Assembly (NCBI GenBank): GCA_030679035.1
Contig: JAUXTH010000114.1
Coordinates: forward strand, 1-64,000
DNA from: Methylobacter sp.
GTDB taxonomy: Bacteria; Pseudomonadota; Gammaproteobacteria; Methylococcales; Methylomonadaceae
Direction: 5' to 3'
Length of the DNA stretch: 64,000 bases
How positions within the stretch are numbered: position 1 is the first letter of the stretch; every line of letters starts with the position of its first letter. Below the pieces are notes generated by a model. That model did no database searches. It was not told the DNA's origin and worked only from the letters and a program-made list of their open reading frames with translations. A program made the translations under genes and the position numbers. Below, one piece after another: positions 1-64,000 of this stretch.

Positions 1-60
1 ACAATCCATCACAAGCACCCACACAAATTATTTTGATCAGGTTTTTAAAGAGCGTGGAGC
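1..60 (-). promoter_or_regulatory. rRNA operon leader with boxA antitermination element
   Basis: Read on the minus strand, positions 53-45 give GCTCTTTAA, the boxA core of gammaproteobacterial rRNA leaders, followed by a TGTGTGGG segment (about 25-17) like the E. coli rrn leader. A 16S rRNA gene should therefore begin just left of position 1 and be transcribed leftward. The same placement (rRNA operon next to tyrZ) is known in Pseudomonas aeruginosa. The 16S sequence itself is not in the window, so the assignment rests on the leader and the promoters. Confidence 0.75.
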
Positions 61-82
61 TAAGCCCCGGTTGAGCTGGACA

Positions 83-110
83 ATTATACAGATCCAATTC
101 AACTTGTCAA
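83..110 (-). promoter_or_regulatory. rRNA promoter, proximal of three
   Basis: On the minus strand TTGACA (110-105) is followed after 16 bases by TATAAT (88-83). Both boxes match the sigma-70 consensus perfectly. It lies about 30 bases upstream of boxA and drives leftward transcription into the inferred rRNA operon. Confidence 0.8.
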
Positions 111-180
111 CATCCCGTTAACTTTTCTTTTTCTTTCCGTCTCTGCCGGAGCAAGTTACCCAACCCCGAAGAAGCCGCCC

Positions 181-208
181 ATTATAACCCGTTCAGCCCC
201 GCTGTCAA
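181..208 (-). promoter_or_regulatory. rRNA promoter, middle of three
   Basis: On the minus strand TTGACA (208-203), a 16-base spacer and TATAAT (186-181). Both hexamers and the spacer length are identical to the proximal promoter at 83-110. Confidence 0.8.
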
Positions 209-276
209 CTTCCATGCCAACTTTATTTCTTGCTACATCCTGCTCTTCCGAGAACCCTGCCCCGAAAGAACCGCGC

Positions 277-304
277 ATTATACGGACATCATCGCTAGCG
301 TCAA
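277..304 (-). promoter_or_regulatory. rRNA promoter, distal of three
   Basis: On the minus strand TTGACG (304-299), a 16-base spacer and TATAAT (282-277). The -35 hexamer overlaps the stop codon of tyrS. No terminator separates tyrS from it, so tyrS transcription may read through into the rRNA promoters. Confidence 0.65.
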
Positions 305-1497
305 GCAGTTATCTTTACTCGCGCAAATTTTCTTTTTCCTACCTGATAAACATGCTGAGCACCTGCCAAAATCTCCAGCTTTGAATCAGAAACTTTCTCT
401 CCGTCAATCTTTACCGCACCCTGCTTTATCATGCGATTGGCCTCGGACGTACTCTCCGTTAATCCGGCGTCCTTCAATAGATTCGCTATGCCGTAACTTG
501 CACCATCAATTTTTAATTCCAATTCATCCATTTCATCCGGCATCGCACCGCGCTGAAATCTGGCTTCAAAATTTTCCAACGCCTTGACCGCAGCAGTCGC
601 ATCATGAAATCGTTCTATAATTTCCTGAGCCAGCTTTACTTTGTAATTTCTTGGATTTGCGCCTTGCTTACACTCCTCGCCCCATAACTTTATTTCAGCC
701 ATAGGTCGAAAACTCAGCAATTCAAAATAGCGCCACATCAATTCATCAGATATGGACATGAGCTTGCCGAACATATCATCGACAGAGTCGGCTATGCCGA
801 CATAATTATTGAGCGACTTGGACATTTTTTGCACGCCGTCCAGCCCTTCCAAAATAGGCATAGTCATGACGACTTGGGGTTTTTGCCCAAAGGCCTCTTG
901 CAGCTGCCGCCCAACCAGCAAGTTAAACTTTTGATCGGTACCGCCTAACTCCACATCAGCCTTCATCGCCACTGAATCATAGCCTTGGATTAAAGGATAC
1001 AAAAACTCATGTATCGCAATAGGCTGCCCTCCTTTAAAGCGCTTGCTGAAATCATCCCGCTCCAGCATTCTGGCTACGGTATGCTTTGCGGCCAATTGGA
1101 TCAAATCGGCCGGCGACATTGCATTCATCCAGCTTGAATTGAACATCACCAGCGTTTTAGTCGGATCCAGAATTTTGAAAATCTGCTCCTCGTAGGTTCT
1201 CGCATTATCAATAACCTCGTCCCGGGTCAACGGCTTGCGCGTCACGTTTTTTCCGGTTGGATCGCCTATCATGCCGGTAAAATCGCCAATCAGAAACAGC
1301 ACCTCGTGCCCCAAATCCTGAAATTGCTTTAACTTATTAATCAATACCGTATGCCCCAGATGCAAATCGGGGGCGGTCGGATCAAAACCCGCCTTAATGC
1401 GGAGGGGCCGTCCTTCTTCCAGCTTTTTAATTAATTCTTGTTTGACTAAGACCTCATCCGTCCCTCTAAGTAGGTGCTCCAATACGTCCTCTTGCAA
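301..1497 (-). CDS. tyrS: Tyrosyl-tRNA synthetase (TyrZ-like)
   Basis: Cytoplasmic class I aminoacyl-tRNA synthetase that attaches tyrosine to tRNA-Tyr using ATP. The HIGH-type signature is H46-L-G-H49 and the KMSKS loop is at residues 224-228. The C-terminal 70 or so residues form an S4 RNA-binding domain. At 398 residues it fits the TyrZ subgroup. Translation starts at TTG (1497), chosen because GGAG lies 7 bases upstream and no in-frame ATG is nearby. It is divergent from the M23 peptidase gene and lies upstream of the inferred rRNA operon, the arrangement known for tyrZ in Pseudomonas. Function is secure; the TyrZ label rests on length and synteny. Confidence 0.97.
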
Positions 1498-1672
1498 TGT
1501 CTTTCTCCAAATATCTACAAATGATTCATTATAGAATTAATAACCAACTCACTGAATAAAAACTTTGTGAGGTCTATAATTGGTAAAAACCTTTAAAACC
1601 GCTTAAAATGTGATTATAAATTCATTAAATTCTTTATGATTTACGTAAATTTCAATTATTTAGCATAGCCTA

Positions 1673-3163
1673 GTGAAAAATAGAATCTATACCTCCTTGC
1701 TTTTTGGAATTTGCGCAGCCTTTTCAGTTAGCGGTCACACACAGACAAAACCAGCAACTAAGCCCGCAACAGCCAAGACTATTTCTACTGCCACGCACTC
1801 AAAAAACACAAAGCCTGTTGAAAAGAAAAGTCCCATAACAGCAGTTAAATCCAAGGCTGTCGACAAAAAAACACCTGTTACAACGAAGACAAACAACAAA
1901 AAAGCTTCTATTACCGCAGCCAAACAAACTACGCAAAAAAAACCTGTCGCCACGCCTAAATCTACCGCAAAAAAACAAGCCATAGTTGCTGCGCAGCTAA
2001 ACAACAAAAAATCATCTGTTGCGGCATCTAAATCGGCAACAAAAAAACCAGCCGCCGTTGCTGCCAAGCTAAAAAACAATAAACAATCCATTGCCTCGAC
2101 CAAGCCGGGTCACAAAACCAACTCCGTTGCCTCTTCTGAGCCGACTACAAGAAAACATACCATTATTTCTTCCAAGTCGATCAAAACCGCATCGGTAAAG
2201 TCACCCAATCACAAGCAGCCGCAAAATAATCTGGATTTGGATCTGGATACCACCGAATCGGATCAACCCATCCACGCCGATAACGATCAACAATACCACC
2301 CAGTCATATTAGATCGCCCACAAAACACAACAATTAACACGGCTCACGTATCCATAGAAACCTCTCTATTTCTGGATGGACTTGAGAGCGGCTTACCAAA
2401 AGAGTTGATTCTGCAACTTACCGAAATTTTTGCATGGGACATTGATTTTGCGACTAATCTCCGCCCCGGCGACCAGTTCACGATTGTATATGGCAAGAAA
2501 ATGGTTGACGGCAAAGAAACGGATAGCGACGAAATCCTTGCCGCCGAGTTTATTAACCAAGGATCATCACACACAGCTGTCAGATACATAAGTGAGGCCG
2601 GCACCAGTTATTACACGCCTGACGGACAATCCATGCAAAGGGCTTTTTTAACTACGCCGGTTGACTTTATCAAGATCAGTTCCCCTTTTGACACGCATCG
2701 CAAGCACCCCATCCTTAATCGAATTCGCGCACACAAGGGCGTTGATTACGCGGCAAGAACCGGCACGCCCGTAAAAACAACCGGAGACGGAATTGTTACC
2801 TTCTGCGGTCGCAACGGCGCCTATGGACAAGTCGTCATTATTCAACATAATGATCACTACGAAACGCTTTATGCACACATGTCTAATTTCAAACAAGGCT
2901 TAACCGTCAACGATCATGTCAAGCAAGGCGATGTTATCGGCTATGTCGGCCAAACCGGCTTGGCCACCGGCCCCCACTTGCATTACGAGTTTCATGTCGA
3001 TGGAATTTATCGCGACCCGGAGACGGTCAAAATACCGCATTCAATGCCTATCAGTAACGCATTACTGGCTGACTTCAAAGCCCAGACCCAACCGTACTAT
3101 ACCCAACTTGTACAGGTCAAAGCCAAAGGTTTATTTGCAAAAAACCCCTCTCATTACGATTAA
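1673..3163 (+). CDS. M23 family metallopeptidase (murein endopeptidase)
   Basis: Likely a zinc-dependent peptidoglycan endopeptidase exported to the periplasm. The GTG start at 1673 is forced by an in-frame stop at 1661. Residues 1-24 resemble a signal peptide. Residues about 25-175 are a low-complexity Lys/Ala/Thr/Pro tract built from imperfect NNKK/TKKP-type repeats. An OapA/MepM-like segment (IFAWDIDFATNLRPGD) precedes the LytM domain, whose zinc ligands are visible as H354-xxx-D358 and H435-L-H437. anmK follows 8 bases later, so the two probably form a cell-wall turnover operon. The basic linker probably spans or binds anionic wall polymers (inference). Confidence 0.92.
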   Translation: MKNRIYTSLLFGICAAFSVSGHTQTKPATKPATAKTISTATHSKNTKPVEKKSPITAVKSKAVDKKTPVTTKTNNKKASITAAKQTTQKKPVATPKSTAKKQAIVAAQLNNKKSSVAASKSATKKPAAVAAKLKNNKQSIASTKPGHKTNSVASSEPTTRKHTIISSKSIKTASVKSPNHKQPQNNLDLDLDTTESDQPIHADNDQQYHPVILDRPQNTTINTAHVSIETSLFLDGLESGLPKELILQLTEIFAWDIDFATNLRPGDQFTIVYGKKMVDGKETDSDEILAAEFINQGSSHTAVRYISEAGTSYYTPDGQSMQRAFLTTPVDFIKISSPFDTHRKHPILNRIRAHKGVDYAARTGTPVKTTGDGIVTFCGRNGAYGQVVIIQHNDHYETLYAHMSNFKQGLTVNDHVKQGDVIGYVGQTGLATGPHLHYEFHVDGIYRDPETVKIPHSMPISNALLADFKAQTQPYYTQLVQVKAKGLFAKNPSHYD

Positions 3164-3171
3164 ACAAACCA

Positions 3172-4374
3172 ATGTCTGAGCTTTATATCGGACTCATGTC
3201 CGGCACCAGTCTGGATGGTATTGACGCCGCTCTGGTTGATTTTAAAGACGAAAAAGTCCGGCTTGTCGGGTTTGAATACCAGTCCTTCCCTACCGACCTT
3301 CAAAGCGCAATCCAGAGACTTAGCAAACCTGACGCGCTGATCTCGCTTAAGGAATACGGTGCTATGGACTCCCGGCTTGGGCACTTATTCGCTGACATTG
3401 CTAATAGCTTGCTTGCCAAAGCCGATATTCCCGCCGCATCGGTCAGCGCCATCGGCAGCCATGGGCTAACCGTCTACCATGCACCGGAAATTCGACCGCC
3501 AGGGATGGTGGAAGTGTCGCAATCGGTAGGGAACCGATGCGACAAATTCCCTTTCTCCCTGCAAATCGGCGACCCCAACATAATTGCCGAACTTACCGGT
3601 ATTACCACCGTGGCCGATTTCAGACGCCGGGATATTGCAGCCAAAGGACAAGGCGCGCCGCTGGTTCCTGCCTTTCACCAAGCCATATTCCAGCACCCGA
3701 ATGAGCACCGCTGCATCGTCAATATCGGCGGCATCGCCAATATAACCGTGCTACCCAAACATCAGTCCACAGAAGTTATCGGCTTTGATACAGGCCCCGG
3801 CAACACCTTGATGGATCTATGGATCAAGCTGCAACAAAACCAATCGTATGATAAAAACGGCGCGTGGGCCAAAACCGGCAACATCAATCATGATTTGGTG
3901 GGGCTATTAAAACAAGACCCTTATTTCAATGCCGCCCCGCCCAAAAGCACCGGCAAGGAGTATTTCTCGCTCCCCTGGGTTTACCAGTATTTCGACGCAT
4001 TCAGTTACAAGGCCGAAGACGTACAAGCCAGCTTGTGTTTTTTAACGGCGATTACGATTTGCGATGAGATCAAAAAACACGCCCCGGCTACCGAGCGGGT
4101 ATTGATTTGCGGCGGCGGTAGTCACAATGCCTACTTGCTGGAACTTATCCAACAAAACATGGAATGCCCTGTCGAATCAACTGAACGCTACGGAGCTCAC
4201 CCCGATCATGTCGAGGCCATGGCTTTTGCGTGGCTAGCCAGACAAACCATGAATAATCTGCCGGGCAATCTTAAAGAAGTCACAGGAGCGGTTAACTCTG
4301 TCATTCTTGGAGGGATTTATCAGGGAAACAAAAAGGGCGGCATCCTGTCGCCCGTCGAAGGGGAAAAACTATAA
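3172..4374 (+). CDS. anmK: Anhydro-N-acetylmuramic acid kinase, carrying an in-frame repeat insertion
   Basis: Phosphorylates and hydrolyses 1,6-anhydro-MurNAc to MurNAc-6-phosphate during peptidoglycan recycling. The N-terminal MSGTSLDGID motif and the GFDTGPGN and CGGGSHN segments are diagnostic. At 400 residues it is about 30 longer than usual. About 17 extra residues (PPGMVEVSQSVGNRCD and neighbours) sit between HAPE and FSLQIGD, which nearly abut in other AnmK proteins. They are encoded by a 51-bp element at 3493-3543 that recurs at 19874-19924. The insertion keeps the frame and the catalytic motifs look intact, so the enzyme is probably active. The 3' end nearly abuts the convergent erpA. 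Confidence 0.95.
   Translation: MSELYIGLMSGTSLDGIDAALVDFKDEKVRLVGFEYQSFPTDLQSAIQRLSKPDALISLKEYGAMDSRLGHLFADIANSLLAKADIPAASVSAIGSHGLTVYHAPEIRPPGMVEVSQSVGNRCDKFPFSLQIGDPNIIAELTGITTVADFRRRDIAAKGQGAPLVPAFHQAIFQHPNEHRCIVNIGGIANITVLPKHQSTEVIGFDTGPGNTLMDLWIKLQQNQSYDKNGAWAKTGNINHDLVGLLKQDPYFNAAPPKSTGKEYFSLPWVYQYFDAFSYKAEDVQASLCFLTAITICDEIKKHAPATERVLICGGGSHNAYLLELIQQNMECPVESTERYGAHPDHVEAMAFAWLARQTMNNLPGNLKEVTGAVNSVILGGIYQGNKKGGILSPVEGEKL
3493..3543 (+). repeat. 51-bp two-hairpin GGA-loop element inside anmK
   Basis: It differs from 19874-19924 at one base in 51. A short stem around CCA-GGGA-TGG is followed by a longer one: GTCGCAATCGGT, loop with GGGA, ACCGATGCGAC. It lies in sense orientation to anmK and is translated as PGMVEVSQSVGNRCD. 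Both loops expose GGA, as in CsrA-binding hairpins. Confidence 0.85.
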
Positions 4375-4379
4375 ATCAG

Positions 4380-4712
4380 CTATGCTGAAAAAGAAGACCC
4401 GCAACCGCAAGTCGTAGTCGCGTTAGGATTACGGATAACAAACTGAGCACCAGACAAATCTTCCTTGTAGTCGATTTCTGCGCCGGTTAAATATTGAATA
4501 CTCATTGCATCAATCAACACCGTGACACCGCCGTTTTCAACGCAGGTATCATCTTCATTGACTTCTTCATCAAACGTAAAGCCGTATTGAAAGCCCGAGC
4601 AGCCGCCGCCTGAGACATAAACCCTCAGCTTCAGATTATCATTTCCTTCTTCGGCGATTAATTCGCCCACCTTGGAAGCGGCGCTATCAGTAAAAACTAT
4701 CGGATTTGACAT
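4380..4712 (-). CDS. erpA: Iron-sulfur cluster insertion protein ErpA
   Basis: A-type Fe-S carrier (HesB/IscA family) that delivers clusters to apoproteins in the cytoplasm. At 110 residues it has the expected size. The three cluster-ligating cysteines are visible: C38 in [11 protein letters not shown], and C102 and C104 in the C-terminal TCGCGSSF. It is transcribed in the same direction as argC, 65 bases downstream, and convergently with anmK, the gene order seen in Pseudomonas. Confidence 0.95.
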
Positions 4713-4777
4713 AGATTAATCACTATAAAAAATGGAGTTAAATAAATTATGACTATACCCAGCTTTTTAGTCAAGAA

Positions 4778-5809
4778 TTATGGATAAAGCGCGATTACCT
4801 TTAACCCTGAGTCTTCCTGTAGCCCGAACATCAGGTTCATATTTTGCACCGCCTGTCCCGCCGCACCCTTAACCAGGTTATCAATCACCGACAAGACCAC
4901 GACGGTTTGGCCGCCCTGCGGCCGGTGAATCGAAATCTGGCAGTTATTGCTGCCCCGGACATTCCGGGTATCGGGATGCGAACCTTGCGGCAGCACATCG
5001 ACAAACGCCTCGTCAGCATATCTTTTTTCATACAACGCCTGCACATCGTCCAGATTGCCATGCGCCTGTCCATATAAAGTAGCGTGTATGCCCCGAATCA
5101 TCGGCGTCAAATGCGGCACAAAAGTCAGCCCGACCGATTTTCCGGCCGCTAACTCAAGCCCCTGGGTAATTTCCGGCAAATGCCGATGACCACCAACCGC
5201 ATAAGCTTTAAAACTCTCGCCGGTTTCACTCATTAACGTCGCCAACTCTGCTTTACGCCCTGCCCCGCTGACACCGGATTTAACATCGGCGATCAAATAT
5301 TTAACATCGATCAGATCGTTTTCCAGCAACGGTAAAAATCCCAGCTGCACGGCAGTCGGATAGCAACCGGGGCACGCGATTAAATTACTCTGTTTAATCG
5401 CCTCACGATTCACTTCCGGCAACCCGTAAACCGCCTCGGCAATTAAATCGGGGCAGGCGTGCTCCATGCCGTACCACTTGCTCCATTCCTTGGCATCTTT
5501 CAACCTGAAATCAGCGGACAGGTCTATCACCTTAACGCCGCGCGCCAGCAATTGCTCCGCCATCAGCATCGCCGTGCCGTTCGGCGTTGCAAAAAACACC
5601 ACATCGCACTCGGCCAGGGTTTCGACCTCAGGCAAGCTAAATACCACATTGATAACACCGCGCAAGCTGGGATAAAGCGTATCAACTCTTAACCCGGTAT
5701 CGCTACGTGAAGTGACGACCGCCACCTCAACATCCGAATGCAACGCTAAAATCCGCAATAGCTCAACACCGGTATATCCGGTTCCGCCCACAATACCTGC
5801 ACGAATCAT
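4778..5809 (-). CDS. argC: N-acetyl-gamma-glutamyl-phosphate reductase
   Basis: NADPH-dependent reduction of N-acetylglutamyl phosphate to the semialdehyde, the third step of arginine biosynthesis. The Rossmann motif GGTGYTG is at residues 8-14 and the catalytic cysteine is C149 in [10 protein letters not shown] place the start at 5809, which gives 343 residues and an AGGA ribosome site 8 bases upstream. A longer open frame to 5869 adds 20 residues without family support. It is divergent from the degenerate qor 5' copy at 5843-5950. Confidence 0.96.
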
Positions 5810-5842
5810 CTGTTTTATCCTACCCACACAATTGTTTATGAA

Positions 5843-5950
5843 AATAACTGGGACATATGATAACCGCAACTTGGATTGTTGACGATGTTGTGACTATGCC
5901 GCAGCCTGAACAGATGCTTGCCATTGAAAGTAGTCTTTTAAAGTTGAGCA
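5843..5950 (+). pseudogene. Degenerate copy of the 5' end and leader of the qor gene
   Basis: This stretch aligns with 9451-9560, the leader and first ~20 codons of the quinone oxidoreductase gene. Both share AATAACTG, ATAACCGCAACT, an ATTGTTGACG/TTATTGACG-type segment, GAACAGATGCTTGC and ATTGAAA. The left copy has substitutions and small indels, and similarity fades after about 5950. It is best explained as a relic of qor left when the KAP gene segment was inserted beside argC. A 99-codon open frame across it shows no family features. Confidence 0.8.
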
Positions 5951-6111
5951 GGTCGTTCGTTTTTGCGGCTCCGGTATCACCGTCCACCAGCCAAATGACT
6001 TCCACGCTGTGGGCCGTGGGCCGCTTCACGTTCCAATTTGCGGCTGCTCCCAAACAACCGAGATTAAGTGTTTACCGCGTTGCTAGCAGCAACTGTTTGA
6101 CTTTGTTGCAA

Positions 6112-9030
6112 TTACAAGTGCAGGGTGTTCAAGCCCGCATACAAACTAAACCATAAGTACAGTTGACCTTCAGCCTTTTCCAATGCGGCAAATCGTTCAT
6201 CAGTTTTTTCATTATTTCGGTAGTCAAGATCGCTCATTAATGTCTTCAGCTCAGGCAAATTATTTGGCCTTTTCATGAGTGCATCATTTAGTCTGTTGAA
6301 ACTATCACTATTTTTATTATAAGCAAAAAATTGCATCACGCTTGTTGCCAACTCACCTTGCGTATAAACGTCTAGCATCAACAAGTGCATGGCTAAACGC
6401 TCATTTATTTCATCGTGTTGAAACGGAACGGGTAAGGGTTGCCTTCGAAAACGCCAAGCTTGCCATTTTTCATCCAACGCCGCATACCACGGTTTTTCCT
6501 GATAAACGCGCACCCTCATGTCAAACAACCGTGCACGGTTGAGCAAACGTTTCCAATCGCGCGGCGTTTTATGATGCTCGGCAAGCCAAAGTTGCCACTG
6601 ACTCATGACCTCGATAAAAACCTGAGTATCTTGAACTTGCAAACTTAAACGCCAAACCATAAGCAGCAATATCAGGCTTAAGCCTCCTGCAAAATCCCAC
6701 AGCCAATAATGTGTGGGATAGAGTTGTTCATCGACAAACACCACAGGCGCGGCTGCCGACTTAGGCCCTGATGATTCAATCGGTTTTTTCTCGGGTTCAG
6801 GTTTGGCATTTTTAGCGAGTTCTACAACAGGTAGTTTACTTTCCACTACGTTCACAGATTTTAACGACTGGCTGGCAAAATCCTGCGCGACTAAACCCAA
6901 ATGCACCCCCGCAAAAGCCAATGCCGAAGCCAACACTAAAATAAACAGGCCGTCATAAACAGGTGTCAGCATCTTGCGGTTAAAGCGCTTAATGGCTTGC
7001 CAACACATCCACAAACCTAACTCAAGTCCACGCCAGACAACCGATACCAACAAACGCAAGGGGCTTTGCAACATGGCAAATGCCAAACAAGCCCAACGCT
7101 GGCTGGGCGAATACGCCAGCCGAGGCCAATACTTCGTCAACTTGCCCCACCAATCGACAACTTCTTCGGCCTTGCGCTGAGTACGGTCAATTAGCGCGAC
7201 TCGACTGCCGTTCACCGCCGGTAAATCGATGCTGATCTGGATAATTTTTTCCAGATAATGTTCAGCAAAGGCTTTGCCTTTGGTATCGGTATCGGCGCGG
7301 GCTACCGCCAAGTCCTTAAATGCCACACCCAACGCATCGGTTACATACTCCCAATCCATCGCCAGCACCGCATAACAGGGCGCGGGCGTCGAGAACAAAA
7401 AGTTCAGCGTCGTCATCACCGACTCGATTTGCTTAGGTTCGCAACGATCCAGATCATCGATTAACAGCAGCAAGCGGCCTTTACCCAAAGCCTTTGCCAC
7501 CGTTTCAAAGTCCCGCGCGAAACGGAAGCGCAAGCCGGCATCTTTCGACCAGTCGGCAACCTGCATCGCCTCCTTGGCGGATTTGCCCAAACGGCTTGCC
7601 AAGGCAACCAATTCCGGGGAAAACGCGCAAAATGTCGCCAACCACGATTTCAGCAAGCGGTAAACCAGCAATGCCGCCAGCACTGCAAAAATCAGTTTAA
7701 ACCACGGCTCGGTGACTGACATTTTTAGCCATGCCGGGATTAACGCCGGTAATTCACGGCTTAGCCAATCGCCGAGGATTTGCCATTGCTGTTGCTTGGC
7801 AAAAAACACTGTTGTCGTAAGACCTGCCAGCACCGCCGCCAAACCTCGGAAGCCGGAACCGGCAAAGCAGCGAAACCACAGCAAACGGCTGCGGAACACC
7901 AAATTATCCAGGCTTAACATAGGTGGCAGGGCTTGCTCTCGGACATGCTCCATTAACGCCGCCAGCAATTGCCCGTCATCGCGGTAATGCCAAGCATTCA
8001 ACTGCACCGCAAACACCTCGCCCTGCAATTCATGCTGCAACAAACCCAGCACCGAACTTTTGCCGCTGCCCCAAGGTGCGGTAATGGCTATCGCCAGCGG
8101 CGGCACGGTGTCGCGGTTGCGGATTAAATCGGCCAGGGTTTTAACCAGCTCCAGCCGTCCTAAGCAGTCTTCTTGGGCTTGGGTAACGGGTGCGTCGTTG
8201 ATGCCGCCTTGCAGTCTACGCGGCTCAGCATAGTAGCTGTAGGTGTGTCGGATCACTAAGCTACCAGTGAGTAACAATAGCAATAAGACTAAAGAACTGG
8301 GAAAAACGGCTAGCTTAGGACGGCTTTCGCCAATTGCTTTTAATAATGGGAGAGAACGATTTTGCCAAGTTGTGCCGCCGTTGTCGGTGGCAAGGATGAT
8401 GCCATCCGAACCCACCACCCAGCCGTGTTGCGGGTCGGTGAACTGTACCGCTTTAAACAATATTGTCGCGCCGCTCTGTTGTGGCTGCCAGCTTTGTCCG
8501 CCGTTGTCGGTAGCAAGAATGACGCCATTCTCACCCACCGCCCAGCCGTGTTGCGGGTCAGCGAACTGTACTGCGGCAAGCGCTGTTGTCACGCCGCTCT
8601 GTTGTGGCCGCCAGCTTTGCCCGACGTTGTCGGTGACAAGGATGACACCATCCGAACCCGCCACCCAGCCGTGTTGCAGGTCGGTGAACTGTACCGCGTA
8701 AAGCGTTGTTGCTACGCTGCTTTGTTGCTGCTGCCAGCTTTGACCGCCGTTGTCGGTGGCGAGGATGATGCCATTCAACCCCACCGCCCAGCCGTGTTGC
8801 GAATCAATAAACGCCACATCATTCAAGTCACCTACATTAACTCCAACCTGTCCCAAAGCCTCATGATTGCTTAACGGCTTCAACCAGGTTTGCGGGTTTA
8901 ACCAATCACTATCCAATCCTTTGCCATTAACAAAATACTCATTGGTTTGCATCAAACTCCAAGCCAATACAGCCAGGAACAAGAACAAAGCGATAAAAAC
9001 TTTCCGGGGCGAGCGCGGTGCAAGTGACAT
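6112..9030 (-). CDS. Membrane KAP P-loop NTPase with N-terminal YCF48-like repeats
   Basis: A 972-residue protein. Residues 11-27 form a membrane anchor. Residues about 64-226 hold four repeats of ~43 residues around QHGWxxGxxGxILxTDNxGxxW, the YCF48/BNR propeller type. A second membrane helix lies at about 243-262. The KAP NTPase domain follows: Walker A APWGSGKSS at 318-326, two membrane helices (about 393-410 and 444-465), and Walker B LLLLIDDLDR at 520-529. More helices lie near the C-terminus. KAP NTPases are membrane-associated STAND-like ATPases, and PifA of plasmid F excludes phage T7. Function here is unknown; a sensor or defence role is possible. The gene stands alone in a segment bracketed by qor 5' copies. 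Confidence 0.85.
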   Translation of the reverse strand: MSLAPRSPRKVFIALFLFLAVLAWSLMQTNEYFVNGKGLDSDWLNPQTWLKPLSNHEALGQVGVNVGDLNDVAFIDSQHGWAVGLNGIILATDNGGQSWQQQQSSVATTLYAVQFTDLQHGWVAGSDGVILVTDNVGQSWRPQQSGVTTALAAVQFADPQHGWAVGENGVILATDNGGQSWQPQQSGATILFKAVQFTDPQHGWVVGSDGIILATDNGGTTWQNRSLPLLKAIGESRPKLAVFPSSLVLLLLLLTGSLVIRHTYSYYAEPRRLQGGINDAPVTQAQEDCLGRLELVKTLADLIRNRDTVPPLAIAITAPWGSGKSSVLGLLQHELQGEVFAVQLNAWHYRDDGQLLAALMEHVREQALPPMLSLDNLVFRSRLLWFRCFAGSGFRGLAAVLAGLTTTVFFAKQQQWQILGDWLSRELPALIPAWLKMSVTEPWFKLIFAVLAALLVYRLLKSWLATFCAFSPELVALASRLGKSAKEAMQVADWSKDAGLRFRFARDFETVAKALGKGRLLLLIDDLDRCEPKQIESVMTTLNFLFSTPAPCYAVLAMDWEYVTDALGVAFKDLAVARADTDTKGKAFAEHYLEKIIQISIDLPAVNGSRVALIDRTQRKAEEVVDWWGKLTKYWPRLAYSPSQRWACLAFAMLQSPLRLLVSVVWRGLELGLWMCWQAIKRFNRKMLTPVYDGLFILVLASALAFAGVHLGLVAQDFASQSLKSVNVVESKLPVVELAKNAKPEPEKKPIESSGPKSAAAPVVFVDEQLYPTHYWLWDFAGGLSLILLLMVWRLSLQVQDTQVFIEVMSQWQLWLAEHHKTPRDWKRLLNRARLFDMRVRVYQEKPWYAALDEKWQAWRFRRQPLPVPFQHDEINERLAMHLLMLDVYTQGELATSVMQFFAYNKNSDSFNRLNDALMKRPNNLPELKTLMSDLDYRNNEKTDERFAALEKAEGQLYLWFSLYAGLNTLHL
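8353..8826 (-). repeat. Four tandem ~129-bp coding repeats (YCF48-like)
   Basis: Within the KAP NTPase gene, four direct repeats with a ~129-bp period encode the W/G-rich propeller units. The DNA copies are very similar, sharing CCGCCGTTGTCGGT and CCCAGCCGTGTTGCG on the plus strand. This suggests recent duplication or gene conversion. Confidence 0.9.
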
Positions 9031-9450
9031 AAGCTTTTTCGATTTAACGTTGAAGGTAATGGGCTATTTTATCACCGGAACAGGAATTGACCGCTTCCAT
9101 CGAATAAAAACGGTAAGAAGTTTTGAAATAACGCCGATTCAAGATTAACTGGCTGGCAAAAAGGTAAAAATGCCGTTTGTTTGAAATAGAAAACAAGACT
9201 TTAAAAAGGACTTCCCGAAATCACTATTTTAAAGAAGTTCTTTTTAACCAAATCCTGAGTGCGTTGCTTGCAACTGCATGCATCGATAGAGCTTTAGGTC
9301 TGTCGACACATCAATATCCATGCCTACTCGATGATAACCCTGTTTTTGAGTATATTCGGAATAACAAATTTGGCTTCGGCTTTTAAGAAATCGGTTTAAC
9401 CCCATCTAAATCAGTGTCATCCGTGTTCCATTATTTAAAGTTAGCATATC
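9031..9450. other. Intergenic stretch without a convincing gene
   Basis: About 420 bases between the KAP gene start and the right-hand qor repeat. A 69-codon frame from a TTG at 9177 has no ribosome site and no recognisable motif. It contains a single copy (9408-9436) of the repeat arm that forms the inverted pair at 19568-19733. Confidence 0.6.
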
Positions 9451-9500
9451 AATAACTGCGGCATATAATAACCGCAACTCAGTTTATTGACGTTGTAACT

Positions 9501-10484
9501 ATGTCGCTTCCCGAACAGATGCTTGCGATTGAAATTGAAAACGGTGTTTTAAAACCGGTCAAACGCGCCTTACCAATACCATCAGCCAATCAAGTATTAA
9601 TTAAGGTCGAAGCCGCCGGAATCAATCGACCCGATGTGATGCAGCGCAAAGGCCTGTATCCGCCCCCGCCCGGCGCATCCGACATTCCGGGGCTTGAAGT
9701 TGCAGGAACCATTCAGGCATTGGGCAGCAACATCGATCATTTGAATTTAGGTGACCGGGTCTGCGCACTGGCGACCGGCGGCGGTTATGCCGAATATTGC
9801 CTCGCCTCGGCGGCGTTATGCCTGCCTGTCCCGGAAAATCTGTCTTTTGCCCAAGCCGCGGCATTGCCGGAAACTTTTTTTACCGTTTGGAGCAATGTTT
9901 TCGACCGCGCCCAGTTGCAGCTAGGCGAAACACTGCTGGTGCATGGCGGCACCAGCGGCATAGGCACGACAGCGATACAACTTGCCAAGGCCTTTAACGC
10001 CAAGGTCATAGTCACCGCAGGTTCAGAAGCCAAATGTAATTTCTGTATCGACCTAGGCGCCGATGCCGCAATCAACTACAAGGAACAGGATTTTGTCGAC
10101 GAGATCAAACGGCTTACCGACAACCAAGGCGTCGATGTTATCCTAGACATGATCGGCGGCGACTATTTCCCGCACAACCTAAAGTGCATGAGCGATGATG
10201 CCCGGCTGGTGCAAATCGCTATTCAAGACGGCCCGAAAGCCGAGATAAACTTGCTGCCGGTCATGCTCAAACGGCTCACCATTACCGGCTCGACCTTAAG
10301 AGCCAGGGACGATGACTTTAAAGCCGCAATCGCCGACAAATTACTGGAAAACGTCTGGCCCTTATTAACATCAGGTAAAATCAAACCGATTATCCATTCA
10401 ACTTTTGCGCTCAGCGATGCCGCAAAAGCCCATCAACTCATGGAAAGCAGCCGACACATCGGCAAAATCATCTTAATGGTATAA
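9501..10484 (+). CDS. NAD(P)H quinone oxidoreductase, zinc-independent MDR family
   Basis: A 327-residue medium-chain reductase predicted to transfer hydride from NADPH to quinones or enones. The GroES-like N-terminal half includes GINRPDVMQRKG. The Rossmann motif VHGGTSGIGTTAIQLA lies at about residues 150-165. The catalytic-zinc residues of alcohol dehydrogenases are missing, as in the QOR/PIG3 group. The sulfurtransferase gene begins 4 bases after its stop. The 5' end is duplicated at 5843-5950 across the KAP insertion. Confidence 0.92.
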   Translation: MSLPEQMLAIEIENGVLKPVKRALPIPSANQVLIKVEAAGINRPDVMQRKGLYPPPPGASDIPGLEVAGTIQALGSNIDHLNLGDRVCALATGGGYAEYCLASAALCLPVPENLSFAQAAALPETFFTVWSNVFDRAQLQLGETLLVHGGTSGIGTTAIQLAKAFNAKVIVTAGSEAKCNFCIDLGADAAINYKEQDFVDEIKRLTDNQGVDVILDMIGGDYFPHNLKCMSDDARLVQIAIQDGPKAEINLLPVMLKRLTITGSTLRARDDDFKAAIADKLLENVWPLLTSGKIKPIIHSTFALSDAAKAHQLMESSRHIGKIILMV

Positions 10485-10488
10485 AACT

Positions 10489-11334
10489 ATGACTTACACG
10501 ACGCTTGTTTCCGCACAGACACTCCAGCAACAACTTAATAATCCCGACTGGATTATCGTCGATTGCCGCTTTTCATTGGCGGATACCGAAGCGGGTGCCA
10601 AAGCCTATCGACACGGACACATCCCCAATGCCCGCGATGCCCATTTAGACAAAGACTTGTCTTCGGCGATCACCGATTTTACCGGACGCCACCCTTTGCC
10701 GAACTTCGCCTTATTGGCAAAAAAACTAGGGGACTGGGGCGTAACCAACACCAGCCAGGTTGTTATTTATGACGATGCAGGCGGTGCTTTTGCAGGCCGT
10801 TTATGGTGGCTATTGCGTTGCATGGGGCATGACAAGGTTGTCTTATTGGACGGCGGCATCAAGCAATGGCAAAAACAAGGGCTGCCGATCACCACAACCT
10901 TGCCCAGAGTTAAGTCCGCCACGTTCAGGCCGTACCTGGACGAGGCCGCTTGGCTTAATGCGATACAGGTGCAAAACAGCCTGGCCCGAAAAACTATTTG
11001 CCTAATCGATGCCAGAACGCCTGAACGCTATCGCGGCGAACAAGAACCTATCGACCCGGTTGCGGGCCATATTCCCTACGCATTAAACCGGGCCTTTCAA
11101 TTAAACCTGGACAACAACGGCTTGTTTTTGTCGGCGGAACAATTGCGCGATCAGTTTAAACAACTTATCGGCACTACCGCCCCCGAACAAGTCGTTCATT
11201 ATTGCGGTTCGGGCGTTACCGCCTGCCATAACTTACTGGCGATGGAACATGCGGGATTAACCGGTTCCAAGCTTTACGCGGGATCGTGGAGTGAGTGGAT
11301 CAGGAATAAAAATCGGATGGTTGCGAAAGGCTGA
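10489..11334 (+). CDS. sseA: 3-mercaptopyruvate/thiosulfate sulfurtransferase
   Basis: Two tandem rhodanese domains in 281 residues, an inactive N-terminal one and a catalytic C-terminal one. The active-site loop is C239-GSGVTA, the pattern typical of 3-mercaptopyruvate sulfurtransferase rather than plain rhodanese. The conserved DARTPERYRGEQEPID motif before the active site supports this. It moves sulfane sulfur to a thiol or cyanide acceptor in the cytoplasm. It is probably co-transcribed with the oxidoreductase upstream and thpR downstream. Confidence 0.92.
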   Translation: MTYTTLVSAQTLQQQLNNPDWIIVDCRFSLADTEAGAKAYRHGHIPNARDAHLDKDLSSAITDFTGRHPLPNFALLAKKLGDWGVTNTSQVVIYDDAGGAFAGRLWWLLRCMGHDKVVLLDGGIKQWQKQGLPITTTLPRVKSATFRPYLDEAAWLNAIQVQNSLARKTICLIDARTPERYRGEQEPIDPVAGHIPYALNRAFQLNLDNNGLFLSAEQLRDQFKQLIGTTAPEQVVHYCGSGVTACHNLLAMEHAGLTGSKLYAGSWSEWIRNKNRMVAKG

Positions 11335-11349
11335 TCTTTAGTTAAAACC

Positions 11350-11892
11350 ATGACTGATACTTCAAGATTGTTTTTTGCCTTATGGCCTGATGATGAAACC
11401 CGGCAAGCACTGGCTGGTTTGGACCAGTCCATCAAGGCTAAAGGGTTCAAATGGGTGCAACCGCACAATCTCCATGCGACCTTGGTGTTTTTGGGGCAGG
11501 TTGATGAAGATGTTTCATCATTGATCAAGCAGTTAGTCGCCGACATTGCTGTCCCGCCCTTTGAGCTGACCTTTGACCGTTTAAGTTATTGGAGTAGGCC
11601 CAGGGTTTTATGTTTGACCTGCCGGCAACCCGTGCCGGAGGCGGCCGTGATGCTGGCTGCCGCATTGACGGAAGCGGCCGAAAATTGCGGTCTGCAAACC
11701 GATACCCGGCCTTATACCCCGCATATTACGCTGGCCCGGCATGCCCGGTATTTACCGGACGTGAAGATTGAACCGATTATCTGGCATGCCGAGGCGTTTT
11801 GCCTGGTTGAATCCTGTAGTGAACCGGGCGGCGTCATTTATAAAGTAATACAGCAGTGGCCTTTGATCAAACCTACCGCTAATCCTGTTTAG
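11350..11892 (+). CDS. thpR: RNA 2',3'-cyclic phosphodiesterase (2H family)
   Basis: A 180-residue 2H phosphoesterase (LigT/ThpR) that opens 2',3'-cyclic phosphates on RNA ends. The two catalytic HxTx motifs are H42-ATL (in HNLHATLVFLG) and H125-ITL (in TPHITLARH), spaced as in the family. It starts 15 bases after sseA. A GGA-hairpin repeat array begins about 80 bases past its stop. Confidence 0.93.
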   Translation: MTDTSRLFFALWPDDETRQALAGLDQSIKAKGFKWVQPHNLHATLVFLGQVDEDVSSLIKQLVADIAVPPFELTFDRLSYWSRPRVLCLTCRQPVPEAAVMLAAALTEAAENCGLQTDTRPYTPHITLARHARYLPDVKIEPIIWHAEAFCLVESCSEPGGVIYKVIQQWPLIKPTANPV

Positions 11893-11974
11893 ACAACACC
11901 TATCTCGGCCAGCCGTCATTGCCTACCCTCAACCGCTCGGTCTCGACTGCACTGACTGTTCAAAGCAAGCTTTG

Positions 11975-12062
11975 CCTACATGGATGTAGGTAAGGGGCGT
12001 GAGCACGACTGCACGGATGCAGGAGGTAGAGCAACGCAGGAGCAGTTGCCGAGGAGCGGAAG
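11975..12062 (+). repeat. GGA-loop hairpin array downstream of thpR
   Basis: At least three stem-loops exposing GGA: CCTACA-TGGA-TGTAGG (11975-11990), TGCA-CGGA-TGCA (12010-12021), and GCAACGC-AGGA-GCAGTTGC (12031-12049). The first contains ACATGGATGT, close to the CsrA-binding consensus ACARGGATGT. The second and third share GCAGGAGGTAGAGCAA with the element at 22389-22605. No gene is seen between thpR and xseA. Confidence 0.75.
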
Positions 12063-12155
12063 CTTTGAACTCCGGCGTTATAGGAGTCCAAAGCTTGCTT
12101 TGGATACACAAAGTTTGTTTTGATTACGTAGGAACAAGCGGTTAGGTTTTAATTT

Positions 12156-13511
12156 TCATTCCTTAATATCTTTAACCTGGCTGGTGAACCGGCCATGCGC
12201 AAGACGGGTTTGAACCATATCGCCGACGCTGATTTGTTCGGCGGAGCGGATGATTTCACCGGTAGACGGATTGATTGCCATCGCATAACCCCGGTTTAAC
12301 GTTGCCAAGGGGCTGACGGCATGCAAGGTCTGACTGGAGTTTAACAAGCGCTGCTTGAGTTGCTCCAGTTTATGCGCGGTTGCGGCAATCAGGCGCTTAC
12401 TCAAATAGTCTTGCCGCTGTTTATAACTGCTGATAATTACCGCAGGATTATGTTGCCATAATTGGGCGGTTTTTGCCTCGACACTACCGGCCATATGGCG
12501 AAGCTTGGTGTGCATGGCTTGCTTAAGCCTGGCCTCCAGCTCATCCATGCGCTTTGCGTTTCTTGCCAGCTTCTGACCGGGATGTTGCTGTTGCAGGCGC
12601 TGGCTCAGCCAGTCCAGGGTCTGCTGTTTTTGGTTCAGCTTGCGTTGCAATTGTTGTTGCAGTCGCGATTCCAGGTAGACGAATCGGGACAGCCATTGCT
12701 GCTGATCGGGGCTGGCATGTTCTGCGGCCGCCGAGGGTGTTGCCGCGCGCAGATCGGCGACAAAATCGGCAATGGTAAAATCGGTTTCATGTCCGACAGC
12801 TGAAATAATCGGGATTTCGCTGTCATAAATCGCTCTGGCAACCAGCTCTTCATTGAATGCCCAAAGATCCTCCAACGACCCGCCGCCCCGGCCAAGTATG
12901 ATAACGTCGCATTGCTTAAGCCGATTGGCGATGGCTATCGCCCTGGCAATTTCATGTTTGGCGTTATCACCCTGCACCGCCACCGGGTAAACAATCACCG
13001 GTATCGCCGCAAAACGTCTTTGCAATACGGTCAGTATGTCCCTAATGGCCGCTCCTGACGGCGAGGTAATGACGCCGATTGCTCTCGGCAACGTGGGCAG
13101 GGGTTGTTTGTGCGCGGCATCGAACAAGCCTTGTTCCGACAGCTTCAGCTTCAGTGCTTCAAACGCCCTGCGCAAAGCCCCATCCCCAGCCTCTTCGATC
13201 TGCTCGACAATCAGCTGGTAGTCGCCTCGGGGTTCATACAGACTGACTTGCGCCCTGACGATAATCTGTTTGCCGTTTTCCGGCTTGAACGTCAAGCGGC
13301 GCTGCTGGGGGCGGAACATCGCGCAACGCACCTGGGCATTAGCGTCCTTCAGCGTAAAGTACATATGCCCGGAAGAAGGCATACTTAAATTGGATAGCTC
13401 GCCCTCAACCAGAACAGACAGGAAATGCTCGGCAAGCAACTGGCTGGTTGCGCGGTTAAGCTGGGTAACGGTGATGATGTTGCGTGCTATGGAAGCTGAT
13501 GGGGTAGCCAT
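12156..13511 (-). CDS. xseA: Exodeoxyribonuclease VII large subunit
   Basis: A 451-residue catalytic subunit of exonuclease VII, which degrades single-stranded DNA in both directions as part of repair. The N-terminal OB fold (VEGELSNLSMPSSGHMYFTLKD) binds DNA. The central catalytic region includes GVITSPSGAAIRDI and GRGGGSLEDLWAFNEE. A long coiled-coil arm follows at about residues 270-390 and a conserved LNRGYA segment lies near the C-terminus. xseB is not adjacent. Confidence 0.97.
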   Translation of the reverse strand: MATPSASIARNIITVTQLNRATSQLLAEHFLSVLVEGELSNLSMPSSGHMYFTLKDANAQVRCAMFRPQQRRLTFKPENGKQIIVRAQVSLYEPRGDYQLIVEQIEEAGDGALRRAFEALKLKLSEQGLFDAAHKQPLPTLPRAIGVITSPSGAAIRDILTVLQRRFAAIPVIVYPVAVQGDNAKHEIARAIAIANRLKQCDVIILGRGGGSLEDLWAFNEELVARAIYDSEIPIISAVGHETDFTIADFVADLRAATPSAAAEHASPDQQQWLSRFVYLESRLQQQLQRKLNQKQQTLDWLSQRLQQQHPGQKLARNAKRMDELEARLKQAMHTKLRHMAGSVEAKTAQLWQHNPAVIISSYKQRQDYLSKRLIAATAHKLEQLKQRLLNSSQTLHAVSPLATLNRGYAMAINPSTGEIIRSAEQISVGDMVQTRLAHGRFTSQVKDIKE

Positions 13512-13550
13512 TGCCTTATGCGAATTGAGTGTGTTTGTATGGCAAGAAGT

Positions 13551-14288
13551 TTACTCCCGCTCACTCTGTTTTTGTATGCTTTCTCGTTGTAGCTGATTGA
13601 TATAGCGCTGGACGGTTGACTCAAACATAGGCGATATCCGGGTAAACAAGCAGCCTATTTTTTGGATTTTTAGAGCAGCAATCTTATCCGGGTTAATTAT
13701 CAACTTGGCGCAGATCTTAATGGAGACCGTATCTTCACCTACTTCTGAAAGAACCAGCCTGCAATCCTCAAATTGCGCACCGGAAACCAATAAATTGGAT
13801 ATTTCAGTTGAAGTATTAAGCACTGAAAAACCCGTAAGACTAATATCGTATAACAATAATTTAATGGGTTCCTCATCTTCCCGTATCAACAGGCAATAGC
13901 TGCCTTTTGATCGCGGCGATTTTATCCTAAAAAATTCCCGGCGCTGCATCCAAAAGATTAACTCAGGAATCGGCATGGTAAACGCCGGCTGGCCATTATA
14001 GAGGGCTTGTGTCAGCATGTTTCCTTTGAAAGAAACTTTAATGCCCGAAAAATCGGCTTCGAAAATGATTCTGTCGGCCTTAAGAAGCTGCTGATTTAAA
14101 GCGTCTTTGGATCCGTAATCAAAAATTATGGCCTTATTTGCTTCGTCAATCTCAAGTATTGCAGTAAGAAAAAATGCTTTGCCTTCGCCAAAACGAACGC
14201 TAAGCAGACATTTATTCTTAATCAAGATAGTTAAATTCTGGATTATTTGCCTGGGGTTGTTGATTGAATAAGAAGTGGCTTCACTCAT
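13551..14288 (-). CDS. YcgR-like PilZ domain protein, copy 1
   Basis: A 245-residue protein with an N-terminal YcgR/FliZ-like beta domain (about 10-110) and a C-terminal PilZ domain. The c-di-GMP-binding signature is present: RREFFR (RxxxR type) followed by D-I-S-L-T-G (DxSxxG type). YcgR proteins bind c-di-GMP and slow the flagellar motor. It is a paralogue of the next gene (14362-15081), and both read leftward 70 bases apart. No flagellar gene is nearby, so the target is unknown. Confidence 0.85.
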   Translation of the reverse strand: MSEATSYSINNPRQIIQNLTILIKNKCLLSVRFGEGKAFFLTAILEIDEANKAIIFDYGSKDALNQQLLKADRIIFEADFSGIKVSFKGNMLTQALYNGQPAFTMPIPELIFWMQRREFFRIKSPRSKGSYCLLIREDEEPIKLLLYDISLTGFSVLNTSTEISNLLVSGAQFEDCRLVLSEVGEDTVSIKICAKLIINPDKIAALKIQKIGCLFTRISPMFESTVQRYINQLQRESIQKQSERE

Positions 14289-14361
14289 TAATAATGACCG
14301 TGTGTTTTTTGCAGATTATCGGACAAATCAGCTAGCGCTGTTACTCTTTAAATGAACTGCA

Positions 14362-15081
14362 TCACTCTTTCTGTAAGTCTTCTCGTTGAATCTGCTGCAT
14401 ATAACGCTGAATAATCTCTTCAACTGAACGGCTTAACTTGATAAACTTACAACCTATTTTTTGAATTTTCTGTACTTTACCCGGGTTAATGATGTACTTG
14501 GCACAGATTTCAAAGGAAATCATGCCCTCACCCGCTTCTGACAGAATGAGCTTACATTGCTCAAATGTTTTACCGGGAACCAATAGATCAGAAACCTCTT
14601 TAGATACATTAAGCATTGCAAAGCCGGTAAGACTGATATCGTATATCTTAAGATTAACGGGTTTCCTATCGTCCAGTATTAACTGGCAATAATTGGGCTT
14701 TGAAAGCGGCGACTTTACCCTGTAGTACTCTCTACGCTGCATCCAATAAAGCGATTTAGGGATAGCCATACTGAATGCCGATTCCCCTTGATGAGTGATT
14801 TTTTTCAGCTCAGCTCCAGTGAAAGAAACTTTAATGCCTTGATAATCCGTGTCGAATGCAACATTGTTGGCATTAAGTATACGTTGGTTTAAATCTTCCT
14901 TGGATCCGTAATCTAAAATCACCGTATTATTTTTTTCATTGATACCGAGCAATGTGGTGATGTAGGACTCATTATTTGCACCAAAACGGGCGCTCAGCAG
15001 GCATTTATTTTTAACTAATAATGATAAATGGCTGATTATTTGCCTTGAATTTTGGATTGAGAAAGAAGATAAATCGCTCAT
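14362..15081 (-). CDS. YcgR-like PilZ domain protein, copy 2
   Basis: A 239-residue paralogue of the preceding entry with the same architecture. The c-di-GMP signature reads RREYYR then DISLTG. The two proteins share long stretches such as LKCxLL-type N-terminal segments and YIINPxK near the C-terminus. The divergence is large enough to make this an old tandem duplication. It probably shares a transcript with copy 1. Confidence 0.85.
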   Translation of the reverse strand: MSDLSSFSIQNSRQIISHLSLLVKNKCLLSARFGANNESYITTLLGINEKNNTVILDYGSKEDLNQRILNANNVAFDTDYQGIKVSFTGAELKKITHQGESAFSMAIPKSLYWMQRREYYRVKSPLSKPNYCQLILDDRKPVNLKIYDISLTGFAMLNVSKEVSDLLVPGKTFEQCKLILSEAGEGMISFEICAKYIINPGKVQKIQKIGCKFIKLSRSVEEIIQRYMQQIQREDLQKE

Positions 15082-15255
15082 TAATAAATGTTAAATGGTT
15101 TATTCGAATGCGGGTACTACCCGGATGGATGCGCAGTCATTCTTTGACTTTTTTGGACTTCCCCAGGAAAGGCTCATCCAAAATGTTTCTATGTGCAGCT
15201 AAGTTTAGTATATTGTAGGATATTTGGTATCCAAGCACAAAGAAAAGGGGTGTTC

Positions 15256-15576
15256 GTGGCGTGGTTTCTTTTATTTTCTGCGGGGTTTGCAGAAATCATA
15301 TTTGCTTTAAGTCTTAAATATAATCAAGGTTTTACCAAACTGTGGCCCAGCATCATAACGATGGTGTCCGGTGGCTGTAGTTTTTATTTGTTGATATTGG
15401 CAATTAAAACTTTGCCGTTGGGAACCGCTTATGCTGTTTGGACAGGCATGGGCGCGGTCGGCGTGGCCGTGCTGGGGATTATTCTTTTTAAAGAATCGGC
15501 CGACTGGTATCGTTTGCTATCAATTACGCTGGTCGTTACTGGAATTATTGGCCTTAAATTAACTGACGGCGCTTAA
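15256..15576 (+). CDS. SMR family exporter, Gdx/SugE type
   Basis: A 106-residue four-helix inner-membrane protein of the small multidrug resistance family. The membrane glutamate is in FAEIIFALSLKY, and the SugE-type GTAYAVWTGMGAVG and GIIGLKL segments are present. These point to the guanidinium/proton antiporter subgroup rather than EmrE. I chose the GTG at 15256 because AGGGG lies 5 bases upstream and the protein then aligns with family N-termini; an open frame extends to 15193. I see no guanidine riboswitch upstream. Confidence 0.85.
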   Translation: MAWFLLFSAGFAEIIFALSLKYNQGFTKLWPSIITMVSGGCSFYLLILAIKTLPLGTAYAVWTGMGAVGVAVLGIILFKESADWYRLLSITLVVTGIIGLKLTDGA

Positions 15577-15577
15577 C

Positions 15578-15868
15578 GTGCTGCACCTTATTTTTCAGTC
15601 ACCGATTGAATCCGCCATTTTAGAGCGCATTGATTCCGGAGATATTGTCGTATTTCTTGAAAACGCGGTTCTGCGAACATTACAAAATAGCGCCATCAGC
15701 AATACCTTAGCGCAGCAATTAGGAAGAAACCGCCTTTGCGTGTTGTCAGACGACATCGCCGTGCGCGGAATAGCCCCCGATGAGCTGGTTCAGGGCATTG
15801 AGGTAATCGATTACGCCGGACTGGTCGAATTGACGGTGAATAACCCGGTTATCCAGTCATGGTCGTGA
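15578..15868 (+). CDS. tusB: TusB/DsrH family sulfur-relay protein
   Basis: A 96-residue DsrH-like protein beginning with GTG one base after the exporter stop. The start (MLHLIFQSP) and the SDDIAVRGI segment fit TusB, a subunit of the TusBCD complex that passes sulfur toward tRNA 2-thiolation or DsrC. It overlaps tusE by 10 bases. tusC and tusD are not adjacent, so either they lie elsewhere or this TusB works alone. Confidence 0.78.
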   Translation: MLHLIFQSPIESAILERIDSGDIVVFLENAVLRTLQNSAISNTLAQQLGRNRLCVLSDDIAVRGIAPDELVQGIEVIDYAGLVELTVNNPVIQSWS

Positions 15869-16191
15869 TTGATCAGGATTTGCGTCTGGAAACAACCGAG
15901 CAGGGTTTTTTGATCAACCCCGCGGACTGGAATGAAGAAGTCGCAGAACGGCTGGCCGCGTTAAACCATATCGAACTGAACGCTGAACACTGGGAAATTA
16001 TTTTGTTTATCCGGCGGTATTATCAGCAATTTAAACATTTGCCCAATGCGCGGGTTTTTACTAAAGCCATTGCCAAGGAATTGGGCGAGGCCAAGGGCAA
16101 CAGTCGTTATTTGCACAAACTGTTTCCCGATGGCCCGTTAAAATACGCCTGCAAGCTGGCCGGTTTGCCTAAGCCGCCTACCTGTTTGTAG
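15859..16191 (+). CDS. tusE: TusE/DsrC family sulfur carrier
   Basis: A 110-residue DsrC/TusE protein that accepts persulfide sulfur on a flexible C-terminal arm. Both arm cysteines are visible: C98 in YACKLAGLPKPP and the penultimate C109. Having both is a feature of DsrC-type carriers, since many TusE proteins keep only the last. It is translationally coupled to tusB through a 10-base overlap. Without dsrAB in view, a tRNA-thiolation role is the safer reading. Confidence 0.9.
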   Translation: MVVIDQDLRLETTEQGFLINPADWNEEVAERLAALNHIELNAEHWEIILFIRRYYQQFKHLPNARVFTKAIAKELGEAKGNSRYLHKLFPDGPLKYACKLAGLPKPPTCL

Positions 16192-16199
16192 CGATGCTG

Positions 16200-16215
16200 C
16201 CTACATGAATGTAGG
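16200..16215 (+). repeat. Hairpin variant of the thpR-downstream repeat
   Basis: CCTACA-TGAA-TGTAGG, followed by TAAGG, matches 11975-11990 except that the loop GGA is GAA. It lies 9 bases after the tusE stop. Confidence 0.7.
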
Positions 16216-16241
16216 TAAGGAGCAGAAGTTCTTCAATTCCT

Positions 16242-16634
16242 CTACCCTTGCTTAAACTGATGAATCAGACGCCGTTCTTTTTTGTTCGGTTTATGATCCC
16301 TGCCGCTAAAGTCGAATAATTCCCGCTGCTCACGGTTTTTAATGATTTGCTGCTCACGCTTGGCAAGGCTTTCAGTGCTTTCTTCATAAAGCAAAACCGC
16401 TTCTTTAGCCGAGCGCCGCTGACCGTTAATGGCGATAATCGTGATCTCCCAACGATAATTGTCTTTGCTGATAGAGAGCATGGCGCCGATTTTGACTTCT
16501 TTTCCAGGCTTGACGCGCTGGTCGTTAACATGGACTTTCCCGCCGGAAATAGCCTCAGCGGCCAATTTTCGGGTTTTAAAAAAACGCGCCGCCCATAGCC
16601 ATTTATCCAGACGGATAGCGTCCAATTCAGGCAT
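16242..16634 (-). CDS. hslR: Hsp15-like S4 RNA-binding protein
   Basis: A 130-residue protein with an N-terminal S4 domain (RLDKWLWAARFFKTR to VKPGKEV) and a basic C-terminal tail, matching heat-shock protein 15. Hsp15 binds 50S subunits carrying stalled nascent chains and helps recycle them. Its ATG directly follows the stop codon of the rhodanese gene, so the two are coupled. Confidence 0.92.
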   Translation of the reverse strand: MPELDAIRLDKWLWAARFFKTRKLAAEAISGGKVHVNDQRVKPGKEVKIGAMLSISKDNYRWEITIIAINGQRRSAKEAVLLYEESTESLAKREQQIIKNREQRELFDFSGRDHKPNKKERRLIHQFKQG

Positions 16635-16994
16635 CTAAACTACTTCGTTGCCGCTATCAGCCCAGGCCTTAAATCCGCCGGCCATGCTGACGGCATTGCT
16701 GAATCCTATCTTGGTTAAGACCTCTGTTGCCAATGCAGAGCGGCCGCCGGATTGGCAATAAACGATAATATGTGCATCCTGTTTATCCTGAAAGTCAGGA
16801 TGCGAGCCAATCTTGAACTCCAATACGCCGCGAGGTATGTTGAACGCGCCAGGCAAGTGGCCTGCGGCATATTCAGCAGGCTCCCTGACATCCAAGACTA
16901 GGCTTGTTCCCAAGGAATTTTTTGCATCGTCAATATCAATTTCAACAATATGTTGTTTAGCTTGGGCAACAAGATCCATTGCGGTAAGTGTCAT
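16635..16994 (-). CDS. Single-domain rhodanese-like sulfurtransferase
   Basis: A 119-residue single rhodanese domain. The catalytic cysteine is C80 in VYCQSGGRSA and the DVREPAEYAAGHLPGA motif precedes it. The ATG at 16994 (or 17000) has an AGAG site upstream. The open frame continues to 17111, but the extra residues do not fit the family. It probably handles persulfide sulfur in the cytoplasm. The hslR gene follows directly. Confidence 0.9.
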   Translation of the reverse strand: MTLTAMDLVAQAKQHIVEIDIDDAKNSLGTSLVLDVREPAEYAAGHLPGAFNIPRGVLEFKIGSHPDFQDKQDAHIIVYCQSGGRSALATEVLTKIGFSNAVSMAGGFKAWADSGNEVV

Positions 16995-17205
16995 AATCAT
17001 CTCTGGAAAATAAAAAAAATGCCGGCAATAACCAGGGGCCGTACTGAGCACCAACCGATTCGCCAATTCAATAAAACGACTAAATTTCTCTGAAATCGAG
17101 ATAAATGTCAAACAGAACCTAAATCAATTTTTGCAGAGATCGCTTGTTTGCCGCCGGACAACGCTAAAAACTCTATTGACTTCGAGCCCTAGAATAAATA
17201 ACGCC

Positions 17206-18111
17206 CTATTCCAGGATCACAGAAATGGAGTTTTGCAGGTGAGTAAGCGACCCGCCGGCGCGGTAGCTAAAACTGACTTGCAGTAAAGCACCGGCTTTCG
17301 CGTGAATAGGCTCGGCAAGCGGCAACATCAAGTAATGATTGTGCCAGTCGATAACCGAGTTATCCTCAGTCGAGAGAGACAGAATATTTTTGGTGATAAA
17401 ACGCAATGCATTCACTTGACCGACTTGCTCCAGGGCAAATACCCCTTTCCAGCTGAATTCTTCAGACACCGTTTGCATGAAGTCGACGGTACTGTAAACC
17501 TGAGGAGGGGCGAATTCCGTAGTATCTGTATGAATGACCGTCGGCAGTTGGAATTGCATTATCGGCGCATGAAACCCCATGAACTGGTAGTTCTGCTGCA
17601 CAGGCTGGACGGCCATAATCACCGCCTCGGGTATAAAACGCGGTAAAGAACCGCCGAAACGCTGCAAATAGCGCTCCTTAAAGCTCTTGATAATATCAAT
17701 TTGTTTTTCACACACCATGGCGGAATGGAGCATTTCGCAAATGACGACATCCACCGGTTCGGGCGGCAAATATTCGAAGGCATCGGCATGCACCAGCTCA
17801 ACTTTCTCGCCGCCTTGATTAAGCTTCAGCAGACGCCGGGCTTCCCTAACCAAATCGGGATTGAATTCGACATACCATACCTTACTGGCCTTGGCGGCGG
17901 CAAACCAGGACATGACACCGGTGCCGCCGCCTAAATCGAGCACCTTGGCGCCGGGGAAGACGGTCGCGTCTATGGCGGCCTTGAATGAGCCCATACGGTA
18001 TTGATCCATGAGCATATGGTGATGATATTGCAATGGGATGAACTGGCCCAGGTAACAGTCTTCTTCAGTTTGTGTCCCTGCATTCATGCTGAGGTCTTCG
18101 AATTGAGCCAT
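17206..18111 (-). CDS. SAM-dependent methyltransferase, PRMT-like
   Basis: A 301-residue class I methyltransferase. Motif I is VLDLGGGTGVMSWFAA, the acidic loop is VEFNPDL, and the post-II region ICEMLHSAMVCEKQ resembles the double-E loop of protein arginine methyltransferases. The C-terminal half is beta-rich, as in PRMTs. The ATG at 18111 is preferred over 18132 because AAGGA lies 5 bases upstream. The substrate is not deducible. Confidence 0.82.
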   Translation of the reverse strand: MAQFEDLSMNAGTQTEEDCYLGQFIPLQYHHHMLMDQYRMGSFKAAIDATVFPGAKVLDLGGGTGVMSWFAAAKASKVWYVEFNPDLVREARRLLKLNQGGEKVELVHADAFEYLPPEPVDVVICEMLHSAMVCEKQIDIIKSFKERYLQRFGGSLPRFIPEAVIMAVQPVQQNYQFMGFHAPIMQFQLPTVIHTDTTEFAPPQVYSTVDFMQTVSEEFSWKGVFALEQVGQVNALRFITKNILSLSTEDNSVIDWHNHYLMLPLAEPIHAKAGALLQVSFSYRAGGSLTHLQNSISVILE

Positions 18112-18275
18112 GCTTATCCTTTGTAGTTTCATTTAAACATGCAATATCGAATACAATCAGCAAGTTCTTTTAGGCTTGTGTTATCGCCGTTTTGGATATA
18201 GTAGCTTATTACGGTAAAAATACATTAAAAAGATAATGATTTTATTGCCTTACTTCATCAATCAGAAGGTTATCA

Positions 18276-19544
18276 GTGCAAACCGTTCACGCACCCAAAA
18301 AACGCTATCAACAGCTGTATTGCCAAGTCCTAGCCGCCATCATCATCGGCATTATGCTCGGCCACTTTTACCCTGAAACCGGCGTCGCGATGAAGCCGCT
18401 CGGCGACGGCTTCATCAAGCTGATTAAGATGATCATCGCGCCGATCATCTTCTGCACCGTGGTGACCGGCATTGCCGGCATGCGGGAGCTGGACAAGGTC
18501 GGCCGCGTCGGCATTAAGGCGCTGTTGTATTTTGAGGTCGTTAGCACGCTGGCGCTGGCTATAGGGCTGGTTGTGGTGCATATCATTCAACCCGGCTCCG
18601 GCATGAATATCGATGCCAGCACGCTGGATACCCAAGGCCTCAGCGCTTATACCGCAGCGGCAAAATCGCAGAGCACGGTCGAATTTCTGCTCAATATCAT
18701 CCCTACCAGCGTCATTGATGCCTTTGCCAAGGGCGACATATTGCAGGTATTGCTGTTTTCATTGCTGTTCGGCTTTTCGCTGGCCGCGATGAAAGAGACG
18801 GGGGCGGCAGTGGTCGTGTTCATCAACAAGATTTCACAGGCGCTGTTCGGCATAGTGGAAACCATCATGAAGCTCGCGCCAATCGGAGCTTTCGGCGCGA
18901 TGGCGTTTACCATCGGCAAATACGGTATCGCGTCACTGGTACCGCTGGCGAGCTTAATGGGTAGCTTTTATCTGACCTGTCTGTTGTTCATCTTTATCGT
19001 ACTCGGACTGATCGCCAGCTTTACTGGCTTCAGTATTATCAAATTCATCGTTTATATTAAAGACGAACTGTTTATCGTATTAGGCACTTCATCCTCGGAA
19101 TCGGTGCTGCCGCGCATCATGACCAAACTGGAAGCACTGGGCTGTTCCAAGTCCGTCGTCGGCCTGGTTATCCCGACCGGCTACTCATTCAACCTTGACG
19201 GCACTTCGATTTATCTTGCGATGTCCGCTATCTTCGTCGCTCAGGCGACCAACACCCCGTTGACGATGACCCAGGAACTGACCCTACTCGGTGTGCTGCT
19301 GCTTACATCGAAAGGGGCCGCCGGCGTAACCGGTAGCGGCTTCATCACCCTCGCGGCAACGCTTTCGGTTATTCCGACCATTCCAGTCTCGGGACTTGCG
19401 CTTATCTTAGGGATAGACCGCTTCATGTCCGAAGCCCGCGCCTTGACCAACCTAATCGGTAACGGCGTTGCCACCGTGGTTGCCGCCAAATGGGAAAATG
19501 AATTGGATATGCAAAAGCTCAAGTCTGAGTTGAATACGCTGTAA
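18276..19544 (+). CDS. dctA: Dicarboxylate:cation symporter, DctA-like
   Basis: A 422-residue inner-membrane carrier of the DAACS/SLC1 family. It has about eight hydrophobic helices and the two family signatures: the serine-rich reentrant loop ([19 protein letters not shown]) and the substrate/sodium helix [16 protein letters not shown]. These match DctA, which imports C4-dicarboxylates such as succinate. It starts at GTG with AAGG upstream. A glutamate or other organic-acid substrate is possible. Uptake of C4 acids is notable for a presumed methanotroph. Confidence 0.9.
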
Positions 19545-19567
19545 CTACTCAGTGAGACTAATTTTAA

Positions 19568-19733
19568 TAATGGAACACGGATGACGCGGATTGGACGGAT
19601 TTAAACGGATAAAAAGGCAAAGGGCGAAAGGCGAAAAAAACACCTCTTTGCCTTATGCCTATAAGTTTTTATGAAGAAGCTCGGTTTTATCCGCGTTTAT
19701 CAGCCAAATCCGTGTCATCTGTGTTCTATTTTT
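19568..19733. repeat. Imperfect ~47-bp inverted repeat pair
   Basis: Left arm 19568-19614 and right arm 19684-19733 are imperfect reverse complements. Each contains GGAACACGGATGACGCGGAT or a close variant and an ACGGATAAAA or CGGATAAAA end. They enclose about 70 bases with no gene. A single arm also occurs at 9408-9436. Confidence 0.8.
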
Positions 19734-19778
19734 TAGATGCTGAAATTACCCTACTTCAATAGCTATGCAGGCAGACCC

Positions 19779-20651
19779 ATGAGAATTTTACTGGTTTTAT
19801 TATTATGTTTGCCCGGCTGGGTGAATGCGGAAATTTACGAATGGCAAGATGCGAATGGCAGCAAGCATTTTTCCGACCGCCAGGGATGGTGGAAGTGTCG
19901 CAATCGGTCGGGAACCGATGCGACCGAGTGCCCGGTTGCCGATGCAAAAACAGTCGATATAAAACCCGGCTATGCTTTTTTCAGGGTCAAGACGGTTTAC
20001 GATGGCGACACTGTGGTGCTGGAGGACGGCCGCAAAATCCGCTTTTTGGGTATCAATACACCCGAGATTCAGCACCGGGACAAACAGGCCGATGCGGGCG
20101 GCGACGAGGCCAAACGCTGGCTGGCCGACAAGCTGAAAAACGCCAAAGTCCGCCTGGAAGTGGGCATGGAAAAAACCGATAAGTACGGCAGGACGCTGGC
20201 GCATTTGTTCACCGAAAAAAAAGAACATATCAACCTGCAACTGGTTATCGCGGGGTTAGCGGCAGTCAGCATCTATTCGAACGAGCTGCTCTATGTAAAC
20301 GAATTGGTTAGGGCGCAGGATCAGGCAGAGCAAGCCAAGCTCGGCATTTGGGGGCGACCTGAATATGCCGCAATACCGGTTGCCGGTCTTACCGAAGCCG
20401 GGCATCCGGGCTGGACGCGTCTGGTCGGCAAGGTGGTCAATATCCGCAAGACCCGCAAGTCGGTTTACCTGGAATTTTCCGATGCCTTCGAGGCGCGCAT
20501 CGAAAGCAAATGGCTGGATTTATTTCCCGATGTTAACAGCTATTTGGGCAAGACTATCGAAGTGCGAGGCTGGCTAAACAAAAGCAAAGGGCATTTGTCG
20601 ATGCTAATCCGTCATCCGAGTGCGATTAAGGAAAAACCGTATCCGCTTTGA
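19779..20651 (+). CDS. Secreted thermonuclease-family nuclease with DUF4124 N-terminus
   Basis: A 290-residue exported protein. The ATG at 19779 gives a signal peptide ending near VNA. The open frame could start at 19737, but that would bury the signal. A DUF4124-type segment (EIYEWQDANGSKHFSDR) follows, then a staphylococcal-nuclease domain with its key residues: YDGDTV, IRFLGINTPE (Arg and Glu) and KYGRTLAHLF (Arg). The C-terminal ~80 residues resemble an OB-fold extension. Residues after HFSDR (QGWWKCRNRSGTDAT) come from the 51-bp element at 19874-19924, read in a different frame from the anmK copy. Confidence 0.88.
   Translation: MRILLVLLLCLPGWVNAEIYEWQDANGSKHFSDRQGWWKCRNRSGTDATECPVADAKTVDIKPGYAFFRVKTVYDGDTVVLEDGRKIRFLGINTPEIQHRDKQADAGGDEAKRWLADKLKNAKVRLEVGMEKTDKYGRTLAHLFTEKKEHINLQLVIAGLAAVSIYSNELLYVNELVRAQDQAEQAKLGIWGRPEYAAIPVAGLTEAGHPGWTRLVGKVVNIRKTRKSVYLEFSDAFEARIESKWLDLFPDVNSYLGKTIEVRGWLNKSKGHLSMLIRHPSAIKEKPYPL
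19874..19924 (+). repeat. 51-bp two-hairpin GGA-loop element inside the nuclease gene
   Basis: 50 of 51 bases match 3493-3543. The only difference lies in the second loop (C for A). It is in sense orientation and in frame, encoding RQGWWKCRNRSGTDAT, a peptide unrelated to that of the anmK copy. Confidence 0.9.
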
Positions 20652-20664
20652 ATTTCAGGGCATT

Positions 20665-20748
20665 CGGAGCCGCGACTTCAGTCGCGATGATGGCTCATCA
20701 TCACAGATTCAGCATGAACGCTCATGCGCGACTAAAGTCGCGGCTCCG
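20665..20748. repeat. REP-like inverted repeat
   Basis: Arms CGGAGCCGCGACTT(C/T)AGTCGCG at 20665-20686 and its reverse complement at 20727-20748 match at 21 of 22 positions. They lie just after the nuclease gene. The stretch from 20749 to 21010 shows no gene, only an AT-rich leader before rimO. Confidence 0.85.
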
Positions 20749-21010
20749 TTTAGGGTTTTCCCTGCATTTTAAAATCGATACAAAGAACTAGCCCCTGAAA
20801 TATTTAATTCACCGCGAAGACACGAAGAGCACAAAGTTTCATGTCTTCATCGCACCCTTTCCGCTACGCTGCTCCTGCATCGCCTAAAGACCTACTTTTG
20901 GTACTCTACCTTTTGCCTCCCAGCAGTAGTTCGTGGCGTTTATCTTTTAAATTTTTATTTGAACAACCACTCCTATAAACTAACCCGCTTTAACACTAAC
21001 TGAGATTTAA

Positions 21011-22321
21011 ATGACTGCTCCACAAATTGGTTTTATTAGTTTGGGTTGCCCCAAAGCCCTGGTCGATAGCGAACGAATCCTAACCAAGCTGCGTTCCGAG
21101 GGTTACACCATTTCGCCGACTTACCAGGACGCCGATCTGGTCGTGGTCAATACCTGCGGTTTTATCGATGCCGCCGTAGAAGAATCACTGGACAGCATCG
21201 GCGAGGCGCTGGCCCAGAACGGCAAAGTCATCGTGACCGGTTGTCTGGGTTCCAGGGAAGCCGAAATACGCGAGCGTCATCCGCAAGTCTTAAAAGTGAC
21301 CGGCGCTCACGCACTGGAAGAAGTTGTGGCTGCCGTGCATGAACATTTGCCGCCCCCGCACGATCCGTTTATCAGCCTGGTGCCGCCGCAAGGCATTAAA
21401 CTGACGCCTCGACATTATGCCTATTTGAAGATTTCCGAAGGCTGCAATCATCGTTGCACCTTCTGCATCATCCCTTCGATGCGCGGCGATCTGGTCAGCA
21501 GGCCGATTGATGATGTGATGCTGGAAGCCGAACGCCTGGCTAATGCCGGGGTAAAGGAATTGCTGGTCGTTTCGCAGGACACCAGCGCCTACGGCCTGGA
21601 TTTAAAGTATCAAAGCTACGACTGGAAAGGCCGTTCGGTTAGAACCCGTTTTTATGATTTAGCCGAGGCACTGGGCGACTTGGGCATCTGGGTCAGGATG
21701 CATTACGTTTATCCGTATCCACACGTCGATGAGGTGATCCCGTTAATGGCCGAGGGCAAAATCCTGCCTTATCTGGACATACCGTTCCAACACGCCAACA
21801 GCCGCATCCTTAAGTTGATGAAGCGTCCCGCTGCCAGCGAGAATAACCTGGAACGTATTAAAGCATGGAGGGAAATCTGCCCCGATATTACCTTGCGCAG
21901 CACCTTTATCGTCGGCTTCCCCGGCGAAACCGAGCAGGAGTTTGAAGAACTGCTGGATTTCATGAGCGAAGCGCAAATGGACAGAGTCGGTGCCTTTGCC
22001 TATTCGCCGGTCAAAGGCGCGGTCGCCAATGACTTGCCCGACCAGATACCGGAAGAAGTCAAACAGGAACGGCTGGCGCGCTTTATGGCGCATCAGGCTG
22101 AAATCAGCGCGGCGCGTTTGCAACGACGGGTAGGCCGGATCGAAACGGTGTTGGTCGATGAAGTGGTCGAAGAGGGCGCGGTAGCAAGAAGCAAAGCCGA
22201 TGCGCCGGAAATCGACGGACAAGTGTTTATCGATGGCGCGACGCATCTGAAAGTCGGCGATTTTGTCGATGTCGAGTTCGAAGAAGCGGATGAATACGAT
22301 TTGTGGGGGCGGTTAGTTTAA
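21011..22321 (+). CDS. rimO: Ribosomal protein S12 methylthiotransferase
   Basis: A 436-residue radical-SAM enzyme that adds a methylthio group to an aspartate of ribosomal protein S12. The N-terminal MTTase domain carries C13, C49 and C78, which bind the auxiliary cluster. The radical-SAM cluster motif is C145-NHR-C149-TF-C152. The C-terminal TRAM domain ends in [10 protein letters not shown], typical of RimO rather than MiaB. Length is normal. A 217-bp repeat element lies downstream. Confidence 0.97.
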
Positions 22322-22388
22322 GGCATGCTAACTGCTGACGAAAATCTACCTCACAGATTTATTATCGACAACCACACAGATTGTATTA

Positions 22389-22605
22389 CCGTCATCCCGG
22401 CAGGGATTGCCGGGATCCACGACTGCAAGGATGCAGGAGGTAGAGCAATGCATGGAGCAATTGCCGAGAAGCCATGGATGGCAATGCTAAATCAAGACAC
22501 ATGGAATATTCGACATAATCAATCGGTTAGGTATCAATTGTTATTCACTGTGTGCTTTATCACATCCCTGTGCTCTGGATCCCGGCAATCCCTGCCGGGA
22601 TGACG
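22389..22605 (+). repeat. 217-bp element with perfect 30-bp terminal inverted repeats and GGA-loop hairpins
   Basis: The ends 22389-22418 and 22576-22605 are exact reverse complements over 30 bases. The left arm itself folds as CCGGCA-GGGA-TTGCCGG. Inside lie TGCA-AGGA-TGCA (22423-22434), GCAATGC-ATGGA-GCAATTGC (22444-22463) and GCCA-TGGA-TGGC (22470-22481). No transposase is encoded, so it resembles a small non-autonomous element. It fills most of the 390-base gap between rimO and zur. Confidence 0.85.
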
Positions 22606-22667
22606 AGTTATGTAGACATCAATATATAAATCGCCCAGGTAACTCGGCAAATTGCGAAACCCAACCG

Positions 22668-22686
22668 AATGTTATAATATAACACC
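22668..22686. promoter_or_regulatory. Zur box upstream of zur
   Basis: AATGTTATAATATAACACC matches the E. coli Zur consensus AATGTTATANTATAACATT at 16 of 18 fixed positions. It lies 26 bases before the zur start, consistent with autoregulation. Confidence 0.8.
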
Positions 22687-22711
22687 CTATTTCAGATAAA
22701 CGGTTTTTGCA

Positions 22712-23224
22712 ATGAACATACCTGCCGAAGCAAACCACAACCATTCCCATGCTTCAGAACACGATCATAAAAAATGTGTCAGCGAGGCCTTAGGCACTGC
22801 TGCGCAGTTATGCGTGGTGCGCGGCGTGCAATTAACGCCGATACGCCAGCAAGTGCTGGAATTGATCTGGGAAAGTCACAAAGCCGTCAAGGCTTACGAA
22901 CTGCTGGATCGGATCAAACCGCTGATGGATGCGGCAAAACCCGCGACCATTTACCGCGCACTGGATTTTTTAATCGAACAGGGCTTGATTCACCGGGTCG
23001 AGAGCCTCAACGCATTTGTTGGTTGCAACAGCTCCGCCCATCAACATGAACAGTTATTATTAATCTGCAATAACTGCCAGGAAGTGGAAGAGCGCGCGGC
23101 CCCGGAAGTCATGCAGGCGCTGTCGCAGGAAATCAAGCAAGCCGACTTTACCGTACACAGCAAAGCCATCGAAATTCATGGTGTTTGCGTAAAATGCGCC
23201 GAGACAATGGTTGATCAACTCTGA
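22712..23224 (+). CDS. zur: Zinc uptake regulator, Fur family
   Basis: A 170-residue metal-dependent repressor. The winged-helix region contains LTPIRQQVLELIWES and KPATIYRALDFLIEQG. The following HRVESLNAFVGC segment and two CxxC pairs (ICNNC and VCVKC) are typical of Zur rather than Fur. The first 20 residues are histidine-rich (HNHSHASEHDHKK), which may add a metal-binding patch. Zur boxes precede this gene and the receptor gene that follows. Confidence 0.93.
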   Translation: MNIPAEANHNHSHASEHDHKKCVSEALGTAAQLCVVRGVQLTPIRQQVLELIWESHKAVKAYELLDRIKPLMDAAKPATIYRALDFLIEQGLIHRVESLNAFVGCNSSAHQHEQLLLICNNCQEVEERAAPEVMQALSQEIKQADFTVHSKAIEIHGVCVKCAETMVDQL

Positions 23225-23259
23225 CGCCGTTATTTTTTCGAAAACAGCAAGGCTCATCA

Positions 23260-23278
23260 AGTGTTATGTTATAACATT
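23260..23278. promoter_or_regulatory. Zur box upstream of the ZnuD-like receptor
   Basis: AGTGTTATGTTATAACATT matches the Zur consensus at 16 of 18 fixed positions. It lies about 45 bases before the receptor start, so the receptor should be derepressed when zinc is scarce. Confidence 0.8.
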
Positions 23279-23323
23279 ATTAAGAGCGCTTCTTGAATCA
23301 GCCTCATGCCTATCAAACAATAA

Positions 23324-25381
23324 ATGAAAACCATGAACAAAAAACTCGCTATTTTTTTCTTATCGACCGGCGCATTAGGCAGTCACGCCCAGGCGGATGA
23401 CAACAACGTCATGGAATTTGAAAACATGGTCGTCAGCACGCCGATCTCCAAGCCCGCCTCAAAATTTGCCAAGCCGGTAACGGTGCTGTCCGGGGACGAG
23501 ATGCGTACCAAAGTCGGGACGACCATCGGCGATACGCTGAAGAACGAGCCCGGCATCACCAGCCAGTCTTTCGGTCCGGGGGTCGGCACGCCGGTTATTC
23601 GCGGACAATCGGGTCCTCGGGTGCGGGTCATGCAAAACAGCCTGGGCAATAATGATGTTTCGTCTTTAAGCCCGGACCATGCCAACGGCGTCGAGCCGAT
23701 TCTGGTCGAACGGGTTGAAGTGTTGCGCGGGCCATCGACGCTGTTGTACGGCAGCGGCGCTATCGGCGGCGTGGTCAACGTGATCGACAACCGAATTCCC
23801 GAGCAAGTTCCCGATAAGCTGGTCGGCGGAGCCGGTGAGCAACGCTATGATTCGGCAACCAACGAGACCTCCAGCGCCCTCAAACTGGAAGGCGGCAAAA
23901 ACGGTGTGGCCTATCATGTCGATGGTTTTTACCGCGATCAGGGCAATACCCATATCGGTGGTTCTGCGATAGATGAAGATGCCGCTCATGCAGCCGATCC
24001 CGGCCTGAACATCGTGAATAATCCCAACGGCCTGATTGATAATTCAAAGGCCCGGTCACGCGGCGGTTCGGTCGGTGTCTCGAAAATAGGCGATGTGGGG
24101 CTGGTCGGCGTTTCGATCAACAGCCTGGAGAAAAACTACGGTATCCCGCCTGACGGCAGCGGCGGCGCACCGGTGACTATTGACCTTAACCAAACCAAAT
24201 ACGATTTCAAAGGGCAACTCAACCAGCCTTTCGCGCTGGCGGAAAAACTGCGCATGAAATTCGGCTATACCGATTACAAGCACGTCGAAATGGATGCCGG
24301 CGTACCGGCTACCACCTTCCTGAACAAATCCTACGAAAGCCGACTGGAGCTTGATCATAAACCCATCGGTTTATTGGATGGCGTGTTGGGCTTTCAGTCC
24401 GTCAACAGCCAGTTTGCCACCATCGGCGCAGAAGCGCTGGTGCCGCGTACCGACCTTGCTTCCTATGGTTTGTTTGATGTCGAATCATTCAAAATCGGCG
24501 CAGTCACTTATGAGCTGGGCGCTCGCGGCGAATGGCAAACCATCGCGGCGGAAAACCGCAACAGCCTGACTTATAAACCGATCAGCGGATCGGCATCTGC
24601 ATCGTGGGACATCACCAATCAGCACCAAGTCAGTCTGGCATTCACCCATTCGCAACGCGCGCCGCAGATACAGGAATTGTTTTCCAACGGCGTCCATGAG
24701 GCCACCCACAGCTACGAATTGGGTAATGCCAACCTCAATAAGGAACTATCCAATAACCTGGATCTAGGCTATCGCTACAATGCCGACTGGATGACTGCGG
24801 AGTTGAATCTTTTCCATAATTGGGTCGGCGACTACATTTACCAGCAACGCACCGGCTCGGTGTTCAACAGGGACAGCGAAACCATCGAAGCGATTTGCTC
24901 AGCGGGCGCAAGCTGCGTTCCTGTTGTGGCAAGCCGCCAAGCCGCCGCGACCTTCAAAGGTTTTGAAGCCAAAACCGTGTTCCCGCTGATGCAAAACCAT
25001 TACGGCGCGGTCGATCTGACCTTATTCGGCGACTACACCCGAGGCACGTTTGAGCAGGGCGGCAACGTTCCCCGCATGCCGCCGCTACGCTACGGCCTGC
25101 AACTGAGTTATGAAAAAAATGACTGGTCGACCAACGCGCGATTGACGCGGGGCGAAGCCCAGAATTATGCCGGCGAGCATGACTCAAACACCCCCGGCTA
25201 TCTGTTGTTGAATCTGGGCACGCAATATCGGCTGGCAAGCTTTGCCGATTCGGAAGTGCTGCTGTTTGCAAAGGCTAAAAACCTGTTGAATGAAAATATC
25301 CGCAATTCCACATCGTATCTGCGTAACTTTGCTCCGGAACCGGGCCGCAGTGCGGAGATAGGCATCCGGGTCAGTTATTAA
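23324..25381 (+). CDS. znuD: TonB-dependent outer-membrane receptor, ZnuD-like
   Basis: A 685-residue receptor with a signal peptide (about 1-25), a plug domain (about 35-155) and a 22-strand barrel ending in an aromatic-rich strand (IGIRVSY). The plug contains TPVIRGQSGPRVRVMQN and NDVSSLSPDHANGVEP, segments typical of the ZnuD group that imports zinc. Two extracellular cysteines (ICSAGASC) may form a loop disulfide. Zinc as substrate is supported by the adjacent zur gene and the Zur box, not proven. ATG codons at 23324 and 23333 are both possible starts. Confidence 0.9.
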   Translation: MKTMNKKLAIFFLSTGALGSHAQADDNNVMEFENMVVSTPISKPASKFAKPVTVLSGDEMRTKVGTTIGDTLKNEPGITSQSFGPGVGTPVIRGQSGPRVRVMQNSLGNNDVSSLSPDHANGVEPILVERVEVLRGPSTLLYGSGAIGGVVNVIDNRIPEQVPDKLVGGAGEQRYDSATNETSSALKLEGGKNGVAYHVDGFYRDQGNTHIGGSAIDEDAAHAADPGLNIVNNPNGLIDNSKARSRGGSVGVSKIGDVGLVGVSINSLEKNYGIPPDGSGGAPVTIDLNQTKYDFKGQLNQPFALAEKLRMKFGYTDYKHVEMDAGVPATTFLNKSYESRLELDHKPIGLLDGVLGFQSVNSQFATIGAEALVPRTDLASYGLFDVESFKIGAVTYELGARGEWQTIAAENRNSLTYKPISGSASASWDITNQHQVSLAFTHSQRAPQIQELFSNGVHEATHSYELGNANLNKELSNNLDLGYRYNADWMTAELNLFHNWVGDYIYQQRTGSVFNRDSETIEAICSAGASCVPVVASRQAAATFKGFEAKTVFPLMQNHYGAVDLTLFGDYTRGTFEQGGNVPRMPPLRYGLQLSYEKNDWSTNARLTRGEAQNYAGEHDSNTPGYLLLNLGTQYRLASFADSEVLLFAKAKNLLNENIRNSTSYLRNFAPEPGRSAEIGIRVSY

Positions 25382-25434
25382 CTGATGTTACGCACGGACG
25401 GTACTTCTCCCGTTTGCCGCGCCGAGCACCGGAG

Positions 25435-25524
25435 CTTTTGTCGAGAATAGCCCGCCAGGGGGCGGCATGGATGCCGCACGTCAGCAGAGGGGCAGGAGCC
25501 CCTTCTGCTGACCCTCGACAAAAG
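25435..25524 (+). repeat. Two-hairpin GGA-loop element downstream of znuD
   Basis: An outer 11-bp inverted repeat, CTTTTGTCGAG (25435-25445) and CTCGACAAAAG (25514-25524), encloses two hairpins: GCGGCA-TGGA-TGCCGC (25462-25477) and a 14-15-bp stem with loop AGGA (25480-25512). This is the same two-hairpin plan as the intragenic copies. Confidence 0.8.
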
Positions 25525-25569
25525 CGAGGAGCGCAGGAAATAAGCGGCAACCGGGTCGCCTTTTCTTTG

Positions 25570-25603
25570 GTTACTTTCTTTTGGCGAAGCAAAAGAAAGT
25601 AAC
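25570..25603. repeat. 13-bp-stem hairpin
   Basis: GTTACTTTCTTTT and AAAAGAAAGTAAC flank an 8-base loop. There is no downstream T-run, so it is a repeat rather than a clear terminator. From 25604 to 25954 I see no supported gene. Confidence 0.75.
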
Positions 25604-25954
25604 TCGTCCTCGGGTGCGAGAACCCGATTAAAAATAAACCGTCGCAACAGCGACACTTTAATAATAAAAATGTTAATGCAGTCTAAATTCGAATAACTGC
25701 GTAACATCAGATATGAAGATGTTAAAGCGGCTATCGAAAATACGAAGACATGCAAGAGCAGAGCATTTATTGCCTTATACGTTTGCTATGGCGTCGCCCG
25801 CACTGCGGCAGAAAATGTGTTCGAATTTGAAATAATGGGAAAAATGGCTAGTGCTTATCTTTGGTAAAAGAAATTAAACAGCTTTATGCCTCTACTCACT
25901 AATCTATAAGTGGGATGCGCCGTCAGGCAATCCACTTTAAAAGAAGCACAAACT

Positions 25955-25990
25955 AAACCCTTATTCGGAGATTTCGAGTAAGGGTTTTTT
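25955..25990 (+). terminator. Rho-independent terminator
   Basis: AAACCCTTA pairs with TAAGGGTTT and is followed by TTT, an intrinsic terminator. No complete gene lies just upstream, so it may end a long znuD transcript or a lost gene. Confidence 0.7.
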
Positions 25991-26108
25991 GTTTGTAAAA
26001 GGAGGGGGACGTTCAGCGGAAAGGAAACGCACAATCTTCGTCTCGGTCAATGTGCAGCAACTGGATCACTGCCATCAATAAATCCTCCTAACAATACCCG
26101 GCATTGAC

Positions 26109-26151
26109 AATCAAACGATTGATTGACACAATGTAAATCAATCGTTTGATT
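26109..26151. promoter_or_regulatory. Palindromic operator for the TetR/RND operon
   Basis: Two perfect 16-bp arms, AATCAAACGATTGATT (26109-26124) and AATCAATCGTTTGATT (26136-26151), are separated by 11 bases. Each arm also holds the ATCAAACGATTGAT-type half-palindrome. TTGACA sequences at 26104 and 26123 could be -35 boxes. It lies 31 bases before the TetR start, so autoregulation is likely. Confidence 0.8.
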
Positions 26152-26182
26152 TATTTTATTGAAAGCAATTCACTGAGGCAGC

Positions 26183-26833
26183 ATGGTCAAAAACGGAAAC
26201 ACCGAAGCGGAAACTCATGACGCACGCAGTAGACTTATCATCTCGGCATTAAGGTCGTTTGCTGAAAAAGGTTTTGAGGTTGCCACGACCAGAGAAATCT
26301 GTGACGCGGCGGGGACGAATATTTCGGCCATCCGCTACTACTTTGGCGATAAGGCCGGGCTCTATCGCGCAGTTTTCACCGAGCCTATAAGCGAGACAAC
26401 ACGTCATACCAATGTTGCAGCATACCTAGGCCTGCCTTTAGTCGAAGCGCTTGGTGGTTTTTTCACGGAATTTCTTGAGCCTCTGAAAAAAGGCGAGGAG
26501 ATCAGACTGGTGATGAAACTGCATTTCCGGGAAATGATCGAGCCGACCGGGGTCTGGCAACAGGAAATAGATACTAAAATCAAACCGCAACATGACGCTC
26601 TAGTTGCGATTCTTAAAGAACATTTAGGTCTGCAACGCGTTGATATAGATGTGCATCGGCTGGCTTTTGCCATTATTGGTATGGCCGTGCATTTTTATGT
26701 CGGGCAAGAGGTTGTTTCTGCCATTTCACCGCAACTGTTGAACACTCTCAATGCGATTGATGTTCTGGCGGAACGTCTGGCCGGTTACGCCGTTTCGATA
26801 GTCGAAGGCGAGGCCCGGCGTCGTGCGCAATAG
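26183..26833 (+). CDS. TetR family regulator with CerR-type C-terminal domain
   Basis: A 216-residue repressor. The N-terminal helix-turn-helix (FAEKGFEVATTREICDAAG, NISAIRYYFGDKAGLY) is canonical. The C-terminal part resembles the DUF1956/CerR ligand-binding domain (EEIRLVMKLHFREM). It is the first gene of an operon with an RND efflux pump and faces a strong palindromic operator, so it probably represses the pump until an effector binds. Confidence 0.9.
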   Translation: MVKNGNTEAETHDARSRLIISALRSFAEKGFEVATTREICDAAGTNISAIRYYFGDKAGLYRAVFTEPISETTRHTNVAAYLGLPLVEALGGFFTEFLEPLKKGEEIRLVMKLHFREMIEPTGVWQQEIDTKIKPQHDALVAILKEHLGLQRVDIDVHRLAFAIIGMAVHFYVGQEVVSAISPQLLNTLNAIDVLAERLAGYAVSIVEGEARRRAQ

Positions 26834-26840
26834 GCAAATC

Positions 26841-28403
26841 ATGAGTAATAAAAATCTGCGGTCACTAAGCCCTAGCCTCCTATCTTTGCTAATTTCAGCG
26901 TGCGGTTCCGGCGGCTTGCTGACCACGGTGGGCCCCGATTACCAAACTAAGCCATTGAAGGCAGCGCCCAATTGGCAGGCTACCCAGCCAGATGGGAATG
27001 ACTTGCCCATTGCTCACCAGGCCAACTCGGCCAATCTTAACCGGTGGTGGGAACGCTTTAATGACCCGGTTCTGAACCGATTTTTAGCAGCAGCCCAACA
27101 AGAAAGCGCCTCCGTAGCCGATGCCAGGGCTCGGATTGAGCAAGCCAGAGCCAACCTTGTCGGTGCCGATGCCGGCTTATTGCCCACAATAGACTTCAGC
27201 ACTGGCGCCAAACGCTCCTCTGCTTCCTTTGGAGGAACGCCGTTCGTATGGAACCAATTTCCAGTTGGGCTGCAATCCAGCTGGGAAGTCGACCTGTTCG
27301 GCGGCTTGGCGCGCCAGGAGGAAGCGGCACGCAGTCAGCTGGAATCGAGAAATGCAGCTTGGCACGACGCCCGCGTCGCGGTGGCTGCGGAAGCTGCCAA
27401 TGCTTATCTGGCTTATCGTTATTGTGAGGGTCAAGTGCAAATAGTGCAGGCCGACACCGAGTCGCGCCGGGAATCGGCGAGGCTCTCGGAAATCGCCGGG
27501 CAGGCTGGATTCCGCGCCCCAGGAGATGTCGCGCTAGCCAACGCCAGTGCCGCCGAAGGCAATAGAACGTTGCTGCAACAACAAGCGCAATGCGAACGCT
27601 CGATAAAGGGCCTTGTCGCAATGACTGACCTTGCAGAAACGGAAGTTCGTAAATTGTTAACTGAGGCGCCGGATCGGGTGGCAAAGCTGCCCAGCCCGCC
27701 GGCGTTCCGAATTGATTCCCTGCCTGCCCGTGTGCTGCTGCAACGGCCCGACGTGGCCGCCGCCGAGCGCGATGTCGCGGAGGCCAGCGCCAAAATCGGC
27801 GTCGAGCAGGCCAAGCGGTTTCCGAAATTGAGTCTGTCCGGCAACATCACTCCAACGTTGCAAAACATCAACGGGGGAGCGCTTTTGCTCGCACAAACCT
27901 GGGCTATAGGTCCGACGCTTAGCTTGCCGCTGTTCGATGCCGGTAAGCGGGCGGCCGATGTGGAAGCGGCGCGAGTCCAATATCAGGCTGCCGAAAGCAA
28001 GTTTCGCAGTAAGGTGCGCACGGCGGTAAAAGAAGTGGAAGAAGCCTTGGTGCGATTAGATAGCGCTAGTCAACGCTTACCCGAAGGTCGCAAGGCTGTT
28101 ACCGGTTATCGAGCAAATTTTCTGGCTGTCCAGCAACTTTACCAAGTCGGATTAGGTAATTTGATTGATGTCGAAACGTCCCGGCGCAACGTACTGTCTG
28201 CTGAAATGGCCCTTAAAGAATTAGAGCAGGAGCAAGTAAGCGCCTGGATCGCTCTCTACCGAGCAGTCGGCGGTAGCTGGGAAGAATATGAAGATTCCCG
28301 GAAAGTTGGTGCTGCAAGCTCTTCTGCTCCGAGCAACGGCGAACCCGAAAAAACAGATCAATATTTAAATCGTCAAGTCGATTTCACCGGAGGAAAATCA
28401 TGA
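26841..28403 (+). CDS. RND efflux outer-membrane lipoprotein (NodT/OprM family)
   Basis: About 520 residues. I start it at ATG 26841, which puts a lipoprotein signal at the N-terminus with lipobox LISAC. The two OEP repeats contain the expected long alpha-hairpin helices, and the GLQSSWEVDLFG and YQVGLGNLIDVETS-type motifs are present. It would form the TolC-like exit duct. It lies 7 bases after the TetR stop and overlaps the next gene by 4 bases. Confidence 0.92.
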   Translation: MSNKNLRSLSPSLLSLLISACGSGGLLTTVGPDYQTKPLKAAPNWQATQPDGNDLPIAHQANSANLNRWWERFNDPVLNRFLAAAQQESASVADARARIEQARANLVGADAGLLPTIDFSTGAKRSSASFGGTPFVWNQFPVGLQSSWEVDLFGGLARQEEAARSQLESRNAAWHDARVAVAAEAANAYLAYRYCEGQVQIVQADTESRRESARLSEIAGQAGFRAPGDVALANASAAEGNRTLLQQQAQCERSIKGLVAMTDLAETEVRKLLTEAPDRVAKLPSPPAFRIDSLPARVLLQRPDVAAAERDVAEASAKIGVEQAKRFPKLSLSGNITPTLQNINGGALLLAQTWAIGPTLSLPLFDAGKRAADVEAARVQYQAAESKFRSKVRTAVKEVEEALVRLDSASQRLPEGRKAVTGYRANFLAVQQLYQVGLGNLIDVETSRRNVLSAEMALKELEQEQVSAWIALYRAVGGSWEEYEDSRKVGAASSSAPSNGEPEKTDQYLNRQVDFTGGKS

Positions 28404-29509
28404 CAAAAGGAAAAATAGGCGTTCTGCTGGCAGCCTTAAGCGTACTGATCGGCATTGGCATTATCGCCGGACGCAGCAACCACCCTGCCGCCGACACGGC
28501 TTCCGCTTCTAAGCCTGCGCTCAGCGTTACGGTAATCCAGCCTGTCATGCGCGATATTCCTATGACATTGACTGCCAACGGTTCGATAACTGCATGGCAG
28601 GAGGCCATTATTGGCGCTGAAGTAAGTGACCTGCACTTGACCGAGGTGAATGTGCAAGTGGGCGAAACAGTAAAGAAAGGGCAGGTGCTGGCGGTTTTTT
28701 CTGACGAGAGCGTTTTAGCCGATGTCGCCCAAAGCCGGGCAGCGCTAGCCGAGGCCGAGGCCAATCTGGCGGATGCACGCGTTAACGCCGAACGGGCCAA
28801 ACAGGTCTCGGCTTCCGGGGCGCTAAGCAGTCAGCAAGTGAACCAATATCTCACCGGCGAAAAAACCGCTAACGCCAAGGTGCAGTCGGCCAAAGCGCAG
28901 TTGGATTCGCAATTGTTGCGGCTGAAATATACCAGGATTCTAGCCAGCGATGATGGCGTTATTTCTTCCCGTAGCGCCACCTTGGGGGCAGTCGCTGCAA
29001 AGGGGCAGGAATTGTTTCGGATGATCCGGCAAAACCGGCTGGAATGGCGGGGCGAAGTCACTGCCGCCGAAATGGCGCAACTCAAGCCCGGCATTCCTGT
29101 TAGCGTCGATGTGCCCAACGTCGGCAGCATCAACGGCAAGATTCGCTCACTGGCGCCGACCTTGGATGTCCAAAGCCGCAATGGTTTGATCTACGTGGAT
29201 TTACCCGAAGCCGCCCGGCACGGCTTACGCGCAGGGATGTTCGCCCGGGGTGAATTTGAAATCGGTATCAAGGCCTGTCTCACCGTGCCTCAGACTGCGC
29301 TCTCTTTGCGGGAAGGCTTCAGCTATGTCTTCAAACTGGGCGAGCAAAACGGTGAACTGGCCAAGGTCTCTCAGGTCAAAGTACAACTGGGCCGAAGATC
29401 CGGCGACAGTTTTGAGATCATCTCGGGACTCAAGCCGGATGATCGTCTGGTAGCCAGCGGCGCTTCGTTCCTGGCCGATGGCGATACTGTACGGTTGGTG
29501 CAGCCATGA
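28400..29509 (+). CDS. RND efflux periplasmic adaptor (membrane fusion protein)
   Basis: A 369-residue HlyD/AcrA-type adaptor. A single N-terminal membrane helix (about 7-24) is followed by the lipoyl half-motif VQVGETVKKGQVLAVF, a coiled-coil hairpin (about 110-165) and a beta-barrel. It links the inner-membrane pump to the outer-membrane duct. Its ends overlap both neighbours by 4 bases, indicating translational coupling. Confidence 0.93.
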   Translation: MTKGKIGVLLAALSVLIGIGIIAGRSNHPAADTASASKPALSVTVIQPVMRDIPMTLTANGSITAWQEAIIGAEVSDLHLTEVNVQVGETVKKGQVLAVFSDESVLADVAQSRAALAEAEANLADARVNAERAKQVSASGALSSQQVNQYLTGEKTANAKVQSAKAQLDSQLLRLKYTRILASDDGVISSRSATLGAVAAKGQELFRMIRQNRLEWRGEVTAAEMAQLKPGIPVSVDVPNVGSINGKIRSLAPTLDVQSRNGLIYVDLPEAARHGLRAGMFARGEFEIGIKACLTVPQTALSLREGFSYVFKLGEQNGELAKVSQVKVQLGRRSGDSFEIISGLKPDDRLVASGASFLADGDTVRLVQP

Positions 29510-32500
29510 ACGTCTCCGCATGGTGTATCCGCAACCCGATTCCGGCGATGATGTTGTTTGTGCTGCTGAGCTTCGGCGGGATATTGAGTTTTAAGTCGAT
29601 GAAGATTCAGAATATGCCGGATCTGGACTTGCCTACGGTGACAGTCTCGGCATCCTTGCCCGGTGCCTCGCCTTCCCAACTGGAAACCGAGGTGGCGCGT
29701 AAAATAGAAAGCGCTATCGCCACCTTGCAAGGCCTAAAGCACATCACCACTAAAGTGCAGGACGGCAGCGTCGCGATTACTGCCGAATTCCAACTGGAAA
29801 AGCCGGTACAGGAAGCCCTGGACGACGTGCGCTCCGCTGTTTCCAAAGTGCGCTCCGATCTGCCTGGCGATTTGCCCGAGCCTATTGTCACCAAGCTGGA
29901 TTTGGCCGGTTCGCCGATCCTGGCGTTTACTGTAGCTTCCACTCAGCGCGATGACGAAGCGCTCTCGTGGTTCGTAGAAGATACGATTGCCAAAAAATTG
30001 CTCAGTGTGCATGGTGTGGGCCAGGTCAGCCGGGTGGGAGGGGTTAGCAGGGAAGTGACCATCGCCCTGGACCCGGTCAAATTACAATCGTTGGGAGCTA
30101 CGGCTGCCGATATTTCCCGCCAGTTGCGCGCGATACAAAGAGAAAGCGCCGGCGGCCGTACCAATTTGGGTAGCGGCGAGCAGCCGGTGCGCACTTTAGC
30201 CAACGTTGCTTCGGTTGAAGAACTTAGGCCACTGCAACTCTCTTTAGCAGACGGTCGCCGGATTCGGCTCGACCAGATCGCTACTATTGACGATACCGTC
30301 GCTGAAGCTCGGTCGCTGGCTTTGCTCAATGGCAAACCGGTGGTAGGGTTTGAAGTGACTCGCAGCCGGGGTGCCGGCGACGTGGAGGTAGGCGCAGGCG
30401 TGCAAAAAGCCTTGGCGGAATTACGACTCTCCAACCCGGATATAGAATTTACCGAAGCGTTCAATTTTGTCACGCGGATACAGGAAAATTTCCAAAGTTC
30501 CATGACCATGCTTTACGAAGGCGCCTTGCTGGCCGTGTTGGTCGTATGGTTGTTTTTAAGAGATTGGCGGGCGACTTTCATTTCTGCCGTAGCCCTGCCG
30601 CTGTCGATCATTCCGGCCTTTTGGGGCATGGAGTATTTCGGTTTTTCCCTGAGCGGCATCACCTTGTTGGCCCTCTCTTTGGTGATTGGTATTCTGGTGG
30701 ACGATGCCATCGTCGAAGTGGAAAACATCGTGCGCCATTTGCATATGGGTAAAACACCCTATCAGGCGGCTATGGAGGCAGCCGATGAAATCGGCCTCGC
30801 GGTGGTCGCTACCACGTTCGCTCTGGTTGCGGTATTTCTGCCCACGGCCTTCATGAGTGGGATTGCCGGGCTTTTTTTCAAGCAATTCGGCTGGACGGTG
30901 GTGCTGGCCGTGGTGGCCTCACTGGTAGTGGCACGGATGTTGACACCGATGATGGCCGCTTATCTGTTGAAAGATAGCGGCCACTCCGAACCACCGGAAG
31001 GCCGCATCATGCAAAGCTATATGAAGTTGGCGGCCTGGTGTCTGGAACATCGCCGAACCACGATAGCTGCAGCGGCGGCGTTTTTCATCGGCTCATTGCT
31101 GCTGATTCCTTTGCTGCCCAAGGGCTTCATACCGCCGGATGATAACCCGCAGACTCAGGTTTTCGTCGAATTATCTCCCGGCGCCAGCCTGGCCCAAACC
31201 AGGGCTTCGGCGGAAGCGGCCCGCCAACTGGTGGCAAACGTGCCTTATGTGAAATCGGTTTACACCACTATCGGCGGCGGTTCATCAGGCAGAGCAAGTG
31301 GAAAACCTTCTGTCGGAACTCAAAGCAGCGAAGTGCGTAACGCCACTTTGACGATTCTGCTGGCAGATCGGAAAGACAGGCCTGTGCATAAGCAAGCCAT
31401 CGAACAAAACATCCGGCAGGCGCTGCAAAGTTTGCCCGGCGTGCGCACCAAGGTTGGCCTCGGCGGATCGGGTGAGAAATACATTCTGGTGCTGAGTGGC
31501 GACGACCCGCAGGCGTTAAGCATCGCAGCCCGTAACGTCGAACACGATCTTCGCACCATCCCCGGCCTTGGCAACATAGCTTCCAGCGCCGCGCTGGTGA
31601 GGCCGGAAATTGCGGTGCGAACCGATTTTGCCCGTGCAGCCGATCTGGGTGTTACCACTGCGGCTATCGCAGAAACTCTGCGCATTGCCACTGTAGGGGA
31701 TTACGACTGGTCTTTGCCCAAGCTCAATCTCGCCCAACGCCAGGTGCCGATAGTGGTGAAACTGGCCGCAGATGGACGCAGCGATCTTTCGGTGCTGGAA
31801 CGGCTCGCTGTGCCATCAAGCAAAGTGGGTTCCGGGTCGGTGATGGTGAGTCAAGTGGCCGATCTGGAGCTTTCTAGTGGGCCTGCGGTTATTGATCGTT
31901 ATGACCGTTCACGCAACATCAATTTTGAAGTTGAACTCTCCGGCCTGCCGTTAGGGGATGTGGCAGGCGCAGTGCAAAAATTGCCGAGCATTCGCAATTT
32001 GCCTGCCGGGGTAAAACGGATCAATATTGGTGATGCCGAAATGATGGCTGAACTTTTCGCCAGTTTTGGCCTCGCCATGCTCACCGGCGTGCTGTGCATA
32101 TTTATCGTGCTGGTGCTGTTGTTCAAGGAGTTTTTACAACCAATCACCATTCTGGCTGCGCTGCCGCTTTCTTTTGGCGGCGGTTTTGTGGCGCTGTTAT
32201 TGACCGGTAAAGCGTTTTCCATGCCGTCGCTGATCGGGCTGATCATGCTGATGGGCGTTGCCACCAAGAACTCCATATTGCTGGTCGAGTATGTCATTGT
32301 TGCCCGGCGGGATCATGGCATGCCTAGGATGGATGCACTGCTGGATGCTTGCCGGAAACGCGCCCGCGCTATCGTTATGACCACCATCGCGATGGGCGCC
32401 GGCATGTTGCCGATTGCGATTGGCATGGGACACGCGGATTCTTCTTTCCGCAGCCCGATGGCGGTCGCCGTGATCGGTGGCTTGATAACGTCCACCTTTC

Positions 32501-32625
32501 TGAGTCTGTTGGTGATTCCAGTGGCGTATACCTATCTGGATGATTTCAATAATTGGACCAAGTCGCTTTGGCGGCGCTATGTCACAGCCAAAGCATCCGA
32601 TACGGGATCTGGATTTTCAAGTTGA
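29506..32625 (+). CDS. RND multidrug efflux permease, HAE1 family
   Basis: A 1039-residue proton-driven inner-membrane pump with the RND layout of 12 helices and two large periplasmic loops. The TM4 proton-relay aspartates are visible in GILVDDAIVEVENI, and GMEYFGFSLSGITLLAL precedes them. The second half contains GLIMLMGVATKNSILLVEY. HAE1 members usually export drugs, dyes or detergents; the substrate is not deducible. Last gene of the tetR-OMF-MFP-RND operon. Confidence 0.95.
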   Translation: MNVSAWCIRNPIPAMMLFVLLSFGGILSFKSMKIQNMPDLDLPTVTVSASLPGASPSQLETEVARKIESAIATLQGLKHITTKVQDGSVAITAEFQLEKPVQEALDDVRSAVSKVRSDLPGDLPEPIVTKLDLAGSPILAFTVASTQRDDEALSWFVEDTIAKKLLSVHGVGQVSRVGGVSREVTIALDPVKLQSLGATAADISRQLRAIQRESAGGRTNLGSGEQPVRTLANVASVEELRPLQLSLADGRRIRLDQIATIDDTVAEARSLALLNGKPVVGFEVTRSRGAGDVEVGAGVQKALAELRLSNPDIEFTEAFNFVTRIQENFQSSMTMLYEGALLAVLVVWLFLRDWRATFISAVALPLSIIPAFWGMEYFGFSLSGITLLALSLVIGILVDDAIVEVENIVRHLHMGKTPYQAAMEAADEIGLAVVATTFALVAVFLPTAFMSGIAGLFFKQFGWTVVLAVVASLVVARMLTPMMAAYLLKDSGHSEPPEGRIMQSYMKLAAWCLEHRRTTIAAAAAFFIGSLLLIPLLPKGFIPPDDNPQTQVFVELSPGASLAQTRASAEAARQLVANVPYVKSVYTTIGGGSSGRASGKPSVGTQSSEVRNATLTILLADRKDRPVHKQAIEQNIRQALQSLPGVRTKVGLGGSGEKYILVLSGDDPQALSIAARNVEHDLRTIPGLGNIASSAALVRPEIAVRTDFARAADLGVTTAAIAETLRIATVGDYDWSLPKLNLAQRQVPIVVKLAADGRSDLSVLERLAVPSSKVGSGSVMVSQVADLELSSGPAVIDRYDRSRNINFEVELSGLPLGDVAGAVQKLPSIRNLPAGVKRINIGDAEMMAELFASFGLAMLTGVLCIFIVLVLLFKEFLQPITILAALPLSFGGGFVALLLTGKAFSMPSLIGLIMLMGVATKNSILLVEYVIVARRDHGMPRMDALLDACRKRARAIVMTTIAMGAGMLPIAIGMGHADSSFRSPMAVAVIGGLITSTFLSLLVIPVAYTYLDDFNNWTKSLWRRYVTAKASDTGSGFSS

Positions 32626-32689
32626 TACATTATTATGAAATGTATTTTTTCAACCTGCGCCGAGTATTGTCGTTTACCGGCGTTCCTTT

Positions 32690-33730
32690 CTAGCGTAAAT
32701 TTAGCATTGCAATCAACTGCGCTTCATCAACCGGTCTGGTTAAGCAGTAATCAAATCCGGCAGCCAACGCTTCAGTTTTTTGCTTGCTGTCGGCAAAAGT
32801 GCTGATGGCGGCAACTTTTAGCGGATTATGCTGACTCCTCAGGATTTTTATCATCTCCAGTCCCGACATGATCGGCATGCTGAGATCGATAAGCGCCATT
32901 TGATAGTGGTTTTTACTGATGAATTGCAGGGCTTCGGCGCCGTCAGCGGCAGCGTCAACGGTGTAGCCGTTTAGTTCAAGCATGTTGGCCAGTATCAAGC
33001 GGTTTATTTCACTGTCATCGGCAATTAAAATGTGCTTTTCTGCCTGGAGCGGGTTTTGATAATCTATAGCCTGTTTTATCTGCATCATTGACGACCTGCT
33101 TAATTGCGCTGTTCTGTTGTGTTCCAGACATAATGCGCCTCTGAAACCCAGGTAATCTGGCTGGTAGAGCATCAGTTCGGCTATGTCGTCCAGTCTGAGC
33201 GAACCGGCCAGTCCGCAGAGCAAAGACCGATCTTTTGCCAGTCGGACAAATTGGGCTATGTCGGTTTTTGCCATGACCTGGGTTAAGGGGCCGTTTTTTT
33301 TGTTCATGGTGTCGAGCATGACGCCTTTGAAACCGGCATCTTTTAGCGAGTCTACCACAGCGAAATCCAATTGGGTATCGGCGAATAATACGGCTATCAA
33401 GTTCATCGTTCGCGGGAGCGTAGCGAGTTTTTCAATAGTTCCCTGCCAGTCGTCGCCGGGGAAAAAACCGATTTTGACATAATCAACGCCGGTTTCAGCC
33501 ATCGCTTTGACTGCCCGGTAAACAATCCCCGGCTGCATCGGCAGGTCGCCAACGGTTGCGCTGACGGGACAGCGGCCATTGATTTCATCAACAATGGATT
33601 TGACCAGATCGGTTTCCAGCGCACCCAAAGCGCCTAGTGATGGTTGTTTCAGGTCGATAATATCGACGTTCGCGCTTAACGCCTGCAAGGCTTCTTCTAC
33701 GCTGTTAACGCTGGCGAGCATTCCGGTCAT
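32690..33730 (-). CDS. MfnB-like (5-formylfuran-3-yl)methyl phosphate synthase fused to a response-regulator receiver
   Basis: A 346-residue two-domain protein. Residues 1-225 match the DUF556/MfnB family, which makes the furan precursor of methanofuran from glyceraldehyde-3-phosphate. The Schiff-base lysine region DLKQPSLGALG and YVKIGFFPGDDW are present. Residues 233-346 are a CheY-like receiver with acidic pair D238-D239 and phosphoacceptor D282 (LIDLSMP); the usual lysine is R332 (TRPVD). MfnB proteins normally stop near 235 residues. It is coupled to DUF447 by an ATGA overlap. Confidence 0.85.
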   Translation of the reverse strand: MTGMLASVNSVEEALQALSANVDIIDLKQPSLGALGALETDLVKSIVDEINGRCPVSATVGDLPMQPGIVYRAVKAMAETGVDYVKIGFFPGDDWQGTIEKLATLPRTMNLIAVLFADTQLDFAVVDSLKDAGFKGVMLDTMNKKNGPLTQVMAKTDIAQFVRLAKDRSLLCGLAGSLRLDDIAELMLYQPDYLGFRGALCLEHNRTAQLSRSSMMQIKQAIDYQNPLQAEKHILIADDSEINRLILANMLELNGYTVDAAADGAEALQFISKNHYQMALIDLSMPIMSGLEMIKILRSQHNPLKVAAISTFADSKQKTEALAAGFDYCLTRPVDEAQLIAMLNLR

Positions 33731-34401
33731 GCGTTATTCTCGGCTTTTGCCGAACCTGCTCCCGGCAGGTTTCCGGCATACACACCATCCTTGGCGATAT
33801 AGTTTTCAATAACCGTCATCAACCAACCCCAAGCTTCCAGTTCCCGGTCTCCGGCTGTTTTTTCCAGGCCGATACGCAGATAGTCGATTTCCAGTTGTAT
33901 TTTTTTCAGCGGAATCATGTTTAACCGGCTGATTAAAATCGCCGCTTCCAACACCGAATATTGGGCTCGGTTAAAGCCTTTAAAGGGCGCATGATTAGCG
34001 GTGTGTACGGCTTTGCAGAATAATTTGGGCCGAGTCTCGTCGTCTTCAACGCGAATCAGTTCGACTTCGGTATGTGCCAACGCGCATTGAAGCACCTGGC
34101 CGTTGATTTTTTTCGCCGGTTTTAACGGCCAGTCGCGCCGTCCGGTCAGGCATCCGGCAAACACCCGTACATCATCGCAATAGTTGATGACTGCGGTTTT
34201 GCTTTCCAGTAGGTTGTTCAATGTGGTCGAAGGGCGGAACGGCAGGATGATAAATTCGTCTTGCGTTGCAGTTGCTGCCGCGCCAGCTCCCAGCTGGCTT
34301 GCGGCATACACTCCATCCTTGGAGATAACATGAATGCCCATCGGTGCAATATGCGCTACGCCTGAACTGTTTTGGGTGATGACTATGGTTTCTTGAATCA
34401 T
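33727..34401 (-). CDS. DUF447 family protein of the methanopterin gene set, with two repeat insertions
   Basis: A 224-residue protein of a family found in methanogens and in bacteria that use H4MPT-linked C1 transfer; the exact reaction is not established. Family features are HIAPMG near the N-terminus and ILPFRPSTTLNNL. Between them lies an unusual ISKDGVYAASQLGAGAAA segment, and the C-terminus ends with the similar IAKDGVYAGNLPGAGSAKA. Each is encoded by a two-hairpin GGA-loop element. The stop overlaps the start of the MfnB-receiver gene. Confidence 0.82.
   Translation of the reverse strand: MIQETIVITQNSSGVAHIAPMGIHVISKDGVYAASQLGAGAAATATQDEFIILPFRPSTTLNNLLESKTAVINYCDDVRVFAGCLTGRRDWPLKPAKKINGQVLQCALAHTEVELIRVEDDETRPKLFCKAVHTANHAPFKGFNRAQYSVLEAAILISRLNMIPLKKIQLEIDYLRIGLEKTAGDRELEAWGWLMTVIENYIAKDGVYAGNLPGAGSAKAENNA
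33748..33796 (-). repeat. Two-hairpin GGA-loop element at the 3' end of DUF447
   Basis: On the minus strand, CCA-AGGA-TGG is followed by TGCCGGAAACCTGC, a CGGGA loop and GCAGGTTCGGCA. It is in frame and sense. Its end is 17 bases before the start of the MfnB-receiver gene, so the hairpin could influence that start. Confidence 0.82.
34276..34324 (-). repeat. Two-hairpin GGA-loop element near the 5' end of DUF447
   Basis: On the minus strand, CTCCA-AGGA-TGGAG is followed by TGCCGCAAGCCAGC, a TGGGA loop and GCTGGCGCGGCA. Both stems are perfect in their cores. It is in frame and in sense orientation. Confidence 0.85.
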
Positions 34402-34508
34402 TAGTAATTTCTTATTAAAACTGGTAAATCAAAAAATCATTAAAAAGCTTTTAATCGCCTGTTTTGCAGCAGTTGGTTCCGCCTGTGGGTAATGAGAGGA
34501 TGCAATCA

Positions 34509-35897
34509 TTAGTGCTTTTTTAAGGTTGTTCCGGCCGGTTTGAAGGTGTGCAGGTCAACGGTAGGTTCTGTGCTGTCGGTTGCGCAACCCCATTGCAGCG
34601 CTTGATCCTGGGTATAGCGTTTACCCAATTGCCAGGCTATTTCAGCGCGGGCCAGTTCAACGCCCAGATAAAAAGCGTGTCCTCCGTCGTTTTCTACATG
34701 CAGTTTCGGAAACAGGTCGAACGGATCGGTGGCGCTGTGCAGGCCGTCGCGGTTGAAAATATGCATTCCTTCGGCGCTGATTTGAACGCGGTAACTGGGG
34801 TCTTTGATTTGTCCGGCCAGTTCTTTGATTTCATCCAGCGAATAAGGAAACGGGGAAGTCTCATGCAAAGCCATTAAGCCAGGATCGATATGTTTGGGCA
34901 GCATGTCATGCTCTTTCGCCGCAAACATGATGCGGCGGGCCAGATCTGCTTCCTTGACCGCACGGCAGGCATGTTTGCTGACTTCGGTTGCCAAAATGCT
35001 GTTGATATTGAGTTCAGAGCAGATGCCCAGCAGCAGCGCATTCATGCCCATTGTATCCGCATGAGTCAGTTCGGTGATATTGCCGACTCCCAGCATCATT
35101 TCAATATCGGGATGGTTCTTCCTGACTTCATGATAGCGCACGATGGATTGCGTGAAGCCAAAGTGCAGGGGATCTAAAATCGGGTCGACGATAAAGGCGC
35201 GGTTTTTTGCCTGCATGATTTTGATGGCCCGATCCAGTGAAGCCAAGTCTTCATGTTTTTCCGGGATTAAAATCGGCGTTGCCGCGACTTCATCCGCTAC
35301 CCACAACGTGCTTTCGTGCAGGCTGAGCATGTAATCTGCGCCCGCTTTGCCGCCCCTGAGCAAGTCGTCCGCCTCCAGCGAATCGATGCTGACGGTAAAA
35401 CCTTCCTGTTTCAAGGCGCGGATGATGTCTTCCATATGCGGAAAATCGGTGCTCGGCAAACAGCCAATGTCGATCACATCAGCGCCGTTATGTTTGTAGT
35501 AGTGGGCTCGTTTGACCACTTCTTCAACGCTGATATTGGGCGCATCGACGATTTCGGCAAAGATTTTGACGCTGTACCGGCTTAAATCAATCTTGTGCGC
35601 GGCTTGACCGAAAAACATCGGCAAGTCTTTGAGTTCGTCCGGGCCGCGTTCAATCGGCAGCCCCATTTCTTTGGACAAGGCTTCCAAATCGCCGCGGCAG
35701 CGTCCCGGCACCAGTATGCGGTCAGCGCCGAATGTGTCGGTCAAGCGGCGACCTATCATGTCGGCGGTCATCAAGGCTGCAACCTTAAGTCCCAGTTCAT
35801 GCACGATATAGGTGAATTCCGGCTGCATTTTTTCCAGAATATTATGCAGCTGTTTTTCCGCCAGTCTGCCGGTAAGAAAGAGGATATGTTCGCTCAT
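34509..35897 (-). CDS. Dihydropteroate-synthase-like protein of the H4MPT gene set
   Basis: A 462-residue protein with a pterin-binding TIM-barrel-like core (GADVIDIGCLPSTDFPHME, TVSIDSLEADDLLRGGKAGADYMLSL) related to dihydropteroate synthase, plus an N-terminal extension. Such proteins accompany tetrahydromethanopterin biosynthesis genes in methylotrophs and archaea. The precise step is unproven. It overlaps the flavoprotein gene upstream by 4 bases. A 107-base gap separates it from DUF447. Confidence 0.85.
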   Translation of the reverse strand: MSEHILFLTGRLAEKQLHNILEKMQPEFTYIVHELGLKVAALMTADMIGRRLTDTFGADRILVPGRCRGDLEALSKEMGLPIERGPDELKDLPMFFGQAAHKIDLSRYSVKIFAEIVDAPNISVEEVVKRAHYYKHNGADVIDIGCLPSTDFPHMEDIIRALKQEGFTVSIDSLEADDLLRGGKAGADYMLSLHESTLWVADEVAATPILIPEKHEDLASLDRAIKIMQAKNRAFIVDPILDPLHFGFTQSIVRYHEVRKNHPDIEMMLGVGNITELTHADTMGMNALLLGICSELNINSILATEVSKHACRAVKEADLARRIMFAAKEHDMLPKHIDPGLMALHETSPFPYSLDEIKELAGQIKDPSYRVQISAEGMHIFNRDGLHSATDPFDLFPKLHVENDGGHAFYLGVELARAEIAWQLGKRYTQDQALQWGCATDSTEPTVDLHTFKPAGTTLKKH

Positions 35898-36430
35898 GTC
35901 AGGGATTGTAGCCGTTCTTTGACTTTGAGAATCAGTTCATCGACGCTTTCAACGACGGTCGTGTATTCGAAGGTGCGCAATTTGGCCGTGCCTTCCAGGT
36001 CGATTTTACGGGGATAAACCATGACTTTCCCGCCCGGCGCGGTGGTTTCCATTTCCGGCGCTATGTCGCATGGGTAGACAATGCTCGGAACTTTGCATTT
36101 TCCGGCCTGGGAATAAAGATTGGTCACCAACGAATCGGCAATGCCCAGCACGCATTTGGCAACCGTGTTGGACGTGGTAGGGGCCATCACAAAAGTATGG
36201 TAATGGCCTTTGTAGAAATGCCCGACCGGCGGCGCAGAGGCGGTTTTGTCGCGGTACACATGAAATTTTTTGCGGATGTCATCGAGATTAATGCCGTACA
36301 TAAGCAACACTTCCTCACCGGCCAGGCTCAGGTAGACGTCAACATCATCCAGAGTCAGCATGAAGTCCAGGCATTCTTCTATATAATGACCGGAGCCGGT
36401 AATGGCCCAGGCTAATCGAGGTTTAGACAT
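35894..36430 (-). CDS. Archaeal-type flavoprotein, dihydromethanopterin reductase-like
   Basis: A 178-residue flavoprotein of the AfpA/DmrB group. The FMN-binding fold is indicated by AWAITGSGHYIEE and MAPTTSNTVAKCVLGIADSLVTN. Relatives in methylotrophs and methanogens reduce dihydromethanopterin to H4MPT, the last step of cofactor synthesis. It is the first gene of a leftward four-gene unit (flavoprotein, pterin-binding protein, DUF447, MfnB-receiver). Confidence 0.85.
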   Translation of the reverse strand: MSKPRLAWAITGSGHYIEECLDFMLTLDDVDVYLSLAGEEVLLMYGINLDDIRKKFHVYRDKTASAPPVGHFYKGHYHTFVMAPTTSNTVAKCVLGIADSLVTNLYSQAGKCKVPSIVYPCDIAPEMETTAPGGKVMVYPRKIDLEGTAKLRTFEYTTVVESVDELILKVKERLQSLT

Positions 36431-36510
36431 TAAATTGAATCAGGGTCGAAAACAATTGGTTATTATACATCAATCAATACACCGATTTCGCACGCAGGAG
36501 CTTTTAAGGA

Positions 36511-37371
36511 ATGTTCAGTCAAATTCATCGTCGTACCGGTTCTCAACAGGCTGACGGCATACCTGATAAACCGCTGATTATGGGGATTTTAAATGTGACC
36601 CCGGATAGTTTTTCAGATGGCGGCAAATTCTCAGGCTTGGATTCCGCCATGCAGCAAGTTGAGCTGATGCTGTCGGAAGGCGTGGATATAATCGATATAG
36701 GCGGCGAATCGACCCGTCCAGGCGCTGAGCCGGTTGCAGCCAGCGAACAGATTCAGCGGGTAGTTCCGGTGATTAAGGCCATCAGGCAACAATTGGGCAG
36801 CGATGTTTTAATCAGTATCGATACGACGTTGGGCGAGGTCGCTAAAGCGGCACTGGATGCCGGAGCCGATATTATCAACGATGTTTCAGGGGGCAGGGGG
36901 GATGAGTCAATCTTGACGCTGGCCGCCCAAACCGGTGCGCCGATTATTTTGATGCACAGCCAGGGGACGCCAAAAACCATGCAGGACAATCCTCATTATG
37001 AAAATGTCGTGCAGGAAGTTCTCGATGCCCTGGATGAAAGCATTAGTGCAGCATTAAAGGCTGGGATTAAAAAAGAAGCCATTGCGATCGATCCAGGCAT
37101 AGGCTTTGCCAAGCGCAAGCAGGATAATCTTGATTTGCTGGCGCATCTTGATAGGCTGGTAGCAACGGGTTTTCCGGTGCTGTTAGGTACCAGTCGCAAG
37201 CGTTTTATGGGAACGATTTGCGATGTGACTGAGCCTTCGGAATTGGTGACTGCCACCGCAGTGACCACGGCTTTAGGGGTTATGGCAGGTATTCAGATGT
37301 TTCGGGTACATGATGTCAAGGAAAACCGGCAGGCCGCCGATGTGGCCTGGGCTATTAAACAGAGCAGATAG
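36511..37371 (+). CDS. folP: Dihydropteroate synthase
   Basis: A 286-residue TIM-barrel enzyme that joins p-aminobenzoate to the pterin pyrophosphate in folate synthesis. Diagnostic segments are MGILNVTPDSFSDGG, DIGGESTRPGA, INDVSGG, DPGIGFAK and GTSRKRF. It is divergent from the H4MPT genes, sharing an 80-base promoter region. Pterin chemistry links the two groups. A stem-loop overlaps its stop codon. Confidence 0.97.
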   Translation: MFSQIHRRTGSQQADGIPDKPLIMGILNVTPDSFSDGGKFSGLDSAMQQVELMLSEGVDIIDIGGESTRPGAEPVAASEQIQRVVPVIKAIRQQLGSDVLISIDTTLGEVAKAALDAGADIINDVSGGRGDESILTLAAQTGAPIILMHSQGTPKTMQDNPHYENVVQEVLDALDESISAALKAGIKKEAIAIDPGIGFAKRKQDNLDLLAHLDRLVATGFPVLLGTSRKRFMGTICDVTEPSELVTATAVTTALGVMAGIQMFRVHDVKENRQAADVAWAIKQSR

Positions 37372-37402
37372 GGTGGGCAGGCTTTTTTGCCCGCCCTATC
37401 TG
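37366..37402. terminator. Stem-loop at the folP stop codon
   Basis: AGATAGGGTGGGCA pairs with TGCCCGCCCTATCT around a GGCTTTT-type loop. The stem is strong, but no T-run follows on the plus strand. It may stabilise the folP 3' end or act as a weak terminator. Confidence 0.6.
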
Positions 37403-37410
37403 TCTATTCC

Positions 37411-37674
37411 CTATTTATCAGGTTTATAGGCATTTTGACTGCTTTTGGCAGCGGTGTCTGTTGGGTGAATCTCAGATGGAGCGCGATAATCGCCTTCAGA
37501 CAAATAGGTAAGAAACATCGGTAGCAATATAAGAATGGATAAAACCAGCGCCAGGCCGCCGATGGCTATTAACAGCGTCTTAAAGTTGCCTACAACATTC
37601 TCTACAATATCGCCTGAATCTGTTGAGGACGGGGGTTGGTCGGTTTTGTTGGTATGTTCGTCTTGGTTTTGCAT
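37411..37674 (-). CDS. Small single-span membrane protein, unknown function
   Basis: An 87-residue protein starting at ATG 37674, chosen because GGGAGA lies 7 bases upstream; the open frame runs to 37791. Residues about 32-56 form one membrane helix (LLIAIGGLALVLSILILLPMF). The N-terminus is polar (NQDEHTNKTDQ) and the C-terminus is Lys/Ser rich. I do not recognise a family. Confidence 0.6.
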   Translation of the reverse strand: MQNQDEHTNKTDQPPSSTDSGDIVENVVGNFKTLLIAIGGLALVLSILILLPMFLTYLSEGDYRAPSEIHPTDTAAKSSQNAYKPDK

Positions 37675-37868
37675 GATAATCTCCCGGTAACTGATTGAAA
37701 GAATAATGAAATACCACCAGATGTTTGAGACTGGTATACAGCATGCTAGTCTCATCATGAATTTCTTGCAACTACAACTTGATGCTTTCAAAAAAACAAC
37801 ACGTTAGTCCGAGTTGGCGACGTTTTTTGCCCCGTCCCTTGTCTTTGGAAATTTAAAATTGAAATTAT

Positions 37869-38066
37869 ATGAATAAAGATAATTTTTTAAGATTTATAAT
37901 TACTGCTCTCAATCGGCTTATCGTCAGTGCTATTGCCGAAAAGGTCTCGGCCATAGCAACGGAAGATTATTTGCAGCAACATGCGCAACGGGCTGATAAA
38001 CAAGCTTTTCAACGCTTGTTGGCTAATGTTCCAAACCGTGAAGTTCTTTCGGGCGATGAGCTGTAA
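37869..38066 (+). CDS. Small hypothetical protein (possible antitoxin-like pair, first gene)
   Basis: A 65-residue protein, mostly helical by composition, with no recognised domain. A second small gene begins 27 bases later with a good ribosome site. Paired small genes of this kind are often toxin-antitoxin systems, but neither product matches a family I can name. Confidence 0.45.
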   Translation: MNKDNFLRFIITALNRLIVSAIAEKVSAIATEDYLQQHAQRADKQAFQRLLANVPNREVLSGDEL

Positions 38067-38093
38067 CCAAGTTAATAAATAGTAAGGTGAGAT

Positions 38094-38303
38094 TTGCAAT
38101 CATTAAAAATCAAGGCGGAAGTCAGGCAAGATCACACTATGACTGCGCATTTGCCGGAAAATATTGCTGCTGGTGAACATGAGTTTATCCTTATTTATAA
38201 TGATAATGCTCCGAACAAACCCGTTGATCTAATGCAATATAGCGGTACTATCGATTGGCCTGAAGATGGGTTGGCATATCAGCAAAAGATCAGAAGCGAA
38301 TAG
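38094..38303 (+). CDS. Small hypothetical protein (possible antitoxin-like pair, second gene)
   Basis: A 69-residue protein starting at TTG with AAGGTGAG upstream. The pattern HLPENIAAGEHEFILIY resembles small proteins with a LP-PGEH-VVLVI motif that are common in gene pairs of cyanobacteria and proteobacteria. It may be an antitoxin, but this is inference. Confidence 0.5.
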   Translation: MQSLKIKAEVRQDHTMTAHLPENIAAGEHEFILIYNDNAPNKPVDLMQYSGTIDWPEDGLAYQQKIRSE

Positions 38304-38421
38304 GGGGACAGCAAGTAGTCTGAAATAAGGCTGCCCAAGTACAGCGTAGGGTGGACGTTCCCGGCAAATTCGCTATACCGCGCTATGCGATATTTTTAAA
38401 GTTAGATCCAAGAGGTAGGCG

Positions 38422-38952
38422 ATGAAGATTTTCCAGTTATTATTCTTGTTTATATTATTTATCACCAAAGTTAACGCAGAAACAACCATAGCCATATTAG
38501 ATTTTGAGTTGCGTGATCTAACTTTAGCCCCTGGCATACCCGCCGAGGTACAAAGAACAGCGAGCATAAAAGCCATGCTGGAAGCAGAGTTGGAACGTGC
38601 AGGATATAAAATCGTAGCGGTAGATTCAGAGTCCCAGCGGGAAGCCAATGGCGGTGTTGGCTATCTTTTTGACCACGATGATAGCGCTGCCGAACTGGCT
38701 AAAAAGGCCGACGCAGATTATATAGTGGTCGGCAGGCTGCATAAACCAAGCTTTTTATTTGCTTATATTATGGGGCATTTAGTCAGGGCTAAGGATAGTC
38801 ATTTAATAGGTAATTACATTTCAGAAACAAAAGGTGGAGACAAAAAGTTAACGCTAAAGGGCGTTGAAAGTCTTGCCGTCAAAATTGATAACGACTTAGA
38901 TAAAATTTATACACCGCCACCTGCGAAGACAGCACACAAAGATAATGATTGA
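38422..38952 (+). CDS. Exported DUF2380 family protein
   Basis: A 176-residue protein with a signal peptide (FQLLFLFILFITKVNA). The mature part begins TTIAILDFELRDLT and contains ADADYIVVGRLHKPS, typical of DUF2380 proteins. The function is not established. No partner genes are obvious; the thioesterase gene follows on the same strand. Confidence 0.75.
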   Translation: MKIFQLLFLFILFITKVNAETTIAILDFELRDLTLAPGIPAEVQRTASIKAMLEAELERAGYKIVAVDSESQREANGGVGYLFDHDDSAAELAKKADADYIVVGRLHKPSFLFAYIMGHLVRAKDSHLIGNYISETKGGDKKLTLKGVESLAVKIDNDLDKIYTPPPAKTAHKDND

Positions 38953-38994
38953 AATTGACAGCCTGCAATGGCAGGCTTCGGAATTAAGAGCTTA

Positions 38995-39492
38995 ATGACC
39001 AAACAAGAAAAATCCCTGACAATGACGGTATTGATGACGCCGGACATGGCCAACTTTTCCGGCAATGTCCACGGCGGTTCCTTATTGAAATTGCTGGATC
39101 AAGTGGCTTATGCCTGTGCGGCAAAATATTGTAAAAAATACGTGGTGACGGCGGCGCTGGATCAGGTGTTCTTTAAACAGCAGGTCAATGTTGGCGAGCT
39201 GGTCACCTTTTATGCGCATGTCAATTACGTCGGCCATTCATCAATGGAAGTCGGGGTTAAAGTTTTTGCCGAGGATTTAAGAACCGATGAAAAAAGGCAT
39301 ACAACATCCTGCTATTTTACGATGGTGGCGATGGATGAACACGGAAAAACGGTGGAAGTACCGAGATTACAATTGGATAACGATGTGGAAAAAAGACTTT
39401 ATGAATCGGCGGAACTGCGAAAACAAATGCGTCAGGAAAACCTGGAGAGGAATCGTGCCTTGCACGTGGATTTACCAAAGGATGAGTTGTAA
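38995..39492 (+). CDS. Acyl-CoA thioesterase, hotdog fold
   Basis: A 165-residue YciA/BFIT-type thioesterase that hydrolyses acyl-CoA to free acid and CoA. The hotdog signature NFSGNVHGGSLLKLLDQVAY is present, followed by DQVFFKQQVNVGELV. I start it at ATG 38995 with AAGAG upstream; the frame is open from 38968. parC begins 3 bases after its stop. Confidence 0.88.
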   Translation: MTKQEKSLTMTVLMTPDMANFSGNVHGGSLLKLLDQVAYACAAKYCKKYVVTAALDQVFFKQQVNVGELVTFYAHVNYVGHSSMEVGVKVFAEDLRTDEKRHTTSCYFTMVAMDEHGKTVEVPRLQLDNDVEKRLYESAELRKQMRQENLERNRALHVDLPKDEL

Positions 39493-39495
39493 TTT

Positions 39496-41727
39496 ATGAT
39501 CATGCAGGGAAATTTTGAACAACTGCCGCTAAAGGATTTTGCCGAAAAAGCCTACTTGGATTATTCCATGTATGTGATTTTGGATCGGGCCTTGCCGCAT
39601 ATTGCCGATGGTTTAAAACCGGTGCAGCGGCGTATTGTTTATGCGATGTCCGAGCTGGGTTTGACATCGGTTGCCAAGTTTAAAAAGTCGGCCAGAACCG
39701 TCGGTGACGTGTTGGGTAAATATCATCCACACGGCGATTCCGCCTGCTATGAAGCGATGGTGTTGATGGCGCAGAATTTTTCCTACCGTTATCCGCTGGT
39801 TGACGGGCAGGGCAACTGGGGTTCGCCGGACGATCCCAAATCCTTTGCCGCGATGCGTTACACCGAATCGCGCCTGACCGCCTATGCGCAGACCTTGTTG
39901 AGCGAATTGGGGCAGGGCACGGTTGACTGGGCGGATAATTTCGACGCCACGCTGAAAGAGCCGGTGTTATTGCCTGCGCGACTGCCGAATATTTTGCTGA
40001 ACGGCACGATGGGCATCGCGGTCGGCATGGCGACCGACATACCACCGCATAATCTGCGGGAAGTCGCCTATGCCTGCATCCAGTTATTGGATGACCCGGA
40101 CAGTACGCTGGAAGCGTTGTTCACCCATATCAAAGGCCCCGATTACCCGACCGATGCGGAAATCATCACCTCGGCCGCTGAGATACAAAAAATGTATATC
40201 AGCGGCGGCGGTTCAATAAAAATGCGCGCCAAATATGAGCAGGAAGACGGCAATATCGTGATCACTGCGCTGCCGCATCAGGTTTCCGGCGCTAAATTGA
40301 TGGAGCAGATAGCCGCGCAGATGCTGGCGAAAAAACTGCCGATGATCGAAGATTTGCGGGACGAATCGGATCATGAAAATCCGACCCGCTTGCTGGTGAT
40401 TCCGCGCTCCAAACGGATAGATGTGGATGAAGTAATGTCGCATCTGTTCGCGACGACCGATCTGGAGAAAAGCTATCGCGTTAACATGAATATGATCGGC
40501 CTGGACGGACGACCCAAGGTTAAAGGGCTTAGGGACATCCTGGTCGAATGGCTGGCGTTCCGTACCGAGACAGTGCGTAAACGCCTGCAATACCGGTTGG
40601 ACAAGGTGTTGGCGCGCTTGCATATCTTGGATGGCTTGCTGATTGCCTATCTGAATATCGACGAAGTCATCGCCATTATCCGCAGTGAAGACCATCCCAA
40701 ACCGGTGCTGATGGAACGTTTCGGTATCAGCGACATTCAGGCCGAAGCGATACTGGAATTAAAGTTACGGCATTTGGCCAAGCTCGAAGAGATGAAGATT
40801 CGCGGCGAGCAGGATGAATTGGAACTGGAACGCGGCGCGCTGGAAAAAACCCTGGGTTCGCCGCGTTTGCTCAATCGCCTGATCAGGAAAGAACTGGAGC
40901 GCGATGCGGAGAAATACGGCGATGATCGCCGCTCGCCGATTGTTTCCAGAGATGCTTCCCAAGCTTTGGATACAACAGCGTTAATAACCAACGAGCCGTT
41001 AACCGTTATCCTGTCGGACAAAGGCTGGATCAGGGCGGCTAAAGGCCATGATATTGACGTTGCCAGTCTAAGTTATCGTTCCGGCGACGGTTTTCTGGAT
41101 GCGGTCAAATGTCGAACCACGCAGCCGGTTTATATCCTCGATTCCACCGGGCGGGCTTACAGCACTGCTGCACACGATCTGCCGTCGGCCAGGAGCCAGG
41201 GCGAACCGTTGACCGGGCGACTGAATCCGCCGCCGGGTTCGTTGTTTCTGCACCTGCTGGCAGGATCACCCGATGACTGGTACGTGCTTGCCAGCCATTT
41301 CGGTTATGGCTTCAGGGTTCAGCTAAAAGAATTATTAAGCAAGAACAAGGCTGGTAAGCTGTTGATCACGCTGCCGGACGGCGCTAAGGTATTAAAACCC
41401 GCGCCGATACGCAGTGAGACCGATTCGTTGGCGGTGGTAACTTTGCAAGGCCGCTTGCTGATTTTTCCGGTGGCCGAGTTGCCGGCGTTGGCCAAAGGCA
41501 AAGGCAATAAGCTGATCCAGATCCCGAGCGCCGATCTGACCGGTGGAAAAGATTATGTGATCGCGGCGGTGGCACTGCCTGAAAATGGTCAATTGAAAAT
41601 CATCGCCGGTAAGCGGCAGTTGACGCTTAAAGGCGCGGATATTGAGCATTATTCCGGCAGTCGCGCTAAAAGAGGATTGGCATTACCACGAGGCTTTCAG
41701 CGCGTCGATGGCCTGGAGTGCGAGTGA
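39496..41727 (+). CDS. parC: DNA topoisomerase IV subunit A
   Basis: A 743-residue type IIA topoisomerase subunit that decatenates daughter chromosomes together with ParE. The catalytic tyrosine is Y122 (AMRYTESRL). The quinolone-determining region reads [13 protein letters not shown], with serine and glutamate at the usual resistance positions, so it looks wild type. The C-terminal beta-pinwheel is present. A second in-frame ATG lies at 39502. parE is not adjacent. Confidence 0.96.
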
Positions 41728-41869
41728 TTCATGCCGGGCTTTCCTGCCCGACACCCTTCGGGTAAATGCAAATCTGTTCCAGACAGATTTGTGATGCGGT
41801 TTTAGGTGAAACCATCAATTTAAGCAGTGTAATGGTTAAATGAATTTTTAGATTCCGGGATATGCGGAC

Positions 41870-42373
41870 ATGGAAAAGATAATTAATGAAATAATCAATG
41901 ACCCTTGCTTTATGGAAGGGGCTGCTTGGAATCGTCGGAGTTTTTACGCTAATGCGATGATCGTTAAGGAAGGTGATGTGGGCAAATCATTATTTTTCAT
42001 TGAAAGCGGCCAGTTGCGGGTGTCTGTGGATGTGGAGATGGAAGAGCGCCGAAGCGCAAAACCGGGGATTGGAGATTTGGATAAAGGTGATCTTTTTGGC
42101 GACACCTGTCTTCATGAGTCAGGCGTTCGAACCGCGACAGTTATAGCGATTACCGAGGGCTGTTTACTTGAAATAAACGGCGAAAGACTCGGTGCCTATC
42201 TGGATGCTCATCCGCTTAAAGGTTACGTTTTTTACAAACGGTTATTTGAAATACTTTTTAACCGATTGAGTAGTGGAAATCGCAGGATTCAGTACCTTTT
42301 GGCCTGGGGGCTTAAGGCCAGGCTTTCTGCCAGCAAATCAAGTCCAAGCTCTTCGGCCTCTCGAAAAAGCTAG
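41870..42373 (+). CDS. Cyclic-nucleotide-binding domain protein
   Basis: A 167-residue protein made of one CNB domain (about 20-130): MIVKEGDVGKSLFFIESGQLRV and GDLDKGDLFGDTCLHESGVRTATVIA. It has no DNA-binding domain and ends in a serine-rich tail. The phosphate-binding arginine motif (RTATV) is present, so cAMP or cGMP binding is plausible. Its 3' end overlaps convergent ygfX by 4 bases. Confidence 0.82.
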   Translation: MEKIINEIINDPCFMEGAAWNRRSFYANAMIVKEGDVGKSLFFIESGQLRVSVDVEMEERRSAKPGIGDLDKGDLFGDTCLHESGVRTATVIAITEGCLLEINGERLGAYLDAHPLKGYVFYKRLFEILFNRLSSGNRRIQYLLAWGLKARLSASKSSPSSSASRKS

Positions 42374-42783
42374 GCCGTTTTCAGCCTTACGATAAGACGC
42401 CGATAGTCGGCCTCGCTTAACGCATCGTTGACAATCAGTACCGACTGCTTCCCTGCATGGTTGTTAAAATGTAAAAATATTGCGAACACAGTGATCACGG
42501 TTGAATTCAGGATGTGAACCGGCTCAAAAAAGTCATGGCCATCGGATATTTCCCAACCGGCTGCTTCAGACTGTTTGATGCTGTACTGCTTGCTTTTTAA
42601 CCGCCTAAAAACAAACCAAAGATGCAGGCAAATCGCGGTCAACAAAGCCAATTTGGCGGCAAGCGGTAATGCGTTGGCGATGCTTGAACCTAATGCCAGT
42701 ACATGCATCACAACAAGAAGCTGACTTAATCGCTTGGATGGTTTAAGCTCCAGCAGCAGCGGTAATTCGTGTTTTTTTGGCAA
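42370..42783 (-). CDS. YgfX-like membrane protein
   Basis: A 137-residue protein with two close membrane helices (about 20-60) and a cytoplasmic tail, resembling YgfX/CptA. In E. coli YgfX pairs with SdhE and lies next to ygfZ. Here ygfZ is the divergent neighbour, which supports the call, but sdhE is not adjacent. Confidence 0.7.
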   Translation of the reverse strand: MPKKHELPLLLELKPSKRLSQLLVVMHVLALGSSIANALPLAAKLALLTAICLHLWFVFRRLKSKQYSIKQSEAAGWEISDGHDFFEPVHILNSTVITVFAIFLHFNNHAGKQSVLIVNDALSEADYRRLIVRLKTA

Positions 42784-42917
42784 GTTGCGCCGCTCCTTAT
42801 CTATTTCCGGCTGATAATACCTGCATTCTAGTGCAATACAAATGATCGGCAGGCTTTTTGTCTTTGTCCGAACAGCGATATAATCAGTTCACTTCAATTC
42901 CCCATTATTTTATTTCA

Positions 42918-43886
42918 ATGAACCCTGACTGGAAAAACTGGCTGCTTGCGGGACATGCAATATTTGAGAACGATACCGACATCGTTTTTCCAGCCCCTGA
43001 GCATGAAGGCAATCAACGTATTTACCCCATTGCACATCTGGGCGTTTTGACTGTTGCCGGGAACGATGCGGCAAAGTTTTTACAAGGGCAAATCACCTGT
43101 AACATTAATGACATCACCGATACAAAAAGCAGTCTGGGTGCAATGTGTAACCCTAAGGGCAGGGCGATTACGACTTTTCTGCTGGTTAAAAATGCCGATG
43201 CTTTTTTGCTGATTTTGCCCCAAGAATTACTGGTAGCCATCAAAAAAAGGCTACAAATGTATGTGTTGCGTTCGGATGTGACCTTAACGGACAGTTCGGA
43301 TGAATTGTGCCTGATCGGTTTATCTTATGGCGCATCGCAGCCTGACGAAGCATCTGATTTTGCAACAAGCCGTCAGGAAAATATCGTTGTCAATCTTCAG
43401 AATCGAAGCCTGAATATTGTTAAGACGGCTAATGCTCAGAAGTTCTGGGAGGAACAAGTTAAGCTAGGCTTCCAGCCTGAAGATTCTGCGCAGTGGCGTT
43501 ATCTGGATATAATTTCAGGGATTCCCTGGCTGACCGCAGCTACATCCGAAGAGTTTATTCCGCAAATGCTTAATCTGGACAAGTTGGGAGGTATTAGCTT
43601 CAACAAGGGCTGTTACACCGGACAGGAAATTGTTGCCCGGACGCATTATCTAGGCAAGACAAAAAGGGAGATGTTTGTTGCCGAATGCGATACGACTCCT
43701 GAGCCAAACTCAATAATCATCGACGACAGCGCAGACACGGAACAAGGTATCGGTAAAGTGCTGTGTGCACAAAACAGGGAACATAGTTGCAAAATGCTTA
43801 TTGTGCTGCAGGTTTCTGATACCAATACATATAATCTTAAACTGAAAAATTACAACCAAGATAAAATCACTTTATTAACGGCATAA
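42918..43886 (+). CDS. ygfZ: Folate-binding tRNA-modifying/Fe-S maintenance protein YgfZ
   Basis: A GcvT-like folate-binding protein that supports repair and assembly of certain Fe-S enzymes such as MiaB. The diagnostic K-G-C-Y-T-G-Q-E motif (FNKGCYTGQEIVART) is present. I place the start at ATG 42918, giving 322 residues; a TTG at 42858 would add 20 residues. It is divergent from ygfX. Confidence 0.9.
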   Translation: MNPDWKNWLLAGHAIFENDTDIVFPAPEHEGNQRIYPIAHLGVLTVAGNDAAKFLQGQITCNINDITDTKSSLGAMCNPKGRAITTFLLVKNADAFLLILPQELLVAIKKRLQMYVLRSDVTLTDSSDELCLIGLSYGASQPDEASDFATSRQENIVVNLQNRSLNIVKTANAQKFWEEQVKLGFQPEDSAQWRYLDIISGIPWLTAATSEEFIPQMLNLDKLGGISFNKGCYTGQEIVARTHYLGKTKREMFVAECDTTPEPNSIIIDDSADTEQGIGKVLCAQNREHSCKMLIVLQVSDTNTYNLKLKNYNQDKITLLTA

Positions 43887-43953
43887 TTTTGCACAGTTTA
43901 TTTAATAGCTTAGGCATTTGCCATAGCATGCTTCCTTCAAAACGGTTAAAACT

Positions 43954-44928
43954 ATGATTAATCCACAAGCAGCCGCACATTTTCGCCGCTTAGGCACCCT
44001 GACCATTTTCGCCGTTTATTTTGTCATCCTGGTCGGGGGGATTGTCAGGGCTTCCGGTGCCGGTATGGGCTGCCCCGACTGGCCGACTTGCTTTGGACAA
44101 TGGGTGCCGCCTACCGAGGAATCCCAGTTGCCCGCCAATTATCACGAGATTTACGCGCAACGCGGTTATGAAAACACCCAGTTTAACCCGATAAAAACCT
44201 GGACCGAGTACACCAACCGACTGGTCGGGGTGACGGTTGGATTCTTGATCTTACTCACGGTCTGGGCATCACGTATCTATCTTAAAACAGACAAAAGCAT
44301 TTTTTATCTGGCGGTCAGTGTATTTTTTCTGGTCGGTTTTCAAGGTTGGCTTGGGTCGTCCGTGGTGGCGAGCAATCTCAAGCCATTGATGATTACCTTA
44401 CACATGTTGTTGGCCCTGTTTATTGTGGCATTGCTTATTTATACGATTGCCCGATCGCAACGGCATGTGATCGCGCAGCTTGATATTCGAGCGCTGCCGG
44501 ACAAATTCAAAACCGTGCTAATCGCGGCAATGGCAATGACCCTGCTGCAAGTGGCTATGGGTACTCAGGTCAGGGAAGCGGTGGATTTTATTTCCCACAA
44601 TCATACCTATATCGATCGCCAATATTGGCGTGACGACTTTCCGATCATTTTTTACGTGCACCGGTCGTTTTCCTCGATTATTTTATTCACTAACCTCTGG
44701 CTGGCCTGGAAGATTGTCCGGTCTGTCGATAAAAAAAGTCTGTTACGGCGCATCGGTTTATCACTCGCCGCTCTGGTCATTACGGCCATTATTGCAGGTA
44801 TCAGCCTCGACAGATTGGGTATGCCGCCGGTTGCCCAGCCGATTCACCTGCTGATGGCTAATCTGATTTTCGGGGTACAGTTTTTTCTATATAGTTGCCT
44901 GAATTACGCAGCAAAACACCCGTCGTAA
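43954..44928 (+). CDS. Heme A synthase (COX15/CtaA family)
   Basis: A 324-residue membrane enzyme that hydroxylates heme O to heme A for aa3-type oxidases. It has about eight helices, with conserved histidine sites in TLHMLLALF, YVHRSFSSI and PIHLLMANL, and the EYTNRLVGV segment. Extracytoplasmic cysteines (GMGCPDWPTCFG) resemble the CtaA redox pair. It is monocistronic, and oxidase subunits are not adjacent. Confidence 0.9.
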   Translation: MINPQAAAHFRRLGTLTIFAVYFVILVGGIVRASGAGMGCPDWPTCFGQWVPPTEESQLPANYHEIYAQRGYENTQFNPIKTWTEYTNRLVGVTVGFLILLTVWASRIYLKTDKSIFYLAVSVFFLVGFQGWLGSSVVASNLKPLMITLHMLLALFIVALLIYTIARSQRHVIAQLDIRALPDKFKTVLIAAMAMTLLQVAMGTQVREAVDFISHNHTYIDRQYWRDDFPIIFYVHRSFSSIILFTNLWLAWKIVRSVDKKSLLRRIGLSLAALVITAIIAGISLDRLGMPPVAQPIHLLMANLIFGVQFFLYSCLNYAAKHPS

Positions 44929-45043
44929 CAGTCCTTGGAGAGTGCACAGTGCCCACACAATACTAGAACTGGTTTATATTTCCGTTAACGAAGCCCCATT
45001 AGATGTAGAATGGGGCAAATAAAAATAATAATCCCGGTTAGCA

Positions 45044-46144
45044 ATGGCAACTCAAGCCCCCTCTACAAGTCTACGATTTCTAACAGACGCCTTTAAGCGT
45101 TTTTTACCCAACTCCCAAGCGGTCGCGCTGGCAATCATTCTGATTGTCAGTTTTGTACTGGTTTATTCATTGTCCGGTTTGTTAATGCCGGCTTTTGTAT
45201 CCATTGTGCTGGCTTATCTGCTGGAAGGCTTGATATGTAAGGCTGAAAGCATGAAGATGCCGCGTTTGCCGGCGGTCTATCTGGTATTTTCAGTTTTTAT
45301 GGCCTGTTTGATTTTTTTATTGTTTTATTTAATACCGATGGTTTCACAGCAGGCCGTCGAGCTGGTTCAACAGATTCCGGAAATCGTTAACAGGGCGCAA
45401 ATCGGAATCATGCGCTTACCGGAAATGTACCCCAAGTTTGTTTCAGAAAGCAAAATTCAGCAGATGATGTTTGCAGTACAGCGAGAATTGTTAACGTACG
45501 GGCAAAATGTGTTGTCGATTTCGGCGGCATCGGTTGTGGGCTTGGTCAGCGTCATGATTTATTTATTTTTAGTGCCAATGATGGTTTTTTTCTTCTTGAA
45601 AGATAAACAGCTGTTAATAGACTGGTTTTTGCAGTTTATGCCCAAAGACAGAAATTTGAGCGTACGCGTCTGGGAAGAAGTCGATATGCAGCTTGGTAAC
45701 TATGTGCGCGGCAAGTTCGGTGAGGTTTTTATTCTCTGGATGGTTAGCTATGTAACTTACGCAACGATGGGGCTAAATTACGCCATGCTGCTGGCTGTTT
45801 TGATGGGCTTGCAGGTCATTATCCCCTATATCGGCGCAACGCTGGTTACCTTCCCGGTTTTAGCTGTCGCTTATTTTCAGTGGGGTTTTGGCGACGATGA
45901 GTTTATGTACATAGTTATTGCCTACTCAATTATTCAGGCGCTGGACGGGGTTGTGTTAGTACCGATATTGTTTTCCGAGGCGGTTAATCTACATGCTGTC
46001 GCGATTATTCTTGCCATTTTGTTTTTTGGCGGCTTATGGGGCTTTTGGGGGGTATTTTTAGCCATTCCTTTAGCGACTGTAGTCAAGGCTGTGCTGACCG
46101 CTTGGCCACGGATTGGCGACAAAGACCTGAACACAAATTATTAG
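45044..46144 (+). CDS. AI-2E family transporter (PerM-like), copy 1
   Basis: A 366-residue inner-membrane protein with about eight helices. The family pattern is visible in GLQVIIPYIGATLVTFPVL and GVVLVPILFSEAVNLHAVAIILAI. The amphipathic segment after the second helix (QQAVELVQQIPEIVNRAQ) is typical. Some members export AI-2, others sodium/protons; the substrate is unknown. A second member lies at 46651-47781. Confidence 0.9.
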   Translation: MATQAPSTSLRFLTDAFKRFLPNSQAVALAIILIVSFVLVYSLSGLLMPAFVSIVLAYLLEGLICKAESMKMPRLPAVYLVFSVFMACLIFLLFYLIPMVSQQAVELVQQIPEIVNRAQIGIMRLPEMYPKFVSESKIQQMMFAVQRELLTYGQNVLSISAASVVGLVSVMIYLFLVPMMVFFFLKDKQLLIDWFLQFMPKDRNLSVRVWEEVDMQLGNYVRGKFGEVFILWMVSYVTYATMGLNYAMLLAVLMGLQVIIPYIGATLVTFPVLAVAYFQWGFGDDEFMYIVIAYSIIQALDGVVLVPILFSEAVNLHAVAIILAILFFGGLWGFWGVFLAIPLATVVKAVLTAWPRIGDKDLNTNY

Positions 46145-46189
46145 AATGCGGAGTAATAGTAATCCGCAATTCCTAACCCGAGTGGATTG

Positions 46190-46498
46190 CTAATCCAAGT
46201 CGCTCAGATATAACTCTTCAATCAGCTTTTTTTCTTCTTGCGTAAGCAAGATAGGGGAATATTTTTTCTCGGAACGGCGTTGTTCAGAAAGCAGTTGATC
46301 ACGACGCTCAAGTGCGCGTCTGTCGTCACTGCGTCGGCTTACGTTGCGGCGATTGAATTTAGGCCAGGCCAGATAATGGTTTTTTATATTCTCTTCCCAC
46401 TCCGGTGAACCGAATGGATAGGGAATCTCGCGCCGGTCAGTCATACGCCGGGTCATGATTGACCGGCGCGGGTTGCGTCGAAAATCATAGAGGATCAT
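46190..46498 (-). CDS. Arg-rich hypothetical protein
   Basis: A 102-residue strongly basic protein with many arginine pairs (FNRRNVSRRSDDRR, RRNPRRS) and an acidic C-terminus (EEKKLIEELYLSDLD). The start at 46498 has AAGGAA 7 bases upstream, a strong site. I do not recognise a family; RNA or nucleic-acid binding is only a guess from charge. Confidence 0.65.
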   Translation of the reverse strand: MILYDFRRNPRRSIMTRRMTDRREIPYPFGSPEWEENIKNHYLAWPKFNRRNVSRRSDDRRALERRDQLLSEQRRSEKKYSPILLTQEEKKLIEELYLSDLD

Positions 46499-46586
46499 GA
46501 TTCGTTCCTTCCGGTAGATGTTTGGCCGGAACTATAAGCAAAAAGCGAAGTGGTATTATTTGACTTTCAATGGCCTAAGTCAATAG

Positions 46587-46616
46587 CTTTTTTAAGCTTA
46601 ATTTAAGCTTAAAAAG
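46587..46616. terminator. AT-rich palindrome downstream of the second AI-2E transporter
   Basis: CTTTTTTAAGCTTAA pairs with TTTAAGCTTAAAAAG; the two TAAGCTTAA copies are adjacent. It has runs of T or A on both sides and lies between two leftward genes, so it may end the 46651-47781 transcript. Confidence 0.55.
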
Positions 46617-46650
46617 TTACGAATTTCAAGCTGTTCATCGCGGCGAATAG

Positions 46651-47781
46651 TCATTGACCATCGTCGAACTCTGTAGGCGATGCGTTTGGTAACGGCTCGA
46701 TTTCAATCATTTCTTCCTGAGGCAGCGCGTCTTCCGTAGTCGTATCTGATTCACCCATATCGGCAACCCAGTCGCGCCAGATCGACATCAATACTGCCAT
46801 TAGCGTAGGGCCTAAAAACAAGCCCAGTAAGCCGAAGTTTTCCAATCCGCCAAAAATGCCGAGTAGCGTCCAGATGAACGGCAGTTTGACCGCGCCGCCG
46901 ATTAGCCGAGGACGTACGTAATTGTCGGCCAGCAGGATAACCACCACGCCGAATACAAACAGCGAGCTTCCCGCCGCCATGTGTCCTTCGGCGACCAGCA
47001 CCAGCGCGCAAGCGCCGAAGATCAGTTTGGCAGCGAACGGAATCATCGCAAAAACGCCGGTTAATGCGCCGAGCATGGCCGGATGGCTTAAGCCTGCAAA
47101 CGCGTAACCCACGCCCAGCAGTAAGCCTTCACCCAGGCCGACCAGCACCAGGCCGTTGACCGTGGCACGCACCGCCGCTGTGGCATGGATCGCATAACGG
47201 ACGCCGGTTTCGCCAAACAGTTTTCGATTGGTCGCCAGCACATATTGACTCAGCCCGGTACCGTGCTGATAAACAAAGAACAGCACCAATAACGTCAGTA
47301 AAAAACCGAAGAAGCGGTGTAGCAGTTGGCTGGCGAAGTTTTTGGTATAAGTGATAGCGGCACCGGTTCCTAGCCAGTGCAAAGATTCATTGGCCACGAC
47401 CGGATTGCCCAAAGCGTTCATCCAGGTATCCTTTGCCCATTGGCCTATTACCGGAATGGTTTCCAGCCAGACTGGCGGAGGGAGGCCTACGTGTTGCGCT
47501 TCGGTCAGGATTTGCCCTAGCGATTGCGCCTCATCAAGCAATCGACTCAAACCATAAGCCAATGGTACAAGGATAATCGCGCCGATCAGCAAGGTCAGCA
47601 GCAACGCGCCCCAAGTGACTTTTCCCTGCACTTCGTTGCAAGCCAGCAGGCGTTGATAAATCGGCCAAGTGGTGATGGCAAGAACCACCGCCCAAACCAG
47701 CAACGCCAGAAAGCTGTGTAAAACCCAGCTACCCAGCAGCAGTAAGATAAAACCGCCGATAACACGCGCTTTGGTTTCCAT
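46651..47781 (-). CDS. AI-2E family transporter, copy 2
   Basis: A 376-residue membrane protein of the same family as 45044-46144 but clearly divergent. It shows about seven or eight helices and ADNYVRPRLIGGAVKLPFIWTL-type C-terminal helices. The C-terminal 30 residues are acidic (EDALPQEEMIEIE). Substrate unknown. It lies 54 bases downstream of the flippase gene, same strand. Confidence 0.88.
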   Translation of the reverse strand: METKARVIGGFILLLLGSWVLHSFLALLVWAVVLAITTWPIYQRLLACNEVQGKVTWGALLLTLLIGAIILVPLAYGLSRLLDEAQSLGQILTEAQHVGLPPPVWLETIPVIGQWAKDTWMNALGNPVVANESLHWLGTGAAITYTKNFASQLLHRFFGFLLTLLVLFFVYQHGTGLSQYVLATNRKLFGETGVRYAIHATAAVRATVNGLVLVGLGEGLLLGVGYAFAGLSHPAMLGALTGVFAMIPFAAKLIFGACALVLVAEGHMAAGSSLFVFGVVVILLADNYVRPRLIGGAVKLPFIWTLLGIFGGLENFGLLGLFLGPTLMAVLMSIWRDWVADMGESDTTTEDALPQEEMIEIEPLPNASPTEFDDGQ

Positions 47782-47821
47782 ATTATTTGCCTAAGTTATA
47801 GTTCGGTCGGCTGCAATCACC

Positions 47822-47862
47822 ATCATCCAGATGGATTATGCAGGAGGTAGGGCAATACGTTG
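47822..47862 (+). repeat. Partial GCAGGAGGTAG-type repeat at the 3' end of the flippase gene
   Basis: CATCCAGATGGATTATGCAGGAGGTAGGGCAATAC resembles the GGATGCAGGAGGTAGAGCAA segment at 12014-12035 and 22428-22447. It is antisense to the flippase gene and supplies its last codons and stop (RIALPPA). Confidence 0.65.
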
Positions 47863-49314
47863 ACGGCCTTCGCATAGCGCGGTAATCAGTACATAAAGCA
47901 GCATCAATGCACTCGCCAACAGCCACGGTTGCCAAGTTAAACTCATCAACAAGTGCCCGTGAGCAAAATACAAGCCGATGCCTAGCCCGATATAACCGAT
48001 TACGCGTTTGACATCGTAATCGACCGGATAATATTTTTGCCCCAACAGATAGGAGACGATGGCCATGCTGCCGTAACAGGCCAATGTCGCCCAGGCCGAA
48101 CCGACATAACCGAACTGCGGTATCCACCAGACATTGAGACCAATCGTCAGTGCCGCTCCGGCTAAAGATACCACGGCACCCATTAAGGTACGGTCAGTCA
48201 ATTTATACCAGATGGACAGGTTAATATAAATACCCAGGCATAAATTAGCCAGCAGCAATATCGGCACGACTTCAAGCCCTGCGCGGAACTCCTCGCCGAC
48301 AAAATATTTAAAGAAATCGATAAATAAAGTCACCAACAGAAAGATGAAGACGCAAAAAATGACAAAAAACTTAAGCACCACCGCGTAAACTTGTCGGGCA
48401 TCGCTTTTGCCTGCGTAAGCAAAGAAAAACGGCTCGGCGGCATAACGGAAGGCCTGAATGAATAGCGACATCAAAATCGACAGTTTGTAACAGGCGCTGT
48501 AAATCCCCAGCATCTTCAGGTTGGTTTGTATATCGTAAGGCAGCAGGTACTTTAACAAGGCGCGGTCGAGCATTTCGTTGATAATCCCGGCGAAACCGAT
48601 CACCGCCATCGGCAACGAATAGCGAACCATGCGGGCGAATAATGCCCGGTCAAAACCCCAGGCAAGGCCGGATAACTGAGGCGCAAGCAGCAAAAACTTA
48701 AAGCCGCTGGCCATTAAATTGGCGATAAAAATATAACCGATGCCGATGGCCGGGTTGTAGACCGGCGCTATCCATGACTCGGGATTTTCCGCATAGACCT
48801 TGGGGCAGTATATGATGAAAAACAGGCTCAGCAGCACGGTTACCCCGATCTCGACGATTTTGATGCCGGCGAAGCGGAAGGCCCTGTTTTCCGCGCGCAG
48901 CCGGGCAAACGGAATTGCGGCGATAGCGTCCATGATGAAAATCATGCTGAACCACAACACATATTCCGGGTGATCGGCATAGTTCAGCGCCGCCGAAAGC
49001 CGCGTGTTGATCAGCAGCATCAAGGCAAAAAAGCCCAAATTGATCAACACCACGAATATCAGCGCTGTCGAATAGGCGACATCGGGGCCTGTGTGCTCCT
49101 TATCGCGAAACCGAAAATAGCCGGTTTCAAACCCGAATAGCAGCAACACGGAAAAAAATCCGGCGTAGGCATAAAACTCCGACACCACCCCGTATTCCGC
49201 CGCCGTGAAGTAATAGGTATACAGCGGCACCAACAGGTAGTTGAGGAATCGCCCGAAAATGCTGCTGAGGCCGTAGACAGCAGTCTGAGATGCAAGTTTT
49301 TTTATAATGCTCAT
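47836..49314 (-). CDS. Polysaccharide flippase (Wzx/MATE-like)
   Basis: A 492-residue inner-membrane protein with about 12-14 helices and an RfbX-like N-terminus (KLASQTAVYGLSSIFGRFLNYLLVPLYTYYF). Such proteins flip undecaprenyl-linked sugars across the membrane. No glycosyltransferases are nearby, so it is an orphan flippase here. The last seven codons come from a dispersed repeat. Confidence 0.88.
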   Translation of the reverse strand: MSIIKKLASQTAVYGLSSIFGRFLNYLLVPLYTYYFTAAEYGVVSEFYAYAGFFSVLLLFGFETGYFRFRDKEHTGPDVAYSTALIFVVLINLGFFALMLLINTRLSAALNYADHPEYVLWFSMIFIMDAIAAIPFARLRAENRAFRFAGIKIVEIGVTVLLSLFFIIYCPKVYAENPESWIAPVYNPAIGIGYIFIANLMASGFKFLLLAPQLSGLAWGFDRALFARMVRYSLPMAVIGFAGIINEMLDRALLKYLLPYDIQTNLKMLGIYSACYKLSILMSLFIQAFRYAAEPFFFAYAGKSDARQVYAVVLKFFVIFCVFIFLLVTLFIDFFKYFVGEEFRAGLEVVPILLLANLCLGIYINLSIWYKLTDRTLMGAVVSLAGAALTIGLNVWWIPQFGYVGSAWATLACYGSMAIVSYLLGQKYYPVDYDVKRVIGYIGLGIGLYFAHGHLLMSLTWQPWLLASALMLLYVLITALCEGRQRIALPPA

Positions 49315-49401
49315 GGCGCGAAATTATACATGAACGGGGCTTATACCTTACGTTGATGATTATGTGAGGCGAGCAATCCCACCAATACTATTGATCATGA
49401 C

Positions 49402-49692
49402 TCAGTCTTTGTCCCTGGCATAAAACCACATCTGGTAAACGATGAGCAGGATTTGCAGCCCCATAGAAATCCCCATTAACGCCCCGCTGGCAACGACAAC
49501 ATAGGCGAATGAGGGGATGGATTTGGTAATAAACCACGACAGAATATCCAACAGCATCGCGGCAAAAGGGATCACGACCGCAACTCTCGCAATGCAGGAG
49601 CGATTGCCGAGTCCGACAGTTAACAGGAAAACGGTATTTAAAATTCTTTCGCTGACGGAAATGTCGCGAAAGCGGGTATAAGATTCGGGCAT
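49402..49692 (-). CDS. Small membrane protein, possible repeat-joined chimera
   Basis: A 96-residue protein (the frame is open to 49731) with about three membrane segments. The N-terminal part (FRDISVSERILNTVFLLTVGLG) and the C-terminal part (VVVASGALMGISMGLQILLIVYQMWF) are joined by NRSCIARVAV, which is encoded across a dispersed hairpin repeat (49589-49607). No function is recognised. It may be a fusion or a rearranged remnant. Confidence 0.5.
   Translation of the reverse strand: MPESYTRFRDISVSERILNTVFLLTVGLGNRSCIARVAVVIPFAAMLLDILSWFITKSIPSFAYVVVASGALMGISMGLQILLIVYQMWFYARDKD
49589..49607 (+). repeat. GCAGGAG hairpin repeat within the small membrane protein gene
   Basis: GCAATGC-AGGA-GCGATTGC, followed by CGAG. 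It matches the hairpins at 12031-12049 and 22444-22463 at most positions. It is antisense to the surrounding gene. Confidence 0.7.
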
Positions 49693-49731
49693 GATTGTCA
49701 GTGAATGGCGGGCGATAAGGGCGGATGCCAA

Positions 49732-50094
49732 GATGATAATTTTGTTGATTGTAACGGTGCAATTACTTGATGTAAAAGTTTAATGTGGGCTAAAAGGGAG
49801 TGTTGCCAATTTGACAAGATCCCTTTCAAGTACCATTGTTGTTCGCGAGTGGTTATAATTAGCTGCACATAATATTGATCATAGCCGCCGGTTTTACCTT
49901 GGCTTTTCACCGAATGTTGGCGGTTTGCAACTCGTCACCTGCAATTCTAACCGAAAAGAGATGCAATTATTTTGATGTTAATACTGAAGGCAGAATGCTT
50001 GAGTGGTTCCGTTCAGGAAAGAAGCGGGGATTTGTTTTGAGGCTAATGTCGGGTACAGCTTCCGCTTTAGCTTTACATCCTTGTAGGTATTATT
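49732..50094. other. Intergenic stretch before the PBP gene
   Basis: About 360 bases with no convincing gene or repeat. It presumably holds the promoter of the penicillin-binding protein gene; an AGG ribosome site lies 8 bases before its ATG. Confidence 0.6.
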
Positions 50095-53000
50095 ATGCAT
50101 AAACGTGCGCTTTCTCGGCTGCTGCGGCTTTATATTTTAGTTGGATGCATCGTAGTCGGCATAGCGGTTAGCTCGCTGGTAAAAAAAGAGGTGCAGACCT
50201 CCAAATATCAGGCCCGTTACCTGTCGGAAATAAGCAAACAATTGAGCACGGAGCTTAAGCCGGGGCATAGTTCAGCGATACGTTATCCCGATCACGGCCC
50301 TTACGATCAGCGCTTGGGCTACACACTATTGTCAGGCGAAATTGCCCGCCTGGAAAAATCCGGGTATGGCGTGACCACGCAGGCATCCATTTCGCCGATG
50401 ATGACCCGGTTGGTCGATAATTACGGCCTGTTTCCTATCTATCAAGAAAAAACCCGGGCAGGGCTGCGCATTGTCGATCAAGCCGACCAAACTATATTCA
50501 GCGTCGTCTATCCTGCCCACGGGTATCCCAATTTTAATGCCATCCCGCCGTTGGTACTGAACACCTTGCTGTTCATTGAAAACCGGGAGCTACTTGATGA
50601 AACTAACACCAATATAAATCCTGCGGTGGAATGGGATCGCTTGGGTTTTGCCGCATTGCAAATGATGGCCCGAAAATTGGGCGCGGATATTAACGTGCCG
50701 GGCGGCAGCACCTTGGCTACGCAGTTGGAAAAGTACCGGCATTCGCCGGACGGCTATACCGAATCGATGGTAGAAAAGTTTCGCCAAATGGGCAGTGCGT
50801 CTCTGCGCGCCTATTTGCAGGGGCCGGATACCCGTGAAATGAGACGGCAAATCGCACTGGCTTATTTGAATTCCATGCCGCTGGCTGCGACCGCGAAATT
50901 AGGCGAGGTGCATGGCTTGGGTGATGGTTTGACGGCCTGGTTCGGCGCCGACTTTAACGCGGTTAACCAGCTGCTCGGACAGAAATCAATCAATTTGATT
51001 GAGCAGATTTCCCCGCAACAGGCGCAAGCCTACCGACAAGTGCTTAATATTCTGTTGTCGCAAAGACGGCCTTCCTACCTTTTAGGCCCAGGATATGATG
51101 TGCTGCAAAATCTTACCGATAGTTATTTGCGGGTGCTGGCGGAACAGCATGTTATTTCAACATCGCTAAGAGACGCGGCCTTGCAGGCGTCCACAGTCCG
51201 CCTTGCAAAGTCGGATCAATTGCCGGTCAAATTCATGGCCGAGCAAAAGACCCAGAACGTGTTGCGCACCCGCCTTGCCAGGACGCTGGGTATCAAGTCC
51301 AACTATGAGTTGGATCGTCTGGATTTAACCGTTAAAACCACGCTCGATTACGGCATCCAACAGGCGGTCACTCAGGCGTTGCGCCAGTTGAGCGAGCCTG
51401 ATAAAGCCCGCGCCGCCGGTATACTGGGCTTTAGGATGCTTAATGAAAATATCGATCTTGCTCCTATCGTCTACAGCCTGATGCTGTTCGAGCGCGGCGA
51501 AAAAGGCAATCTGCTGCGCATCCAGACCGATAATTATGACCAGCCGCTCGATATTAACGAAGGCATACGGCTAGATCTGGGTTCAACCGCGAAGTTGCGG
51601 ACGATGGTGCATTATCTGGAACTTGTTACCGAGGTCTATCAGCAATATAAAGGCCAGCCGACGCTGGTGCTGAGTCGGGTTGAACTGCACCCGCGCGATT
51701 ATCTATCGGCATGGGTTATCGGTCAGTTGCGGGCAAATCCGAACATAAAACTAGAGGACTTGCTTAACCAAGCCCTAGATCGACGTTATTCAGCCAGTCC
51801 CTATGAGAATTTTTATACCGGGGGCGGCGTGCATAGTTTCAATAACTTTACCCCGGATGAAAACTTTAAAATCATGTCGGTGCGCGATGCGCTCCGCGAT
51901 TCAGTCAATCTGGTGTTCATACGGTTAATGCGCGATCTGGTCTACCATCACCTTTACAAACCGGAAGGCATAGCGCGATGGCTGGAAATCCCTGACGATC
52001 CCAGGCGCATGGAATATCTCCAGCGTTTTGCGGATAAAGAAGGCCAAGTTTATTTAAGGCGTTTTTACGAAAAATATCACGGCAAGCCGACCGATGAAAT
52101 CATGGAGCTGCTGACCCAGCGGGTCTTTGCCAAACCGTCGCGTCTGGCCATGCTTTACCAAGCCGTTTACCCGGATGCCGATACTAAAGCGCTAAGCGGT
52201 TATTTGAATGCACACTTGACCGCAACGGATTTGAATGCCGAGGATGTTGAGCAACTGCATCAAAAGTATTCACCGGCGAATTTTGATTTGCAGGATCAAG
52301 GCTATATCACCAAAGTCCATCCGCTGGAATTGTGGCTGGTCGGTTACCTGATCCAACATCCCGAGGCCACGCGTGCCGAAGTGATTGCCGCCAGTGCCGA
52401 GCAGCGGCAGAATGTCTACAGGTGGCTGTTTAAGAGCAGCCGCAAAAATGCCCAGCAGCGGCGCATCATGACCTTGTTGGAAGATGAGGCTTTTAAGCAG
52501 ATTCATACCGCCTGGGATCGTTTGGGTTATCCGTTCGGATCGTTAACGCCTTCTTACGCGACATCGATCGGCGCATCGGGCGATCGCCCGGCGGCATTGG
52601 CCGAATTGATGGGCATTATACGCAACGATGGTACAAGATTGCCGATCGTCCGGTTTGACAGCCTGCATTACGCTCAAGCGACGCCTTATGAGACCGTGCT
52701 GGACAAGGTGCCGGAACAAGGCCTACAGGTGCTTGCCCCCGAAGTGGCGAAAGCGGCGCGCGGCGCACTGATCGGCGTGGTCGAGGCGGGAACGGCGGGG
52801 CGGCTCAAAGGCATCTATAAAAGCGCCGACGGCAAACCGTTGTCGGTGGGCGGCAAGACCGGAACCGGCGATCATCGCCGGGAAATATGGGGGGCTGGCG
52901 GGCGCTTGATCGATTCGATATTCATCAGCCGCGCTGCCACCTTTACGTTTTTCCTCGGGGATCGATTTTTTGGCGTGATTACCGCCTATGTGGCGGGGCC

Positions 53001-53181
53001 GGATGCCGAGAAGTACCACTTTACCAGCTCATTGCCGGTACAAATAATCAAGTTTCTGGAACCCACGCTGGCGCCTTTGGTGAATAAACCGGCGGATGGG
53101 GCGGCTTCTCAATTATTGGCCAATGTAAAAACAGTAGCGGCAGGGAAGGTTGATGATCCGGCTGTCGTTTCCTCACCTTAG
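50095..53181 (+). CDS. Bifunctional class A penicillin-binding protein
   Basis: A 1028-residue periplasmic enzyme anchored by one helix (about 9-27). The glycosyltransferase 51 domain (about 150-320) includes FIENRELLDETN with the catalytic glutamate and GGSTLATQLEK. The transpeptidase domain contains the SxxK motif (GSTAKLRT), SxN (SVNL) and KTG (GGKTGTGD). Both activities therefore look intact. It is longer than PBP1a/1b types (about 750-850), with insertions between GT and TP motifs. Confidence 0.9.
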   Translation: MHKRALSRLLRLYILVGCIVVGIAVSSLVKKEVQTSKYQARYLSEISKQLSTELKPGHSSAIRYPDHGPYDQRLGYTLLSGEIARLEKSGYGVTTQASISPMMTRLVDNYGLFPIYQEKTRAGLRIVDQADQTIFSVVYPAHGYPNFNAIPPLVLNTLLFIENRELLDETNTNINPAVEWDRLGFAALQMMARKLGADINVPGGSTLATQLEKYRHSPDGYTESMVEKFRQMGSASLRAYLQGPDTREMRRQIALAYLNSMPLAATAKLGEVHGLGDGLTAWFGADFNAVNQLLGQKSINLIEQISPQQAQAYRQVLNILLSQRRPSYLLGPGYDVLQNLTDSYLRVLAEQHVISTSLRDAALQASTVRLAKSDQLPVKFMAEQKTQNVLRTRLARTLGIKSNYELDRLDLTVKTTLDYGIQQAVTQALRQLSEPDKARAAGILGFRMLNENIDLAPIVYSLMLFERGEKGNLLRIQTDNYDQPLDINEGIRLDLGSTAKLRTMVHYLELVTEVYQQYKGQPTLVLSRVELHPRDYLSAWVIGQLRANPNIKLEDLLNQALDRRYSASPYENFYTGGGVHSFNNFTPDENFKIMSVRDALRDSVNLVFIRLMRDLVYHHLYKPEGIARWLEIPDDPRRMEYLQRFADKEGQVYLRRFYEKYHGKPTDEIMELLTQRVFAKPSRLAMLYQAVYPDADTKALSGYLNAHLTATDLNAEDVEQLHQKYSPANFDLQDQGYITKVHPLELWLVGYLIQHPEATRAEVIAASAEQRQNVYRWLFKSSRKNAQQRRIMTLLEDEAFKQIHTAWDRLGYPFGSLTPSYATSIGASGDRPAALAELMGIIRNDGTRLPIVRFDSLHYAQATPYETVLDKVPEQGLQVLAPEVAKAARGALIGVVEAGTAGRLKGIYKSADGKPLSVGGKTGTGDHRREIWGAGGRLIDSIFISRAATFTFFLGDRFFGVITAYVAGPDAEKYHFTSSLPVQIIKFLEPTLAPLVNKPADGAASQLLANVKTVAAGKVDDPAVVSSP

Positions 53182-53200
53182 CGGGTGTTAAGCTCCCATT

Positions 53201-53278
53201 CGTTCGACCTGAGCTTGTCGAAGGGCATTTCGCGCAATGACTTAAGCCATTCATGCTTCGACAAGCTCAGCACGAACG
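53201..53278. repeat. REP-like inverted repeat with TTCGACAAGCTCAG arms
   Basis: Arms at 53201-53223 and 53256-53278 match as reverse complements at 21 of 23 positions. It lies between the convergent PBP and mutM genes and could serve as a bidirectional 3'-end structure. Confidence 0.85.
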
Positions 53279-53346
53279 GCCTAAGTCAACAGTATTGGCT
53301 TAAGCGGGTGACTGTATTGTTTTGGTAAATACCCGCCCTAAGCGCA

Positions 53347-54162
53347 TTATCGCTGGCAACTACCGCAAAACACCGTCGAGCGATTAGCTATCCTGACTTC
53401 AGTTAGCGGCTGGTTACAACTCACACACGGCAACCCGGCACGGCCATAAACCCTAAGCTGCTGTTGAAAATAGCCGGGTTTTCCGGCTTCATTGACAAAA
53501 TCCCTCAGCGTCGTGCCGCCTTGCTCGATGGCTTGGCGTAAAATCACACGAATACACTCCGCCAGTTTTTGATAACGCGCCAAGGAAACCTTGCCTGCTT
53601 GGCGCGTAGGTTGTATGCCGGCCGTAAACAATGCTTCATTGGCGTAAATGTTGCCAACGCCGACCACGATATGACTGTCCATAATGAATGACTTCACCGC
53701 TGTTTTGCGGTTTCTGGACAATGCATACAGCAGCTCACCGTTAAAATCGGATAACAACGGTTCAGGGCCTAAATCTTTGAGCAATGGGTGTTCCACAGCA
53801 GGTTCCGTAGTCCACAACACCGCACCAAATCGGCGCGGATCGTTAAAACGCAGCACCGTTCCGTCATTAAACACAAAGTCGACATGGTCGTGTTTGCCCG
53901 CCGTCTGACCCGTAGACATAATCCGCAAGTTCCCGGACATGCCTAAATGCAACAACACCGTGCCTGAGGCGGTGGAAAACAGCAGGTACTTCGCCCGTCT
54001 GGACACTGATTGAATGCAGAGCCCGGTTAAGGTTTGATCAAGCGTTTCAGGCACGGGCCAGCGCAGTTTTCGCTGGCGGACGATGACCTGTTTGATGGTT
54101 TGCCCTTCAATATGCGGCGCGATGCCTCGGCAGGTGGTTTCAACTTCGGGTAATTCAGGCAT
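53347..54162 (-). CDS. mutM: Formamidopyrimidine-DNA glycosylase
   Basis: A 271-residue DNA repair enzyme that removes oxidised purines such as 8-oxoguanine and nicks the backbone. The catalytic N-terminus PELPEVE (Pro2, Glu3) is intact. The H2TH region ([16 protein letters not shown]) and the C-terminal zinc finger with two CxxC pairs (CVSC, CGSC) are present. Confidence 0.97.
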
Positions 54163-54436
54163 GGGAAAGGGCTATGATTGGATTTTGAGCAGAGTTTAAC
54201 ATGGATATGAGGGTAGATTTCAGTGTCTTTTGGCACATGCTAAGCTACATCGTCAAGGACGCATCGTTGATGCCATGTTTTTTATACAAAATAGTTTAAG
54301 TGATTTATATAACTAACTATTTTTTCAATGAAAATACATTGAAGATTATCTGTTATGTCCTAAGAAATAGATTATAATCAGCTTGCGTTTAAGTTCATTT
54401 TCCACAATATCCATTTTACTAAAAGAAGAAAACAGT

Positions 54437-54661
54437 ATGAGCAGTGTCTGGGTTGTAGGCAATCATGTAAAGGTTGAAGGTATGCATGAGGATTTTAAAA
54501 TACTCTCGTATAACTTTATTGTTGGTGGTTGTGTTGAAATGATTCTGGAATCAACAGAAGGCAGTCGATTTTTTTTAAAGCGTAGAAAAACGCAAATCGT
54601 CAATATTCAAGATCAGTATACTTTTGACGCCGGATCGAACGATGAAAATTACAGCTATTAA
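54437..54661 (+). CDS. Hypothetical small protein
   Basis: A 74-residue protein starting at ATG 54437, with purine-rich sequence upstream. It is probably beta-rich (SSVWVVGNHVKVEG, CVEMILESTEGSRFFLKRR). No family recognised. The 275 bases before it show no gene. Confidence 0.5.
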   Translation: MSSVWVVGNHVKVEGMHEDFKILSYNFIVGGCVEMILESTEGSRFFLKRRKTQIVNIQDQYTFDAGSNDENYSY

Positions 54662-54862
54662 TGTGGCTTGTGGCGGACTTTTATAACTGACATGTCAAAT
54701 AGCGTGAAAAATTGATACAGCAATGATTGCTGTATTGGCTGAAAAAACGCACACTGAATCTAACAAAATTAGAAGCTGATTTGCTTCGAGCTTGCCCCCC
54801 CTCCAATTCCGCGGTTGCGCCTGACCGACCTTGTCATCTAAGCTCCATTTCTCTAACAAACG

Positions 54863-55153
54863 TTAATTCCATGGCGGCGTATCGCTGTTATAGGCAACAA
54901 AGTCTTTAGCAGTTGCATGTGTTTTGACACCTGCATTGGTGTTCTTGGATGAAGAACCGACTTTGGCGGGTGCAGCCTTCGATCTTGGCGATTGCACAGC
55001 ACCGGCTTCAGCTTGCCATCGTGTAAAAAGCGTAATGTCCTTATCTGCCGGGACAAACCATTTCTTTTGGACTGCATCCCACCTCGCGCCGAGCGCTTTT
55101 GCCTCATCCTTTTGGGCGAAAGGGACATTCAGATAAATTTTCGAGTCTGCCAT
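54863..55153 (-). CDS. DUF5710 domain protein
   Basis: A 96-residue protein. Residues 5-45 match DUF5710 (YLNVPFAQKDEAKALGARWD, KKWFVP), a small domain often found in plasmid- or phage-linked proteins. The rest is a Lys/Ser/Ala-rich tail ending in SDTPPWN. The ATG at 55153 is chosen because the domain begins directly after it. The domain fits a mobile-element neighbourhood. Confidence 0.75.
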   Translation of the reverse strand: MADSKIYLNVPFAQKDEAKALGARWDAVQKKWFVPADKDITLFTRWQAEAGAVQSPRSKAAPAKVGSSSKNTNAGVKTHATAKDFVAYNSDTPPWN

Positions 55154-55399
55154 TTTATTAAGATAGGGGAGGATTAGATGAATTGCTGTATTAATTATAA
55201 GGCATTCCCTTTCTCTCCAGCAAAAGAGGTTCCAAACCGCCGATCCAGAACAGGTGTAACATTGGTCATAGCGCGCTGGAAACAATACACACATGAAGCT
55301 CAAAACCAATCATGCCGCACTGTATAAGGAGGGGGCCGATTTCCTCTCCAGTATCTAATCCTGGCGACGCAACTGGGCGCGCGTCGTCCCCATTCTTTC

Positions 55400-55655
55400 T
55401 TTGATGGCTACCGTATCATTTACACCACCAACACCCTCGAGTCGGTGAACATGAGTCTGCGCAAGATCACCAAAAACCGGGCAGTGTTCCCCAGTGACGG
55501 GGCGGTGCTGAAGTTGTTGAATACCAGGCAAAAACAGACGGCGCCATTACAAAACTGGAAAGCCGCTCTCAATCGGTTTAGTATTATGTTCGAGGATTGG
55601 ATGTTTATCGGACAATTGAAAAATCCGTTTTACACAGAATTTGAGACACTCTCTA
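55400..55655 (+). pseudogene. IS256-family (mutator-type) transposase remnant
   Basis: The reading frame gives FFDGYRIIYTTNTLESVNMS then LRKITKNRAVFPSDGAVLKLL and NWKAALNRFSIMFEDWM, matching the C-terminal end of IS256 transposases. About 20 expected residues are missing between LLNTRQ and PLQNWK, and the N-terminal three quarters is absent. TTTACACAGAATTTGAGACA near 55629-55650 resembles an IS256 terminal repeat. The element is dead. Confidence 0.82.
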
Positions 55656-55778
55656 TTGAGTGCCCTATTCGGATTTAGATTGGTCTTTAACTAACCATAG
55701 TTATACTCCTTTATGGCGCTTTATTATATTTATTGAGTTCCATAATTTTAGCTATAAGCAATTAACAAAGGACGAGCA

Positions 55779-56792
55779 ATGACTGATAGTCAGCATGATT
55801 TGAAAGATCTACTAAAAAAACGATTATTCGACAGTATTTCCGCGCAGATCGATTTGATCGGCTATGTGCCGGATGATATAGCCAAACTGGTCAAGAATTT
55901 TACCTTTGATACCGAAGTGGTTGGTCAGTCGCCAGATGATGTGGAGTTTGCTCGTCGCTCAGGTAAAGATACCGATCCGGATTCAACGGAAAGCAGTTGC
56001 GATAAGGACAGTCTTGCGAGCCAGGTTAATAATTATTACGACCAGGCGTTTTACAGCAGCGATGGGATCATGGGTATTTTGCTTGGCGGAACCGAGTATA
56101 GAAATATCGGCTACTGGGATGAAACGACTACGACCCAGAATGAAGCGTCTGAGCGGCTGCAAGATGCTTTGCTTGATTTTATGCCTGAAAAATCAGGACG
56201 GATACTGGATGTGGCTTGCGGGATGGGGGCATCAACGCGTCGATTGCTGAATCATTATCCGGCTGAGAATGTCTGGGCGATCAATATCTCGGAAAAACAG
56301 CTCGAATCAGCCCGAAAGAATGCGCCGGGATGTAATGCTCAGGTTATGAATGCAGTCGATATGGAATTTGACGATGAATTTTTCGATAATATTCTGTGTA
56401 TCGAAGCCGCTTTTCATTTTGAAACCCGGCGGAAATTCCTTGAAGATGCGTATCGGGTTCTCAAAAAGGGTGGGCGTCTGGTTTTATCCGATACGCTGTT
56501 TACATCTAGGGAAAGGCTGGTGCAGCATGCTGTTTTTCCCAGCCCAGAAAATCATATAGAAACGGTTGATGAATACCGGAAGCTGTTATCTGAGGTGGGT
56601 TTTAGCAATATTATCATCAATGATGTTAGCAAAGAGGTATGGGGCGCGCATTTCCTGCATACCGCAAACAAGATTCACGAAGAGTTTTATAACGGCAACC
56701 TCAATATTGTTCAGCTGACTGAAATCCTGTGGACTTATTATCACTTGAACTCAATCACCGGACTGTGCCTTTTTGTCAGCGCACAAAAATGA
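55779..56792 (+). CDS. SAM-dependent methyltransferase with N-terminal extension
   Basis: A 337-residue class I methyltransferase. An N-terminal ~80-residue extension precedes VNNYYDQAFYSSDGIM. Motif I is ILDVACGMGASTRRL, and the post-I NISEKQLESAR and VLKKGGRLVLSDTLF segments are typical of small-molecule methyltransferases. It lies 4 kb upstream of the PKS/NRPS gene on the same strand, which suggests tailoring (inference). Confidence 0.82.
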   Translation: MTDSQHDLKDLLKKRLFDSISAQIDLIGYVPDDIAKLVKNFTFDTEVVGQSPDDVEFARRSGKDTDPDSTESSCDKDSLASQVNNYYDQAFYSSDGIMGILLGGTEYRNIGYWDETTTTQNEASERLQDALLDFMPEKSGRILDVACGMGASTRRLLNHYPAENVWAINISEKQLESARKNAPGCNAQVMNAVDMEFDDEFFDNILCIEAAFHFETRRKFLEDAYRVLKKGGRLVLSDTLFTSRERLVQHAVFPSPENHIETVDEYRKLLSEVGFSNIIINDVSKEVWGAHFLHTANKIHEEFYNGNLNIVQLTEILWTYYHLNSITGLCLFVSAQK

Positions 56793-56828
56793 TGATTGAG
56801 TTCCGTTGCGCCCGGTAATCAGCCGGGT

Positions 56829-57848
56829 TCATAATTTCAATTTAGCCTCGGCAGGAATCTGGCTGAGGTCAACCTGATGATCGTAGCGGTGGATTTCTCC
56901 CTTTTCAGTATCCAGCAGGAAGTTATTGAACAGATTGCCGTGAAGGTTTCTTTTTAATTTGATATTGACGTCGTATATCGGAAACATCCTGATGATATAG
57001 ACCTCCCGGTCGATCTGTTCGTTTTTCCAGCGTTCGGCGGCATGAAAATTTTTGTTGTTCCATAACAGCACTTTGCCTTTGGTTTCGGTTGTCATTAGAA
57101 ACTCGTCGGCATAGTGCCTTTTAGCCAGACCGATAACGCTTTTATACAGATTCATCAAATCCTGATGCGGTTTGCTTGCGGCAAAAGCGGCAAGGGCTTT
57201 GGGGGGGATTTTGTCTGGGTCCACATAACCGCTTTCATCCAGATTGCTGCGGTCTTCTGAAAAATACTGGTATAGAAATTTTAATAATATGTTGCCGGGA
57301 AGTTTTAATTTGCTTTCCGGCAGCACTTGAATGCGGCCGCCATTTTCATTATCGAGATCAACCAGGGGAATATAAATGGTAATGTCGTTTTCGGTTTCGT
57401 AAAAATGGTGAAAATTGGGTAAGTCGGTATGTATCCCGGCAGCTGAACGCTCATAGTCATTACGCAGATACATATCGTAAGAAACGACTATATAGCGGGT
57501 TTTAAAGAAGCGCTGAAAGTCGTTTTTCAATAGGTATTTTAAAACTTTTTCTATATAAGCCTGCTCGCCGTAAACTGCTTTTTTATAGGTTTTGTCATAC
57601 AGTTTTTTCACCAATTTTTTGGCGATGCCGGGGAAGGTATTAAAAAAAAAGCCTAATGCCTTGCCTTCTAGATATACCTGATGCTCGTTATTAACGAAAA
57701 ATTTCGGGAAGTCGTTATGGCCTTCTGCTTTCGTTAGATAGTGCTGTTTAATTTCATCCACCAGTTCATTCGGTAACGATAGATTTGTTTCCACGAATCC
57801 GCTGGAATAGTATTCGTTAAAATAATTTTCTTTCAGAATATTGTGCAT
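56829..57848 (-). CDS. Putative Fe(II)/2-oxoglutarate-type dioxygenase
   Basis: A 339-residue protein I can place only in outline. An HxD motif (AGIHTDLPNFHHF), the phrase IPLVDLDNENGGRIQVLPES and a later histidine (NKNFHAAERWK) followed by an arginine resemble PhyH-like dioxygenases with an H-D-H iron site. It is the only leftward gene in the biosynthetic region. It may hydroxylate a biosynthetic intermediate (inference). Confidence 0.6.
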   Translation of the reverse strand: MHNILKENYFNEYYSSGFVETNLSLPNELVDEIKQHYLTKAEGHNDFPKFFVNNEHQVYLEGKALGFFFNTFPGIAKKLVKKLYDKTYKKAVYGEQAYIEKVLKYLLKNDFQRFFKTRYIVVSYDMYLRNDYERSAAGIHTDLPNFHHFYETENDITIYIPLVDLDNENGGRIQVLPESKLKLPGNILLKFLYQYFSEDRSNLDESGYVDPDKIPPKALAAFAASKPHQDLMNLYKSVIGLAKRHYADEFLMTTETKGKVLLWNNKNFHAAERWKNEQIDREVYIIRMFPIYDVNIKLKRNLHGNLFNNFLLDTEKGEIHRYDHQVDLSQIPAEAKLKL

Positions 57849-58359
57849 TGCCGCGTTCTCTCTATAAATACCATTTTTAGGTTATGTTTTTTTTGCATTA
57901 TATGCATCAGGCAGATTGAAAGCCATTTATTCATTATTTTGTTGTACCTACAGTATTAACCTATTTTGGAATCCTTGAGTGGTTAACGAAAATAATGCAA
58001 AACTATTCCTTGCAAGGGCTTTATTACAGGGTACGCTGTCCATCCAGTTTGCAATGATCCATGGTGGGCGAGAACCTCGCCAGGCACCCAGACAACAACG
58101 AATAAAGGTATGTTTCCCGGCTTGACTCAGTATCGTTCGTAAGTTTAAAGCGTGCTATGGTCAGATGGTTTTCATGGGCTATTCACGGCAGTTGGTAGCC
58201 AAGATAAAAGTGGTTTTTAGCAATAATGGCCTTTATAATCGATCAAAGCCGATTTTATATGCAGTTTTTGATATTAAGCGAAAGAAAATGCGAAGCTGAA
58301 TGCCGGGTGTATGCCGACTTGATAATTCATGCTACATAACAAATTAGGAGATACTCACA
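57849..58359. other. Intergenic stretch between dioxygenase and methyltransferase genes
   Basis: About 510 bases, AT-rich at the ends, with no supported gene, repeat or terminator. Promoters for the two divergent genes must lie here. Confidence 0.6.
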
Positions 58360-59175
58360 ATGCTAGTTTCAGAGTCGGAACAAGTCGCCAGCCTGTATGA
58401 TTCGCCAGAAGGTCAATTGGGACCGATATTGTTTGGTGGGCATTTGCACTGGGGCTACTGGGATGAAAATAACGCCGATGACAATTTTGCCGCCGCCGCA
58501 GACAGGCTGGCGCAGATAATGATCGACAAGGTGCAAATACAGGAAGGACAACGATTTATTGATCTTGGCTGCGGAGTAGGGCAGCCGGCGATGAGACTGG
58601 CTAAAGCTAAAGGCTGCTTGGTGGACGGCATCACCATCAGCAAGTTTCAGCAGCAGAGCGCAACATCTAAAGCCCAAGCCGAAGGCATGCAGGACAAGCT
58701 CCGGTTTATCCACGGCAGCGCTCTGGACATACCTAGTGAAGATCAGACCTATGACGGGGGCTGGTTTTTTGAGTCTATTTTTCACATGGGTCACCGTGAC
58801 GCCCTGCTTGAAGCCAATCGGGTGTTGAAACCCGGTGCGACCCTGGTGCTGACTGATTTGCCGACCCTGCCGACCACGACCGAAGAGTTCAAGGCGTTTG
58901 TTCAGCAACATATACATTCCAGCTTTATTGCCAAAGAGGACTACCCGGACTTGATGGCGGAAACAGGATTCGAGCTGGTAGGGATTGATGAGATTACGGA
59001 AAATGTGATGCCCTGGCTGGTTCCCAAATTCAAGGAAACCATTGAGGAGCATAAGCAGAAAATTACGGAACTGCTTAACGACACTGCCGACAAAGCAATT
59101 GATGACTGGGTTTACCTGTTTGAATATATGAGTGAAAATTTGGGGTACATGGTGGTTACAGCAAGGAAGTTATAG
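58360..59175 (+). CDS. SAM-dependent methyltransferase, small-molecule type
   Basis: A 271-residue class I methyltransferase. The opening SLYDSPEGQLGPILFGGHLHWGYW is typical of the sterol/C-methyl or O/N-methyl group acting on natural products. Motif I is FIDLGCGVGQPAMRL; GITISKFQQ and NRVLKPGATLVLTDLP follow. It lies 147 bases upstream of the PKS/NRPS gene in the same direction and is probably co-transcribed. Confidence 0.85.
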   Translation: MLVSESEQVASLYDSPEGQLGPILFGGHLHWGYWDENNADDNFAAAADRLAQIMIDKVQIQEGQRFIDLGCGVGQPAMRLAKAKGCLVDGITISKFQQQSATSKAQAEGMQDKLRFIHGSALDIPSEDQTYDGGWFFESIFHMGHRDALLEANRVLKPGATLVLTDLPTLPTTTEEFKAFVQQHIHSSFIAKEDYPDLMAETGFELVGIDEITENVMPWLVPKFKETIEEHKQKITELLNDTADKAIDDWVYLFEYMSENLGYMVVTARKL

Positions 59176-59322
59176 TAAATACTGAATAAACCCATCCTGG
59201 ATTTTTCAGTGGCAGTGCGCCCTTGCACTGCAGGAACGGCTGATTCAATCAGTCATTCCTTATAACCAATGGTTATGCAAATTTAGGCTGGCAACTGATT
59301 GGATAGCGCCTGGGGCTTGGTA

Positions 59323-62300
59323 ATGAATACCGTACAAGAACTAAAAGAAATTGAGGAAGCGATACTAAAAGCAAGCTCAGCCGGTATTCAGCCGACCGCT
59401 AAATGTACGCAGAGCCACATACAAGCGCCTGCCCATACCGGTCTTCCCGAGCCGATTGCGATCATAGGATTATCCGGCTTTTTCCCGAAAAGCAACTCGG
59501 TTGACGAGTTCTGGCGCTTGCTGGATCAGGACGCATCATTAATCGAGGAGATTCCATCCAGCCGCTTTGACTGGCGAAAATTTTATGACCCGACCGGTAA
59601 AAAGGCGGGGGAAAGCCGGAGTAAATGGGGAGGCTTCATTCCCGACATCGCCGGGTTCGATCCGGCTTTTTTCAATATTCTGCCCGGTGAAGCCGTCACG
59701 ATGGATCCTCGGCAACGTTTGTTGCTGATGTCGGCCTACCAGACGCTTGCCGATGCCGGATACGCGCCGGAATCCCTGAAACAAAGCAAAACCGGCGTAT
59801 TCGTTGCGATACAGGATAACGAATACCTGCAACTGCTCAAAGATGCCGGAGTCGATACCGGGGAGTGGTACGCGCAAACCTGCCTGCTGGCAAACCGGAT
59901 TTCCTATTTCTTTGATTTTCGCGGGGCCAGCGAAGTTGTCGATGCTCAATGCCCCGGAGCCGCCGTCGCGATACACCGTGCCGTTAATGCGCTACGCTCG
60001 GGAGAAATGGATCAGGCACTGGTAGGTGCAGCCAATCTGTTACTAAGGCCGGAGCCTTTTGCATTGCTGTCGGACTCCGGGCAGTTAAGCCCCACCGATT
60101 CGGTCAACTCATTCGGTTTGCATGCACAGGGACACTTGCGCGCGGAAGGTGTTGCAAGCCTGCTGTTGAAGCCGCTATCCAAGGCGCTCGCCGATAAAGA
60201 TTCAATTTATGCGCTGATCAAGAACACCGCCGTCAACTATAACGGCCAGGGCGGCGCGTCGATTGCCGCGCCCAATACCGACAGCCATGTCGAACTGATA
60301 AAAACCTGTTACCAGCAAGTCAATATCGATCCGCGGCAAGTGCGCTATATTGAGGCGCAGGGCATGGGTAATGTTCTGTCCGACCTGGTCGAATGGCAGG
60401 CATTTAACCGTGCGCTCAAGGACATTGCTCGGCAACAGCAGGTTTCGCTTGCGCCCGGCATGTGCAAGATCAGTACGGTCAAGCCGATGATGGGGCATAT
60501 GGAGTCGGCATCGGCTTTGGGAGCTTTGTTCAAGGTTGTGCGCAGCATGCAAACCGGCGTCATCCACAAGATTGTCAATTTCACAGACTATCATCCCGAC
60601 ATGGACAGGGAAAACCAGCCCTGTTCACTGGCGACAGAAACGGCAGTGTGGCCGAGGACAAACGGCGCCCGGCTGGCGGGTGTGCATTGTTACGGCATGG
60701 GCGGGATTAACGCGCATCTATTGATAGAGGAATTTGACCAGAGCCAGCATCAACACAACGATGTCGGTCTGGAACGACAGGGCGATTATGCGGCTGGGCA
60801 GGCAGAACAGATTAAGCCTGAGCCGGTGTTGATCGTATTGTCGGCAAAAAGCGAGTCTTGTTTAACAGCAATGGTCGGACAGCTTGATCAACTTCTCGGT
60901 CAAGAGGGTCAAACCGCGCGCCTTAGCGATATTGCCTTTACCCTTCAGGTCGGGCGGGATGCATTGGAGCACCGTATTGCCTGGGTCGTGCGATCACAAC
61001 AGGAACTGATCAGCGGGCTGAAAAAATATCTTGGCAGCACCGCTGAAACCGGCTGTGGACATGTTTATCAGGGGCATCCGAAAGATGCTTCGACCAGCCG
61101 CCAAGCCCCGTTGACGGGAGACAACCTGCATGCGCTGGCAGCCTATTGGGTGAATGGCGGTTCCGTATCATGGACGTCACTGTCCAGCGGCAAAAATGTC
61201 CGCCGTGTGCGGCTGCCCGTTTATCCGTTTGATAAGCAGCAGTACTGGATACGCACGGACAATACCGCAAATATATCGGTTCGTGCTGATGACAACCAAA
61301 CCGGCGAACATAGGATCAGGGACTACCTGATTTCAATGCTCGGCGAAGCGTTGCAGCTGCCGCCGGAAAAAATTAACCCCGAACAGCATCTATACGATTT
61401 CGGCATCGATTCGATTATCGGCATGAAATTGCTGCGCGGCCTGGCACGCACATTTGATCTCGATGTGCAGGGCAGGGATATGCTGGAATATCCGACCATA
61501 CAAGCCCTGTCCCGCTATCTTGGACAGCAGTTAAACCAGCAGCCGGATCAACAGTCTGCGGGCAGCCTGGCATTTTCGGAGAACTCTCAACAGGCAACCG
61601 GGCAAAGCCGGCAAGCGCAGAGATTCCCGCTTTCTGAAGGCCAGAAAGGCTTGTGGATCTTGCAAAAGTTGGTTCCGGATATGAGCGCTTACAATATCCC
61701 GCTGTGCTTTCATATCGCGCAATCGGTTGATGCCGGTGCTTTAAAGAAGGCCTGCCGTTTTTTGCTGGATCAGTATCCTATATTGGGTAGCGTGTTTGCC
61801 GCACAGGATGGCGAGCTGATCCGGGAAACCCGTACAGAACCGGTATTGGCGCCTGTATCGATAATGGAACAGCAGGATGTTTCAGCGCTGGACCCCGAAC
61901 AGTTGCTGACGCACATAAGGACAATAGCCAAGCTGCCGTTTGAACTGGGCTCAGATCCTTTGGTGCGCTTCCATTTATTAAGCCGCGGCCAGCGTGACAA
62001 TTACCTGCTGTTGACGCTGCATCATATTGTTTTTGACGGCGGCTCGTTCCTGCCTGTGGTCAGCACATTGCTCAATGCGTATCAGCAAATTTCACAAGGA
62101 AAGACACTGGCGCCGGCTGAAGCAGCCGACCACTACCCCGACTTTGTGCAATGGGAGCAGCAAATGCTTTCCGGCGCAGAAGGTCACAAGCATCGTGCTT
62201 ACTGGATGCAGCAGTTATCGGGCAAGCTGCCGGGACTGAATCTGTTTACCGATTATCCCCGCGCCGCAAGCAGCCGTTTCGAGGGGCGGACGCATTCAAT

Positions 62301-64000
62301 CCGGCTTGATTCCGCGTTGAGCGGGCAGATCAGGTCATTTGCCCGGCAACAGAGGATGAACCTGTCCACGCTGTTCTTGGCGCTGTTCAACATACTGCTG
62401 CATCGCTATACTGGCCAGGACGACATCATCATCGGCATGCCGGAAAAAGGGCGTTCGCAAGAGCGTTTTGACAGCGAGGTGGGATATTTTATCAATATGC
62501 TGCCGATACGCAGCCGGGATCTGGGGCAAAAACCGTTCGCAGCCCTGATGCGTGAGTTGCAGCTGACCATGAGCGATGCGCTGGATCATGCCGCCTATCC
62601 TTTTCCGGTGCTGGTCAGTGACTTGGGTATTGCACCGAGCGAGGACTTTTCGCCGGTTTTTCAGGTTGCGTTCGAATATCAGAACGTGTTCTCCTCCGGC
62701 GATTTACTGACTTTTCAGCGGCAGTTCCAGGATGCCCTGTCGATAACGCTGATCGAAGAAATCGCCCAGGAAGGGGAGTACGAACTGGTCCTTGAAGTCA
62801 GGGAAGGCAAGGACGACTTTGCCCTGAACCTGAAATATAACCCGACCCTATTTAAACCGTCGACCATCGCCAGACTGGCGGAACATCTGGTCAACCTGGC
62901 CGGGCAGGCCATTGCCCATCCTGAGCAAATGCCGGGCGAACTCGGCATGCTGGCCGACCAAGAACAAAAGTTGTTGCTCGATGACTGGAACAACACCGCA
63001 ACAGATTACCCGGCGCAGCAGTGCTTTCATCAATTATTCGAGCAACAGGTCCGGTTGACGCCGAATGCGGTCGCGGTTGTTTTTGAACATCAGCAACTCA
63101 GCTACGCCGAGCTGGATCAAAAAAGCACGCAGTTGGCCAAATATCTGCAACAGGCCGGGTTGAAACCGGACCAGCTAGTGGCTGTTTGCGTTGACCGGTC
63201 TGTCGATATGATGGTAGCCCTGCTCGGCGTAGCCAAGTCGGGTGCAGCCTGGCTGCCTATGGATCTGCGCTATCCGGCCGACCGGCTGAGCTTTATGTTA
63301 CAGGACAGTCAGGCATTGATGGTGCTGACACAGGCAGATTTTCAACAGCGGCTGCACGGTATAGCTGCCAAAGCGGGACTCGGCGACTTCCCTGTCATTT
63401 CGCTGGACAGCCAATGGGATGACATTGAATGTCAGGCGCAGCGCGGCGACTTGCGCCGACAGGCGAATGCGGATCATCTGGCCTATGTCATTTATACATC
63501 CGGCAGCACCGGCGCTCCCAAAGGCGTCATGATCCGGCACCAGTCGCTGACCAATTTCCTGCTTTCAATGGCGAAAGAGCCTGGTTTCCAAGCTGGCGAC
63601 AGGCTGCTGGCGGTCACCACCTACTGCTTCGATATTGCCGCGCTGGAACTGCTGCTGCCTCTGGTGCGCGGGGGATGCTGCTGTATTTGCGCTACGGATA
63701 AACTGAACGACAGCGAGCGTCTGCAACAGGAGATAAAACGGCTGCAACCTACCGTCATGCAGGCTACTCCGTCTACCTGGACCATGCTGTTTCATAGCGG
63801 CTGGCGTAATGAACAAGGCATAAAAATACTGTGCGGCGGTGAGCCTTTGCCGCAAGCGTTAAAGCAGCAGTTTGTCGCCAGCGGCAGTGAGGCCTGGAAT
63901 ATGTACGGGCCTACCGAAACAACCATCTGGTCGACAGTCGCCCCGATTACGAACGACGCGCCGATCAATATCGGCAAGCCCATCGCCAATACGCAGGTCT
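59323..64000 (+). CDS. Hybrid trans-AT PKS / NRPS megasynthase (partial, runs off the window)
   Basis: The first 1559 residues of an open gene. Ketosynthase (about 45-460): cysteine C210 (DAQCPGA) and H392 (GHME) are present, but the HGTGT histidine is Q346 (EAQGMGN), as in non-elongating KS0 domains. The KS is followed by a trans-AT-type flanking region (LIVLSAKSES to LPVYPFDKQQYW) and no acyltransferase. A carrier protein has S697 in FGIDSI. The condensation domain has H900-H-I-V-F-D905-G. The adenylation domain shows YTSGSTGAPKG and FDIA; its readable pocket (D, I, L, Q, L, G, M, I, W) is close to the glycine code. The window ends inside it. A TGGGG-type sequence precedes the ATG. Confidence 0.93.
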   Translation, partial: MNTVQELKEIEEAILKASSAGIQPTAKCTQSHIQAPAHTGLPEPIAIIGLSGFFPKSNSVDEFWRLLDQDASLIEEIPSSRFDWRKFYDPTGKKAGESRSKWGGFIPDIAGFDPAFFNILPGEAVTMDPRQRLLLMSAYQTLADAGYAPESLKQSKTGVFVAIQDNEYLQLLKDAGVDTGEWYAQTCLLANRISYFFDFRGASEVVDAQCPGAAVAIHRAVNALRSGEMDQALVGAANLLLRPEPFALLSDSGQLSPTDSVNSFGLHAQGHLRAEGVASLLLKPLSKALADKDSIYALIKNTAVNYNGQGGASIAAPNTDSHVELIKTCYQQVNIDPRQVRYIEAQGMGNVLSDLVEWQAFNRALKDIARQQQVSLAPGMCKISTVKPMMGHMESASALGALFKVVRSMQTGVIHKIVNFTDYHPDMDRENQPCSLATETAVWPRTNGARLAGVHCYGMGGINAHLLIEEFDQSQHQHNDVGLERQGDYAAGQAEQIKPEPVLIVLSAKSESCLTAMVGQLDQLLGQEGQTARLSDIAFTLQVGRDALEHRIAWVVRSQQELISGLKKYLGSTAETGCGHVYQGHPKDASTSRQAPLTGDNLHALAAYWVNGGSVSWTSLSSGKNVRRVRLPVYPFDKQQYWIRTDNTANISVRADDNQTGEHRIRDYLISMLGEALQLPPEKINPEQHLYDFGIDSIIGMKLLRGLARTFDLDVQGRDMLEYPTIQALSRYLGQQLNQQPDQQSAGSLAFSENSQQATGQSRQAQRFPLSEGQKGLWILQKLVPDMSAYNIPLCFHIAQSVDAGALKKACRFLLDQYPILGSVFAAQDGELIRETRTEPVLAPVSIMEQQDVSALDPEQLLTHIRTIAKLPFELGSDPLVRFHLLSRGQRDNYLLLTLHHIVFDGGSFLPVVSTLLNAYQQISQGKTLAPAEAADHYPDFVQWEQQMLSGAEGHKHRAYWMQQLSGKLPGLNLFTDYPRAASSRFEGRTHSIRLDSALSGQIRSFARQQRMNLSTLFLALFNILLHRYTGQDDIIIGMPEKGRSQERFDSEVGYFINMLPIRSRDLGQKPFAALMRELQLTMSDALDHAAYPFPVLVSDLGIAPSEDFSPVFQVAFEYQNVFSSGDLLTFQRQFQDALSITLIEEIAQEGEYELVLEVREGKDDFALNLKYNPTLFKPSTIARLAEHLVNLAGQAIAHPEQMPGELGMLADQEQKLLLDDWNNTATDYPAQQCFHQLFEQQVRLTPNAVAVVFEHQQLSYAELDQKSTQLAKYLQQAGLKPDQLVAVCVDRSVDMMVALLGVAKSGAAWLPMDLRYPADRLSFMLQDSQALMVLTQADFQQRLHGIAAKAGLGDFPVISLDSQWDDIECQAQRGDLRRQANADHLAYVIYTSGSTGAPKGVMIRHQSLTNFLLSMAKEPGFQAGDRLLAVTTYCFDIAALELLLPLVRGGCCCICATDKLNDSERLQQEIKRLQPTVMQATPSTWTMLFHSGWRNEQGIKILCGGEPLPQALKQQFVASGSEAWNMYGPTETTIWSTVAPITNDAPINIGKPIANTQV

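Follow-up and report, generated by a model that had tools for sequence, protein, structure and literature searches.

A 51-bp two-hairpin palindrome inserted in frame in unrelated genes of Methylobacter is probably one copy of a short non-autonomous mobile family

The window, by which we mean the whole stretch of 64,000 nucleotides of Methylobacter sp. contig JAUXTH010000114.1 that was analyzed, carries the anhydro-N-acetylmuramic acid kinase gene anmK at 3172..4374 (+ strand; Pfam AnmK PF03702, E 5e-132) and a gene for a staphylococcal-nuclease-like protein at 19737..20651 (+ strand; Pfam SNase PF00565, E 3e-21); the label "DUF4124", which an earlier sequence-only reading had given to the nuclease protein, was not returned by Pfam at E 1e-8. 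Each gene holds one copy of a 51-bp element, at 3493..3543 in anmK and at 19874..19924 in the nuclease gene, both on the + strand. That reading had put their identity at 50 of 51 bases, and our repeat comparison of the window confirmed the figure (direct-repeat family D3, 51 nt, 98%), with the 28-base core occurring twice at 0 mismatches versus no occurrence in 100 dinucleotide shuffles. The two genes also read the element in two different frames, as had been claimed: it starts at a codon boundary in anmK, where it contributes 17 codons in phase (RPPGMVEVSQSVGNRCD), and at a third codon base in the nuclease gene (RQGWWKCRNRSGTDAT). The sole mismatch between the copies is an A to C change at element base 36, which turns TAG into TCG in precisely the nuclease's frame, such that copy 1 is the TAG form and copy 2 the stop-free TCG form. 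The termini of the element read CGAC...GCGAC on the + strand and GTCGC...GTCG on the other.

RNA folding of the element yielded two hairpins, A (6-bp stem, 4-nt loop GGGA) and B (11 pairs, one bulged A, 5-nt loop), located on the + strand at 3496..3511 and 3516..3543 in copy 1 and at 19877..19892 and 19897..19924 in copy 2, with fold energies of -24.2 and -23.9 kcal/mol for copies 1 and 2 (z of -4.3 and -3.4 versus shuffles). Across 67 distinct 51-mers, which include some same-site copies of different species, hairpin B was paired in 95.3% of cells and 8 of its 11 pairs had changed on both sides; for A and B together this was 10 of 17 pairs, arm A being absent from composite rows, which lowers the score for A. 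The covariation score was reached by none of 500 shuffles, and sliding the partner abolished the covariation.

The sequence-only reading had proposed searching the complete genome for the element, and it proved to lie at many places in its own genome, as a dispersed family. Judged by sequence comparison, the 51-mer is a member of a dispersed mobile element family and not ancestral coding sequence. In its own genome (4.79 Mb, 216 contigs), a search with the anmK copy gave 54 similar places at E <= 10, counting the query itself and partial matches, and a separate search that allowed up to 3 mismatches found a 29-base core 15 times, versus 0 for a reversed-pattern control. The B-hairpin core was found in 24 of 101 genomes searched, again counting the genome itself, and in 35 of 221 genomes drawn from the family, where it was present in 21 of 23 Methylobacter genomes (G004 and G014 lacking it) versus 14 of 198 others. 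Exact cores in named records (43 stretches, a count that may omit the window's own genome) all belonged to Methylobacter except for those of a Methylovulum MAG and of "Methylomicrobium sp. wino1". Genic copies are also present in the isolates M. tundripaludum SV96 and OWC-G53F, and the copies that the isolate Ca. M. oryzae KRF1 contributes to our set are all non-genic. Because isolates are among the carriers, the element is not a MAG artefact; assembly error or contamination, which a draft in 216 contigs might suggest, is hardly credible for something that nearly the whole genus carries and that occupies the same CobQ site in SV96 (G019) and in the window's own genome. Outside cellular genomes, a core lies between two ORFs of the 52-kb viral contig IMGVR_UViG_3300004199_000001 (L220:4461-4490), such that phages could carry the element between species; searches of plasmid and phage collections gave no match to the element.

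We then compared orthologues with and without the element. The sequence-only reading had regarded the element as an insertion and had reasoned that the same peptides at these sites in distant relatives would instead mark it as ancestral coding sequence; alignments of AnmK and the nuclease show the relatives' sites empty and the insert to be exactly 17 codons, which upholds insertion. For AnmK, all 24 relatives' genes compared (16 from the genus, 8 from the order; the search covered 31 genomes, own included, six of which gave no AnmK match) were without the 17 codons, as were the PDB chains 3cqy and 3qbw, and the AnmK of G001 holds a 5-codon remnant with ends like those of the element. Among 26 nuclease homologues, own included, the site was filled in five (G000, G009, G007, G008 and G015), empty in 19 and unaligned in two, with 5 filled and 13 empty within Methylobacter; the junction is ambiguous here, as the empty site reads CGACCG, like the start of the element. 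HisC was filled at one site in 4 of 22 genomes and at another in G006 alone, so that two codons were hit in different species (L051, L057) and each species provides an empty control for the other. CopA carried the insert in 1 of 21 orthologues aligned, four loci of about 53% identity having been set aside as paralogues. At the single CobQ site, G000 and G019 hold 17 codons and G005 holds 34, the site being empty in 18 of 21 genomes. In MurF, compared in 23 genomes, G021 (45 codons) and G022 (34 codons) carry the insert, G009, G010 and G014 have one or two additional codons resembling remnants, and G002 may retain a trace. At five sites (AnmK, both HisC sites, CopA and CobQ), taking away exactly 51 bp by eye restored the length and frame of the relatives. 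The element thus inserts precisely, as 51 bp or as composites of such units, into genes and intergenic DNA.

To survey genic location, a profile search of 219 loci was used, in which 181 hits reduced to 94 distinct full copies once partial, truncated and duplicate hits were removed; some of the 94 are the same site in different species, and the search, which relied on resemblance to the consensus, misses diverged copies. A copy was called genic when a stop-free ORF of at least 100 aa spanned it and the flanks had positive codon bias. By this test 74 of the 94 copies (79%) lie inside coding ORFs, versus 1516 of 1801 matched random windows from the same loci (84%; Fisher p=0.19), so genes are not clearly avoided by the element, though its genic share is slightly below that of the control windows. 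A GTAG-type repeat of the same genome was genic in only 7 of the 30 copies examined out of 68 found (p=7e-8 versus the element). Because the test demands a stop-free ORF, every genic copy is in frame by construction, and frame-keeping therefore rests on the empty-site alignments and on a check of the 20 non-genic full copies, none of which was found to break a gene. For the same reason, the absence of in-frame stops from genic copies was dropped as evidence of translation and replaced by a count of interrupted genes. One copy, L025, had been considered gene-breaking when its flanks were joined, and this was rejected as the copy is intergenic, its left flank being glucose-6-phosphate isomerase to its end (profile 541/544) and its right flank MltF (profile 15-475 of 483). 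This degenerate 56-base copy (own genome C40:19235-19279) gives the glucose-6-phosphate isomerase gene its stop codon, just upstream of mltF.

The host genes are diverse. A set of 77 copies, with three L015 array copies added by hand, fell into 37 host clusters, one of which merges several genes via shared arrays. Pfam returned families for 9 of 10 hosts submitted (AnmK, SNase, aminotransferase, Mur ligase, E1-E2 ATPase, CobQ-type, CobN, CCG-domain and penicillin-binding protein), and an SbcC-like host ORF had no Pfam family at E 1e-8. We read the aminotransferase as HisC, and from their translations further hosts appear to be FtsQ, FlhF, PilP, CobS, NtrY and others. All six frames are used, with 14, 12, 7, 4, 4 and 2 of 43 host-frame combinations (chi-square p=0.006), one of the two in the least-used frame being probably spurious (a short ORF in L015). 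The peptides of the two most used frames are without aromatic residues, histidine and cysteine. Of 92 exact 51-mers, 63 have a stop at bases 35-37 when read in the frame of the nuclease, and the stop-bearing genic copies make up 30 host-frame combinations that all fall within the five other frames. The nuclease is the sole host in the stop-prone frame, and all five of its carriers have the stop-free form. Among 14 stop-bearing non-genic copies we found no interrupted gene versus about 6 expected with equal frames, a chance of 0.004 if combinations are taken as independent and frames as equal. This frame pattern is consistent with translation and subsequent selection against unfavorable peptides. 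We had also considered the openness of the frames as a coding adaptation and rejected this, since 37% of shuffles that preserve the structure, and 26% of simple ones, have at least five open frames as well.

Our preferred reading, at a probability of roughly 0.87, is that the 51-mer belongs to a Methylobacter family of short, non-autonomous mobile palindromes that are inserted in frame, translated and filtered by frame, and whose hairpins are recognized by a mobilizer. With a length divisible by three and five or six open frames, the element adds 17 codons to a gene that receives it in an open frame and leaves that gene open. The insert would then be translated, usually as a disordered loop, and insertions that stop or spoil the protein would be lost, leaving survivors biased to harmless frames; the paired hairpins may be what the mobilizing machinery recognizes, as single-stranded DNA or RNA. 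In an AlphaFold model of AnmK (24-sequence alignment; mean pLDDT 88.2), the insert forms residues 108-124, of which 109-124 fall below 50 and lie between two strands. The corresponding HisC model with insert was too poor to use (mean pLDDT 55). Compact GC-rich hairpins inserted in conserved genes could also suggest mobile translational bypass or removal at the RNA level, where a ribosome or RNA process skips the element and the protein is unaltered. We regard this as very improbable, as such skipping would require neither multiples of three nor the sparing of genes: the resolved inserts are multiples of three, no interrupted gene was found among the 14 stop-bearing non-genic copies, and five loci submitted to Rfam matched no family. 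Frame and stops, which are irrelevant to the survival of bypassing elements and introns, thus seem to matter for this one. As for a mobilizer, the Y1 transposase domain PF01797 is present in 23 of 23 genomes, and a RAYT/Y1 transposase was tried as a candidate. It was rejected, as scanning 50 loci with the element profile (L127-L176; 30 PF01797 loci and 20 fetched regions, some overlapping, which together cover part of all Y1 genes) gave one weak, partial match, of 25 nt and 245 bp from the Y1 gene, in L146.

Evaluating the sites that are filled in more than one species, we found the element to be less diverged than the gene around it. In the only three genes fetched by homology rather than by element pattern, and hence unbiased, pS was 0.148, 0.077 and 0.000 in the element versus 0.441, 0.472 and 0.371 in the rest of the gene (nuclease, HisC and CobQ, respectively), and no other 17-codon window was as low (0 of 243, 0 of 354 and 0 of 441). 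Element divergence was similarly low when the comparison was widened to 12 sites, one more having failed to align; most of these loci were found by element pattern, which biases the set to conserved copies. With the same bias of pattern-found loci, same-site copies differed on average at 0.79 of 32 bases (28 pairs), versus 3.09 for different-site copies between genomes (3770 pairs) and 4.47 within genomes (388 pairs). The immediate flanks, 15 codons on each side, showed ordinary divergence in most pairs, the near flanks of cluster 5 being also less diverged. The sequence-only reading had argued from the differing peptides to selection on the nucleic acid. Differing peptides alone would prove only mobility; covarying stems and the low synonymous divergence at three shared sites do speak for such selection, which is nonetheless only partly shown, because recent spread between species would also lower synonymous divergence.

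Two histories for these shared sites were weighed. If insertions were ancestral, inherited vertically and lost often, with survivors kept by selection on hairpins in mRNA or DNA, one would expect the low element pS that no other window of the same length reaches, the covarying stems, and decay after insertion such as that seen in the AnmK remnant of G001 and the apparent MurF remnants. This reading is nevertheless unlikely in our view, as a single gain per site needs 9, 5, 7 and 9 losses (HisC, nuclease, CobQ and MurF) versus 3, 4, 3 and 2 parsimony changes, the unoccupied sites are clean, and the carriers show no significant clustering on the tree, shuffled labels being as good in 178, 378, 1000 and 1000 of 1000 trials for the same four genes. 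The other history, recurrent arrival at the same codon between species through short-tract homologous recombination, a homing-like step or a strong site preference, has in our judgment an even chance of being right. It accommodates the scatter of carriers over a six-gene tree (the HisC insert, for instance, is in G008 and absent from its sister G015, though some nodes are weakly supported), an element less diverged than mostly ordinary flanks, the closeness of same-site copies, a CobQ stem variant common to G000, G019 and the distant G005, and the presence of the MurF site in the Methylovulum MAG as well (L217/L205). Against it, no common target motif is seen beyond the C at +1 (28 of 33 non-tandem sites have this base directly 3' of the element), neither donor nor enzyme is known, and the divergence evidence is tempered by the bias of the wider set, the restriction to three unbiased genes and the flanks of cluster 5. 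Overall, repeated arrival at the same place is favored over constraint with many clean losses.

The copies also combine with one another. Tandem copies occur at exactly 51-bp spacing (e.g., G007:C2), and 102-bp composites consist, by eye, of a second 51-bp two-hairpin unit set in opposite orientation between hairpins A and B. The single form in one species and the composite in another share the same site in CobN, an FAD-reductase-like gene and CobQ. Joining this to repeated arrival, we tentatively picture a homing-like 51-bp palindrome without genes of its own that would repeatedly colonize the same codon across Methylobacter species and the Methylovulum MAG, would be younger than the gene around it, and could grow at its site through nesting of further 51-bp units with the host protein kept in frame; this fuller picture is possible, though less likely than not. 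In the window's own genome, a gene that is ExbB-like by our reading (L023/L024, C206:8599-8676) holds a related form of the element, two units 54 bp apart that share its hairpin A and have an unrelated hairpin B; related element families may swap their second hairpin.

It is from Rickettsia, a genus difficult to culture, that small palindromes lying in frame within conserved genes are best known. The sequence-only reading had likened the element to the Rickettsia palindromic elements (RPEs) but in a gammaproteobacterium, and the in-frame 17-codon gains and empty sites support such a protein-coding palindrome. Like RPE-1, RPE-4 and RPE-6, it is a palindromic hairpin repeat lying in frame within many unrelated genes, with empty sites in relatives. 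RPEs insert into RNA genes too. RPEs are described as having open reading frames and translated products, as being 105-146 bp long in an obligate intracellular alphaproteobacterium, and, for the shorter ones, as ending in CGTC (PMC2229807; PMC3733652). Our element is instead 51 bp long, has two hairpins and no CGTC end, resides in gammaproteobacterial methanotrophs, uses six frames on both strands, and fills the same sites in scattered species. The GTAG/CGTC REPs of Di Nocera 2013 resemble it in their short hairpins, tandem and composite arrays and some intragenic copies, and CGTC REPs are likewise presented there as lacking a known transposase (PMC3733652). Most REPs of that survey are given as intergenic (PMC3733652), in contrast to the largely genic copies here. 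The 51-mer has neither a GTAG or CGTC terminal tag nor, in the 50 loci scanned, a convincing link to RAYT, the mobilizer of GTAG REPs and REPINs; none of the 51-mers of alignment A2 has GTAG or its complement at its start or end. The string "Methylo" is absent from the main text of that survey (PMC3733652). ERIC/RU-1, Correia, QMITE1/2 and other MITEs are non-autonomous repeats that at times form in-frame gene fusions, and as described they are about 100-400 bp long, in most cases bounded by terminal inverted repeats and in many by target duplications (PMC2229807, PMC5896051). The termini of the 51-mer are instead a short direct repeat, CGAC...CGAC, and no target-site duplication was seen by eye at the five resolved sites. 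A palindromic amphipathic repeat coding sequence in Mollicutes (PMC2996958) and palindromic DNA in coding genes of Nematomorpha mitochondria (PMC6649704) are, by their abstracts, repeat or long inverted-repeat structures and not single 17-codon insertions. A search for literature on such inserts in Methylobacter found none, judged by titles and the starts of abstracts. The element functions like RPEs, yet it fits fully into none of the families compared.

The family is abundant and possibly still active in methanotrophs that include cultured isolates. MurF, HisC, CobQ, CopA and AnmK offer many natural pairs of filled and empty alleles, which allow tests of how the element moves, whether its peptide is relevant and how proteins evolve through insertions that keep the frame. 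Inserts of 17 and 34 residues are also to be expected when methanotroph proteins are annotated.

Other repeats accompany the element. A second repeat family of about 48-49 bp, of GTAG type by its GGTAGAG motif, occurs in the window at 12004-12038, 22418-22452 and 47838-47863; it is the repeat with 68 own-genome matches mentioned above and is mostly intergenic in the 30 examined. Several of its copies lie within loops of further palindromic repeats; two loci, L333 and L343, have it in the loop of the 51-mer's hairpin B. The window further contains three long tandem copies at 8364-8806, spaced by 123 bp and 81-83% alike to the reference copy, as well as a pair of segments 3.6 kb apart, at 5843-5929 and 9451-9534, that are 83-85% identical over two 46-nt blocks.
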